From Patescibacteria group bacterium (GTDB lineage: Bacteria; Patescibacteriota; Minisyncoccia; UBA6257; 02-FULL-45-10c): a stretch of DNA of 38,650 nt. The DNA is taken from positions 67,070 to 105,719 of the forward strand of contig JAGWYA010000002.1 in NCBI GenBank assembly GCA_018969615.1, written 5' to 3'. Shown here piece by piece: positions 1 through 38,650 of the stretch (position 1 is its first letter; the number at the start of each line of letters is the position of its first letter). A model generated the notes under the pieces. That model did not search any database, had not been told where the DNA came from, and saw only the letters and a list, made by a program, of their open reading frames with translations. The position numbers and the translations under genes are program-made.

Positions 1-27
1 GATCAAATTATCAATAAAAAGGGTTAG

Positions 28-68
28 TTGACAAATACTTGACAATTGAATTTAGATTAGTTTACAAT
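28..68 (+). promoter_or_regulatory. Promoter with tandem TTGACA boxes
   Basis: Two TTGACA hexamers lie 11 bp apart (28-33 and 39-44). The second is followed after 18 bp by TACAAT (63-68). A start site near 75 leaves almost no leader before the ATG at 79. The repeated TTGACAA could also be a direct-repeat operator. Read from sequence only. Confidence 0.6.
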
Positions 69-78
69 GAGGTTGATT

Positions 79-1134
79 ATGAAAAATAAAGAAAGGATAG
101 TGGAGATGATCAACAAAAAAGGCAGGATAACTTCCGGCGAAATTACGGCTGAAATCGGCGTATCCCGTCAGTATGTGAATATGGTTATGTCGGATCTTAT
201 TGCGGAAAAGCGGGTAATTAAGATCGGCGGAACCCGCAACGCTTTTTATGTTTCTCAGGACTACAGCCTTCGACATCCGGAAGTGATTCCGACCGTGCTT
301 AAAAAAGCGTATAAGAATCGATCGCTTGAAGAACATAAAATTCTTCTTGAGATAGAGGAAAAATTCCCTCGCATCGCTCAGCTCCCTGAAAATATCCGCA
401 GTATTTTTATTTTCGCCTTTTCCGAAATGTTCAACAACGCCATCGAGCATTCGCAGTCAAAGATAATTTCAATTGAAGTGGCGATCCGCGATAAGGACCT
501 TTCTTTTATCGTCAATGATTCCGGCGTCGGCGTGTTCCGCAATATCATGAAAAAGAAAGATCTGAAATCGGAGATCGAGGCGATTCAGGACCTTCTGAAG
601 GGAAAAACGACGACCATGCCGAAGTCGCATTCCGGCGAAGGGATCTTCTTCACCTCAAAAGCAAGCGATGTCTTTATCCTTGATAGCTTCGGGTATCGAC
701 TGGCCATCAATACCCTCAAATCGGACGTCGCGATCCATCGAATGGCCGTCAAAAAAAGAGGCACGCGGGTCATTTTCAGGATCAGCGCCGATTCAAGCCG
801 TCATCTCAGCGACATATTTAAAAAATATACGAGCCTTGCGAAAGAAGGGGAATACGGTTTCGATAAAACGGAAATACGCGTCAAACTGTTCACGACCGGC
901 GGAATTCATATTTCCCGCTCGCAGGCGCGCCGCGTGCTGGCAGGATTGGAGAAATTCAAGATCGTACTCTTCGATTACGAAAAAGTGCCGATGGTCGGAC
1001 AAGCCTTTGCCGACGAGATCTACCGCGTGTTTCAGGAACTTCACCCCGATATCCGTCTCGAGAACGAAAATATGAGCGAAGGAGTACGCTTCATGGTTGA
1101 GCGCGCAATATATGAGGCAAAGAGATCAAAATAG
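79..1134 (+). CDS. HTH + HATPase + STAS-like (DUF4325) predicted regulator
   Basis: The N-terminal ~60 residues look like a winged helix-turn-helix (SRQYVNMVMSDLIAEKRV). Next comes a histidine-kinase-type ATPase domain with an N box (SEMFNNAIEHS) and a glycine box (NDSGVGVF), then SGEGIFF. The C-terminal ~70 residues (FDYEKVPMVGQAFADEIYRVF) resemble the STAS-like DUF4325 domain. No phospho-accepting His domain is visible, so this is probably an anti-sigma/STAS-like switch fused to a DNA-binding domain rather than a classical kinase. The track starts at ATG 67, but that codon overlaps the -10 box. ATG 79, with AGG seven bases upstream, is preferred. It is a single gene; a large inverted repeat follows. 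The target is unknown. Confidence 0.75.
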   Translation: MKNKERIVEMINKKGRITSGEITAEIGVSRQYVNMVMSDLIAEKRVIKIGGTRNAFYVSQDYSLRHPEVIPTVLKKAYKNRSLEEHKILLEIEEKFPRIAQLPENIRSIFIFAFSEMFNNAIEHSQSKIISIEVAIRDKDLSFIVNDSGVGVFRNIMKKKDLKSEIEAIQDLLKGKTTTMPKSHSGEGIFFTSKASDVFILDSFGYRLAINTLKSDVAIHRMAVKKRGTRVIFRISADSSRHLSDIFKKYTSLAKEGEYGFDKTEIRVKLFTTGGIHISRSQARRVLAGLEKFKIVLFDYEKVPMVGQAFADEIYRVFQELHPDIRLENENMSEGVRFMVERAIYEAKRSK

Positions 1135-1153
1135 GGCTCGCCGCCGGGAAGTG

Positions 1154-1221
1154 CGTCAATAATCCGCAAAATCCACATAAAAGAATCCCTTTAAGGAAAG
1201 GGGGTTGTTTGCGGATTGACG
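1154..1221. repeat. Nested inverted repeat between the regulator and the TA operon
   Basis: CGTCAAT-aat-CCGCAAA (1154-1170) pairs with TTTGCGGATTGACG (1208-1221), giving 14 paired bases with a 3-nt bulge. Inside is a second hairpin, CCCTTT-aagg-AAAGGG (1187-1202). The right arm contains the -35 box of the toxin-antitoxin promoter. There is no T-run, so this is not an ordinary intrinsic terminator. Confidence 0.6.
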
Positions 1222-1251
1222 GAAGGGGAACATGTACGCTATGATGTACAT
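1216..1251 (+). promoter_or_regulatory. TA promoter with palindromic operator
   Basis: TTGACG (1216-1221), 18 bp, then TATGAT (1240-1245). The perfect inverted repeat ATGTAC-N8-GTACAT (1232-1237/1246-1251) straddles the -10 box. That is where an antitoxin autorepressor would bind. The predicted start site is next to the ATG at 1252, so the transcript would be leaderless. Confidence 0.6.
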
Positions 1252-1614
1252 ATGGATATCAAAACGACACTGCCTATTTCAGAGGCGAGAAAAAAGATAT
1301 TTAAGATCAGCGACGACGTGCAGCGGCCGGGGCGTCATTATACGCTCACGGAGAAAGGACGGCCCAAGGTAGTCATGATGTCGGCGGAGGAATACGAATC
1401 GATGATCGAAACAATGGAAGTCGAACGCATATTCCCGAATCTTGATAAGGATATCGCCGAAGTAAAAAAAGCGATAAAAACGGGGGCATATAAGAAATGG
1501 GCGACACTTGATGAGCTCAAAAGGGATTGGGGATTTTCCGTTGCGGATAAACCGATAAGAAAATATGGCGTTCGCACTTCAAATAACAAAAAAGGCAAGA
1601 GAAAAGCTCGATAA
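1252..1614 (+). CDS. Phd/YefM-type antitoxin
   Basis: The 120-residue protein begins MDIKTTLPISEARKKIFKI and contains YTLTEKGRPKVVMMSAEEYESM, the hallmark of the Phd/YefM fold (a strand after 'GRP', then the AEEYE helix). The basic C-terminal tail (NNKKGKRKAR) is typical of a toxin-wrapping extension. The track start at 1216 lies inside the -35 box, so ATG 1252 is chosen. It precedes and overlaps by 50 bp a RelE-fold toxin gene. Its N-terminal domain probably binds the ATGTAC palindrome and represses the operon. Antitoxin identity is family-level inference; the pairing with the toxin is strong from gene order. Confidence 0.8.
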   Translation: MDIKTTLPISEARKKIFKISDDVQRPGRHYTLTEKGRPKVVMMSAEEYESMIETMEVERIFPNLDKDIAEVKKAIKTGAYKKWATLDELKRDWGFSVADKPIRKYGVRTSNNKKGKRKAR

Positions 1615-1819
1615 CCTTCCCACGTTATATCGAAGCAGAATCATCGCAATATTGGATGATATTGTTTTAGATCCTTTCTCCGGCAAAAAACTTACGGGCA
1701 AGAAGGCGGGTCAATATTCTGTTCGTGTGTGGCCGTATCGCATTATCTATCGCATCTATAAGAAGGAGCTGATCGTTTTCATTATCGACGTTGGTCATCG
1801 GCAGGGGGTATACAAATAA
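1565..1819 (+). CDS. RelE/ParE-superfamily toxin
   Basis: 84 residues. It has the RelE/ParE layout: an N-terminal helical hairpin (KAREKLDNLP...), then the strand-rich core GQYSVRVWPYRIIYRIYKK, ending IIDVGHRQGVYK. The R-x-x-x-Y-R-I-x-Y and C-terminal GHR..VY motifs are characteristic of RelE-type mRNA interferases. Whether it cleaves mRNA or poisons gyrase (ParE-like) cannot be told from sequence. The start overlaps the antitoxin end by 50 bp in another frame, so translation is probably coupled. Confidence 0.8.
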   Translation: MAFALQITKKAREKLDNLPTLYRSRIIAILDDIVLDPFSGKKLTGKKAGQYSVRVWPYRIIYRIYKKELIVFIIDVGHRQGVYK

Positions 1820-1835
1820 ATGAGCCATTGTCACA

Positions 1836-1919
1836 ATGGAGGATATGCTTGCCTACTGCAAAATGGACACCTGGGCGATGGTCCGGATCTTACAGGAATT
1901 GGAGAAAGTCATTAAGTGA
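1836..1919 (+). pseudogene. C-terminal remnant of a DUF2779-type protein
   Basis: The 27-codon frame MEDMLAYCKMDTWAMVRILQ... ends in TGA. The pattern L-x-Y-C-x-x-D-T-x-A-M-V-x-I matches the extreme C-terminus of DUF2779 (RNase-H-like nuclease) proteins as I recall them. Upstream it is cut off by TGA at 1821, directly behind the toxin gene. The rest of the gene is absent, probably replaced by insertion of the TA cassette. Confidence 0.5.
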
Positions 1920-2073
1920 TCTTATTTATCCTGAGCAAGTCGAAGGGTAGGGGCTGGAGAATTTGTAATTCTAAAGTAAAAAATTTAAAAATAGGCCACT
2001 TTACATTTTCTTTGAGTGGATGTATATTATAAGGCAATTTTGCTATACTAAGAACAAATAGGCTTAATATTTT
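1920..2073 (+). promoter_or_regulatory. Intergenic region with -10 box for the YwgA/PIN cassette
   Basis: The region is AT-rich. TATACT at 2044-2049 precedes the ATG at 2074 by 24 nt; no convincing -35 is seen. Near 1930, 'CCTGAGCAAGTCGAAGGGTAGG' resembles a short dispersed repeat found in many genomes. Nothing else was recognised. Confidence 0.35.
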
Positions 2074-2556
2074 ATGTCTGACATAAAAGAGTTCACGAAG
2101 CCGCAGGACGCTGTTTTTTTAGCATACAATGTCCTTAAAAGATTGGGTTGGGGCGATATTGATACCCTTGAACAGAGAATAAGATCTCAAAAAATCCAAT
2201 ACTTCGCTCAGTTTTTCGGCGTTGCCCCTGAGTATAATTTTAATCTCTATTTACATGGTCCTTATTCTCCGGGTCTAGCTAAAGATTTATATATACTGAG
2301 AGATATGGATATAAAAATTGAAAATGAAAATTTTGTGCCGGAAGAGTTAGAGGAAAGGTTTGCGAAGCTCCACACTCTCATCACTGGAAGAAGTACTAAA
2401 AATTTAGAGTTACTAGCCACTTTTCATTGGCTAGTTAATATTGCAAAGTTGAATCCAGCGGATGCCAAAAAAAATTTAGTGCAGCTTAAGAGTATCTCGC
2501 TTCGAGAGGCTGAAGGCATTGTTCAGGAATTTAATAAAATTTTTGCAAAAGCATAA
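2074..2556 (+). CDS. YwgA-like / Panacea-type protein
   Basis: 160 residues. The segment RIRSQKIQYFAQFFGVAPEY followed by NLYLHGPYSPGLAKDLY has the 'R..LQK..YF....G....Y.F..Y..GPYSP.L..DL' pattern of YwgA-like proteins. These are related to the DUF4065/Panacea (SocA-like) family, whose members act as antitoxins. The C-terminal half is helical (LELLATFHWLVNIAK..). It is first in a tight three-gene cassette: 7 bp to the next ORF, which is 4 bp from the PIN gene. That context suggests a neutralising or regulatory role, but the function is not established. Confidence 0.6.
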   Translation: MSDIKEFTKPQDAVFLAYNVLKRLGWGDIDTLEQRIRSQKIQYFAQFFGVAPEYNFNLYLHGPYSPGLAKDLYILRDMDIKIENENFVPEELEERFAKLHTLITGRSTKNLELLATFHWLVNIAKLNPADAKKNLVQLKSISLREAEGIVQEFNKIFAKA

Positions 2557-2563
2557 TAATAAA

Positions 2564-2761
2564 ATGAGCGGGAAAATAATAAAAATTTCTCTGGATGAAG
2601 CGAAAGAATATATGGATAATGATTTATTGTTGTCTCTAAAAAGGGGACAGCAGGGTTTTAAGGTTAAGCAATTTATTCAAGAAAATAAAAATGATGAATT
2701 AGTAGATTTAGAAATTGCCTTGAGGCAGTGTGAAAGAGTCGGTTTTTTTAGAAACGAATAA
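2564..2761 (+). CDS. Small protein of the YwgA/PIN cassette, unrecognised
   Basis: 65 residues starting MSGKIIKISLDEAKEY. The track start (2519) lies inside the upstream gene, so ATG 2564, 7 bp after its stop, is preferred. The protein is short and charged, predicted helical, with no membrane segment or cysteine motif. Size and position just before a PIN-domain gene fit an antitoxin, but no family was recognised. It is sandwiched between the YwgA-like gene and the PIN gene, with spacings of 7 and 4 bp, which strongly implies one mRNA. Confidence 0.55.
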   Translation: MSGKIIKISLDEAKEYMDNDLLLSLKRGQQGFKVKQFIQENKNDELVDLEIALRQCERVGFFRNE

Positions 2762-2765
2762 GTTT

Positions 2766-3236
2766 ATGCCAGGAAATCAAGCCGGGGAAAAATGGTATTA
2801 CGATGCCTGTGCGCTGGATAATGATAAACGGACTTACGGAGAAATATTTAATGGCGGTAAGCGATATAAGAGAGTTGCCCTTGCGGGCAATCTTTCTATA
2901 GGAGAGGCCTACGGAAGTAGTTATCGCAAAAAGGGTAGGGAGGCAGCAGATGCTTTTTTGGGATTGCTCCACCAATTAAATAATATTACTACTAAGGATT
3001 TTGAGGTGTTTAAGGTTATAGATCATAAGGGAATTGACGCCCTATATCTCGATATTAAGGTTGAGTTTCCCGCTTTGGGCATGACTGACTCTATACATTT
3101 AGCTACTGCTATTATAAATAAGTGCAGCATTCTAAGAACTGCTGACGCCGGTCTTTATAACTTACCTAAAGATAAAATAAAAAAAATAGCAGATAAATAT
3201 AGCATTCCTAGTTTTGCAATTACAAAAATGGACTAG
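2766..3236 (+). CDS. PIN-like domain protein, candidate toxin nuclease
   Basis: About 156 residues from ATG 2766. The order of acidic residues fits a PIN nuclease: WYYDACALD near the N-terminus, an acidic residue in LSIGEAYGSSYRKKG, then GMTDSIHLATAIINKC with the conserved D...HLATA helix, and RTADAGLYNLP as the late T-x-D. PIN toxins cleave tRNA, rRNA or mRNA using Mg2+. The insertion between the first Asp and the Glu is unlike VapC, so it is a divergent PIN protein. The track ATG at 2730 overlaps the previous gene. Regulation is probably through the two upstream proteins. Confidence 0.65.
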   Translation: MPGNQAGEKWYYDACALDNDKRTYGEIFNGGKRYKRVALAGNLSIGEAYGSSYRKKGREAADAFLGLLHQLNNITTKDFEVFKVIDHKGIDALYLDIKVEFPALGMTDSIHLATAIINKCSILRTADAGLYNLPKDKIKKIADKYSIPSFAITKMD

Positions 3237-3409
3237 AGAGCCACGGCTTTTTCTTTTAGTAAGTTGATTGGCGCTTTTTTATAAATCCTATCACTGAGAA
3301 GCTGTTGCACCTCTAGCGTAGTAGCCCCCAAGAGCATTTTTTGATAGTTCCTTTCCACTAAAGACAGCTGTATACTAGGAGTGTTATGGCAGGATGCATG
3401 AATAAACTC
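3233..3409 (-). pseudogene. Minus-strand open frame, possible gene remnant
   Basis: A 58-codon frame without a canonical N-terminus runs from after TAG (3410-3412) to TAG (3233-3235). It ends NLLKEKAVAL and its stop overlaps the PIN stop codon. It contains ERNYQKMLLGATTLEVQQLL, a sensible helical composition, with possible GTG at 3356-3358. No homologue was recognised. It may be the tail of a gene truncated by the R-M insertion, or chance. Confidence 0.25.
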
Positions 3410-3422
3410 CTAGCAAAAAGGT

Positions 3423-3452
3423 TTGAAGGTTAATTTTATTTTTTGGTATACT
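3423..3452 (+). promoter_or_regulatory. Promoter of the R-M operon
   Basis: TTGAAG (3423-3428), 18 bp, then TATACT (3447-3452), 12 nt before ATG 3465. The track's ATG at 3423 would lie inside the -35 box, so it is not the real start. Confidence 0.6.
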
Positions 3453-3464
3453 GTTAACAGAAAA

Positions 3465-4181
3465 ATGGAGGCAAATATTCTAAAAGCATTCGTTAATATA
3501 GCAGCGCTTAAAAGTTTTGAAATAGGCGAGCTTTATTCTGGGAAGAATAGGATGAATAACCTTGGTGTTGCTTTGGAATATTTTGTTAAAGACATGCTGT
3601 GTTCTACTATTGATATTTCTGATCTTGACGAAAAAGACCGCGCTCACGCAAAACTCTTATCATACTTAGGAAATCAAAATAATCCTCCGGATTTTATCGT
3701 AAAAAATGGAGATGCTTTTGAGGTCAAGAAAATTATGAATCAAGCTAGCGCTATTGCTTTAAATAGCTCATACCCTAAATCAAAGTTGCATAGCGACGAT
3801 AGCAGGATTTTAGAATCATGCAGAGGCTGCGATGGCGGAAATTGGGCGACGAAAGACATAGTTTATGCAGTAGGATCGGTTAGCAAGTCGAAAATAAAAA
3901 CGCTTTGGTTCGTATATGGCGACTGCTATGCGGCTAGCCGCGAGGTTTATGAGAGGACGTTTAAAGCTATCTCAAAGAAGGTGCGCGAGATTGATCATCT
4001 AGAATTTGCCACTGAGACTAATGAAATTGCAGGGGTAAGGAAGGTTGACCCCCTCGGAATTACTTATTTAAGGATTCGCGGCATGTGGGGGATTGATGCC
4101 CCGCAAAAAGTTTTTGGCTCGCTTACTGAGCCGCAGAAGGGAAAGGATTTTTCCGCATCTCTCCTCATGTTAGAAAAGTGA
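3465..4181 (+). CDS. NgoPII-family type II restriction endonuclease, cut short by in-frame TGA
   Basis: This is a type II endonuclease of the NgoPII family, which cuts GGCC. Conserved blocks are NRMNNLGVALEYFVKD, NPPDFIVKNGDAFEVKKI (the PD..(E)xK-like core, D and EVKK), ALNSSYPKSKL, WFVYGDCYAA and GITYLRIRGMWGI. The start is ATG 3465, behind a promoter. The reading frame stops at TGA (4179-4181, codon 239), but the same frame continues with a family-like C-terminus to TAA at 4314-4316, making 283 residues, the usual family size. All visible Trp codons here are TGG. This is a nonsense mutation, a recoded codon or an assembly error; the product as read may be inactive. It forms an operon with the methyltransferase and vsr. 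Confidence 0.8.
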   Translation: MEANILKAFVNIAALKSFEIGELYSGKNRMNNLGVALEYFVKDMLCSTIDISDLDEKDRAHAKLLSYLGNQNNPPDFIVKNGDAFEVKKIMNQASAIALNSSYPKSKLHSDDSRILESCRGCDGGNWATKDIVYAVGSVSKSKIKTLWFVYGDCYAASREVYERTFKAISKKVREIDHLEFATETNEIAGVRKVDPLGITYLRIRGMWGIDAPQKVFGSLTEPQKGKDFSASLLMLEK

Positions 4182-4316
4182 TACGAGGCATTCCCCAAAA
4201 AGGATCGTGAAGCGCTCGAATCAAATTCAAAGATAAAAATAAAATTAGTCGAAATAAAATCGCCTGATAATCCGGCAAATTACCTTAGGGCGAAATTAAT
4301 TTATTTTACAAAATAA
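4182..4316 (+). pseudogene. C-terminal continuation of the NgoPII-type endonuclease after TGA
   Basis: The frame is uninterrupted with the upstream CDS: YEAFPKKDREALE...VEIKSPDNPA..LRAKLIYFTK, then TAA. The 'NPNNPA...AKLI' ending matches what I recall of NgoPII proteins, where a Trp sits about where the TGA falls. The TAA shares its last A with the methyltransferase ATG (TAATG), the coupling expected if this were the genuine end of the R gene. Confidence 0.75.
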
Positions 4317-5383
4317 TGGAATTAGCTTCTCTTTTTACAGGCGCTGGCGGTCTTGATCTTGGTTTTAAAAAAGCTGGCTTTGATGTTATTTGGGCGAATG
4401 AATATGACGCTACTATTTGGGAGACGTTTGAGCATAATTTCCCCGAAACAATTTTAGATAAAAGGAGCATAACTGACGTCCCTTCAAAAAATGTTCCTGA
4501 TGTTCTTGGCATAATTGGCGGTCCGCCTTGCCAGAGCTGGAGCGAGGCTGGCGCGGGGCGGGGAATTAAAGATAAGCGTGGTCAGTTATTCTTTGAATAT
4601 ATTCGGATTTTAAAAGATAAAAAACCGATGTTCTTTTTAGCTGAAAATGTTTCCGGCATTCTCCATCCAAAGCATAGAGAGGCTTTTAGCGAAATCCTGA
4701 AGCAGTTTGAAGATGCCGGCTATTATGTAAGCTATAAACTGCTTAACGCTAATGATTATGGGGTCCCGCAGGATAGGCTTCGAGTTATTATTATCGGCTA
4801 TCACAAAAAGAAAGTCGGATTTAAATTCGATTTCCCAGATGCATTGCCGCATAAGCCTACGCTGAAAGAGGCTATCTTTGATTTGCGTTTAGCAAAACCG
4901 GCGAAGCAATTTAATAAAACAAATGGCGCAGAGCTTTCTGTCCCTAACCATGAATACATGACTGGCGGTTTTTCAACGATCTACATGTCAAGAAACAGGG
5001 TCAGATCTTGGGATGAGCCTTCATTTACGATACAAGCTGGCGGCCGGCATGCCCCGATCCATCCCCAGGCGCCTAAGATGAAATTTATTTCCCAAAATAA
5101 AAGAGTTTTTATTCCAGGCAAAGAGCATTTGTATCGGCGCCTTTCGGTTCGCGAATGCGCTCGAATCCAGGCTTTTCCGGACAATTTTGTTTTTAAGTAT
5201 AAAGATGTAGCAGATGGCTATAAGATGATAGGCAATGCGGTGCCTGTTAATTTCGCGTATAATTTGGCCAAAAAAATTCATGCTGATTTGTCAAAAGTTG
5301 TAACACCTGAAATTAATCATGGACATCTTCAGCAAAAGAAAAAGAAGCGAAATAATGTCAAAAATCCGGTCGCGAAACACTAG
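4316..5383 (+). CDS. DNA (cytosine-5) methyltransferase, GGCC-type
   Basis: 355 residues. All landmark C5-methyltransferase motifs are present: I (LFTGAGGLDLGF), IV with catalytic Cys (GGPPCQSWSEAG), VI (ENV), VIII (QDRLRVIIIGY), IX (RRLSVRECARIQAFPD) and X (YKMIGNAVPVNFAYNLAKKI). The target-recognition part (MSRNRVRSWDEPSFTIQAGGRHAPIHPQAPKM) is like HaeIII/NgoPII-group enzymes, which methylate GGCC. It uses S-adenosylmethionine and protects host DNA from the upstream endonuclease. Its ATG overlaps the R-gene TAA, and its end overlaps vsr by 65 bp. AT-rich codon use marks the operon as acquired. Confidence 0.92.
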   Translation: MELASLFTGAGGLDLGFKKAGFDVIWANEYDATIWETFEHNFPETILDKRSITDVPSKNVPDVLGIIGGPPCQSWSEAGAGRGIKDKRGQLFFEYIRILKDKKPMFFLAENVSGILHPKHREAFSEILKQFEDAGYYVSYKLLNANDYGVPQDRLRVIIIGYHKKKVGFKFDFPDALPHKPTLKEAIFDLRLAKPAKQFNKTNGAELSVPNHEYMTGGFSTIYMSRNRVRSWDEPSFTIQAGGRHAPIHPQAPKMKFISQNKRVFIPGKEHLYRRLSVRECARIQAFPDNFVFKYKDVADGYKMIGNAVPVNFAYNLAKKIHADLSKVVTPEINHGHLQQKKKKRNNVKNPVAKH

Positions 5384-5720
5384 AATTGAAGAGGTAATGT
5401 TCCGCGAGTTGCGAAAAAGAGGCACTTATTTCCAAAAGCATTATAAGAGAGTTCCGGGCTCGCCCGACATTGCAGTTCCAAGAAAAAGAAAAGCAATTTT
5501 CATAGATGGCGATTTTTGGCACGGGTATCAATTTTCTAAACTAAAAAGCCGCCTCCCTAAAAAATATTGGTTAAAGAAAATTGAAAACAATATTAAACGA
5601 GATAGGCGTAATAGATTTAAGCTAAGAAGGAATGACTGGAAGGTTTTAAGAGTTTGGGAGCATGAGATAGAAAAGAATCCAGAAAAAGCAATTGGCAAGG
5701 TTGTCGCTTTTCTGGAGTAG
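5319..5720 (+). CDS. vsr: Very short patch repair (Vsr) endonuclease
   Basis: 133 residues, the usual Vsr length. The N-terminus KRSEIMSKIRSRNTRIE matches the family entry helix. PGSPDIAVP provides the metal-binding Asp, and AIFIDGDFWHGYQ the conserved D.FWH with catalytic His. VLRVWEHEI ends the fold. Vsr nicks 5' of T in T:G mismatches created by deamination of 5-methylcytosine, which fits its position behind and overlapping a C5-methyltransferase. The structural zinc cysteines of E. coli Vsr are not seen (GDFWHGYQ instead of GCFWHxHxC), so this is a zinc-less variant. Specificity presumably follows GGCC. Confidence 0.88.
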   Translation: MDIFSKRKRSEIMSKIRSRNTRIEEVMFRELRKRGTYFQKHYKRVPGSPDIAVPRKRKAIFIDGDFWHGYQFSKLKSRLPKKYWLKKIENNIKRDRRNRFKLRRNDWKVLRVWEHEIEKNPEKAIGKVVAFLE

Positions 5721-5731
5721 TTCCTTCTGGC

Positions 5732-5757
5732 AAAATAAAAAACGGCTTTTCGCCGTT
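5732..5757 (-). terminator. Intrinsic terminator on the minus strand
   Basis: AACGGC-ttttc-GCCGTT (5741-5757), followed on the minus strand by TTTTATTTTG (5740-5732). It would end transcription coming from the LexA-like gene, about 250 bp downstream of its stop. Confidence 0.6.
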
Positions 5758-5764
5758 GCCTATT

Positions 5765-5806
5765 GCATCAAGGTTACGCTGTCCAAGGACAGCGTAACCT
5801 TGATGC
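5765..5806. repeat. Perfect 42-bp palindrome
   Basis: GCATCAAGGTTACGCTGTCC, then AA, then its exact 20-bp reverse complement. There is no T-run on either side. It lies between vsr and the LexA-like gene. Confidence 0.9.
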
Positions 5807-6111
5807 ATCCTATTGTCAAGATTGATACCTCCAAAACTGAGACCACGAGCATCAATTTCGAGAGGTTGGATATGAATGATTTGCTTGAGAGCATAAGAGT
5901 GCTATCTGGGTATATTTTATCAAAAAATAAGGAGAAAAGGAAGGTGTTTTTCTGTCCGTACCAAGCTTATTATGACAGCCACTATGAACAAGTCCTTGCC
6001 GGAGCATTTTTATTTTCCAAACCGCGGTTTTTTGATCACCTGAACCACTTTGCCGCTTACCATGAAGTCATCGGACGCATGGATATAGATCGGCGGGAAG
6101 TCCTTGGTTGA
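5803..6111 (+). CDS. Possible small or truncated gene running antisense into the LexA-like gene
   Basis: 102 codons from ATG 5803, which sits in the right arm of the palindrome. The first ~70 residues (MHPIVKIDTSKTETTSINF... FCPYQAYYDSHYEQVLAGAFLF) have a plausible protein composition. From about base 6010 the frame simply reads antisense through the LexA-like 3' end. Likely an insertion brought the 5' part of a gene against lexA and the original tail was lost. No family was recognised, and it may be untranslated. Confidence 0.3.
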   Translation: MHPIVKIDTSKTETTSINFERLDMNDLLESIRVLSGYILSKNKEKRKVFFCPYQAYYDSHYEQVLAGAFLFSKPRFFDHLNHFAAYHEVIGRMDIDRREVLG

Positions 6112-6669
6112 TACCGAAAGAAGGGTGACCTGCTGATTTGCTCTGTCGATATGGAATTTCTTGATATTCGCCATGCCGTCGATGATCGAAAGCACGATAT
6201 CGTTATTTTTCACATCCCGGTCGTCGGCATCGACGATGACGTAATCTCCGTCCTCGATGTATTTATCTTTGATCTTCGCCCGGTTCATACTGTGTCCGAC
6301 CACTTTCAAGGCGAATAACCGGCGCACTTCTTTTCTCGGGGCCGCAAGAAGGGAGCTCGATATCTTCAAGAAGCCTTCGATATTCGTCTCGGCGAAGATC
6401 GTTGCGGGCCCTGCATTGCCGGCGCCCACGATCGGGATCGAAAGAAGTTTCGCGTTCCCGGACATCGTTTCCCATTCCTGTTTTGTTTTCCGGATCAGGC
6501 CTTTTACCTTATCGATCTTAATCAGACCCTTCGCCTGGAGCTGGAGGAGGTGATGCTTGATCTTCTGAGGGGATGATTCCCCGATGAACGATCCTATTTC
6601 CCGGAGCGTGTACTGGCCGAGATTTTTCTCCTGCGCTACTTGTAATAGTTGTTGTTGGATCTTATGCAT
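6010..6669 (-). CDS. LexA-like repressor, peptidase S24 family
   Basis: 219 residues. The N-terminal helix-turn-helix (~1-60: YTLREIGSFIGESSPQKIKHHLLQLQAKGLI) is joined to an S24 domain. The catalytic Ser is in VVGHSMNR and the Lys in GMANIKKFHI. The hinge IVGAGNAGPA carries Ala-Gly pairs suitable for autocleavage. DGDYVIVDADDRDVKNNDIVL is typical LexA/UmuD core. It probably represses SOS-like genes and self-cleaves on activated RecA. It is divergent from rarA with a 112-bp shared promoter region, consistent with control of rarA and itself. I see no clear palindromic SOS box. Gene name lexA is plausible but not certain. Confidence 0.8.
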   Translation of the reverse strand: MHKIQQQLLQVAQEKNLGQYTLREIGSFIGESSPQKIKHHLLQLQAKGLIKIDKVKGLIRKTKQEWETMSGNAKLLSIPIVGAGNAGPATIFAETNIEGFLKISSSLLAAPRKEVRRLFALKVVGHSMNRAKIKDKYIEDGDYVIVDADDRDVKNNDIVLSIIDGMANIKKFHIDRANQQVTLLSVSTKDFPPIYIHASDDFMVSGKVVQVIKKPRFGK

Positions 6670-6719
6670 ACCCTTACTCTAGCATATTCTTTACGGAACT
6701 GTAAAGCCGACCGTAAAAG

Positions 6720-6772
6720 TTGACAAGATTTGGGGGAGTGCTAGCCTAAAAATGAGATAAGAGCGGTATACT
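6720..6772 (+). promoter_or_regulatory. rarA promoter region
   Basis: TATACT (6767-6772) lies 9 nt before the ATG at 6782. TTGACA (6720-6725) is too far upstream to pair with it, but could pair with TAGCCT (6742-6747) at 16 bp. The arrangement implies a very short leader from the proximal -10. Confidence 0.45.
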
Positions 6773-6781
6773 GGAACTATT

Positions 6782-7981
6782 ATGGCATCCAATATGAACA
6801 AACCTTTGCCGGAGCGGGTGCGGCCGGAGCGGCTGTCCGAGGTGATCGGGCAGGAGCACGTGACGGGGCCGGGGAAGCTCCTCGCGGAGATGGTGCGCAC
6901 GAACTCACCGGTAAGTTTGATCCTCTGGGGCCCGCCGGGAAGCGGAAAGACCACGCTGGCGCGGGTGTTTGCGCATGAATTGAAAGCCGAGTTCACGGAA
7001 ATGTCCGCGGTCATGTCCGGCGTCGCCGATGTGCGCCGCGTGATCGAGCTCGCGCAGATGAACAAGCGGTTCGGGAAGCCGACGATCGTGTTCATCGATG
7101 AGATCCACCGGTTCAACAAGGCGCAGCAGGATTCGCTCCTGCCGCACGTGGAGAACGGGACGATCACGCTGGTCGGCGCAACGACTGAGAACCCGAGCTT
7201 TTCCGTCATCGGCCCGCTCTTGAGCCGGAGCCGCGTCGTGGTGCTCAATCCGCTGTCCGAAGAGGCGCTGCAGAAGATCGTCCTCCGGGCGGTTGAAAAG
7301 ATCGGCGCAAAAGAAGATCTGCTGGCGCCGAGCGCGCTGGAATTTTTGATCCATGCGGCGAGCGGCGATGCCCGCGTGGCGCTGGGGGCGCTGGATGTGG
7401 CGATGCTCTTCTCCGACGGCGGCGCGATCACGCAAAAGCAGCTGGAAACGGCGCTGGGCAAGAAGATCGGCCGGCACGACCGGAAAGGCGAGAGCCACTA
7501 CAACCTCGCGAGCGCGTTCATTAAATCGCTCCGCGGGAGCGACGAGAGCGCGGCGCTTTATTATCTCGCCCGGTTCCTGCAGATGGGCGAGGATCCGCTC
7601 TTTATCGCGCGCCGGATGGTGATCTTCGCGTCAGAGGATATCGGTTTGGCCGATAAATACGCAACCCTGCTTGCCGAGAGCGTGCTTGAGGAAACCAAGA
7701 ACGTCGGGATGCCGGAGTGCCAGTATGCGCTGTTCCATGCGGCGCTGTATCTCGTGCGCGCGAAAAAAGACCGCACGGTCGCGGATGCGATGTCGTCGGC
7801 GCTCAAGAAAGCCGAAGAAACGCCGGACCTCCAGGTCCCGCTCCATATCCGGAACGCGGTGACGGATCTTATGAAAGATCTCGACTACGGCAAAGGATAC
7901 AAATGGAAAGCCGGCTTCAAACACGAGAAAGGATTTCTGCCAGAAGAATTGAAGGATTGGCGAGTTTTAGATAGTGAGTAG
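6782..7981 (+). CDS. rarA: Replication-associated recombination protein A (AAA+ ATPase)
   Basis: 399 residues, close to the family norm. Near the N-terminus are PLPERVRPERLSEVIGQEH, Walker A GPPGSGKTT (~50) and Walker B VFIDEIHRFN. Sensor ATTENPSFSV and LLSRSRVVVL follow, with the C-terminal tetramerisation domain GYKWKAGFKHEKGFLPEEL. RarA/MgsA acts at stalled replication forks with SSB and RecA. It stands divergent from the LexA-like gene. No Shine-Dalgarno is seen; the -10 box is 9 nt upstream of ATG. The gene is GC-rich compared with the R-M block to the left. Confidence 0.95.
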   Translation: MASNMNKPLPERVRPERLSEVIGQEHVTGPGKLLAEMVRTNSPVSLILWGPPGSGKTTLARVFAHELKAEFTEMSAVMSGVADVRRVIELAQMNKRFGKPTIVFIDEIHRFNKAQQDSLLPHVENGTITLVGATTENPSFSVIGPLLSRSRVVVLNPLSEEALQKIVLRAVEKIGAKEDLLAPSALEFLIHAASGDARVALGALDVAMLFSDGGAITQKQLETALGKKIGRHDRKGESHYNLASAFIKSLRGSDESAALYYLARFLQMGEDPLFIARRMVIFASEDIGLADKYATLLAESVLEETKNVGMPECQYALFHAALYLVRAKKDRTVADAMSSALKKAEETPDLQVPLHIRNAVTDLMKDLDYGKGYKWKAGFKHEKGFLPEELKDWRVLDSE

Positions 7982-7993
7982 GCAGTGGTCCGT

Positions 7994-8052
7994 GGGCAGT
8001 GGGCAGTGGGCAGTGGAGAGAGGCTCGTAGCGTGTAGTGCGTAGGCAGTAGG
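7994..8052. repeat. Left repeat of an HNH-gene-bearing insertion
   Basis: Three tandem GGGCAGT heptamers (7994-8014) are followed by CGTAGCGTGTAGTGCGTAGG... (8026-8052). The latter is matched in inverted orientation at 8628-8654 (23 of 27 positions). Confidence 0.6.
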
Positions 8053-8086
8053 AATAGTGATAAAATACTCAAATTAGATTTTATAT

Positions 8087-8575
8087 ATGAAAAAGGAAGC
8101 TTTATTAGCTAATGAGGAGGCTGTATCAGAAAAAATTTTCAATCTAATATTTGATATCTGGTTTGTGCGGAAAAATAGATTAAAAAAAGTGAAAAATGGA
8201 CAGTACAAAAGAGGGGTTATATATGGGATGAGATTAATGCTTCTTTATGTTTTAAAGGAGTTGGATAATGAAAAACTTAAAATGTTTTTCAGAAGTCTAA
8301 TGAAGCGATCTTTAAAATTTAAAAGCGGAAAAGAATGGCATCAAGAAAGACGTAAGCTTCGAGAACTTCTAGTGAAAGGCACTCATTCTAAAAAAGAATG
8401 GGAAGAGTTAAAGGCAAAACATAACTATATGTGCCTGAATTGCAAAAGGAAGGAGCCGGACATTAAATTAAGTAAGGATCATATTACTCCTTTGGCTAAA
8501 GGAGGCACAGACTTCATCGATAATATTCAGCCTCTTTGTAGAAACTGTAATTCAAAGAAATGGGCAAATTGGTAA
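8087..8575 (+). CDS. HNH endonuclease
   Basis: 162 residues. The C-terminal HNH module reads YMCLNCKRKEPDIKLSKDHITPLAKGG..DNIQPLCRNCNSKK: two CxxC knuckles, the catalytic DH, and the N..PLC..CN segment. The N-terminal ~100 residues are lysine-rich and helical, and unrecognised. It is distinctly AT-rich between two GC-rich genes and flanked by imperfect 27-bp inverted repeats, so it looks like a mobile or recently acquired nuclease gene. It may be a homing-type or defence nuclease; the target is unknown. Upstream TAAAAT (near 8060) may serve as -10. A strong terminator follows. Confidence 0.8.
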   Translation: MKKEALLANEEAVSEKIFNLIFDIWFVRKNRLKKVKNGQYKRGVIYGMRLMLLYVLKELDNEKLKMFFRSLMKRSLKFKSGKEWHQERRKLRELLVKGTHSKKEWEELKAKHNYMCLNCKRKEPDIKLSKDHITPLAKGGTDFIDNIQPLCRNCNSKKWANW

Positions 8576-8591
8576 TTAAATTGTGTGAATA

Positions 8592-8620
8592 AAAAATTCC
8601 GGCTCTGCGCCGGAATTTTT
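8592..8620. terminator. Bidirectional intrinsic terminator
   Basis: Perfect 12-bp stem AAAAATTCCGGC-tctgc-GCCGGAATTTTT. It ends the HNH gene on the plus strand and can also end the convergent 3D-domain gene. Confidence 0.9.
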
Positions 8621-8627
8621 ACTACTG

Positions 8628-8654
8628 CCCACTGCCTACGTACTACGTGCTACG
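8628..8654. repeat. Right inverted repeat of the HNH insertion
   Basis: The reverse complement reads CGTAGCACGTAGTACGTAGG..., matching 8026-8052 at 23 of 27 positions. It contains the TAG stop codon of the minus-strand 3D-domain gene, so that gene's end was shaped by the repeat. Confidence 0.6.
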
Positions 8655-9108
8655 GAAGGATAACGATCTGCGTGATCCTGACGCCGAACCGGACGGCTTG
8701 CGTGCGGGTCGGCATCCAGACGTCGACGCGGGAATTGAACTTCTGGTTCATGCGGTCGCCGACGGTGAACACTTTGTCGCCGAAGAGCGCCGGGATCTTG
8801 ATCTTCGTCCCGAACGGGAGGAAGTTCGCGGCGACCATGCCGTCATAGACGTGCTGGCCGTTTGCGGCGATGAACGGGGTCGAGTCGGTCTGGTCCGGGG
8901 TCGAGGAGTAGGCGGTCATCACGACATCGAGGACTTTCGGCTCGGGAGCCGGCGGAACCAGGGCTGCCGGGGTCGAGGTTGATACTAGGATCGGCAGATT
9001 GGTCGGGGCGGATGCCAACGCGAAGGCATAACCCGGAGTAAGCGTCATAACCAGGGCCATAGCCGCCGAAAAGAGCGATTGTGCGCTGTCTTTGAGGATT
9101 GTTTTCAT
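8650..9108 (-). CDS. Secreted 3D-domain (double-psi beta-barrel) protein
   Basis: 152 residues. The N-terminal signal peptide (MKTILKDSAQSLFSAAMALVMTLTPGYAFALA) is followed by a Pro/Ala/Ser-rich linker. The 3D domain follows: DVVMTAYSSTPDQTDSTPFIAANG, DGMVAANFLPFGTKIKIP and VFTVGDRMNQKFNSRVDVWM, with the three aspartates that name the domain. These domains occur in cell-wall lytic transglycosylase-like and resuscitation-type proteins, so a role in peptidoglycan turnover outside the membrane is likely. It has its own promoter and a ~45-nt leader with a small GC hairpin. The stop codon lies in the flanking repeat. Confidence 0.82.
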   Translation of the reverse strand: MKTILKDSAQSLFSAAMALVMTLTPGYAFALASAPTNLPILVSTSTPAALVPPAPEPKVLDVVMTAYSSTPDQTDSTPFIAANGQHVYDGMVAANFLPFGTKIKIPALFGDKVFTVGDRMNQKFNSRVDVWMPTRTQAVRFGVRITQIVILP

Positions 9109-9158
9109 AGTTTGGGAATAAAAACGCCCCCTGTAGGGGACATTACTTTATGGATAGT

Positions 9159-9187
9159 ATCATAGCAGGCTTTTGCCAAAAAGTCAA
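9159..9187 (-). promoter_or_regulatory. Promoter of the 3D-domain gene
   Basis: On the minus strand: TTGACT (9187-9182), 17 bp, TATGAT (9164-9159). The leader includes a small C4/G4 hairpin at about 9126-9140. Confidence 0.7.
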
Positions 9188-9278
9188 TCCCCGGGGTCCG
9201 GGAGGTCCCATGCCGGGAAAAGGTGCTCCGAGGGCTGAAATGGGCCTATTTTGCCTGTTTTTATGCTATTATATGCCT

Positions 9279-10004
9279 ATGGAACAGCTTATCTTTCTCG
9301 ATACGGAGACCACCGGGAATGACGTCAATAAGGACCGTTTGTCCCAGGTGAGCTACAAGACCGCCGACGGGTTCTATACCGGCTATTTCAAGCCGCCGGT
9401 GCCGATGTCTGTGAAAGCCATGAGCATCACCAATATCACGAATAAGATGCTGGCGGACAAGGAATCGTTCAAAGGAAGCACGATGATGGACGACCTGGCG
9501 GCTCGGCTCGCCAAGGGGATCATGGTGGCGCACAATGCGAAGTTCGATGCCGCGATGCTGGAGGCTGAGGGGATGTCGGTCCCGCGGCGGATCTGCACCT
9601 TCCGGGTTGCCCGGGAGCTCGATCCGGAGAACCAGATCCCGGAATACAGTCTGCAGTATCTCCGCTATTTCCTCGAGCTTGAGGTTGAGAACGCGACCGC
9701 GCATGACGCCGAAGGCGATGTGAAGGTTTTGTATGCGCTCTTCCTCCGCCTGTTCGAAAAGATGAAAAAGGAGGTCGGGGATTCCGAGGAGAAGGCGCTG
9801 GAGCGGATGATGGAGATCTCCGCGCGGCCGTCGCTGTTCCGGTTGTTCAATTTCGGAAAATACAAAGACAAAAAGATCGCCGAGGTGGCAAAGACCGACC
9901 GCGGATACCTGCAATGGATGCTGGATCGGAAGTATGAGGACGGCGGACAGGACGAGGACTGGATCCACACGCTGGAGTACTATCTCAAAGGCGGGGAAGC
10001 TTAA
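9279..10004 (+). CDS. DnaQ-type 3'-5' exonuclease with DUF3820-like C-terminal domain
   Basis: 241 residues from ATG 9279; the track start lies upstream in the divergent promoter. Exo I is FLDTETTGNDVNKDRLSQVSY. Exo II is MVAHNAKFDAAML. Exo III/DEDDh is ATAHDAEGDVKVLYALF, with His and Asp. The C-terminus FNFGKYKDKKIAEVAKTDRGYLQWMLDRK matches the 'FGKYKG..l.ev...d..YL.W' pattern of DUF3820. It probably trims DNA or RNA 3' ends (proofreading-like or RNase T-like). TATTAT (9267-9272) is 6 nt before ATG, suggesting a leaderless mRNA. It is followed by NUDIX and alkyltransferase-like genes, a repair-flavoured run. Confidence 0.85.
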   Translation: MEQLIFLDTETTGNDVNKDRLSQVSYKTADGFYTGYFKPPVPMSVKAMSITNITNKMLADKESFKGSTMMDDLAARLAKGIMVAHNAKFDAAMLEAEGMSVPRRICTFRVARELDPENQIPEYSLQYLRYFLELEVENATAHDAEGDVKVLYALFLRLFEKMKKEVGDSEEKALERMMEISARPSLFRLFNFGKYKDKKIAEVAKTDRGYLQWMLDRKYEDGGQDEDWIHTLEYYLKGGEA

Positions 10005-10011
10005 GTTTTGA

Positions 10012-10040
10012 TTGAAAAAAAGCGCGGAGTGCGTTACAGT
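10012..10040 (+). promoter_or_regulatory. Promoter of the NUDIX gene
   Basis: TTGAAA (10012-10017), 17 bp, TACAGT (10035-10040). The ~30-nt leader contains the hairpin AAGGC-attt-cGCCTT. Confidence 0.55.
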
Positions 10041-10074
10041 AAAAGAGCACAAGGCATTTCGCCTTATTACTTCT

Positions 10075-10563
10075 ATGGCAGAGCGTGAAATATCCGCGGG
10101 GATCATTATTTATAAGCGGGAAAAGGACCGCGACGGAAAGATCGAAACGAAATATCTCCTCCTGTATCACGGGCGGGGGTATTGGAATTTCGCGAAAGGA
10201 AAGCTGGAGCAGGGCGAGCAGAGCTACCAGGCCGCGTTCCGGGAGGTTCAGGAAGAGACGGGGATCCCGCCGCGTTCGCTGCACCTGGAGCGGAACTTCA
10301 AGATGACCGACCAGTACGTCTATCAGCGCCAGGGGACGAAATACTTCAAGATCGTGATCTTTTTCCTCGCCCAGGCCGAGAAGCCGGAGGTGAAGCTCTC
10401 GCCGGAGCATGAGGGATATGCCTGGCTCCTCCATAAGGATGCGCAGAAATTATTGAAACATCACAATAGTCGATCAATCCTTCGCAAAGCACATGAGTAT
10501 CTTCGCCGAAAGAGTTTACCGAATCGTCCGCCAAATCCCCCGCGGCCGCCGGCTCACGTATAA
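10075..10563 (+). CDS. NUDIX hydrolase, Ap4A-hydrolase-like
   Basis: 162 residues from ATG 10075 (MAEREISAGIIIYKRE). The Nudix box is GKLEQGEQSYQAAFREVQEETGI, a full G-x5-E-x7-REVxEExGI match, preceded by YLLLYHGRGYWNFAKG. This arrangement is like small bis(5'-nucleosyl)-tetraphosphatases, but exact substrate (Ap4A, oxidised nucleotide, mRNA cap-like) cannot be fixed. The Pro/Arg-rich tail (LPNRPPNPPRPPAHV) overlaps the next gene by 71 bp and may be a by-product of that overlap. Confidence 0.85.
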   Translation: MAEREISAGIIIYKREKDRDGKIETKYLLLYHGRGYWNFAKGKLEQGEQSYQAAFREVQEETGIPPRSLHLERNFKMTDQYVYQRQGTKYFKIVIFFLAQAEKPEVKLSPEHEGYAWLLHKDAQKLLKHHNSRSILRKAHEYLRRKSLPNRPPNPPRPPAHV

Positions 10564-10768
10564 ACAGGTTGCAGCCCGCGCCGGTTCGCCGAATGCGTAT
10601 CAGGCCGTTGGCAACATCCTCAACAAGAACAGGGATTTTAAGAATATCCCGTGCCACCGCGTGGTGCGGTCCGACGGCACGCCGGGAGGCTATGTCCGAG
10701 GGGGAAAAATGAAGATTGCGCTTTTAAAAAAAGAGGGATATAGTGGGGGCAGTTATTCCAAAGCCTAA
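10493..10768 (+). CDS. MGMT/Ogt-type alkylguanine-DNA alkyltransferase domain protein
   Basis: 91 residues, equal to the DNA-binding/active-site domain of O6-alkylguanine-DNA alkyltransferase only. It has VYRIVRQIPRGRRLTYKQVA (the winged helix entry), AYQAVGNILNKN and the active site IPCHRVVRSDGTPGGY. The reactive Cys of PCHR is kept, unlike many ATL proteins that have Trp there. It may transfer alkyl groups or flag lesions for excision repair. The start lies inside the NUDIX gene, so the two are translationally linked. The N-terminal Ada-like lobe is absent. Confidence 0.88.
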   Translation: MSIFAERVYRIVRQIPRGRRLTYKQVAARAGSPNAYQAVGNILNKNRDFKNIPCHRVVRSDGTPGGYVRGGKMKIALLKKEGYSGGSYSKA

Positions 10769-10779
10769 AGGGGGTTCGG

Positions 10780-11160
10780 ATGATACTCAAGGAGAAAACC
10801 GATCTGTTCGTAGGAGCGGTCGTGCTTAAATTTCTCGACCGATTCAAGCACGAGGAACTGCAGGGCGTGCTGGCAAAGAGACCTCTGCCTGACGATCCGG
10901 AATTGAACGCACTCACAAGGTTTGCCTACAGGGTCGTGTCAGCGCCGGAGAATCGGCCGGTGCTTAATATGATCCTTCTCAGGAATTGCTGGCTAACTTA
11001 TCTTTTTTCTTCATCGAGGCGGTGGGAGAGGATCACGAGCGGGACCCTTCCGGTTATGTTCATTGATGCAAAGGGCGGAGAAGAGTACTGGGCAAAGATC
11101 TCCGATCTTCGGCCCTCGCACCTTTTTGTGAAGTCCATAAAAGAAAAAATGAAACTATAA
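10780..11160 (+). CDS. Unrecognised 126-residue protein
   Basis: It starts MILKEKTDLFVGAVVLKF, 11 bp after the alkyltransferase gene with a G-rich ribosome site (GGGGGTT). It has mixed helical/hydrophobic composition with no clear signal peptide. The segment NRPVLNMILLRNCWLTYLFSSS could be a buried helix. No domain was recognised. A strong terminator directly follows, which supports it as the last gene of the run beginning at the exonuclease or NUDIX gene. Confidence 0.6.
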   Translation: MILKEKTDLFVGAVVLKFLDRFKHEELQGVLAKRPLPDDPELNALTRFAYRVVSAPENRPVLNMILLRNCWLTYLFSSSRRWERITSGTLPVMFIDAKGGEEYWAKISDLRPSHLFVKSIKEKMKL

Positions 11161-11170
11161 AATAGCTTCA

Positions 11171-11196
11171 CCCCGCCGCTGGCGGGGTTTTTCTTT
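11171..11196 (+). terminator. Intrinsic terminator
   Basis: CCCCGCC-gct-GGCGGGG followed by TTTTTCTTT. Confidence 0.9.
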
Positions 11197-11202
11197 AAGT
11201 AA

Positions 11203-11238
11203 GTAATAAAAAAGCAGCCGTTAGGCTGCTTTGTTTTT
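11203..11238. terminator. Bidirectional terminator, main use on the minus strand
   Basis: AAAGCAGCC-gtta-GGCTGCTTT, with TTTATTACTT beyond it on the minus strand and TTGTTTTT on the plus strand. The stop codon of the minus-strand gene lies in the hairpin. Confidence 0.8.
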
Positions 11239-11760
11239 GGAAGGGATCCTGAGGAGCTCGTTAAGCTCCGTCAACGACAGGATCTTTTGATCGAGCTTGT
11301 CCCAGTAGGAGAGAAGCGTTTTCCGAACCGATCCCAGGGGGCCTCGGTAGCATTCCGGGACCGGATGAAGCGAAAGCCAGGGCTTGCGGACGAGCCGAGG
11401 CTCAGACCACCAGTGCGCCTTTTCGTAGACGTCCGTGAACTCGGCGCGGAATGACCGGACGGTGCATTCGCAGAATTCATGGAGCTCGCGCACATCGAGC
11501 GAACAGAGATACGCGGGGACGAGGATTGCCGGCGGAACCGGCTTCTCATTCTTCCGCGCCTGCGCATGGAGATACCGGTGTTTCTCGATCGTGTTGAGGC
11601 TCTCGATGATGAGCGGACCAGCTTGTGCTTTCGTCAGCCCCTCGTAATCGATGCCGTCGTTGAATGGGGTCACCCATTGATAGCCGAGCAGGATCTCGCC
11701 TTTGTTCGGCACCGGATTGAGACGTTCCTGCTTGGTGAGGATCCGTTGGTCGCCGTTCAT
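11221..11760 (-). CDS. Unrecognised 179-residue orphan protein
   Basis: It starts MNGDQRILTKQERLNPVP behind a strong AGGAGG site. The composition is that of a soluble protein rich in Trp, Pro and Arg (EKAHWWSEPRLVRKPWLSLHPVPECYRG). Two Cys cluster in ELHEFCECTVRSF. There are no membrane segments and no family was recognised. It is a self-contained unit: its own TTGACT/TACTCT promoter grows out of the rplT terminator, and it ends at its own terminator. Confidence 0.65.
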   Translation of the reverse strand: MNGDQRILTKQERLNPVPNKGEILLGYQWVTPFNDGIDYEGLTKAQAGPLIIESLNTIEKHRYLHAQARKNEKPVPPAILVPAYLCSLDVRELHEFCECTVRSFRAEFTDVYEKAHWWSEPRLVRKPWLSLHPVPECYRGPLGSVRKTLLSYWDKLDQKILSLTELNELLRIPSKNKAA

Positions 11761-11798
11761 GCGCCCTCCTGTGTTTCTTTGAAGTAAGAGCTAGGACA

Positions 11799-11827
11799 AG
11801 AGTACCAGGGCTCTCCGGAGAAGTCAA
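11799..11827 (-). promoter_or_regulatory. Promoter of the orphan gene, overlapping the rplT terminator
   Basis: On the minus strand: TTGACT (11827-11822), 17 bp, TACTCT (11804-11799). The -35 box is formed by the end of the rplT terminator T-run. Confidence 0.65.
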
Positions 11828-11860
11828 AAAACCGCCGCGACATGAGTCGGGGCGGTTTTT
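11826..11860 (-). terminator. Terminator of infC-rpmI-rplT
   Basis: On the minus strand, ACCGCC-CGAC-tcat-GTCG-GGCGGT (one mismatch pair) followed by a T-run. Confidence 0.85.
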
Positions 11861-11866
11861 CTTATC

Positions 11867-12211
11867 TTACTTTGCGTGGGCGACCACTTTTGCGAACACT
11901 GCCGGTTCCAGACGGGCGAGATCGGCGAGGACCTTGCGGTCGAGCTTCACGTTCGCTTTCTTCAGCTTGTTGATCAGCTGGCTGTAGGTCATGCCGTTGG
12001 CACGGGCTGCAGCATTGATGCGGACGTTCCACAGCGTGCGGTAGTCGCGCTTCTTCTGCTTGCGGCCTGCGAAGGCGTGGGTCCAGGCGTGGAGCAAAGC
12101 TTCCTTTGCTGCGCGCTCTTTTGACTTGCGGCCCCAGCGGAATCCTTTCGTATACTTCAGGACGTTCTTGCGGCGCTTATTGGCGATGACGCCTCGTTTT
12201 ACTCGGGACAT
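11867..12211 (-). CDS. rplT: 50S ribosomal protein L20
   Basis: 114 residues. The start MSRVKRGVIANKRRKNVLKYTKGFRW and the segment AFAGRKQKKRDYRTLWNVRINAAARANGMTYSQLIN are diagnostic of L20. It binds 23S rRNA early in assembly. In many bacteria L20 also represses its own operon by binding the leader; no such fold was verified here. It is last in the conserved infC-rpmI-rplT order, 3 bp after rpmI. Confidence 0.97.
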   Translation of the reverse strand: MSRVKRGVIANKRRKNVLKYTKGFRWGRKSKERAAKEALLHAWTHAFAGRKQKKRDYRTLWNVRINAAARANGMTYSQLINKLKKANVKLDRKVLADLARLEPAVFAKVVAHAK

Positions 12212-12214
12212 AGG

Positions 12215-12388
12215 TTAGATATATTTCTTGAATACGTTTACATCGGCCGACACCAATGACGCTCCTTTGCGCTTATTGCGGGTCTGTTTTCCGGTGCGCT
12301 TTGCGCGGAAGTGGTCCTGCGCCATCTTGCGGCGGATCATTTTGCCGTTCCGGGTGACGCGAATTCGTTTTGTGAAGCTTTTTTGCAT
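12215..12388 (-). CDS. rpmI: 50S ribosomal protein L35
   Basis: 57 residues from ATG 12388: MQKSFTKRIRVTRNGKMIRRKMAQDHFRAKRTGKQTRNKRKG. It is basic with the K..T.KR...T..GK..R....HF...K...RKR pattern of L35. The track's extra 16 N-terminal residues read through the leader between infC and rpmI and are rejected. TACCAT, 17 bp downstream of TTGCAA in this gap, may be an internal promoter. Confidence 0.92.
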   Translation of the reverse strand: MQKSFTKRIRVTRNGKMIRRKMAQDHFRAKRTGKQTRNKRKGASLVSADVNVFKKYI

Positions 12389-12440
12389 ACCAGTAATGTA
12401 TTGGAGTATGGTACACCATTCCTCCTGATTTTGCAATGCC

Positions 12441-12941
12441 TTATTTCTTTACGATCTTCATATTGAATCCGCGCCCGCCGAACGACGGCTGAGCGATGAC
12501 CTTATGCTCCGGATCCACCATGGTGCGGACGAACTCGAGCAGCTTCTGCCGGGCGAACTCTTTATTGGCTTTTTCGCGTCCGCGCATCGCAAGCTGGATC
12601 TCCACCATATGGCCTTCGGCGAGGAATTCGTTCGCTTTCTTCGCTTTGATCTGCAGATCGTGTTCCGCCGCGCGGCCGCTGATGCGCACCTGTTTGAGGT
12701 CCTGGACCTTCTCGTTGGCGCGGGCCTTTTTCAGTTTCTTTTCCTCCTGATAGCGGTATTTGTCGAAGCTGATGATCTTTGCGACCGGCGGTTTGGCGGT
12801 CGGAGCGATCTCGATGAGGTCGAGCCCTTTTTCCTGCGCAAGTGCGAGCGCTGCGGAAAGCTTCAAGACGCCGACGTTCTCGCCGTTCTCGTCGATGACG
12901 CGCAATTCCTGGGCGCTTATTTGATGATTGAGTTTGACCAA
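12441..12941 (-). CDS. infC: Translation initiation factor IF-3
   Basis: 166 residues. Two-domain IF-3: N-domain (LNHQISAQELRVIDENGENVGVLKLSAALALA..LDLIEIAPTAKPPVAKI), a lysine-rich linker, and C-domain (QVRISGRAAEHDLQIKAKKANEFLAEGHMVEIQLAMRGREKA). It binds 30S, checks the start codon and splits ribosomes. The first codon is TTG (12939-12941), with AGGAG 4 nt upstream. A non-AUG start is known to underlie infC autoregulation in other bacteria, since IF-3 rejects such starts. TATACA-N17-TATTAT just upstream is a possible promoter. Confidence 0.95.
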   Translation of the reverse strand: MVKLNHQISAQELRVIDENGENVGVLKLSAALALAQEKGLDLIEIAPTAKPPVAKIISFDKYRYQEEKKLKKARANEKVQDLKQVRISGRAAEHDLQIKAKKANEFLAEGHMVEIQLAMRGREKANKEFARQKLLEFVRTMVDPEHKVIAQPSFGGRGFNMKIVKK

Positions 12942-12990
12942 GATGCTCCTATAATAGCAGATGGCGTTTTTATTGTATAGAGAGCGGATA

Positions 12991-13020
12991 TTGCATTAAC
13001 AGCGGTCTTTCCGCTAAAGT
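12991..13020 (+). promoter_or_regulatory. Promoter of the 13049 orphan gene
   Basis: TTGCAT (12991-12996), 18 bp, TAAAGT (13015-13020). A small AGCGG/CCGCT hairpin sits in the spacer. Confidence 0.5.
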
Positions 13021-13048
13021 GGGAACAGATCAATGACAGGAGAATGCC

Positions 13049-13627
13049 ATGAAAAAGGAAGAGCTGTTGCAGCTCATCGACGCGACGTCCGATACGGACG
13101 ATGCGGGTTTTCAAAAGATCATCCGCGAGGCGATGGATGACGGGATCGTTTCGTTGCGGGGGCTTGCGAATTATTTTCAAGTGTCCCTTCCTACGGTCCG
13201 GCGCTGGCGCGGGGATATGACCGAAGGCAGCAATGTGCCGCATCCTGCGATGCGTAAGCACGTGTTCGCCCATCTGAAAGAGGTTATCCTTTCGGTTCCT
13301 CAGGAGCGGCAACCGCTGCGCGAGTTGCTGGCCAAGCCGGCGCCCGATCCCGGATCGTCTCCGGCGTATCCGCATACCGGTCCCGTGAAAGAAGAGCTTT
13401 CCTTTTCGGTGACCGATCTGGAGCTGAAAAGGATCAGGGCCTTCCGGAAAAAGCATCGCTGCGATCTTCCGAACGACCGCCGCATGAAGCGCCGCAAGGT
13501 GAAGAAGACCGGACCGATCGGCAGACGGTTCACGTATTCGTTCACACCGACTACGATCGGTACTGCGGTCAAGATCGGCTGCGCCTGCGGAAAGGAAGAG
13601 GACGTCACCGATTACGATTCATGGTAA
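13049..13627 (+). CDS. Orphan protein with HTH-like N-terminus and CxCG/TDYDSW C-terminal motif
   Basis: 192 residues behind AGGAGA. Residues ~30-55 (IVSLRGLANYFQVSLPTVRRWRGD) look like a helix-turn-helix. The middle is proline-rich linker. The C-terminus RRFTYSFTPTTIGTAVKIGCACGKEEDVTDYDSW resembles a short domain I associate with small uncharacterised proteins ('FTPT.IGT.V...C.CG...D.TDY.SW'). The two Cys may bind metal with other residues. A DNA-binding role is inferred for the N-terminus only. It is a single-gene unit with a strong terminator. Confidence 0.65.
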   Translation: MKKEELLQLIDATSDTDDAGFQKIIREAMDDGIVSLRGLANYFQVSLPTVRRWRGDMTEGSNVPHPAMRKHVFAHLKEVILSVPQERQPLRELLAKPAPDPGSSPAYPHTGPVKEELSFSVTDLELKRIRAFRKKHRCDLPNDRRMKRRKVKKTGPIGRRFTYSFTPTTIGTAVKIGCACGKEEDVTDYDSW

Positions 13628-13632
13628 AAGCC

Positions 13633-13662
13633 AAAGCGGCCCCTTACGGGCCGCTTTTTTAT
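13633..13662 (+). terminator. Intrinsic terminator
   Basis: AAAGCGGCCC-cttac-GGGCCGCTTT followed by TTTATT. Confidence 0.92.
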
Positions 13663-13796
13663 TGTGGAATGGATCGGGAGAGGTGGAAAACTTTTGTGAG
13701 GGAGATTTATGAGTTTCTTGTCTTGGGATATACAGGGTCGGATTTAGTTTAAACTTTGGCGGCATTTTCTTCAAATTGAAAGGTTGAAAATAGGAA

Positions 13797-14798
13797 TTAC
13801 CCTTTCTTTGTTCTTTTTATTGAAGATTTTTTGACTGATTCTTCAGAAAAAGGAACCCATTGATGACCCCACTCAAAAACAGTTTTACCAGTACGACTTG
13901 TTTCAAGGGGGAAATATCGTACTTGATATTTCTTGCCTTGGTATTCAACGACAGTTTTTGACTTGGCATTTGGATATACCTGGTCAAGCTCTTCTGTTAA
14001 TCTTTCTTCGGGAGTTTTTTCAATTTTGCCAGATTGTTTTAGCGCCTGTTCAACTGTTCGCAATCTTCGATCTGCCGCTTGTTGTCTGGCTCTACCAGCA
14101 TTCGGATTATTTGATCTACCACCATAATCTTTATTCGCTTCTTCTAGTGCTTCTTTATAATCTTCCTTGGTATATTCTTGTCTTTCATCTTTTAATTCTT
14201 CAAGGGCGTTTTCAAGAAGATTTAAACCATTTTTTTCTTCAATGTCACTTATATTTTCTTCAATTGCATCCCATACAGCACTACCGACAAAATCTTCACC
14301 AAGTTTCTTTTCGAGGTCTTTTCCCAGTTTTTCCCACGACACAACTTCTTTTTTAGCTTTTTCTATCATGGCACGAATTTCTGAAATTGGTGGTTTACGT
14401 TTTATAAAATCTTGGATTGGCTTAATATCTTGTCGATGTCTTTTTTCTCTTTGGTCATTTCGATACCAAACTAAGTCGGTAGTCCAATCCATTTCAAATT
14501 CTAGAAAACCATATTGCTTAAATTTTTTATTAAAAACCTTTCCTACATCCTCAACTTTATCAAAAAATTGCCCGGATAACTTATTGCCCTCCTTATTGAA
14601 ACGCTTTAATTCTTCGGTATTACCAGATCCGTGTTCCGATAAATGCATAATAATCCGGTCATATAAATCGGTTAGTTTAGGATCAAATTCCCGAATAATC
14701 TCTTGTTTATTTTTTTCTTCTGTTTCTCTGTACTCTCTATGGACTTTTTCATTTTCTGATTCGGAAACAGAATGTTCTGGGCTAAATTTTTCTTTCAT
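13797..14798 (-). CDS. Unrecognised, highly charged coiled-coil-like protein
   Basis: 333 residues, very rich in Glu and Lys. There are long helical stretches (ENALEELKDERQEYTKEDYKEALEEANKDY) and a polar, Asn/Gly/Arg-rich break (GGRSNNPNAGRARQQAADRR). The C-terminus is more folded (VEYQGKKYQVRYFPLETSRTGKTVFEWGHQWVPF). No signal peptide or membrane segment is seen. It is clearly more AT-rich than its neighbours and lies next to the tmRNA 3' end, a common integration site, so horizontal acquisition is likely. Function is unknown. Confidence 0.6.
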   Translation of the reverse strand: MKEKFSPEHSVSESENEKVHREYRETEEKNKQEIIREFDPKLTDLYDRIIMHLSEHGSGNTEELKRFNKEGNKLSGQFFDKVEDVGKVFNKKFKQYGFLEFEMDWTTDLVWYRNDQREKRHRQDIKPIQDFIKRKPPISEIRAMIEKAKKEVVSWEKLGKDLEKKLGEDFVGSAVWDAIEENISDIEEKNGLNLLENALEELKDERQEYTKEDYKEALEEANKDYGGRSNNPNAGRARQQAADRRLRTVEQALKQSGKIEKTPEERLTEELDQVYPNAKSKTVVEYQGKKYQVRYFPLETSRTGKTVFEWGHQWVPFSEESVKKSSIKRTKKG

Positions 14799-14823
14799 GT
14801 TTATAAAGTTATTTTAACATAAT

Positions 14824-15090
14824 AGTTCAACTCCCGTAATCTGCCCCCCCTTATTTTTCGCAACCTTTTATAATTTTGGAAAACTCAAAAATAAGCGATA
14901 AATAAAGCGAAATTCACCCTTTTTGAGAGTTCAACTCTCATGATGTGGAGACGACGGGAACAAGGCGTCGCTCGCGGCTGGATAGCCCGCTCGCTTGCTT
15001 AAACCCTCCGCCGCACCCCGACCCCCGTCTGGGACACCTTCGGTTTCCCATTCCTTCCTGATACGGGGTGCGGCTGGTTCAATTCCCGCA
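14824..15090. repeat. Scarred region with partial copies of the tmRNA 3' end
   Basis: TGTGGAGACGACGGGAA (from about 14944) repeats exactly the last bases of the tmRNA gene as read on the plus strand at 15132. GGTTCAATTCCCG (about 15077) and AGTTCAACTCCCGT (about 14823) are inverted T-arm copies. Also present are the palindrome TGAGAGTT-c-AACTCTCA (14924-14940) and an 11-bp inverted repeat GCCGCACCCCG/CGGGGTGCGGC. No gene is evident. It looks like remnants of integration events. Confidence 0.5.
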
Positions 15091-15124
15091 TAAAATAAAA
15101 TACCACCCATTAAAACGGGTGGTA
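15091..15124 (-). terminator. Terminator of ssrA
   Basis: On the minus strand TACCACCC-loop-GGGTGGTA, then TTTTATTTTA, starting about 10 nt after the tmRNA 3' end. Confidence 0.85.
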
Positions 15125-15133
15125 CTTTATGTG

Positions 15134-15776
15134 TGGAGACGACGGGAATTGAACCCGTGTCCGAATCATGTCCAAATAAGGATTGCTACGGATGTAGCCG
15201 GATTTGAAAGCGCTGAAAGAGGCAGAACCCGGCAAAACACTTTCAGCTTTTCCGGAATTGTTCGTTATCGTTGCCGGAAGTGGCGATAATATAACCTGCT
15301 GAGTGTGACACCGGAATTTCCTTAGCAGATATCAGGAGTTCCGATGCTTCGGCGCAAGGCCGGAGAATGGACTAAGCGACAGCTAATGCTGGCATTCTCA
15401 GTCTGCTTGATAAGTTTGCACTTATTAGGCTTGCGATTTTTTAACGAAGTTGCGACTTCTGCGCAAATGTTTCCACTACATTGAAATCATTGATTTTGTA
15501 TTAATTTCCAGGAGCGAGGAGAAAATCGTATCTGTAGATACCTTTTCGACAAGCAACGCAGAAATTGATCAAAATCAAGATTCCCAAAGGGTAAGGAAAT
15601 TTTTATTACCTTCTGCGTCGTTCCTCCTCGATGTGGTCTAGACCACGATCTCGTCGTCACTCCTTGAATCTAATTCAAAATTTCTCTTATCAATGAGTGA
15701 AAATATTTGCGCAGAAGTCGCTTCGCACTTCGATCCGATCCTTATTTTTCAATGACCGTCGATGCCTAACGTCCCC
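15134..15776 (-). ncRNA. ssrA: tmRNA, unusually long
   Basis: The 5' end GGGGACG pairs with 3' CGTCTCC, including the G3-U pair that alanyl-tRNA synthetase recognises. Next is GGCATCGACGG, the tmRNA counterpart of GGATTCGAC. The T-arm is ACGGGTTCAATTCCCGT; the discriminator is A and CCA is not encoded. Helix P2 is supported by AAATAAGGAT near the 5' end pairing with ATCCTTATTT near the 3' end, extended by CGGAT/ATCCG. The tandem stop TAATAA (15427-15422) precedes the hairpin ATAAGT-gcaa-ACTTAT, as in other tmRNAs. The tag frame is unclear: codons before TAA read NFVKKSQA, while the expected GCA resume codon is out of frame. At 643 nt it is about 270 nt longer than usual. Confidence 0.88.
15452..15721 (-). 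repeat. 270-nt insert in tmRNA bounded by a 21-nt inverted repeat
   Basis: GCGACTTCTGCGCAAAT-a-TTT (15721-15701, minus) pairs with AAA-c-ATTTGCGCAGAAGTCGC (15472-15452), 20 of 21 positions. It is flanked further by CGAAGT/ACTTCG. Internally TCATTGAT/ATCAATGA, CGAGGAG/CTCCTCG, ACGCAGAA/TTCTGCGT and the palindrome GTGGTCTAGACCAC suggest one long branched arm. Removing it would leave 373 nt, a normal tmRNA length. Confidence 0.75.
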
Positions 15777-16209
15777 ATTCGCGGCGCAGTTCGCGCTCGG
15801 TCTCACGGCGTTTGATCGTTTCACGTTTGTCGTGAGCTTTCTTATGCCGTGCGAGGCCTACCGCTACTTTTATTCTGCGGCCTTTATCATAGATAGACAA
15901 GGGCACCATCGTCAAGCCGCCTTCCTTCGCTTTGCCGAGCAAATAACGCAGTTCTTTCTTGGTTAGGAGGAGTCGGCGGGTCCGTCCGGGATCGTAGCCG
16001 GCGGGGGCGTTCTTGATCTGGAACGCGGGGATCTGCGCGTTGATCAGCTCCGCGCCGTCCGGCCGGATGAGGACATAGGAGCCGGTCAGGTTCGCGTGCC
16101 CGGCCTTGATCGATTTCACTTCCTGTCCGATCAGCGCAACGCCGGCCTCGTAGGTCTCGAGGATCTCGTAGTCGAACCGGGCTTTTCTGTTTTCCGCGAG
16201 CGTTTTCAT
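15766..16209 (-). CDS. smpB: SsrA-binding protein SmpB
   Basis: 147 residues from ATG 16209; a GTG sits just before it. It has the SmpB core: ENRKARFDYEILETYEAGVALIGQEVKSIKAG, AELINAQIPAF, GYDPGRTRRLLLTKKELRYLLGKAKEGGLTMVPLSIY and the basic tail KKAHDKRETIKRRETERELRREWGR. It delivers tmRNA to stalled ribosomes. The last codons and TAG stop lie inside the first 11 nt of ssrA, so the two genes overlap. TATAAT ends 8 nt before ATG, implying a leaderless or nearly leaderless mRNA. Confidence 0.96.
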   Translation of the reverse strand: MKTLAENRKARFDYEILETYEAGVALIGQEVKSIKAGHANLTGSYVLIRPDGAELINAQIPAFQIKNAPAGYDPGRTRRLLLTKKELRYLLGKAKEGGLTMVPLSIYDKGRRIKVAVGLARHKKAHDKRETIKRRETERELRREWGR

Positions 16210-16217
16210 CACTTTTT

Positions 16218-16223
16218 ATTATA
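16218..16223 (-). promoter_or_regulatory. -10 box of smpB(-ssrA)
   Basis: TATAAT on the minus strand, 8 nt before the smpB ATG. The -35 is weak (TTCGTA at 18 bp). No separate promoter was identified directly upstream of ssrA, so both may share this one. Confidence 0.5.
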
Positions 16224-16234
16224 GAGAGAATACA

Positions 16235-16263
16235 TTGACTTTACGAATGGCGTTCCGTACGCT
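16235..16263 (+). promoter_or_regulatory. Promoter of the YunG-like gene
   Basis: TTGACT (16235-16240), 17 bp, TACGCT (16258-16263). It is divergent from smpB and overlaps its upstream region. Confidence 0.6.
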
Positions 16264-16298
16264 GGGGGTAGTAGATCGACAAAGAAGGGAGGGTAACG

Positions 16299-16856
16299 AT
16301 GAGGACGATAGAGCCGGTGTGCTGGAGCCGTTTCCGGTCCGAGGGCGATGCCTGGATCCAGCTTGAGCGTATTGTGTTATATGAGCTTGCGGAGATCTGT
16401 TTTCTGGGATCCGCACGGGCTGATACCACTGCATGCAGGGAGCACTGGTCTTTGGACGATCCTGCGCACGGGCATTGCGCTGCAGCGGCTCTGGTGGTGC
16501 AGGATATCTTCGGGGGAACGATCCTCCGAGCTTCCCTTGAAACGATGCCGGAGCGGTATCGGCATATGCGGAGTCACTACTGGAACCTCTTACCGCGAAA
16601 GGCCGGGCTGAAGGCGAAGCCGGAGGAGCCTGCCCAGAAGAATTGCGTGGATATCGAGATCGATATCACTGCCGCTCAGTTTTATGGAAAGGACCGCGAC
16701 TTGGTCCCTGCCGGAGAGCTCCGCACGCGGGATTATCTCCTCGGGAATACGGATACCGCCCGCCGGTACCTTCTTCTTCGGAAACGAATGGAGAAGGTGG
16801 AGTATTGGGGCGAGCTCTTTTTGGGAAATCACCATAAAGATGATGAGATGATCTAG
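16299..16856 (+). CDS. YunG-like protein
   Basis: 185 residues behind GGGAGGG. The pattern HWSLDDPAHGHCAAAALVVQDIFGGTILRA followed by YWNLLPRK and DIEIDITAAQFYG parallels the YunG family (W...NP..G.C..TALVV.D..GGEI... F...DLT..QF). The family's role is unknown; the conserved Cys and His in GHCAAAA recall papain-like folds, but that is speculation. It is a single-gene unit with its own promoter and terminator. Confidence 0.6.
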   Translation: MRTIEPVCWSRFRSEGDAWIQLERIVLYELAEICFLGSARADTTACREHWSLDDPAHGHCAAAALVVQDIFGGTILRASLETMPERYRHMRSHYWNLLPRKAGLKAKPEEPAQKNCVDIEIDITAAQFYGKDRDLVPAGELRTRDYLLGNTDTARRYLLLRKRMEKVEYWGELFLGNHHKDDEMI

Positions 16857-16862
16857 GGACAC

Positions 16863-16889
16863 AACCCCGACTTCGGTCGGGGTTTTTTA
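16863..16889 (+). terminator. Intrinsic terminator
   Basis: AACCCCGAC-ttcg-GTCGGGGTT followed by TTTTAT. Confidence 0.92.
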
Positions 16890-16892
16890 TTG

Positions 16893-16922
16893 ATAAAAAA
16901 TCGCTCCCGGTTAGGGAGCGAT
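16893..16922 (-). terminator. Terminator of the lipoprotein-like gene
   Basis: On the minus strand ATCGCTCCC-taacc-GGGAGCGAT then TTTTTATC. The TAA stop codon forms part of the loop. Confidence 0.88.
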
Positions 16923-17210
16923 GCGGATGATGCGGACATTGTACATGCCGTCGATCTCGAGGAAGACGTGGGCGCCGATGTGACCGGCGCGGCACAGGTC
17001 GTAATCGAGCGGCCCGGCGTAGACGATACCGTAGTGGTCGGTCACGATCTCCAGAGAGCAGTTGCTCCCTCCGGTGTTGTTGACCACGCTGCCGCTGTCA
17101 TAGTAGCTTTTGTTCGGATCGAGGTTGGGACCGATCAGTTGCCACTTCCCGCATCCCGTCGTGCACAAAGCGAGACAAAGCGCCGCCGCAGCGAGTAGCT
17201 TTCTCGTCAT
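16911..17210 (-). CDS. Small lipoprotein-like secreted protein, unrecognised
   Basis: 99 residues from ATG 17210 behind GGAGG; the track start is 19 codons upstream without a ribosome site. The N-terminus MTRKLLAAAALCLALCTTGCGKW is a signal peptide with a lipobox-like CTTGC, so anchoring at Cys is possible. The mature part (~80 residues) has a few more Cys and beta-type composition (SGSVVNNTGGSNCSLEIVTDHYG). No family was recognised. A TTGACT promoter (17262-17267) lies upstream; a hairpin terminator overlaps the stop. Confidence 0.6.
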   Translation of the reverse strand: MTRKLLAAAALCLALCTTGCGKWQLIGPNLDPNKSYYDSGSVVNNTGGSNCSLEIVTDHYGIVYAGPLDYDLCRAGHIGAHVFLEIDGMYNVRIIRIAP

Positions 17211-17304
17211 AATGCCTCCGTTGTTCAGTGCTACCTTTATGATGCTGAATTTTGAGGTTCGAGTCAATGCATTTTTCGGTTAGATTTTTTGCCGAGGGAA
17301 ATGA

Positions 17305-17310
17305 TATGCT
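17305..17310 (+). promoter_or_regulatory. -10 box of argS
   Basis: TATGCT, 9 nt before ATG 17320. No strong -35 and no AGGAGG; the leader would be only a few nucleotides. Confidence 0.45.
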
Positions 17311-17319
17311 TAAGGAACC

Positions 17320-19044
17320 ATGATCGAAGTCATTACGAAAGCGATCGAACAAGCCGCCGGGACCGGCGTTTCCGTTGAGGTGACGGCATCTGATAAGCCC
17401 GAGTTCGGCCATTATGCGACCAATGTCGCGTTCAAACTCGTGCCTTCATTGAAAAAGGCGCCGTTTGTGATCGCGCAGGAACTTGCGGAGAAACTTCGTG
17501 CCAACTCTGAGCTTTTTGCACAAGTGGAAGCGGTCGCGCCGGGATTCGTGAATATGTGGATCACGCCGGAGGTCTTTCAAAAAGAGATCGCGCTGATCCT
17601 GAAGGAGAAGGACGCATACGGAAAGAATAAGGCGCTGCGCGGACAGAAGACGATCGTCGAATATACGGACCCGAATCCGTTCAAGCAGTTCCATATCGGC
17701 CATTTGATGAGCAATGCGATCGGGGAGTCATTATCGCGCCTGATCGAATGGAGCGGCGCCGAAGTAAAGCGCGCCTGCTATCAGGGCGACGTGGGTATGC
17801 ATGTGGCAAAGGCTGTCGGGATTTTAGAAGAAATGATCAAGGAACACGCGAAGAAGCCCGGTGATCTTAAAAAATACATTGAAAGTCTTTCTGAAAAAGA
17901 ACAACACGAATTAGTTTTTACCGCTTACGCCAAGGGAGTTAAGAAGTTCGAGGAAAATAAATCTTTCCAAGAAAAGGTTTTGCAGATCAATAAAGAGCTC
18001 TACTCGGAAAACCCCAGCCCTGCCGTGAAGGCGGCGTACGATCTCGGGAAAGAGTTAAGCCTCGCGGTTTTTGAGGAGATCTATAAAAAACTGGGCACGC
18101 AGTTCGACTTTTATTTTTTTGAGAGCGAGACCGGCAAGCGGGGCAAGGAGGTGGTTGAGGACGGCCTGAAAAAGGGGGTCTTTGAAGAAAGCCAAGGCGC
18201 TGTTGTTTTTAACGGAGAAAAGCACGGCCTGCATACGCGTGTGTTCATCAATTCGGAAGGGCTTCCGACCTATGAAGCGAAAGAGCTCGGCTTGGCGGAG
18301 ATCAAGTACAAGAAATATGCTTATGACCGGTCCATTGTGATCACCGGCAATGAAGTGAACGATTATTTCAGAGTGCTTTTAAAGGCGATGAGCCTTGCAT
18401 TCCCCGAGCTCGCGAAAAAGACGGAACATCTTTCGCACGGCATGCTGCGGCTCCCGACCGGGAAGATGTCCTCGCGCACCGGCGATGTGATCACGGCGGA
18501 ATCGCTTATTGCGGAAGTGGAGAAGATGGTCGCGGCGAAGATCGCGGACCGGAACTTATCGGATGCGGAGAAATCCGACATCGAACAGACGGTTGCGGTC
18601 GGTGCGTTGAAATATTCTATTTTGAAACAGGCGGTCGGCGGCGATATTATTTTCGATTTTGAGAAGTCGGTCTCATTCGAAGGCGATTCGGGGCCGTATC
18701 TTCAGTACGCCCGCGTCCGCGCCGGTTCGATCCTGGAAAAAGCGAAAGAAGAAAAAGTGAAAGGGTCCTTAAAGACCGCGCCGGAAGAGGTGTCGGAGGT
18801 TGAATCGATGCTGTGCCGGTTTCCCGAGGTTGTGCGCCGCGCCGGACAGGCGTATGCGCCGAACTATGTCGTGACTTATCTTACGGAACTTGCGCGCGTG
18901 TTCAACGCTTATTACGCGAAAGTGAAGATCGTTGATCCGGCTGACCAATATTCGCCGTATAAAGTTGCTCTGACGGAGGCGTTCGGCCAAGTTATGCAGA
19001 ACGGTCTTGAGGTTCTTGGCATCACCGCACCGAAGAAGATGTAA
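17320..19044 (+). CDS. argS: Arginyl-tRNA synthetase
   Basis: 574 residues, normal size for class I ArgRS. The N-terminal Add1-type domain runs to ~110. EYTDPNPFKQFHIGHLMSNAIGESL carries the HIGH motif. The catalytic core includes QGDVGMHVAKAVG, EAKELGLAEIKYKKY and LSHGMLRLPTGKMSSRTGDVI (KMSKS region). The C-terminal helical anticodon-binding domain is AYAPNYVVTYLTELARVFNAYYAKVKI, ending ITAPKKM. It charges tRNA-Arg with arginine using ATP and needs bound tRNA for activation. It is monocistronic here. Confidence 0.97.
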   Translation: MIEVITKAIEQAAGTGVSVEVTASDKPEFGHYATNVAFKLVPSLKKAPFVIAQELAEKLRANSELFAQVEAVAPGFVNMWITPEVFQKEIALILKEKDAYGKNKALRGQKTIVEYTDPNPFKQFHIGHLMSNAIGESLSRLIEWSGAEVKRACYQGDVGMHVAKAVGILEEMIKEHAKKPGDLKKYIESLSEKEQHELVFTAYAKGVKKFEENKSFQEKVLQINKELYSENPSPAVKAAYDLGKELSLAVFEEIYKKLGTQFDFYFFESETGKRGKEVVEDGLKKGVFEESQGAVVFNGEKHGLHTRVFINSEGLPTYEAKELGLAEIKYKKYAYDRSIVITGNEVNDYFRVLLKAMSLAFPELAKKTEHLSHGMLRLPTGKMSSRTGDVITAESLIAEVEKMVAAKIADRNLSDAEKSDIEQTVAVGALKYSILKQAVGGDIIFDFEKSVSFEGDSGPYLQYARVRAGSILEKAKEEKVKGSLKTAPEEVSEVESMLCRFPEVVRRAGQAYAPNYVVTYLTELARVFNAYYAKVKIVDPADQYSPYKVALTEAFGQVMQNGLEVLGITAPKKM

Positions 19045-19064
19045 AAAGTCATTATCCTTGCATA

Positions 19065-19094
19065 TTGACCGAGTTACCGCCCTTCCTTTATTCT
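19065..19094 (+). promoter_or_regulatory. Promoter of the 19130 gene
   Basis: TTGACC (19065-19070), 18 bp, TATTCT (19089-19094). It is directly downstream of argS, so the next gene is independently transcribed. Confidence 0.6.
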
Positions 19095-19129
19095 TGAGGA
19101 AGCTACTTTCAGAACGCGGAGGATAATAA

Positions 19130-19549
19130 ATGAACGAGAGAGAGACCGGAACCATTGATTCGGTTTTACTGCAAAAGAAGCTCATCGGCACGATCAAGCT
19201 GGACAAGGATGGAGAGAAGATCCCTTTCCTCCAGGACGACGTTGCGGGATACGCCGGTCAGAATATCTACCAATTCGGTTTGGTTGAGGGGAGTAAGGTC
19301 AGCTTTTACCGCGGCCCGATGAGCGGCATGCCGGTGAACATCATGATCGAAGAGCGGCCGTCATTACGGAAGCTTGCGTGGCGAACCTCAGGAACAAATC
19401 TTCTTATTTCCGCGGTGTGTTTGTCTATATTTGTTTGCGGGCTTATTCAGAGGGATCCCGATGCCGCGTTCGCTATGGTTTGTTACGGTGCTATTGGAGT
19501 ATTCGCCCTTCTTTACGCAATTAAAGAGGCGAGAGAGGTTTATAAGTGA
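19130..19549 (+). CDS. Membrane protein with possible cold-shock-like N-terminal domain
   Basis: 139 residues behind GGAGGATAA. Residues ~7-75 (TGTIDSVLLQKKLIGTIKLDKDGEKIPFLQDD..FGLVEGSKVSFYRG) have the G-x-I...G-x-I...F...EG..V.F rhythm of an OB/cold-shock fold, seen weakly. Two membrane helices follow (NLLISAVCLSIFVCGLI and AFAMVCYGAIGVFALLYAI). CSD-plus-TM proteins (DUF1294 type) are a possible parallel. It has its own promoter and terminator. Confidence 0.6.
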   Translation: MNERETGTIDSVLLQKKLIGTIKLDKDGEKIPFLQDDVAGYAGQNIYQFGLVEGSKVSFYRGPMSGMPVNIMIEERPSLRKLAWRTSGTNLLISAVCLSIFVCGLIQRDPDAAFAMVCYGAIGVFALLYAIKEAREVYK

Positions 19550-19573
19550 TCCGCCTTCGGGCGGATTTTTTAT
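19549..19573 (+). terminator. Intrinsic terminator
   Basis: ATCCGCC-ttcg-GGCGGAT then TTTTTAT. The TGA stop overlaps the first stem base. The next promoter's TTGACT begins at 19573. Confidence 0.9.
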
Positions 19574-19598
19574 TGACTTAAGCGCTCTTTTTTGGTTT
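19573..19598 (+). promoter_or_regulatory. Promoter of the 19643 gene
   Basis: TTGACT (19573-19578) emerges from the terminator tail. A -10 of TTTACT at 17 bp, or TACTAT at 19 bp, is possible. Confidence 0.5.
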
Positions 19599-19642
19599 AC
19601 TATTGAACAGTTCGTTCACCAGCTAACGACAAAGGAGCGTGC

Positions 19643-19978
19643 ATGACGAAAGAAGAGCGCACGAAGAAGACGGAGGCGGCGAACCAGAGGTTGGCGAACG
19701 GCCTTTTGCATCGCTATAAGGACCTCATGGTCGGCGAAAGGAAGGCTGCCCATGAGCTTCGCTCCGATGAGCGTTTCTTGATCGCGGTGAAGAAGCTTCT
19801 GGAGCTCGGGATGCCGGAAGGCAAGGTCATCACCTGGCTTTTGGAGCCGTGTGGATGCCTCGACTGCACGGACTGCAGCCGGCGCCCGCCTCGACTCGAG
19901 ATGGTCAACTCGGAGGTGAGCCTTAGGCATCTCATGCAAGAGATCAAGCGGGATCCTCAGGTGATCCTCAATTCGTAA
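19643..19978 (+). CDS. Unrecognised 111-residue protein with Cys cluster
   Basis: It starts MTKEERTKKTEAANQRL behind AAAGGAG. The protein is mostly helical, with a central motif EPCGCLDCTDCSRRPP holding four Cys in ten residues, a possible metal knuckle. The N-terminal half is basic and charged, with no signal peptide or membrane segment. No family was recognised. It is a single-gene unit between its own promoter and a strong terminator, like several other orphan genes in this window. Confidence 0.6.
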   Translation: MTKEERTKKTEAANQRLANGLLHRYKDLMVGERKAAHELRSDERFLIAVKKLLELGMPEGKVITWLLEPCGCLDCTDCSRRPPRLEMVNSEVSLRHLMQEIKRDPQVILNS

Positions 19979-19986
19979 GCACGTCA

Positions 19987-20018
19987 AAGCCGCCCCCCAA
20001 AGGGCGGCTTTTTTATTT
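19987..20018 (+). terminator. Intrinsic terminator
   Basis: AAGCCGCCC-cccaaa-GGGCGGCTT then TTTTATTT. Confidence 0.92.
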
Positions 20019-20060
20019 GAAAAAAAGAAAAGGCCCGGTGGATGTAATCCACCGGGCCTT
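20018..20060 (-). terminator. Terminator of the 20064 minus-strand gene
   Basis: Perfect 14-bp stem AAGGCCCGGTGGAT-tac-ATCCACCGGGCCTT, followed on the minus strand by TTCTTTTTTTC. It is convergent with the previous terminator. Confidence 0.92.
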
Positions 20061-20063
20061 GGT

Positions 20064-20591
20064 TCACGACCTCCCTTCTCTGCGTTCTCTCGCGAGCTTT
20101 TCGCGGAGCCTGCGTTTTTCCGCGGGCGGGAGGCTGTCGTAGTTCGGAGGAAGCCCGTAGGCGGCATGCGCCTGGCTCGCTCCTGCGACGGCTGGGTTGA
20201 TCCGCCGGTCCTCGGAGACCAGTTTTCCTCCGATGACCCGCAGTTTCCGTTCGGTCTGACCGGACATCTCGCTGCGGAGAACGCGGCCTCCGAGTCTGTC
20301 GTTGAGGCGCTTGATGCCCTTTATCTTGTTCCCGGAGCGGTTCTCCTGCAGCGCCACGTTCGCTTCGTTCGTCAGCGCCATGCGGAGCAGCTGCGGGAGA
20401 GAGTCCCACTCCTGCACGACGAGGTCGACGACCTCGTCGTTTGCGCAGCCGTTGATGATGATCCGTGCGGTCGTGCCGAGCTTCTTGGTGTTCCATCCCG
20501 AGTAGCGCAGGTCCGGACCTTTGTCCTCGAGGACGCTGCGCCAGGTATGGAGCGGTATGTTTGACTCCACCATCCAGCTGAGAAGGCTCAT
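20064..20591 (-). CDS. Unrecognised 175-residue protein
   Basis: ATG 20591 is chosen because AGGAGG ends 5 nt upstream; the track's GTG (20597) overlaps that site. The N-terminal ~70 residues (LSWMVESNIPLHTWRSVLEDKGPDLRYSGWNTKKLGTTARIIINGCANDEV) look folded and Trp-rich. The C-terminus is basic and helical (LPPAEKRRLREKLARERREGRS). No family was recognised. A perfect palindrome overlaps its promoter, so it is probably repressed or autoregulated. The overlapping 222-residue frame on the same strand is a shadow. Confidence 0.6.
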   Translation of the reverse strand: MSLLSWMVESNIPLHTWRSVLEDKGPDLRYSGWNTKKLGTTARIIINGCANDEVVDLVVQEWDSLPQLLRMALTNEANVALQENRSGNKIKGIKRLNDRLGGRVLRSEMSGQTERKLRVIGGKLVSEDRRINPAVAGASQAHAAYGLPPNYDSLPPAEKRRLREKLARERREGRS

Positions 20592-20622
20592 GTGCACCTC
20601 CTGAGTGCAAAAGTAACTTCAT

Positions 20623-20652
20623 ATAGTATATACTATTTATCCGATTTGTCAA
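20623..20652 (-). promoter_or_regulatory. Promoter with palindromic operator
   Basis: On the minus strand: TTGACA (20652-20647), 16 bp to TATACT (20630-20625) or 18 bp to TACTAT. The 14-bp perfect palindrome ATAGTATATACTAT (20623-20636) covers the -10. Confidence 0.65.
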
Positions 20653-20696
20653 TCTTATAGATCAAAGGACATACACCGTGGAAAGCTTATTTTTAT

Positions 20697-20725
20697 TTGA
20701 AACTGCTCCTCTTTTACCCTAAAAT
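20697..20725 (+). promoter_or_regulatory. ileS promoter
   Basis: TTGAAA (20697-20702), 17 bp, TAAAAT (20720-20725), 9 nt before ATG. An AGGAG lies between the -10 and the start codon, but would be mostly upstream of the predicted transcription start. Confidence 0.6.
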
Positions 20726-20734
20726 AGGAGAGAC

Positions 20735-23700
20735 ATGCTACGGAACCGAAAAGAGTTCAAATTGCCGGAGATCGAAGAGGAGGTCCTTGCGTTCTGGAAA
20801 ACGAACGCTATTTTTGAGAAGTCGCTGAAGCAGCGCGAAGGCGCAAAGCGGTTCAAGTTCTTCGAAGGTCCGCCGACCGCGAACGGCCGTCCGGGCATCC
20901 ATCATGTGCTTGGCCGCGCGTTCAAAGACGTGATCCCGCGCTATAAAACGATGCGGGGATTTTTCGTACGCCGGCAGGCCGGCTGGGACACCCACGGATT
21001 GCCGGTGGAGATCGAAGTGGAAAAATCGCTCGGCCTGAAGAACAAGCAGGAGATCGAGAAATTCGGTATCGCCGAGTTCAATGAAAAAGCGAAGGCATCG
21101 GTGTGGAAGTACCAGGACGAATGGGAGAAGCTGACCGACCGTGTCGGGTACTGGCTGTCGATGAAGGATGCGTACATTACGTATAAGCCTGCATATGTGG
21201 AAACGCTGTGGTGGGTGTTCCGTCAGATCGCGGATAAGGGTTTGCTGACGCAGTCGTTCAAGATCACGCCGTATTGCCCGCGCTGCCAGACACCGCTGTC
21301 GAGCCATGAAATGGGACAGCCGGGCGTGTATAAGAAAGTGAAGGACCCGTCGGTGTTCGTAAAGTTCAAGATCAAAGGCGCGAAAGGAAAGAAGAAGGCG
21401 ACGGAATATCTCTTGGTCTGGACGACGACGCCGTGGACATTGCCGTCGAACGTTGCGATCGCGGTGAATCCGGAATTGAGCTATACGAAGTACAAGATCG
21501 GCAAGGATTTCATCTGGTCCTATAATCCGCCTCCAATGCCGGATACGCCGGCCGGAACGCCGCCGGTGGATATTGAAGTGATCGAGAAGATCTCGGGGCA
21601 AAAGATGATCGGCTGGGAATATGAGCCGCTGTTCAAAGTCGCCGGCCCGTGGCTGAAGAACAAAAAATTCTTCCGTGTCTATGGAGCCGAGTTTGTATCT
21701 ACTGAGGACGGTACCGGACTGGTGCACATCGCGCCGGCGTTCGGCGAGGATGATATGCAGCTGATCAAAAAACACCAGAAGGACCTGGTGGGGCAGATCC
21801 CGATCACGATCGACGGCCGCGGTATCGTCCAGAAGGGATTGCCGGGCGCGGGACGGTTCGCAAAACAAGCCGACAAAGACATCATTGCCGAGCTGACCAA
21901 GCGCGGCGTCATGCTGAAGAGCGGCGAGATCGAACACGACTATCCGTTCTGCTGGAGATGCGGCACGCCGATCCTGTATTTCTCCCGGTTCTCCTGGTTC
22001 ATCGAAATGAGTGCGCTCCGTGATGAACTGCTGCGCAATAACGAGAGGATCAATTGGGTGCCGGAACACATCAAAGAGGGCCGGTTCGGCGAGTGGCTGC
22101 GCGAGATCAAGGACTGGGCGGTTTCCCGCGACCGGTATTGGGGCACGCCGCTGCCGATCTGGAAGTGCGAAGAGTGCGAAGCGACCCGCGTGGTCGGAAG
22201 TCTTGAGGACCTTGATGCGCACGCGTTCGCCACGAACAATTTCTATCTGCTGCGCCACGGTGAGGCGGAACATAACGTTAAAGATATCGTTGCATCGGGG
22301 CCGGAGAAGGGTGCTCATATTTCAAAACTGACAAAAAAGGGAATTGAAGAGGCGACTCATGCCGGCGAGAATATGCGAAAGATCTTGAAAGGGAAGAAGC
22401 TCGATCTGATCGTGACGTCACCGTATCACCGGACGAAACAGACTGCGCGCATCGTTGCGAAAGCGACAAAAGCAAAAGTAATTGTTGATAAGCGCTTACG
22501 CGAGTTGGACACGGGGATCTTCAATTGGCGGCCGGTGCAGGACCATAAGGATTTCTTCGCATCGCCGCTCGAAGAGTTCACGAAAACCCCTCCGGGCGGG
22601 GAGAATTTGAATGACGTGAAGCGCCGCATGTTCGAGGTCGTCCGCGATCTCAATGCGAAGTATGCGAACAAGAACATCCTCATCGTCAGCCACGGTGACC
22701 CGCTGTGGGTGCTGGAAGGCATGATGCGCGGCTTGAGCAATGAAGAGATGCTGAAGATGGACTATATCAATACCGACGGATCGGTCCGTACCGCGCCGCT
22801 GCATAACTGGCCGTACAATCTCGATGGCGAACTGGATATCCATCGCCCGTACGTGGATGAGCTCGCGCTCGCGTGTTCGAAATGCAAAAGCCTGCCTGCC
22901 AGTAGGCAGGGAAAGATGCTTCGCGTGAAAGAAGTTGCTGACGTATGGTTCGACTCCGGTGCGATGCCGTTCGCGCAGGTGCATTACCCGTTCGCTTTTC
23001 CGGAGGCGGAGACCGGGACTTTGAGCGAGAAGAGCCTTGAGAAGGTCATTGATTTCCCGGCTGACTATATCAGCGAGGGGATCGACCAGACACGCGGGTG
23101 GTTCTACACGCTTCTCGCGGTCTCGACCGCGTTGGGTCTTGAAAGTCCGTATAAGAACGTCATTACGCTCGGGTTGGTGCTCGATAAGAACGGACAGAAG
23201 ATGTCCAAATCGAAAGGCAATACGGTAAGCCCGTGGGACATGATGCAAAAGTACGGCGCCGATATCGTCCGCTGGTATTTCTATACCGTGAACCCGCCGA
23301 GCGAACCGAAGCGCTTCGATGAGCTGGATCTGGGGAAGATGCTGCGGAAATATATCATGATCCTTTATAATTCGTTCGTCTTCCTCGATACGTACGGCGA
23401 GAAGATGACTGCGGCAAAACCGGCGACGGCAAGCAAAAATATCTTGGACCAGTGGATCATGGCCCGTTTGAACCAGACGATGCAGGCGGTTACCGAGGGG
23501 CTTGAAACCTATGATGTCGGCGGCGCCGGAAAGGCCTTGGAATCATTCACGGACGATCTGTCACGATGGTACATCCGCCGTTCCCGCGCGCGTTTGCAGC
23601 GTCCCGCTGACGGAGCCGATTATGCGCATGCATCGGCGACGCTGTGGCATGCATTGCATACCGTGAGCCTGCTGACCGCGCCGTTCACGCCGTTCTTTGC

Positions 23701-24295
23701 GGATGCGCTTTATCTTTCACTGACCGGAAAGGCACAAAAAGAATCGGTGCATTTGGAGGACTGGCCGGAAGCCGACAAGAAAGCGATCGATTATGCATTG
23801 CTTGAAAAAATGGAAGAGGTTCGCCGGATCTCGAGCGCGGCGCTTGCGGTCCGCGCGGAGAAGGGCGTGAAAGTGCGCCAGCCGCTCCAGACGCTTGAGA
23901 TCAAGTCAAATAAGCTTGATGTCCGCGACACGGCGCTGCTTGATATCTTAAAGGATGAGGTTAATGTGAAAGAGGTCCGCTGGAATTTTGATATGGCGGA
24001 TGAACTTCTGTTCGATCTGACGATCACGCCTGAGCTGAAAGCGGAAGGAACACTGCGCGAAGTTGCCCGCATGGTCCAGGGGCTGCGCCATGATGCGAAC
24101 TATATCCCGACCGATGCGATCACGTTAATGATCGAGGGGCCGGCAGAGGTCGTTCATGCGCTGACCGATCATCTTGAGCGTTTGAAAAAAGACGTTGGCG
24201 CCAAAGAAGTGCAATTCCAGCGCGGAACGTTCGATGCGGAACTGAGCTCAAAGATCGATGGACAACCGGTCTGGGTTGGTGTAAAAAAAGTATAA
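20735..24295 (+). CDS. ileS: Isoleucyl-tRNA synthetase with inserted histidine-phosphatase domain
   Basis: 1186 residues; a usual IleRS of this class is near 1000. The catalytic start is GPPTANGRPGIHHV (HIGH region, ~46-58). The CP1 editing domain follows (LVWTTTPWTLPSNVA; GTGLVHIAPAFGEDD). WFDSGAMPFAQ and KMSKSKGN (~822) belong to the synthetase, as does the C-terminal anticodon-binding part (DDLSRWYIRRSR). Between VVGSLEDLDAHA and DIHRPYVDEL (~500-695) lies a whole histidine-phosphatase domain: YLLRHGEAEHN, TSPYHRTKQTARI, RELDTGIFN and IVSHGDPL. All catalytic Arg/His/Glu positions are kept. The zinc knuckle WKCEECEA/CSKCK flanks the insert and itself contains a palindrome-encoded LPASRQG. 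The insert's role is unknown. It has its own promoter, with a small gene following 8 bp later. Confidence 0.95.
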   Translation: MLRNRKEFKLPEIEEEVLAFWKTNAIFEKSLKQREGAKRFKFFEGPPTANGRPGIHHVLGRAFKDVIPRYKTMRGFFVRRQAGWDTHGLPVEIEVEKSLGLKNKQEIEKFGIAEFNEKAKASVWKYQDEWEKLTDRVGYWLSMKDAYITYKPAYVETLWWVFRQIADKGLLTQSFKITPYCPRCQTPLSSHEMGQPGVYKKVKDPSVFVKFKIKGAKGKKKATEYLLVWTTTPWTLPSNVAIAVNPELSYTKYKIGKDFIWSYNPPPMPDTPAGTPPVDIEVIEKISGQKMIGWEYEPLFKVAGPWLKNKKFFRVYGAEFVSTEDGTGLVHIAPAFGEDDMQLIKKHQKDLVGQIPITIDGRGIVQKGLPGAGRFAKQADKDIIAELTKRGVMLKSGEIEHDYPFCWRCGTPILYFSRFSWFIEMSALRDELLRNNERINWVPEHIKEGRFGEWLREIKDWAVSRDRYWGTPLPIWKCEECEATRVVGSLEDLDAHAFATNNFYLLRHGEAEHNVKDIVASGPEKGAHISKLTKKGIEEATHAGENMRKILKGKKLDLIVTSPYHRTKQTARIVAKATKAKVIVDKRLRELDTGIFNWRPVQDHKDFFASPLEEFTKTPPGGENLNDVKRRMFEVVRDLNAKYANKNILIVSHGDPLWVLEGMMRGLSNEEMLKMDYINTDGSVRTAPLHNWPYNLDGELDIHRPYVDELALACSKCKSLPASRQGKMLRVKEVADVWFDSGAMPFAQVHYPFAFPEAETGTLSEKSLEKVIDFPADYISEGIDQTRGWFYTLLAVSTALGLESPYKNVITLGLVLDKNGQKMSKSKGNTVSPWDMMQKYGADIVRWYFYTVNPPSEPKRFDELDLGKMLRKYIMILYNSFVFLDTYGEKMTAAKPATASKNILDQWIMARLNQTMQAVTEGLETYDVGGAGKALESFTDDLSRWYIRRSRARLQRPADGADYAHASATLWHALHTVSLLTAPFTPFFADALYLSLTGKAQKESVHLEDWPEADKKAIDYALLEKMEEVRRISSAALAVRAEKGVKVRQPLQTLEIKSNKLDVRDTALLDILKDEVNVKEVRWNFDMADELLFDLTITPELKAEGTLREVARMVQGLRHDANYIPTDAITLMIEGPAEVVHALTDHLERLKKDVGAKEVQFQRGTFDAELSSKIDGQPVWVGVKKV
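22891..22910. repeat. Short palindromic repeat inside the ileS coding region
   Basis: CCTGCCT-gccagt-AGGCAGG encodes LPASRQG within the second CxxC knuckle of IleRS. In relatives the Cys pair is usually followed directly by G(K)MKRV-like residues. This is a typical in-frame insertion of a small mobile palindrome, from memory of the similar LPAGRQ/LPTGRQ insertions in CPR proteins. Confidence 0.6.
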
Positions 24296-24303
24296 CAACA
24301 TCT

Positions 24304-24615
24304 ATGAATGATTTTGAAAAACTCATGAAGCGCGAGGGGATGGAGAAGGTCATGAAGCCAACCGCAGAGGCGTTTGAACAGCTGATGCGAAAAAGCGGAT
24401 TAGAGGGTATCGCCGGGAAGGAGGGCGAGAAGTTCATCGTTCGGGGTAAGGATGAAGGAGATTCCGATTTCAAAGTTCTTGCCGAATTTGATACGGCTAA
24501 GGAAGCCGAAGAATGGTATGGTACCGTCGGACAGCTGGTGATCGAAGGGGGCGGAGCGTTATTGCTCGAATACGGGCCGTCTGAGCTGCACGAGAATAAA
24601 GAAGAAGAGGAATAA
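24304..24615 (+). CDS. Small acidic protein downstream of ileS, unrecognised
   Basis: 103 residues starting MNDFEKLMKREGMEKVMKP, 8 bp after the ileS stop and so probably co-transcribed. The first ~45 residues are helical. Residues 45-95 (KFIVRGKDEGDSDFKVLAEFDTAKEAEEWYGTVGQLVIEGGGALLLEYG) look like an alpha/beta fold of a small cytosolic domain. The tail is poly-Glu (NKEEEE). No family was recognised. It ends at a hairpin shared with the convergent gene. Confidence 0.6.
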   Translation: MNDFEKLMKREGMEKVMKPTAEAFEQLMRKSGLEGIAGKEGEKFIVRGKDEGDSDFKVLAEFDTAKEAEEWYGTVGQLVIEGGGALLLEYGPSELHENKEEEE

Positions 24616-24640
24616 AAAAACCGCCCGGAAGGGCGGCTTA
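24613..24640. terminator. Convergent terminator hairpin
   Basis: CCGCCC-ggaa-GGGCGG. The T-run is strong on the minus strand (TTTTTTTATT) and weak on the plus strand. Confidence 0.8.
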
Positions 24641-24646
24641 ATATTA

Positions 24647-24913
24647 TCACATCGGATGGATCTTTTTACGCCTGAGCTGATTACAGAGCACGCGCTTAAC
24701 TTCGAACGATGGTTCGCGGACGAGATAGAGGGTCATCCCTTTGCCTAAGTTCGGCTCTTTGATCTTTTGTTCGATCACGCGGATCGATGAGCGGCGAACG
24801 AATTCCCAGCTCATGGCCTTCATGAGCTTTTTGTTGACGAACATGTCGCCGGTATGCCCAAATCCTCTTCGTTTCAGAAGAAGAAGCTTCTTTTTGAGAG
24901 CGCAACAGACCAT
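24647..24913 (-). CDS. Small basic orphan protein
   Basis: 88 residues from ATG 24913, with AGGAGG 7 nt upstream; the track's TTG (24919) is less likely. It is lysine/arginine-rich (MVCCALKKKLLLLKRRGFGHTGDMFVNKKLM...) and ends RVLCNQLRRKKIHPM. The composition suggests nucleic-acid or ribosome binding, but no family was recognised. A TTGACA promoter overlaps the trpS terminator; a hairpin terminator follows. Confidence 0.55.
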   Translation of the reverse strand: MVCCALKKKLLLLKRRGFGHTGDMFVNKKLMKAMSWEFVRRSSIRVIEQKIKEPNLGKGMTLYLVREPSFEVKRVLCNQLRRKKIHPM

Positions 24914-24948
24914 AGGCAAACCTCCTTTTTCGAAATGATGCTACTCCC

Positions 24949-24978
24949 AGCTTACACAAAGACGGTCTCTGGTGTCAA
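24949..24978 (-). promoter_or_regulatory. Promoter of the 24647 gene, overlapping the trpS terminator
   Basis: On the minus strand: TTGACA (24978-24973), 18 bp, TAAGCT (24954-24949). The TT of the -35 box is the end of the trpS terminator T-run. Confidence 0.55.
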
Positions 24979-25010
24979 AAAAATCGCCTCGACGTGAGTC
25001 GGGGCGATCT
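24976..25010 (-). terminator. trpS terminator
   Basis: On the minus strand ATCGCC-CGAC-tcac-GTCG-GGCGAT with one mismatched pair, then TTTTTTTG. Confidence 0.88.
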
Positions 25011-25011
25011 T

Positions 25012-26037
25012 TTAGAGAAGGCCGAGCTTTGTTTTGACCACTTTCATTTTTGCATCGGCAAGCTTTTTTGCTTTTGCATCGCCGGTCTTTAGTGCCGACT
25101 TAATTTTTGCATCCGCTATCTTGGTGTCGCGGAACGGAGCAAGCGCATCCACGGCAAGATCGGCGAGATCAGCTTTGAACTGGCCGTAGCCCTTGCCGGC
25201 GTATTTCTTTTCCAGTTCGGGAATGGGCGTTCCGGAGAGCGCTTCGTAGATGCTGAGCAGATTGGCGACGCCAGCCTTGCTTTCGGGATCGAATTTCACT
25301 TCGGACCCGGAATCGGTGACCGCGCGCATGATCTTTTTCTTTATATCGGCCGGAGAGTCATCGAGGAAGAGGCATCCTTCCGGCTGGGACTTGGACATTT
25401 TCTTTTCCGGATCGGTCAGGCTCATCACGCGCGAGGTCTTCGTCAAAAGCTCTTTCGGCTCGGCGAATGTCGCGCCGAATCGGGTATTGAATTTTCTGGC
25501 AAGCATGCGGGCGAATTCAAGGTGCTGGAGCTGATCTTTGCCTACCGGAACGAATTCTCCGTTGAAAATAAGAATATCAGCCGCCATCAGGACGGGGTAC
25601 TCGACCAATCCATAGTTGGTGTTCTCTATGATCTGATCGTATCCTTCCTTCGTCAGTTTTTCTCTCTCTTCGGGTTTGAGCGCCTGCAGGACCTTTTCTT
25701 TGAACGCGGTCATCCGCAGTAATTCACCCGGAGGGACCAATGTGCTTAAGATCCACTTCAATTCTTGGAGCGGCTGGATCTTTGATTGCTGGAAAATGAT
25801 CGATCTCTTCGGATCGAGGCCGGCGATCAGAAAACTTTTCGCAAGACCGATGATATTTTCATGGAGGTCCTTCGGATCGGGATTTTCAGTCAGCGCATGC
25901 AGGTCCGCAATAAAGAACAGGCAGCGGTAGTCGCCCGCATTTTGCAGTTCGACGAAATTCTTCAGGGCGCCCAAATAATTGCCGAGATGGAGCCGACCGG
26001 TCGGTTGGATGCCGCTGATGAGAAGGGGTTTTGCCAT
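25012..26037 (-). CDS. trpS: Tryptophanyl-tRNA synthetase
   Basis: 341 residues, normal class Ic size. The opening LLISGIQPTGRLHLGNYLGALKNFVELQ has the GxxPTGxxHLGN form of the HIGH motif. FFIADLHALT, YPVLMAADILIFNGEFVPVGKDQLQHLE and EKKMSKSQPEG (KMSKS) follow. It charges tRNA-Trp. It lies 24 bp after the RNase J gene on the same strand without an obvious promoter, so RNase J and trpS are probably one mRNA ending at the terminator here. Confidence 0.97.
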   Translation of the reverse strand: MAKPLLISGIQPTGRLHLGNYLGALKNFVELQNAGDYRCLFFIADLHALTENPDPKDLHENIIGLAKSFLIAGLDPKRSIIFQQSKIQPLQELKWILSTLVPPGELLRMTAFKEKVLQALKPEEREKLTKEGYDQIIENTNYGLVEYPVLMAADILIFNGEFVPVGKDQLQHLEFARMLARKFNTRFGATFAEPKELLTKTSRVMSLTDPEKKMSKSQPEGCLFLDDSPADIKKKIMRAVTDSGSEVKFDPESKAGVANLLSIYEALSGTPIPELEKKYAGKGYGQFKADLADLAVDALAPFRDTKIADAKIKSALKTGDAKAKKLADAKMKVVKTKLGLL

Positions 26038-26061
26038 ACGAGTGATATGGCGCCGGGTGCG

Positions 26062-27903
26062 TTAGAGCTCGATAAGGACCGGAAGCACCATCGGACGCCT
26101 CTTAGTCTTAGTATACAGGAATTGTCCGATCTGGTCGCGGATCAGTCCTTTGACGTAGTCGGGTTCAGGCTCCGTAGACTTCGGAATGCGCTCAAGGAGC
26201 GATTTCAATTTTGTCCTCATGCCATGGAGCAGTTCCTGATTATCTTTAAGATAGATGAATCCGCGGGAGATGATATCCGGCGTTTTGAGGAGCCGGCCGT
26301 TGCGGCGGTCGATCGTCACGATGACGACCACCATGCCTTCATCGGCAAGGAGAAGCCGGTCGCGGAGCACGACCTCCTGGACATCGCCGACGCCGAGACC
26401 GTCGACGAGCACGTAGTTCGTCGGAACGCGCTGGCTGGTGACCGTCACTTTATCTTCATCAATGCGGGCGACTTGGCCGTTGTCCATCAGGACGGCGCGG
26501 TCCTTGGTGAGCCCCATTTCCTGGGCGACCGAAGCCGCCGCTTTCCGCTTGAAGAAATAGCCGTGGATCGGAATAACGTTCCTTGGCTTGACCAGCTTCA
26601 AAACGATGCGAAGATCCTCTTTGAGGCAGTGTCCGCTCGAGTGAATGTCGAGGAGGCGGTAATTGTACACGTTGTCCACCTGGCGCGCGATGTTATCTTG
26701 GAGCGCCTGGACGCTGCGTTCATTTCCCGGAACGACGGAGGAGGAGAACACGACGGTGTCCGACGGTTTCAGGCGGACGACCTTGTGTTCGCCGTTCGCA
26801 ATACGTGTCAGGCCGGCGTTCGGTTCGCCCTGGCCGCCGGTCGAAAGGATAAGGACTTTGTCGTCTTTCTGCTTGTTCACTTCTTCTACCGGGATCACAT
26901 GGTCCTTTTTGAATTTCATGTAGCCGAGGCTTTTGGCGATCTCGACGTTGTTCTTCATAGAGCGTCCGTTGATCGCAACGCGACGGCCGAGCTTCTCCGC
27001 GGTCATGATGATCTCGGCAAGGCGAACGAGCAGGGAAGCGAAGGTCGCTACGATCACGCGTCCTTGCGCGTTCTCGAAGATCATTTCGAGGTTCTTGATG
27101 ACGACCGGTTCCGGAACGGACGTGCCTTCCATGTCAGCGTTCGTGCTGTCCATGAGAAGCGTATGAATGTTCCTTTTGCCGAGCTTCTCGAAGATCTCAA
27201 GATGGACCGGGTTCCCGTCGAGGTCGCGTTCAACGCGGAAGTCGCCGAAGCTTGCCATATTGCCCATCGGGGTCTCTAAAATGAAGCCGATAGCGTCGGG
27301 GATCGTATGATCGATATAGAAGAACTCCGCCGTGAAGTGCGATGAAATGCGCACGCGGTCGCCGTCGCCGACGATCTGGATCTTCGGGCGCGGCAGGTTT
27401 GGAAATTCTTCGAACCGTTTTTCCACCAGTGCCTTGGTCAGCGCGGCGGTATAGATGATCGGATTGCCGATCTTCTGGATGATGTACGGCAGCGCATGAA
27501 TGTGGTCATAGTGGCCGTGGGTCAGGATGATGCCGCGGATATTCTGCCGTTTCGGCTCGAGCGAGCTGACGTTCGGAATGATGTAGTCCACGCCCGGAGT
27601 TTCTTCTTCCGGGAATTGAATACCGGCGTCGATCATGACGATCTCGTCCTTGTATTCGAAGTAGGCGCAGTTCTGTCCGATCTGCTCCATGCCGCCGAGC
27701 GGTACGTAGCGAAGCATCGGTTCGCCTTTTTCTTCATGCGTCACGATTTGCGCCGGCTGCACATGATGCTGCGGCGGACGCTGCGCGTGAGGCTGCGAGC
27801 GGTGCTGCGGCGGACGGTTTCCGTGCCGCTGAGCTTCTCTCGGTTGGTTATGTTCTCTTTTATGGGGATGAAAGTCCCGTTTTGGTGCTTGAATTCTTGT
27901 CAT
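26062..27903 (-). CDS. rnj: Ribonuclease J with His/Pro/Arg-rich N-terminal extension
   Basis: 613 residues. The metallo-beta-lactamase core starts ~residue 63 (MLRYVPLGGMEQIGQNCAYFEY). Metal-site motifs are ILTHGHYDHIHALPY (HxHxDH), the His in YIDHTIPDAIG, the Asp in FGDFRVERD, and HSSGHCLKEDL in the beta-CASP part. The C-terminus GLIRDQIGQFLYTKTKRRPMVLPVLIEL is family-like. It degrades and processes RNA as a 5'-3' exo- and endonuclease. The first ~60 residues (HPHKREHNQPREAQRHGNRPPQHRSQPHAQ) are a low-complexity basic tail that may bind RNA. A 5'-leader rich in TAAGTAAGT/ATTAATTA repeats separates it from tRNA-Leu. Confidence 0.93.
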   Translation of the reverse strand: MTRIQAPKRDFHPHKREHNQPREAQRHGNRPPQHRSQPHAQRPPQHHVQPAQIVTHEEKGEPMLRYVPLGGMEQIGQNCAYFEYKDEIVMIDAGIQFPEEETPGVDYIIPNVSSLEPKRQNIRGIILTHGHYDHIHALPYIIQKIGNPIIYTAALTKALVEKRFEEFPNLPRPKIQIVGDGDRVRISSHFTAEFFYIDHTIPDAIGFILETPMGNMASFGDFRVERDLDGNPVHLEIFEKLGKRNIHTLLMDSTNADMEGTSVPEPVVIKNLEMIFENAQGRVIVATFASLLVRLAEIIMTAEKLGRRVAINGRSMKNNVEIAKSLGYMKFKKDHVIPVEEVNKQKDDKVLILSTGGQGEPNAGLTRIANGEHKVVRLKPSDTVVFSSSVVPGNERSVQALQDNIARQVDNVYNYRLLDIHSSGHCLKEDLRIVLKLVKPRNVIPIHGYFFKRKAAASVAQEMGLTKDRAVLMDNGQVARIDEDKVTVTSQRVPTNYVLVDGLGVGDVQEVVLRDRLLLADEGMVVVIVTIDRRNGRLLKTPDIISRGFIYLKDNQELLHGMRTKLKSLLERIPKSTEPEPDYVKGLIRDQIGQFLYTKTKRRPMVLPVLIEL

Positions 27904-28036
27904 TACGTTTATTATTTTTTTGATTAATTAATTTTTTATTACTTACTTACTTTTTATTATTTATCGCAAGAGACGAGAGGGCGGCCTACGACCTTTCTAA
28001 TGGATTGCCGTTCCTATCGGTAATGGATAATTTTAG
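27904..28036 (-). promoter_or_regulatory. AT-rich leader between tRNA-Leu and RNase J
   Basis: No gene is seen. On the minus strand it contains AAGTAAGTAAGTAAT and TTAATTAAT repeats just before the RNase J ATG. No clear -35/-10 pair could be assigned, so RNase J may be co-transcribed with the tRNA. Confidence 0.35.
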
Positions 28037-28120
28037 TGCCCTCAAGAGGATTTGAACCTCTATGGGATTGCTCCCGTACGCACCTGAAGCGTATGCGTCT
28101 GCCAGTTCCGCCATGAGGGC
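28037..28120 (-). tRNA. tRNA-Leu (anticodon CAG)
   Basis: Acceptor GCCCTCA/TGAGGGC with discriminator A; CCA is not encoded. The D-arm is GGCGGAACTGGCAGAC. The anticodon arm TACGC-TTCAGGT-GCGTA gives CAG. The long variable arm GGGA-gcaa-TCCC is typical of class II tRNA. The T-arm is AGAGG-TTCAAAT-CCTCT. It reads CUG codons. Confidence 0.97.
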
Positions 28121-28153
28121 AACGATATCGAATGTATGTTACTACAGTATAGC

Positions 28154-29800
28154 TTATTTCGTAAATACCCGGGTTGTTTTCAGGTACCAGGAGCTTACGC
28201 TCGAGAACCGGTCCGCCGGATAGGCGATGCTTGAGGTATCGAACCCGCCGAAGTGCATCGGCGCGACATAGAGATATTTCGGCGAGTACAGGAAGATCGC
28301 CGGCTCGTCATCGGTGATCAGCTGCTGGACCTTTGAGAGGTCCTGATCGCGCTTGGTTTGATCGGGGTTCTGCCGGATGTCTTCGAGCAATGAGTCGACC
28401 TGTTTGTTCCCGTAGAGCGCCAGGTTCAGCCCCGGATAGAACTTCTCCGATGAGTGCCAGAAGGCGAACAGGTCAGGCGATTGCTTCAGGACGTTCCCGT
28501 AGAGGATCATCTGATAGTTCCGGGTCTTGATGATGTCGTTCGCAAGGTCGTTCGGCTGGACGATATTGATATCCAACTTGATGCCGATCGCTTTCATCTC
28601 TTCCTGCAGGATGTTGGCGGTATCAACCAGAGAGGGGACCTGCGGGACCGTGAGCGAGAACTCAAGCGTGGTGGTTTTGTCGGCGCGAACGCCGGAATCG
28701 TTCGGAGCCCAGCCGGCTTTATCAAGGAGGGCATTCGCTTTGTCGGGCGCGAAAATATCGGCCGGGGTCGAGGAGGCGTCAAACCCTTCCATGGACGGCA
28801 GGACCGGTCCGTTGACGATCGATGCCTTTCCTGAAAAGACGCTGTCGATGATCTGCTGTTTATTGACCGCAAGAAGCATTGCCTGGATAACGTTCTGATC
28901 ATCGAGGCCCGGCGTATTCTTATTGAAAAAGACCGCATAATACACCGGCATATCCTTTTCGAGGAGGGCGTTGCTCAGCGTGATCGCGCCGCTGTTCTTC
29001 GGATCAAGTCCGCCGAATCCGTCGATCTCATGCGCATTGAACGCATCGATGAGGTCTGCCTGGCTCTGATAGAATCGCATTGTAAAGTCATTGATCAGCG
29101 GCTTCGATCCGGAGTAAGACGGATCCGTCGTCAGATGATAGGCCGTAATGAACCCGTTCTCTTTTTTCTCATAGGACAGATAGGCATACGGACCATCGCC
29201 CACCGGCGCGAGATTGAAATTAGAAAGACCGAAGTTGGCGACCGGTACGGATCCCCAGATGTGTTCCGGGATCGGATACAGTTCTTTGAGGTTGTCCGCG
29301 AAGAACACATACGGCGTGCGGAGCGTGAACTCAACTTCGCGTTCGCTGATGCGGTTTGCGATAACGCCTTGCCAGTTCACGGCGAGCGGCGAGTGGCTAT
29401 CCGGGTCCTGGAGGGAATTGATCGTGAAAATAATATCGTCGCTGGTAAGCGGCTTTCCGTCGCTCCAGGTAAGGTTCGGTTTCAGGATGATGTCCCAGGT
29501 CTTATCGTCCGGACTCGGCTTCACGCTTTCCGAAAGATCGGAGACGCTCGCGAAGGTAAGGCGGACAAGCGCCCGGTCCACGTCGTTGGTGTCCGCAAGG
29601 ATCGGATTGACCGCGATCGGCTGGCCGACCATGCCTTCGGTATAGAGCGGGGACGGCGCAGGGACCTCAACGGTGATCGCGTGAAACAGAAGGATGCCAA
29701 GGATGCTCAAGGAAAGGACGAGCACTACGGTAGCCCCCGCAATAATGAGTCGCTCGGTGCGGGTCAGCGCACGGAAGAGAGCAGTAAAAAAAGTGAACAT
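28154..29800 (-). CDS. ABC-type peptide/solute-binding protein (SBP family 5), membrane-anchored
   Basis: 548 residues. One N-terminal membrane segment (LIIAGATVVLVLSLSILGILLF) acts as an anchor instead of a lipobox. Family 5 signatures are LTFASVSDLSESVKPSPDDKTWDIILKPNLTWSDGKPLTSDDIIFTIN, PYVFFADNLKELYPIPEHIW, AFNAHEIDGFGG and NVIQAMLLAVNKQQII. Such proteins capture oligopeptides or other solutes for an Opp/Dpp permease; no permease genes are in the window. It lies 54 bp after secG on the same strand. Substrate is unknown, peptide uptake being plausible for an auxotrophic reduced genome. Confidence 0.93.
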   Translation of the reverse strand: MFTFFTALFRALTRTERLIIAGATVVLVLSLSILGILLFHAITVEVPAPSPLYTEGMVGQPIAVNPILADTNDVDRALVRLTFASVSDLSESVKPSPDDKTWDIILKPNLTWSDGKPLTSDDIIFTINSLQDPDSHSPLAVNWQGVIANRISEREVEFTLRTPYVFFADNLKELYPIPEHIWGSVPVANFGLSNFNLAPVGDGPYAYLSYEKKENGFITAYHLTTDPSYSGSKPLINDFTMRFYQSQADLIDAFNAHEIDGFGGLDPKNSGAITLSNALLEKDMPVYYAVFFNKNTPGLDDQNVIQAMLLAVNKQQIIDSVFSGKASIVNGPVLPSMEGFDASSTPADIFAPDKANALLDKAGWAPNDSGVRADKTTTLEFSLTVPQVPSLVDTANILQEEMKAIGIKLDINIVQPNDLANDIIKTRNYQMILYGNVLKQSPDLFAFWHSSEKFYPGLNLALYGNKQVDSLLEDIRQNPDQTKRDQDLSKVQQLITDDEPAIFLYSPKYLYVAPMHFGGFDTSSIAYPADRFSSVSSWYLKTTRVFTK

Positions 29801-29854
29801 TCGTTGCGTATCGCCGCGGGATGCGCGGCATTCAATTAGCGTTATCGAACAGAA

Positions 29855-30073
29855 TTAGAGGACCAACCCCAGTAATGCGAGAGTCGTGAACAGCACTGCG
29901 AGTACGATAGTCGCCCAAAAGAGCCCCTTTTCAAGACCGCGCCGGGTCTGATAGAAGCCGCCTTTTGATTCTTCACCCATAATACCTCCGAGACCGGAGG
30001 TGCGTTCTTGCAACAGGACCGCGCCGATCAGGAGGATCGAAACGGTAATTTGAGCGACAGGGAGCCAATTCAT
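29855..30073 (-). CDS. secG: Preprotein translocase subunit SecG
   Basis: 72 residues with two membrane helices (VAQITVSILLIGAVLLQ and LFWATIVLAVLFTTLALLGLVL). They are joined by the SecG loop RTSGLGGIMGEESKGGFYQTRRGLEK, including the GLGG and the R-G-x-E-K before helix 2. It assists SecYEG translocation. It starts 9 nt after the holin-like gene and shares its transcript. Confidence 0.93.
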   Translation of the reverse strand: MNWLPVAQITVSILLIGAVLLQERTSGLGGIMGEESKGGFYQTRRGLEKGLFWATIVLAVLFTTLALLGLVL

Positions 30074-30082
30074 AAGAGTTCG

Positions 30083-30445
30083 TTATTTGAACAAGGTCTT
30101 TGCCGAAAAATGAAGCAGGATATTCACTGCTGTGATCAGCAGAGTCCCGTAGATAAGCGGCTCAGTTCCACTTATGGTAACATTGACGCTCAAAATGTCA
30201 AGCAAATAAAGCATTCCGGCGTTTATGACCAAGGTAAAAAGTCCGAGGGTAAGCCAGATGACCGGCGAGAGAAGCGTCTTCACGATCGGGCGGATGAACC
30301 AGTTGATCAGCGTAAAGGTTGCCGCGGCGATGAGGAGGTCGTTGAAGTTCGAGGTAATGACGAAGCCGGCGATAAAATTACCCGCCAGCACCAGCGCGAG
30401 GAGGTTCGAGAAATAAGAGAAGACCAAATGTCCGAGCCATTTCAT
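30083..30445 (-). CDS. Four-TM phage-holin-family membrane protein
   Basis: 120 residues with four hydrophobic helices. The segment IAAATFTLINWFIRPIVKTLLSPVIWLTLGLFTLVINAGMLYLLD matches the family annotated as superfamily IV four-TMS phage holin (the N-x-x-x-R-P..K.L..P...T.GLF..V.N pattern). Despite the name these are usually chromosomal, function-unknown membrane proteins. TATACT lies 6 nt before ATG, so the mRNA is probably leaderless. It heads the unit holin-like/secG/SBP. Confidence 0.85.
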   Translation of the reverse strand: MKWLGHLVFSYFSNLLALVLAGNFIAGFVITSNFNDLLIAAATFTLINWFIRPIVKTLLSPVIWLTLGLFTLVINAGMLYLLDILSVNVTISGTEPLIYGTLLITAVNILLHFSAKTLFK

Positions 30446-30553
30446 GTCTTTAGTATATCATTTTGAGATATTTCTGCTCGGGCAGTATAACTGAATACCG
30501 CCGTACGGCTCGTCAACGCGAATATGCCGCAGTTTCCTCGCCGCACGGCAGTA

Positions 30554-31753
30554 TCAGCCCTCGTTTTTTCCCGGCGGCAGGAAAGCGCGGCGGCGGACGG
30601 ACCGGTGATAGCGGATGACGAAGTTGTGCGTGTTCTGGTCCGCAAGCAGGATCAGCCGCTGCATCGGTTCGGGAAGGCTCGCCATCGGCACCGGCGTTTT
30701 TTTAATGCCGTAGACCTGCTCTTCCGGTTTTGCGAACGAGATGATCTGGATCGACTTTATCTGGGGATGAAGCTTTTGGACCCTTTGCTGCGCACGGAGC
30801 GCGGCGCGGTATTGCGTGATACCGCCATCAATAATGATCATATCGGGATAGGTCCATTCCGCGTGCCTGAGGCGCCGGGAGACGACCTCTTCCATCATAC
30901 GCGGGTCATCCTCGGTGTAGCCGCCGAGGATCTTGAACTTGCGCCAGAGCCCTTTGTCCGCGGTCCAGACGCCGCCGTCCTTTTTCCATGCGGTCATCGC
31001 GCCGACCGCTTCTTTTCCGGAAAGATGCGAGTTGTCATAGCACTCGACGCGCTTGAGATAGGAAAACTCATGTTCGGTCTCAAGGTAGGGCTGGTGCTGC
31101 CAGATCTTTTCCAGGACCAGGAGACTGTACGGGTCCTGCAGGGTGCGGATATATTTCTTATCCTTGCCGGTCAGAACGTTCCTGATCTTGGCGATGTTCC
31201 GTTTGTACGCGCGAACTTCTTTCGCGGTCGGCGTCGCGGTCTTGTTGCAGCAGTAGCCGGGGCAGTTCCCGATCTGCGCGTTCAGGCAGACGCGGAGATG
31301 CGGTTTGCAGGTGCAGTAGGGGAAAGAGCGGCGGAGGATGCGCAGTACGACTTTGATCGCGTTGCCGTCGGTGAACGGACCGATGTACTCGGCGCCCGGT
31401 TCGGTGAACTGATGGACGATCCGGATGCGCGGGAAGCGCTCTTTCGTGATCGCGACGTAGAAATAGTTCTTGTCATCGCGGAAGAGGACGTTATATTTCG
31501 GTTTGAGCGTTTTGATCAGATGGGATTCGACGATCAGGGCTTCGATGTTCGAACGGAGCGTGATCGTTTCCAGCCGGTCCGCTTCCGTATGGAGCGACTT
31601 CGTTTTAATATCGGTGATCGTCAGATAGTTCTTCAGGCGGTTCCGGAGATTGGACGCTTTGCCGACGTACAAAACATCCTCTCCTTTCGAGAAGATATAG
31701 ACGCCGGGTTCTTTCGGTGCATGCTTTATTTTTGAAACGAGGTCGGGCTGCAT
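30554..31753 (-). CDS. uvrC: Short UvrC-type excinuclease subunit
   Basis: 399 residues against ~600 for full UvrC. The N-terminal GIY-YIG nuclease reads APKEPGVYIFSKGEDVLYVGKASNLRNRLKNYL with the later E of IEALIVESHLIK. Then come the Cys region CTCKPHLRVCLNAQIGNCPGYCC, and the RNase H-like C-terminal nuclease (VECYDNSHLSGKEAVGAM, MIIIDGGITQY, FVIRYHRSVRRR). The UVR (UvrB-contact) segment is mostly missing between LTGKDKKYI and LEKIW, and the C-terminal HhH2 is absent. It probably still makes dual incisions with UvrB or works alone like Cho. It has its own promoter. Confidence 0.88.
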   Translation of the reverse strand: MQPDLVSKIKHAPKEPGVYIFSKGEDVLYVGKASNLRNRLKNYLTITDIKTKSLHTEADRLETITLRSNIEALIVESHLIKTLKPKYNVLFRDDKNYFYVAITKERFPRIRIVHQFTEPGAEYIGPFTDGNAIKVVLRILRRSFPYCTCKPHLRVCLNAQIGNCPGYCCNKTATPTAKEVRAYKRNIAKIRNVLTGKDKKYIRTLQDPYSLLVLEKIWQHQPYLETEHEFSYLKRVECYDNSHLSGKEAVGAMTAWKKDGGVWTADKGLWRKFKILGGYTEDDPRMMEEVVSRRLRHAEWTYPDMIIIDGGITQYRAALRAQQRVQKLHPQIKSIQIISFAKPEEQVYGIKKTPVPMASLPEPMQRLILLADQNTHNFVIRYHRSVRRRAFLPPGKNEG

Positions 31754-31761
31754 ACGGTTTA

Positions 31762-31790
31762 GTTATCTGATATGAGAGAGATGCTGTCAA
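31762..31790 (-). promoter_or_regulatory. uvrC promoter
   Basis: On the minus strand: TTGACA (31790-31785), 17 bp, GATAAC (31767-31762), 8 nt before ATG. Confidence 0.5.
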
Positions 31791-31826
31791 TAACAAAAAC
31801 AGCCCCGACAGCGTCGGAGCGGTTCG
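31791..31826 (-). terminator. gpmI terminator
   Basis: On the minus strand GCTCCGAC-gct-GTCGGGGC (one G-U pair) followed by TGTTTTTGTT. Confidence 0.8.
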
Positions 31827-33374
31827 TTACTGCAGCATGCCGAGCACGCTTTGCCCGGTCATTTCTTTCGGCTGGGGGATCTGCATGATCTCGAGGATCG
31901 TCGGCGCGACGTCTGCGAGGATCCCGACGGTCTCTTTGACGACCTCATCAGCTTCTTCTTTGCTCTTCTGGCGGACAAAGGCGTTCCCGACCAGATAGAA
32001 AGGGACCGGAGAAGGGTCGTGGGTCGTGGTCGGTTCGCCGGTCTGGGAGTTTACCATAACCTCGACGTTCCCGTGATCGGACGTGATCACCAGGATCGCA
32101 TCGTTCTGCAGCGTCGCGCGGACCAGCTCGCCGATAGACTGATCGACGGTCTGCACGGCGGCCTTTGCCGCTTCGTAGTTGCCGGTGTGGGCGACCATGT
32201 CGCCGTTCGCGTAATTGATCAGGATGAAATCGAACGATTTTTCTTCGATCGCCTGAACGGCGCGCGCCGTGATCTCCGCCGCCTGCATTTTGGGCCGCTG
32301 ATCGTAGCTGATCACTTTTTCGGACGGCACCAGGACCCGGAACTCGTTCGGGAACGGCTGCTCGCGGTAGCCGTTGAAGAAATAGGTGACGTGCGCGTAT
32401 TTTTCCGTTTCCGCGATGCGAAGCTGCGTTTTGCCGTTGTCGGAAAGGACTTTTCCAAGCGGCATGGTGATGTTCTCTTCAGGGAAGGCGATCGGCGCCG
32501 TGAAGCTGTCGTGATAGCGGGTCATCGTCGTCACCGACAGGTTCGGGAACTGCTCGGTCGGGAATTCCGTGAACGGCTGGGCGATGAACGACTCCGCGAT
32601 CTGCCGGATCCCGTCCTCGCGGAAATCAAAGAAGATGACCGCATCGCCGTCTTTGATGCACGCATCCGGATCGATCGTGTGCGGTTCGACGTGCTGGTCG
32701 GTCAGCGAGCGGCCATAGGCTTCGTCGAGGACCTGCTGTGCGGTCTTGCCGGACGGCCCCTTGCCGGTAATCGCGGCGTAGGTAAGCTGCGTGCGGTCCC
32801 AGTGATGATCGCGGTCGAGGCCGTAGAACCGCCCCGAAACGCTTCCAAGGGTCCAGCCGCCGTTCGTGCGCGAGGTGAGCTTTTCCAAGAGCGGCATGAA
32901 CGCTTTCGGGCCGCTGTCCTTGCCGTCGCTGAAGAGCTGGAGATTGATCCGGGGAACCTGATTCTCTTTTGCGAGCATGATCAGAGCCACCAGATGCTCA
33001 AAAGAAGCGTGGATGTTCCCTTCGGTCAGAAGCCCGACGAGGTTCAAGGCGCTGGTATGCTGCTTCGTGTGCGCAAAGGCGTCCAAAAATGCCTTGTTCT
33101 TCGCAAAGCTGCCGTCGCGGATCGCGAGCGTGATGCGCGGATAGTGCTGATAGAGGACTTTCCCGGCGCCGATCGTTAAGTGGCCGACCTCGCTGTTGCC
33201 CTCTTCGTTCCATGGCAGGCCTATGGAGATCCCGGATGCCTGAAGCGCTCCGGAGAGAAAGTTCTCGCGTACGTAATCAAGGTTCGGCGTGCCCTGGGTA
33301 TAGACCGGGTTCGTTTCGTTCTTTGCACCGATGCCCCAGCCGTCCAAGATCGTGAGAATAATGCGTTGTGCCAT
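31827..33374 (-). CDS. gpmI: 2,3-bisphosphoglycerate-independent phosphoglycerate mutase
   Basis: 515 residues, full length. IILTILDGWGIG starts the phosphatase-like half with its metal Asp. GNSEVGHLTIGAGKVLYQ carries the catalytic Ser. LFSDGKDSGPKAFMPLLEKL, YGLDRDHHWDRT, NYANGDMVAHTGN and ITSDHGNVEVM supply Mn ligands and substrate contacts. It interconverts 3- and 2-phosphoglycerate in glycolysis. Its presence shows that the histidine-phosphatase domain inside IleRS is not needed as the glycolytic mutase. It is divergent from rny. Confidence 0.96.
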   Translation of the reverse strand: MAQRIILTILDGWGIGAKNETNPVYTQGTPNLDYVRENFLSGALQASGISIGLPWNEEGNSEVGHLTIGAGKVLYQHYPRITLAIRDGSFAKNKAFLDAFAHTKQHTSALNLVGLLTEGNIHASFEHLVALIMLAKENQVPRINLQLFSDGKDSGPKAFMPLLEKLTSRTNGGWTLGSVSGRFYGLDRDHHWDRTQLTYAAITGKGPSGKTAQQVLDEAYGRSLTDQHVEPHTIDPDACIKDGDAVIFFDFREDGIRQIAESFIAQPFTEFPTEQFPNLSVTTMTRYHDSFTAPIAFPEENITMPLGKVLSDNGKTQLRIAETEKYAHVTYFFNGYREQPFPNEFRVLVPSEKVISYDQRPKMQAAEITARAVQAIEEKSFDFILINYANGDMVAHTGNYEAAKAAVQTVDQSIGELVRATLQNDAILVITSDHGNVEVMVNSQTGEPTTTHDPSPVPFYLVGNAFVRQKSKEEADEVVKETVGILADVAPTILEIMQIPQPKEMTGQSVLGMLQ

Positions 33375-33387
33375 AGCGTTTCGCGGT

Positions 33388-33416
33388 TTGACCGACCGCT
33401 TTTTTTAAAGTATAAT
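33388..33416 (+). promoter_or_regulatory. rny promoter
   Basis: TTGACC (33388-33393), 17 bp, perfect TATAAT (33411-33416). It overlaps a minus-strand TATTAT/TATACT likely used by gpmI. Confidence 0.7.
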
Positions 33417-33551
33417 ACAAAACATCATTCAGTAATAATTATTAAGCTAACGTAATGTTTTCTACCCTTCTCTCAATGCGTATTTCTTCGGTCTCCGCGA
33501 TAAGCGGCGATTCGTGGCGCTCTGAAAGTGCAGGAAGCATGAATATCTCTT
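33417..33551 (+). promoter_or_regulatory. Long untranslated leader of rny
   Basis: About 130 nt lie between the predicted start site and ATG 33552. It contains AATAATTATT and CCGC-gataa-GCGG, which may fold. No known riboswitch was recognised. RNase Y mRNA leaders could be targets of self-cleavage, but that is speculation. Confidence 0.35.
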
Positions 33552-35072
33552 ATGTTCACCAATCCAGTGGTTTGGGTCGCATTACTTGCGGGAATTGCAG
33601 CGGGGTATGTCGTTCGTCAGGTCGTAGCCGCTAAACAGGCAGACTCGGTCGAGCAGAAGATAAAAAATTGGACGGAAGACGCCGAATCCAAATCGAAGGA
33701 GATCATTTTGGACGCCAAAGAGCGCGCCGCAAAGCTTTTGGAAGAGGTTAAGGGCGAGGAAAAGACGCGGAAGGCGCAGATCGATAAGCTTGAGGACCGC
33801 GTTTTAAAGCGGGAGGAGATGCTTGAGAAACAGTCGGCTGATGTTGCCGCGCGAAGCGCGTCGCTCGAAGAAGAGGGGAAGCGGGTGAACGCGATGCGTG
33901 CGGAATCCGATGCTTTGAAGGCGAAAGTACTGACCGAGCTTGAGCGGGTGGCGAGCCTTTCGATCGAGGATGCGAAGAAACAGATCCTCCAGAAAGTATC
34001 CGAAGAGCACCGCGGCAGCTTGGCGTCCGCGATGGGGAAACTGGAGAATGAACGCCGTGAAGAGATCGAAAAGCGTTCCATGGACATCATTACGACCGCG
34101 ATCCAGCGCTATGCGCGCTCACAGGTTTCGGACGTAACGACCAGCGTGTTCCCGCTTCCGAGCGAGGACCTGAAGGGAAAGATCATCGGCCGCGAGGGGC
34201 GCAACATCAAAGCGCTTGAGCGCGCGACCGGCGTTGAGATCATCATGGACGAATCGCCGGAAGCGGTGATCCTGTCATCGTATGACCCGCTCCGCCGCGA
34301 GGTGGCGCGCATGACCCTGGAGAAGCTTATCAAGGACGGGCGCATCCAGCCGGCGAAGATCGAAGAGCGGGTGACCGAATCGCAGAACGAGCTGAACCGC
34401 CGTATGACGGAGATCGGCGAGAACGCCGCGCTTGAAGTGGGCGTGGTCGGATTGCCGAAAGAGATCATCCAGTTGGTCGGCCGCCTGCATTTCCGGACCA
34501 GCTTCGGACAGAACGTGCTGACGCACTCGATCGAGATGGCGCATATCTCCGGCATGATCGCCGCCGAGCTTGGCGCGAACGTGGATATCGCGAAGAAAGG
34601 AGCGCTGCTTCATGACATCGGCAAAGCGATCGACCATGAGGTGCAGGGAACCCATGTGGAGCTTGGCCGTAAGATCCTGCAGAAATACGGTGTCGATGAG
34701 CTGGTGATCCGTGCGATGGAATCACATCATGACGATTATCCGTATTCGACCCCGGAGTCCTATATCGTAACCGCAGCGGATATTCTGTCGGCAGCCCGCC
34801 CGGGTGCGCGCCGCGGAACCGTTGAGAACTATATCAAGCGTTTACAGGACCTTGAGAAGATCGCAACGAGCTTTGACGGCGTGAAGAACGCATATGCGCT
34901 GTCCGCCGGCCGTGAGATCCGCGTCTTCGTGGTTCCGGAAAAGATCGACGACTTCGGCGCACTGGCAATGGCCCGCAATATCGCGAACAAGATCCAGACG
35001 GATATGCAGTATCCGGGCGAGATCAAAGTGAACGTGATCCGCGAGATGCGCGCCGTGGAAGTGGCTCGCTAA
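33552..35072 (+). CDS. rny: Ribonuclease Y
   Basis: 506 residues. The N-terminal membrane helix (VVWVALLAGIAAGYVV) is followed by a long coiled coil to ~190 (charged heptads, many Glu/Lys). The KH domain is EDLKGKIIGREGRNIKALERATGVEIIMDE. The HD domain has NVLTHSIEMAHISGMIAAELG and GALLHDIGKAIDHE, with SHHDDYPYSTPESYIVTAADILSAARPGAR. It is a membrane-bound endoribonuclease that starts mRNA decay. With RNase J in the same window it gives the Bacillus-type decay pair. It has a strong promoter and terminator. Confidence 0.97.
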   Translation: MFTNPVVWVALLAGIAAGYVVRQVVAAKQADSVEQKIKNWTEDAESKSKEIILDAKERAAKLLEEVKGEEKTRKAQIDKLEDRVLKREEMLEKQSADVAARSASLEEEGKRVNAMRAESDALKAKVLTELERVASLSIEDAKKQILQKVSEEHRGSLASAMGKLENERREEIEKRSMDIITTAIQRYARSQVSDVTTSVFPLPSEDLKGKIIGREGRNIKALERATGVEIIMDESPEAVILSSYDPLRREVARMTLEKLIKDGRIQPAKIEERVTESQNELNRRMTEIGENAALEVGVVGLPKEIIQLVGRLHFRTSFGQNVLTHSIEMAHISGMIAAELGANVDIAKKGALLHDIGKAIDHEVQGTHVELGRKILQKYGVDELVIRAMESHHDDYPYSTPESYIVTAADILSAARPGARRGTVENYIKRLQDLEKIATSFDGVKNAYALSAGREIRVFVVPEKIDDFGALAMARNIANKIQTDMQYPGEIKVNVIREMRAVEVAR

Positions 35073-35076
35073 CGCG

Positions 35077-35110
35077 AAAACGCACCCGCCATCCGGGTGC
35101 GTTTTGTTTT
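35077..35110 (+). terminator. rny terminator
   Basis: AAAACGCACCCG-ccatc-CGGGTGCGTTTT then GTTTT. Confidence 0.92.
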
Positions 35111-35132
35111 TTCCGGCGATCTTTTGTATACT
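35104..35132 (+). promoter_or_regulatory. HU promoter overlapping the rny terminator
   Basis: TTGTTT (35104-35109), 17 bp, TATACT (35127-35132). The leader is about 50 nt. Confidence 0.5.
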
Positions 35133-35188
35133 AAGAAGTATCTTTTATAGAGAGGTCGAAGCAACAATTAACTTTTCTTCATTTCAAT

Positions 35189-35464
35189 ATGACAAAAGAA
35201 GGACTCGTTGAGGCGGTCATGAAAGCCGCAGAAATGGACACCAAGAAGCAGGCACAGCTTGCGACGGAGGCCGTTTTTGAAGCGATCACGAAGACCCTGG
35301 CCCGCGGTGAAGAAGTGACGGTTACCGGATTCGGTACGTTCCGTGCGGTGAAAGTCGCTGCACGCGACGGTATCAACCCGAAGACCGGAGAGAAGATCCG
35401 TATTGCAGCTGCGGTCAGACCGAAGTTCAAGGCCGGCAAAGGCTTGAAGGACGCAGTGAAATAA
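35189..35464 (+). CDS. hup: HU-family DNA-binding protein
   Basis: 91 residues, the standard HU size. It opens MTKEGLVEAVMKAAEMDTKKQAQLATEAVFEAIT. The core VTVTGFGTFRAVKVAARDGINPKTGEKIRI lacks one usual Arg in the arm (ARDGINP for ARxGRNP). It ends RPKFKAGKGLKDAVK. HU bends and compacts DNA and supports replication and recombination. It is transcribed alone between two strong terminators. Confidence 0.95.
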   Translation: MTKEGLVEAVMKAAEMDTKKQAQLATEAVFEAITKTLARGEEVTVTGFGTFRAVKVAARDGINPKTGEKIRIAAAVRPKFKAGKGLKDAVK

Positions 35465-35500
35465 CTATGGTGAGCGGTTGTGAGGACCGCTGCTCATATG

Positions 35501-35526
35501 AAAAAGACCCCGTTCGGGGTCTTTTT
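35501..35526. terminator. Bidirectional terminator between HU and the sigma operon
   Basis: AAAAAGACCCC-gttc-GGGGTCTTTTT, symmetric T/A runs, so it serves both converging transcripts. Confidence 0.92.
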
Positions 35527-35536
35527 CGTTGGGATA

Positions 35537-36370
35537 TTATTGCACGCTCGATCCGAGCTTCAGGAAAAGGGTATAGGCGTCCTGGATATCTTGAAGCGAC
35601 TGCGTGGTGTAGGTCTTTGCGTCGGCTGTATTGCGGGCGCTGAGCGCCAATGCCGGTGAATCAGCGGTCAGGACGGCATGCGGATCGTTCACCGTCGACA
35701 AGGCGACCATCATCAGCGTTGTCGCCTGGTCATGCAGGTCTTTTGCCTGCGAGATCTTTCCCGCCGCTTGCGCAAGAAGGGTTAAAGATGCCTGGTCAGC
35801 CGCACGGGCCTTCAAGTCGCTGGTGACGTTCGCCAGCCGCTGTTCCGCGGTCATGAGGATCGGTCCTTCGTCAAAGACGAACGTGAACGCAACAATGCGC
35901 GCCGCTTTCGGATCATAGACGACCGTCCGCCAGTTCTTGAAGTCGGTCGCGAGCTGCTGCACCGCCGCGATATCCGTTGCCGCTGCAAGCCGGTCATTGA
36001 TCTGCCGGAGCGCCGCGGCGTTCTCGTTGAGATCTGAAAGAAGCGTATCGCGCATGGCGGTTTGCGCCGCAGAGAGGCCGCTGAGGTTGGTCAGGCGAGT
36101 TTGCAGATCATTTTGCTCCATCGTGGTCAGGGCGTAGATCTGGCTTACGGTGTTCTTGCGGGCAGTGAGTTCCTGCTGCTTGATCGCCTCCGCGGAAAGC
36201 GCCGTATTTTGTCCCAGATGCAAAAAGTTGCTTACGCTGCCGACGATCGCCTGCAGGATGGATTGCATGGGGAACGATTGCGCGTGCGCGGGAACGGCTG
36301 GTGCGAGCATGCCGAGTACGAGGAGCGCTGCAAGAGCTCCGGATACAAAGGTATTAGAGGGACGGATCAT
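35537..36370 (-). CDS. Secreted helical protein of the ECF sigma operon (DUF5667-like)
   Basis: 277 residues from ATG 36370; the track start lies inside the upstream gene. The signal peptide TFVSGALAALLVLGMLAPAVPAHA is followed by a long all-helical, Ala/Gln/Leu-rich body (QNDLQTRLTNLSGLSAAQTAMRDTLLSDLNENAAALRQINDRLAAATD...). No catalytic motif is visible. It resembles the helical DUF5667-type exported proteins found behind ECF sigma/anti-sigma pairs, so an envelope or surface role under that sigma factor is inferred. It overlaps the anti-sigma gene by 17 bp. Confidence 0.6.
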   Translation of the reverse strand: MIRPSNTFVSGALAALLVLGMLAPAVPAHAQSFPMQSILQAIVGSVSNFLHLGQNTALSAEAIKQQELTARKNTVSQIYALTTMEQNDLQTRLTNLSGLSAAQTAMRDTLLSDLNENAAALRQINDRLAAATDIAAVQQLATDFKNWRTVVYDPKAARIVAFTFVFDEGPILMTAEQRLANVTSDLKARAADQASLTLLAQAAGKISQAKDLHDQATTLMMVALSTVNDPHAVLTADSPALALSARNTADAKTYTTQSLQDIQDAYTLFLKLGSSVQ

Positions 36371-36782
36371 AAGAAGAGGTGTGTAATTGTGTTTCGTCCA
36401 GCGCATTCGTATGGATCGTTTGCGAGGTTTCTCCCAGTGCGACCTGAAGCTGCTGAGCGGAGGCATCATAGTATTTCACTTTGGCGATCTGGATCTGGAT
36501 ATTGAACGAGCTCATTTCGCGGGTCAGGCTCTGGGCATCAAGTGCTGAGGCGACCGCCGGGGAGATCACTTGTTTATTAAGCAGTGAGAGGCCGCTGACC
36601 AGGAGGAAAAGCATGGCCGCGGACAAAGCGAAAGTAACGCTTGACCGAAGCATGCTGCTGAAGAATTGCGGCACCGCAAAGCGGCGCGGCTGCTGTGCCT
36701 CGCTGAGAATGAGCATTTTCGACCGTGCCTGGAATTCCCGGGCCGGTTCGATCGTTTTAAGCTTCGTGAAAAGGTGGTCCAT
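36354..36782 (-). CDS. Probable membrane-bound anti-sigma factor
   Basis: 142 residues from ATG 36782, which lies within the end of the sigma gene (26-bp overlap). The N-terminal cytosolic part has ~55 residues (MDHLFTKLKTIEPAREFQARSKMLIL...). One membrane helix follows (SSVTFALSAAMLFLLVSGLSLL), then an extracytoplasmic tail of ~70 residues. The architecture and overlap with an ECF sigma gene point to an anti-sigma factor, though no zinc HxxxCxxC motif is present. It would hold the sigma factor at the membrane until a signal releases it. Confidence 0.65.
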   Translation of the reverse strand: MDHLFTKLKTIEPAREFQARSKMLILSEAQQPRRFAVPQFFSSMLRSSVTFALSAAMLFLLVSGLSLLNKQVISPAVASALDAQSLTREMSSFNIQIQIAKVKYYDASAQQLQVALGETSQTIHTNALDETQLHTSSYDPSL

Positions 36783-37323
36783 AGGTTTGGGTATGATATG
36801 CGGCCTTGAGATCATTGAGCGCCCGATGCTGCATGAGCCGCACGGCGCCTTCGCTTTTGCCGAGTACCGTCGCGATCTCCGCGGTCGGCAGTTCTTCAAT
36901 GAATCGCATAATGATCAGGTCCTGATAATCGGGCCGCAGCTGGGCGATGCATTTTTTGACCTGTTCCATTTCCAGCGACCGATCGAGCGAATCTTGGCCG
37001 GATGCGACCGGCTGCAGAGAATCTTCGCTGACCATTTCGATCTGTATGTGATGCTTCGCGGTTCGATAGAAATCGATCACGGCGTTCCGTGCGATCTGGT
37101 AGAGCCAGCTTGAAAGGGGATGCCCCTGCATGCGGTAGTTCGGCATGGTCCGCCAGGCGCTGAGGAAGACCTCATGGGTCAGGTCCTCGGCCTCGGCCTT
37201 GCTGCCGACCTTGAACAGGATGAAGCGGTAGATCTGCGGAAGATAATGGTCATAGAGGACCCCGAATGCTTCGTGATCACCGCGCTGCGCTTTTTCGATA
37301 TAGTATTTTTCGCCTTCTATCAT
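36757..37323 (-). CDS. ECF-type RNA polymerase sigma factor
   Basis: 188 residues from ATG 37323; the track start adds 49 residues of leader. Region 2 is HEAFGVLYDHYLPQIYRFILFKVGSKAEAEDLTHEVFLSAWRTMPNY...PLSSWLYQIARNAVIDFYR. Region 4 is LRPDYQDLIIMRFIEELPTAEIATVLGKSEGAVRLMQHRALNDLK. There is no region 1 or 3, as in ECF sigma factors. It is the first gene of a three-gene overlapping operon with an anti-sigma factor and an exported protein. The leader holds a CGGGC-tcc-GGCCCG hairpin; no confident -35/-10 for autoregulation was seen. Confidence 0.9.
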   Translation of the reverse strand: MIEGEKYYIEKAQRGDHEAFGVLYDHYLPQIYRFILFKVGSKAEAEDLTHEVFLSAWRTMPNYRMQGHPLSSWLYQIARNAVIDFYRTAKHHIQIEMVSEDSLQPVASGQDSLDRSLEMEQVKKCIAQLRPDYQDLIIMRFIEELPTAEIATVLGKSEGAVRLMQHRALNDLKAAYHTQTYGPPFHEA

Positions 37324-37731
37324 AGAGAACGAATGAGTGTGGATTTGGTTACCGGGCCGGAGCCCGTTTCCTCGAAGATATAAAGAAGAAGATGGGGTGC
37401 ACAAGACCGATGCGTAGATCGAAATCAGGAGGGGATTCTTGCCGAGCTGATCAACTTTTTCCGTCATCACGACTTTGTTTGGCCATTAAGAGGCACGGAT
37501 GAACAACTGAACATCATGTCGTGATCGGTCTCCTGTACCGTATCATGGCCACCTAAGCCCTTCAAGGGCGGGTTTTGTGCGCGCCGAAGGCCATTCCTGT
37601 TTCAAAGTCTCCATGTCTACCCTTGAAGCCGAATTCGGGTGGACATTGGGGAATTCAGCGGGCGAAGTCTACCGCGAAGTCCTGGGGGCATCTGCAAGCC
37701 CATTAGAGGCGGTTCGGCTGTGACGCGGCGG
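37324..37731. other. Region without a recognised gene
   Basis: It holds the sigma operon leader (to about 37480), then ~250 bp with no convincing ORF. AAGCCCTTcAAGGGCGGG near 37554 is a weak hairpin. The texture differs from the promoters and terminators seen elsewhere in the window. Confidence 0.4.
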
Positions 37732-38472
37732 CTACTTCTTCACTAATGGGTGATCTCCGTGTGAGATGACGTCCCATTTCTTGGTCGTTGGATCAAGCTG
37801 CGCGACGAGATTGACGAAGCGTTCGCAGCAGTGGTTGACGGACTTATGTTTAAGCGATTTTGGCTTCCGACAGATGCCCGAGATCATCATGCGACCGCTT
37901 TCTGGGGAAAACATGATGAAGAAGTCGACGTTACAGCCGCATTCTTCGGCGTTGGCATCCAAATCCATGGACGACAGCATGTCACCAGACATGCCATCAA
38001 TTTCCAGATCACCGTTGTCTATAAGATCACCGATCTTATCCTTCAGCTTGTCGATGATCTTCCCGGCTGCTTTCTTGGCGAGTTTCTCCTTTGCCTTGTC
38101 TCCGAGATCGCTTTCGGGTTGTAGCTTCTCTGGGATTGCTTTCTCCCCGAGAAACTTCCCTAGTCCCTCCGCGAGAATGTCACACCCCTGATCGCCGAGC
38201 GCATCCATCCAGCTGTTGAGCTGCACGGATTTTAGAAACCATTCAACAATTTGCTTTATCGCCCACTCTGTCCAGCTCTCTTCCGGAAGCAATGCATGCA
38301 CTCCGCCTACAACGGGGGCCATCGCGACCCAGTGAATGGCCTTGTTGGCCAGATCGCCTTTGAGTGCGGCTAGAATATTCGCGTAGCAATTCCAGGGGCA
38401 GTCCGTGATATCTTCCCCGCCAACATAGTCCTTCAGTATCTCGATAGCGACTTGCTCCATCTCGGTGTCCAT
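37732..38472 (-). CDS. Unrecognised 246-residue protein
   Basis: It starts MDTEMEQVAIEILKDYVGGEDITDCPWNCYANIL behind AGGAGACC. The N-terminal half is helical with Trp-rich amphipathic segments (ESWTEWAIKQIVEWFLKSVQLNSWMDALG). The middle is a Lys-rich helix (DKAKEKLAKKAAGKIIDKLKDKIGDLID). The C-terminal ~90 residues carry several Cys (EECGCNVDFF, GICRKPK, NHCCERFVN). No signal peptide is present. The style is unlike the rest of the window, which may reflect a mobile segment or a different genomic origin. No family was recognised. Confidence 0.6.
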   Translation of the reverse strand: MDTEMEQVAIEILKDYVGGEDITDCPWNCYANILAALKGDLANKAIHWVAMAPVVGGVHALLPEESWTEWAIKQIVEWFLKSVQLNSWMDALGDQGCDILAEGLGKFLGEKAIPEKLQPESDLGDKAKEKLAKKAAGKIIDKLKDKIGDLIDNGDLEIDGMSGDMLSSMDLDANAEECGCNVDFFIMFSPESGRMMISGICRKPKSLKHKSVNHCCERFVNLVAQLDPTTKKWDVISHGDHPLVKK

Positions 38473-38506
38473 TAAGGTCTCCTGTGGGCCGACGCGTTGA
38501 GTCGGG

Positions 38507-38650
38507 CTATTTGCGAGGAAACTTCTTTAGCTGCCGGGCAAGCTGCCGGAAGATGCGGATGAGCGAGTCCTGCTGGCTGTGGGAGTAGCCATGGAGGAGA
38601 TCAGTAAGCCGGCGCTCTCCTGAGCGCGGCTTTTTTGACGGCGAGGCTTC
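38507..38650 (-). CDS. C-terminal part of a CDS running off the window
   Basis: 47 codons are open to the window edge on the minus strand, ending in TAG (38509-38507). The peptide (GERRLTDLLHGYSHSQQDSLIRIFRQLARQLKKF) is a plausible helical C-terminus, and the frame leads towards the 37732 gene 34 bp further on. So it is likely the upstream partner of that gene. No family can be assigned. Confidence 0.4.
   Translation of the reverse strand, partial: EASPSKKPRSGERRLTDLLHGYSHSQQDSLIRIFRQLARQLKKFPRK

Follow-up and report, generated by a model that had tools for sequence, protein, structure and literature searches.

The DNA analysed here is a stretch of 38,650 nucleotides (hereafter the window) from the genome of an ultra-small bacterium of the candidate phylum Patescibacteria (Harrisonbacteria lineage), in which the tmRNA gene ssrA is interrupted by a 270-nt segment with complementary ends. 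The question raised by this locus is what the segment is, how it came to lie within a gene for a structured RNA, and what becomes of it once the gene is transcribed. Judged from sequence comparison, the insert is very probably a copy of a mobile DNA element, palindromic, non-coding and MITE-like, which entered ssrA where the two PK1 helices meet. The evidence for this reading is set out below, together with the alternatives and the predicted fate of the insert in the RNA.

The interrupted ssrA gene

On the minus strand, smpB is followed directly by ssrA, and the features of the locus are collected in Table 1. The initial annotation had placed the ends of ssrA 643 nt apart, and this was confirmed by the acceptor stem, in which GGGGACG, beginning at 15776, forms the 5' strand and pairs with CGUCUCC, which runs to 15135 (seven pairs, the third being G-U), and by the discriminator at 15134. 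The acceptor stem, T-arm, PK1, tag and stop of ssrA are all intact, and so is smpB. ARAGORN reported zero tmRNAs in the native window; after deletion of 15452-15721 it gave a tmRNA of 374 nt with the resume codon GCA and the tag ANLSSRLRMPALAVA, in agreement with the earlier proposal that removal of the insert leaves a gene of normal size. The gene was thus missed by standard tools in this genome because the insert is present.

The Rfam model RF00023 gave a sub-threshold match to the native gene (40.2 bits, cut-off 47) and put its 5' end at 15491, within the insert, which nearly recovers the 5' end near 15480 that the initial annotation had raised as a competing placement. In this alignment the posterior is about 0.4 in the 5' half, the acceptor stem is absent and most P2 pairs are broken, and the 5' end at 15491 is therefore regarded as an artefact of the insert; ARAGORN and the sibling genome also favour 15776. 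A search of the genome revealed a single ssrA, other matches being of 14-26 bits and mostly tRNA-sized, and a tandem or duplicated ssrA was accordingly rejected.

The comparison with close relatives, which had also been suggested, gave a normal gene: the ssrA of a same-genus genome (G001) is 372 nt long, scores 123.6 bits, and has an ordinary PK1 (CGAG UG GCAAC|CUCG UACCAA GUUGC) and no insert. Several other Patescibacteria ssrA genes are somewhat long according to ARAGORN (404-457 nt) and lack the element, for example L074 (2985-3441) and L120 (3316-3735).

Table 1. Features of the interrupted ssrA locus, in window coordinates.
Feature	Position	Strand	Description	Evidence
ssrA (tmRNA)	15134..15776	-	643 nt; 373 nt after insert removal	acceptor/T-arm pairing; ARAGORN after insert removal; normal-length same-genus ssrA
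smpB	15766..16212	-	overlaps ssrA 5' end by 11 nt	Pfam PF01668, E 4e-47
Tag reading frame	15372..15419	-	ANLSSRLRMPALAVA*, GCA resume codon	ARAGORN on insert-free sequence
Inserted palindromic element (very probable)	15452..15721 (model match 15451-15721)	-	270 nt	R1 match; fold z-score; homologous copies elsewhere
Left terminal inverted repeat	15705..15721	-	GCGACTTCTGCGCAAAT	sequence
Right terminal inverted repeat	15452..15468	-	ATTTGCGCAGAAGTCGC	exact complement of GCGACTTCTGCGCAAAT
PK1 5' strands	15723..15732	-	S1 CGAAG (15732-15728), S2 UGCGA (15727-15723)	sequence; sibling arranged alike
PK1 S1 3' strand	15445..15449	-	CUUCG	sequence
PK1 S2 3' strand	15432..15436	-	UCGCA	sequence

Site and folding of the insert

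That the insert sits at PK1 had been recognised before, and its position can now be refined to between the 5' strand of S2 and the 3' strand of S1. The layout is CGAAG-UGCGA-A-insert-AA-CUUCG-UUAAAAAA-UCGCA, in which S1 is formed by CGAAG/CUUCG and S2 by UGCGA/UCGCA. The inverted repeat described at the insert ends is present and its arms are exact complements, but they are perfect over 17 nt and not 21; past one A.C mismatch, the outer stem comprises 24 pairs in 25 positions. Chance alone would give about 0.0009 perfect 17-nt inverted repeats within 400 nt in the window, and the sole other one present is a short hairpin at 5764-5807.

The insert folds at -112 kcal/mol (z = -11.3), and none of 200 shuffled sequences folded as well. 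When the whole gene was folded, 196 insert bases paired within the insert and none with the tmRNA, the outer stem had a mean pair probability of 0.99, and the acceptor stem and T-arm still formed. The longest reading frame mostly within the insert encodes 63 amino acids (15450-15641, plus strand) and lies on the antisense strand, and the insert has no coding capacity.

A dispersed family of quasi-palindromes

A search of the same genome gave further copies of the insert at 72% and 67% identity. Members of the family in this genome are located upstream of rplJ (the 72% copy), at C2:10801-11070, and within the 23S rRNA gene at C11:570-837. BLAST detected copies in 13 of the 17 genomes of the family (Ca. 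Harrisonbacteria-like), at differing loci. A covariance model, designated R1, was built from the alignment of 16 copies and matched 68 of the order's 244 genomes (best E below 1e-6 in 63), 47 of a class-wide sample of 384, and, in a phylum sample of 380, three genomes beyond the class; the E-values are rough, and most matching genomes reached 1e-20 or better. In the large searches, no more than 3-8 candidate places were scored in each genome, so that the copy numbers are minimum values.

The length of the element is uniform (257-279 nt in 81 of the 83 copies examined), and most copies are intergenic. The consensus of the 16 copies consists of an outer stem, two long arms and a CCC-GGG mini-hairpin at a four-way junction, with 80 pairs in total. 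Two-sided changes occur at 55 of these pairs, and pairing is seen in 94.4% of the cells of the counted structure, compared with 78.6% in shuffles and 33-50% when the partners were slid by 1-3 columns; covariation as good as that observed was found in 0 of 500 shuffles. The terminal stems are perfect or near-perfect in nearly all copies, and among subfamilies the terminal sequence differs while both ends remain complementary. Two shortened copies of about 183-197 nt (L030 and L139) were also noted, of which L030 looks like a deletion derivative without arm 2. In one subfamily (L176, L132, L183, L190, L191, L195, L203), the termini GGGGAGCAGGATTCG...TTCGAATCCTGCTCCCC resemble the T-arm and acceptor end of a tRNA gene.

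The element is, on this comparative sequence evidence, best described as a dispersed quasi-palindrome of about 270 bp and not as a tmRNA domain. The initial annotation had offered an inserted palindromic element and a new permanent domain of tmRNA as two of its readings; the former is borne out by homologues at dozens of unrelated positions here and in related genomes, among them 16S and 23S rRNA genes, and the latter is not supported, as the family exists apart from tmRNA and the same-genus ssrA lacks the element. Among the other family copies examined (13 of 17 genomes with copies), no location in ssrA was found, and R1 was absent from all 80 other smpB-linked loci checked, which were accordingly rejected as carriers. 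Several properties expected of a MITE were found: many dispersed, non-orthologous copies, terminal inverted repeats without coding sequence, and sites that are empty in relatives (16S, ssrA, rpmI-rplT), the rpmI-rplT site being filled in G001 and empty in the window genome. Copies upstream of rplJ in two genera (L022, G000:C9; L028, G009:C14) have different self-complementary outer stems, which suggests either long residence at the site or repeated insertion.

Several possible sources of mobility were considered. The insert had no BLAST match in phage or plasmid records, and an origin from either was rejected on this ground. The Y1 transposase (PF01797) occurs in 4 of the 17 family genomes and is absent from the other 13 and from the window genome; it is not correlated with the element, and an IS200/Y1 transposase (REP/RAYT) was rejected as mobiliser. 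In this transposase screen, which covered Y1, no autonomous relative or mobilising enzyme was found. No consistent direct repeat indicative of target-site duplication was found beside the element ends, the sites being too diverged for exact empty-site alignment. At the gathering threshold, the element family had no match in Rfam.

Copies in ribosomal RNA genes

Nine copies lie in stable-RNA genes: the one in this ssrA and, as placed by Rfam scans of the element loci, one in a 16S rRNA gene (L025/L145), and seven in 23S rRNA genes (L169, L172, L175, L180, L182, L184, and L186, which is the C11 copy of the window genome, G000). Two of the 23S copies, L172 and L175, come from different families and occupy the same small hairpin loop, at model position about 227-230. 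With the joined flanks of the 16S copy as the query, homologous 16S genes were found in 11 genomes, including G005 itself. In the relatives, the homology continues without a break across the G005 insertion site, and the base-level alignments that span the site show no element. The copies in 16S, 23S and ssrA therefore indicate, as far as sequence comparison can tell, that the element has repeatedly invaded genes for structured RNAs and also occupies intergenic sites.

Two further observations concern these operons. At L169 (G002:C16), a single rRNA operon contains two copies, of which the first (552-821) lies just upstream of the 23S gene and the second (1501-1773) within it. In the window assembly, there are two differing 16S regions (G000:C4:239794-240103 and G000:C8:1-307, 88% and 84% identical to the query), so that part of the assembly may be mixed, or two rRNA copies may be present.

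Maintenance at the DNA or RNA level

Mismatches in the outer stem comprise 58 G.U and 62 A.C, and over all consensus pairs 160 G.U and 136 A.C. The sense folds are no more stable than the antisense folds (p 0.38), and nearly every copy matches R1 on both strands, the ssrA insert scoring 272 bits sense and 196 bits antisense. Because G.U and A.C are similarly frequent, sense and antisense fold equally well and the model matches on two strands, the palindrome appears from its sequence to be maintained at the DNA level; selection on one RNA strand was rejected on the mismatch counts and folding energies. The two-strand matches would be explained by a two-fold pseudo-symmetry through which the opposite strand presents the same fold: the purine-rich loops of arm 1 could form tandem G-A pairs (for example CGACGAG opposite GAGGAG), with arm 2 as their complement.

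Alternatively, the element may have a function as a structured RNA module, such as a leader or regulatory RNA, which spreads through its use in transcripts and serves as a working extension of PK1 in tmRNA. The strong conservation of the structure agrees with this, as do three observations on orientation and position. All eight other stable-RNA-gene copies are oriented like the ssrA copy (p about 0.004), with orientation labels anchored on the ssrA copy and R1 trained on copies that include it. An ATG lies within 8 nt of the right end in 22 of 83 copies (p 6e-6), above expectation. Co-directional intergenic copies are sense rather than antisense by 26 to 13 (p 0.053), some of the underlying ORF calls being unreliable. 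The orientation, the start codons and the lean to sense hint at some constraint at the level of RNA or of the replication strand, and the lean could be explained by a strand-specific insertion step or by selection on transcripts. However, the mismatch counts, the folding energies and the opposite-strand matches given above do not point to one RNA strand, and the element is found in a minority of genomes only, at differing loci; a functional RNA module is therefore considered unlikely.

Proposed mechanism and alternative explanations

By the comparison above, the palindromic element inserted into ssrA at the S2/S1 junction of PK1. It probably survived there because PK1 tolerates insertions: in Escherichia coli, tagging still occurs when PK1 is cut down to a hairpin or exchanged for single-stranded RNA (PMC4236655). 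With a long helix emerging from the S2/S1 junction, both PK1 helices and the tRNA-like domain would still be able to form. In the transcript, the 24-bp outer stem would be a candidate substrate for RNase III, by analogy with 23S rRNA intervening sequences (IVS). The window genome encodes RNase III (246 bits), and the arrangement resembles that of an IVS, with a long terminal stem (24 of 25 bp) at a tolerated RNA site, PK1, and sister copies in rRNA. Excision would not be followed by ligation, and the tmRNA would then consist of a 5' piece of about 55 nt and a 3' piece of about 318 nt, held together by the acceptor stem, P2 and PK1. This corresponds to the remaining reading of the initial annotation, an intervening sequence taken out by an RNase, which is plausible. 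By the IVS analogy, we consider such a cut by RNase III to be reasonably probable. The main alternative, permanent retention of the insert as a harmless arm, is plausible and of lower probability, and a broken or rarely used tmRNA is improbable.

Two other explanations would change the nature of the insert itself. If it were a self-splicing or protein-spliced intron, its removal would restore an intact 373-nt tmRNA, which deletion of the segment does in silico, and introns are known in tmRNA genes, all of them reported in the T-loop (PMC11915505). On the other side, Rfam intron models gave no match either at the gathering threshold or up to E 5, by which a group I or group II intron was rejected; the insert ends pair with each other, conserved splice-site bases or a catalytic core were not recognised, and the element ends and lengths vary slightly among sites. 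An intron is thus very unlikely, in line with the doubt about a group I intron voiced in the initial annotation. Alternatively, ssrA could be disrupted and non-functional, or the insert could be an assembly chimera. The interrupted gene is known from one metagenome-style assembly, and its native Rfam score lies under the cut-off; nevertheless, the functional parts of ssrA and smpB are preserved, the insert is located within a 105-kb contig of a genome with a single ssrA, and it is an authentic full-length member of the family, all of which makes this explanation very unlikely.

A broader possibility, which is rather doubtful at present, is that the insert represents a phylum-wide, unnamed class of mobile elements. 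Its members would be 270-nt two-fold-symmetric quasi-palindromes of which each DNA strand folds alike into an outer stem, a purine-rich arm of apparent tandem G-A pairs and a complementary pyrimidine arm. They might be moved by a hairpin- or cruciform-recognising mechanism that prefers the transcribed sense, and in ssrA they might give rise to a two-piece tmRNA with its break in PK1 and a non-permuted gene order.

Comparison with known systems

Palindromic elements inside stable-RNA genes have been reported before, as Rickettsia palindromic elements (RPE) occur inside tmRNA and M1 (RNase P) RNA genes (PMC2229807), so a palindromic element in ssrA has precedent. RPE are likewise small, palindromic and bounded by terminal inverted repeats, and they are scattered over a reduced genome. 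However, they measure 105-146 bp, have been called Rickettsia-specific and are also found within protein genes, whereas the Patescibacteria element is about 270 bp, has two long arms and a mini-hairpin, and is mostly intergenic or in rRNA; the two differ in size and host. Correia/NEMIS and other bacterial MITEs are also small, end in inverted repeats and often lie between genes, and NEMIS transcripts have been proposed as RNase III substrates (PMC2229807). In the element described here, by contrast, the subfamily ends differ yet stay complementary, and neither a target duplication nor a parent transposon was found.

The IVS of 23S rRNA resemble the element in being hairpin inserts with a long terminal stem at tolerated rRNA sites, and according to Tsurumaki et al. 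(2024; PMC11270868) they are cleaved by RNase III without ligation. Unlike the IVS, the element is also present at many non-rRNA loci and in tmRNA, and its cleavage is only predicted. The same study describes the rRNA genes of CPR bacteria as often containing short, ORF-less, non-intron inserts of uncharacterised nature, mostly at the tops or bases of stem-loops, and its passages on them name no repeat family; part of these inserts may be this element. A candidate identity is thereby supplied for some of these puzzling inserts.

In a 2025 census of 97,179 unique tmRNA sequences, three major gene forms were distinguished: standard, with a T-loop group I intron, and permuted (PMC11915505). The T-loop intron and the permuted two-piece gene are known interruptions of ssrA as well; here, in contrast, the site is PK1, no intron features are present and the gene order is linear, and PK1 is thus added to the known interruption sites of tmRNA. 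The open-access full-text literature yielded no described palindromic or MITE element in Patescibacteria, and relative to the sources searched, the element family, the host phylum and the PK1 site appear to be new. How the element moves, and what becomes of it in rRNA and tmRNA, can now be put to the test, and the annotation of tmRNA and rRNA in Patescibacteria should benefit.

Sequence downstream of ssrA

An exact 17-bp direct repeat, TGTGGAGACGACGGGAA, is present at 14944-14960 and at 15132-15148. The latter copy is the 3' end of ssrA, and the former is a displaced fragment 188 bp on. The repeat resembles the trace left by an integrative element or genomic island for which the 3' end of ssrA served as attachment site. 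Adjoining the displaced fragment, a charged protein of 333 amino acids without a Pfam match is encoded at 13797-14798 on the minus strand, possibly as cargo of a former island.
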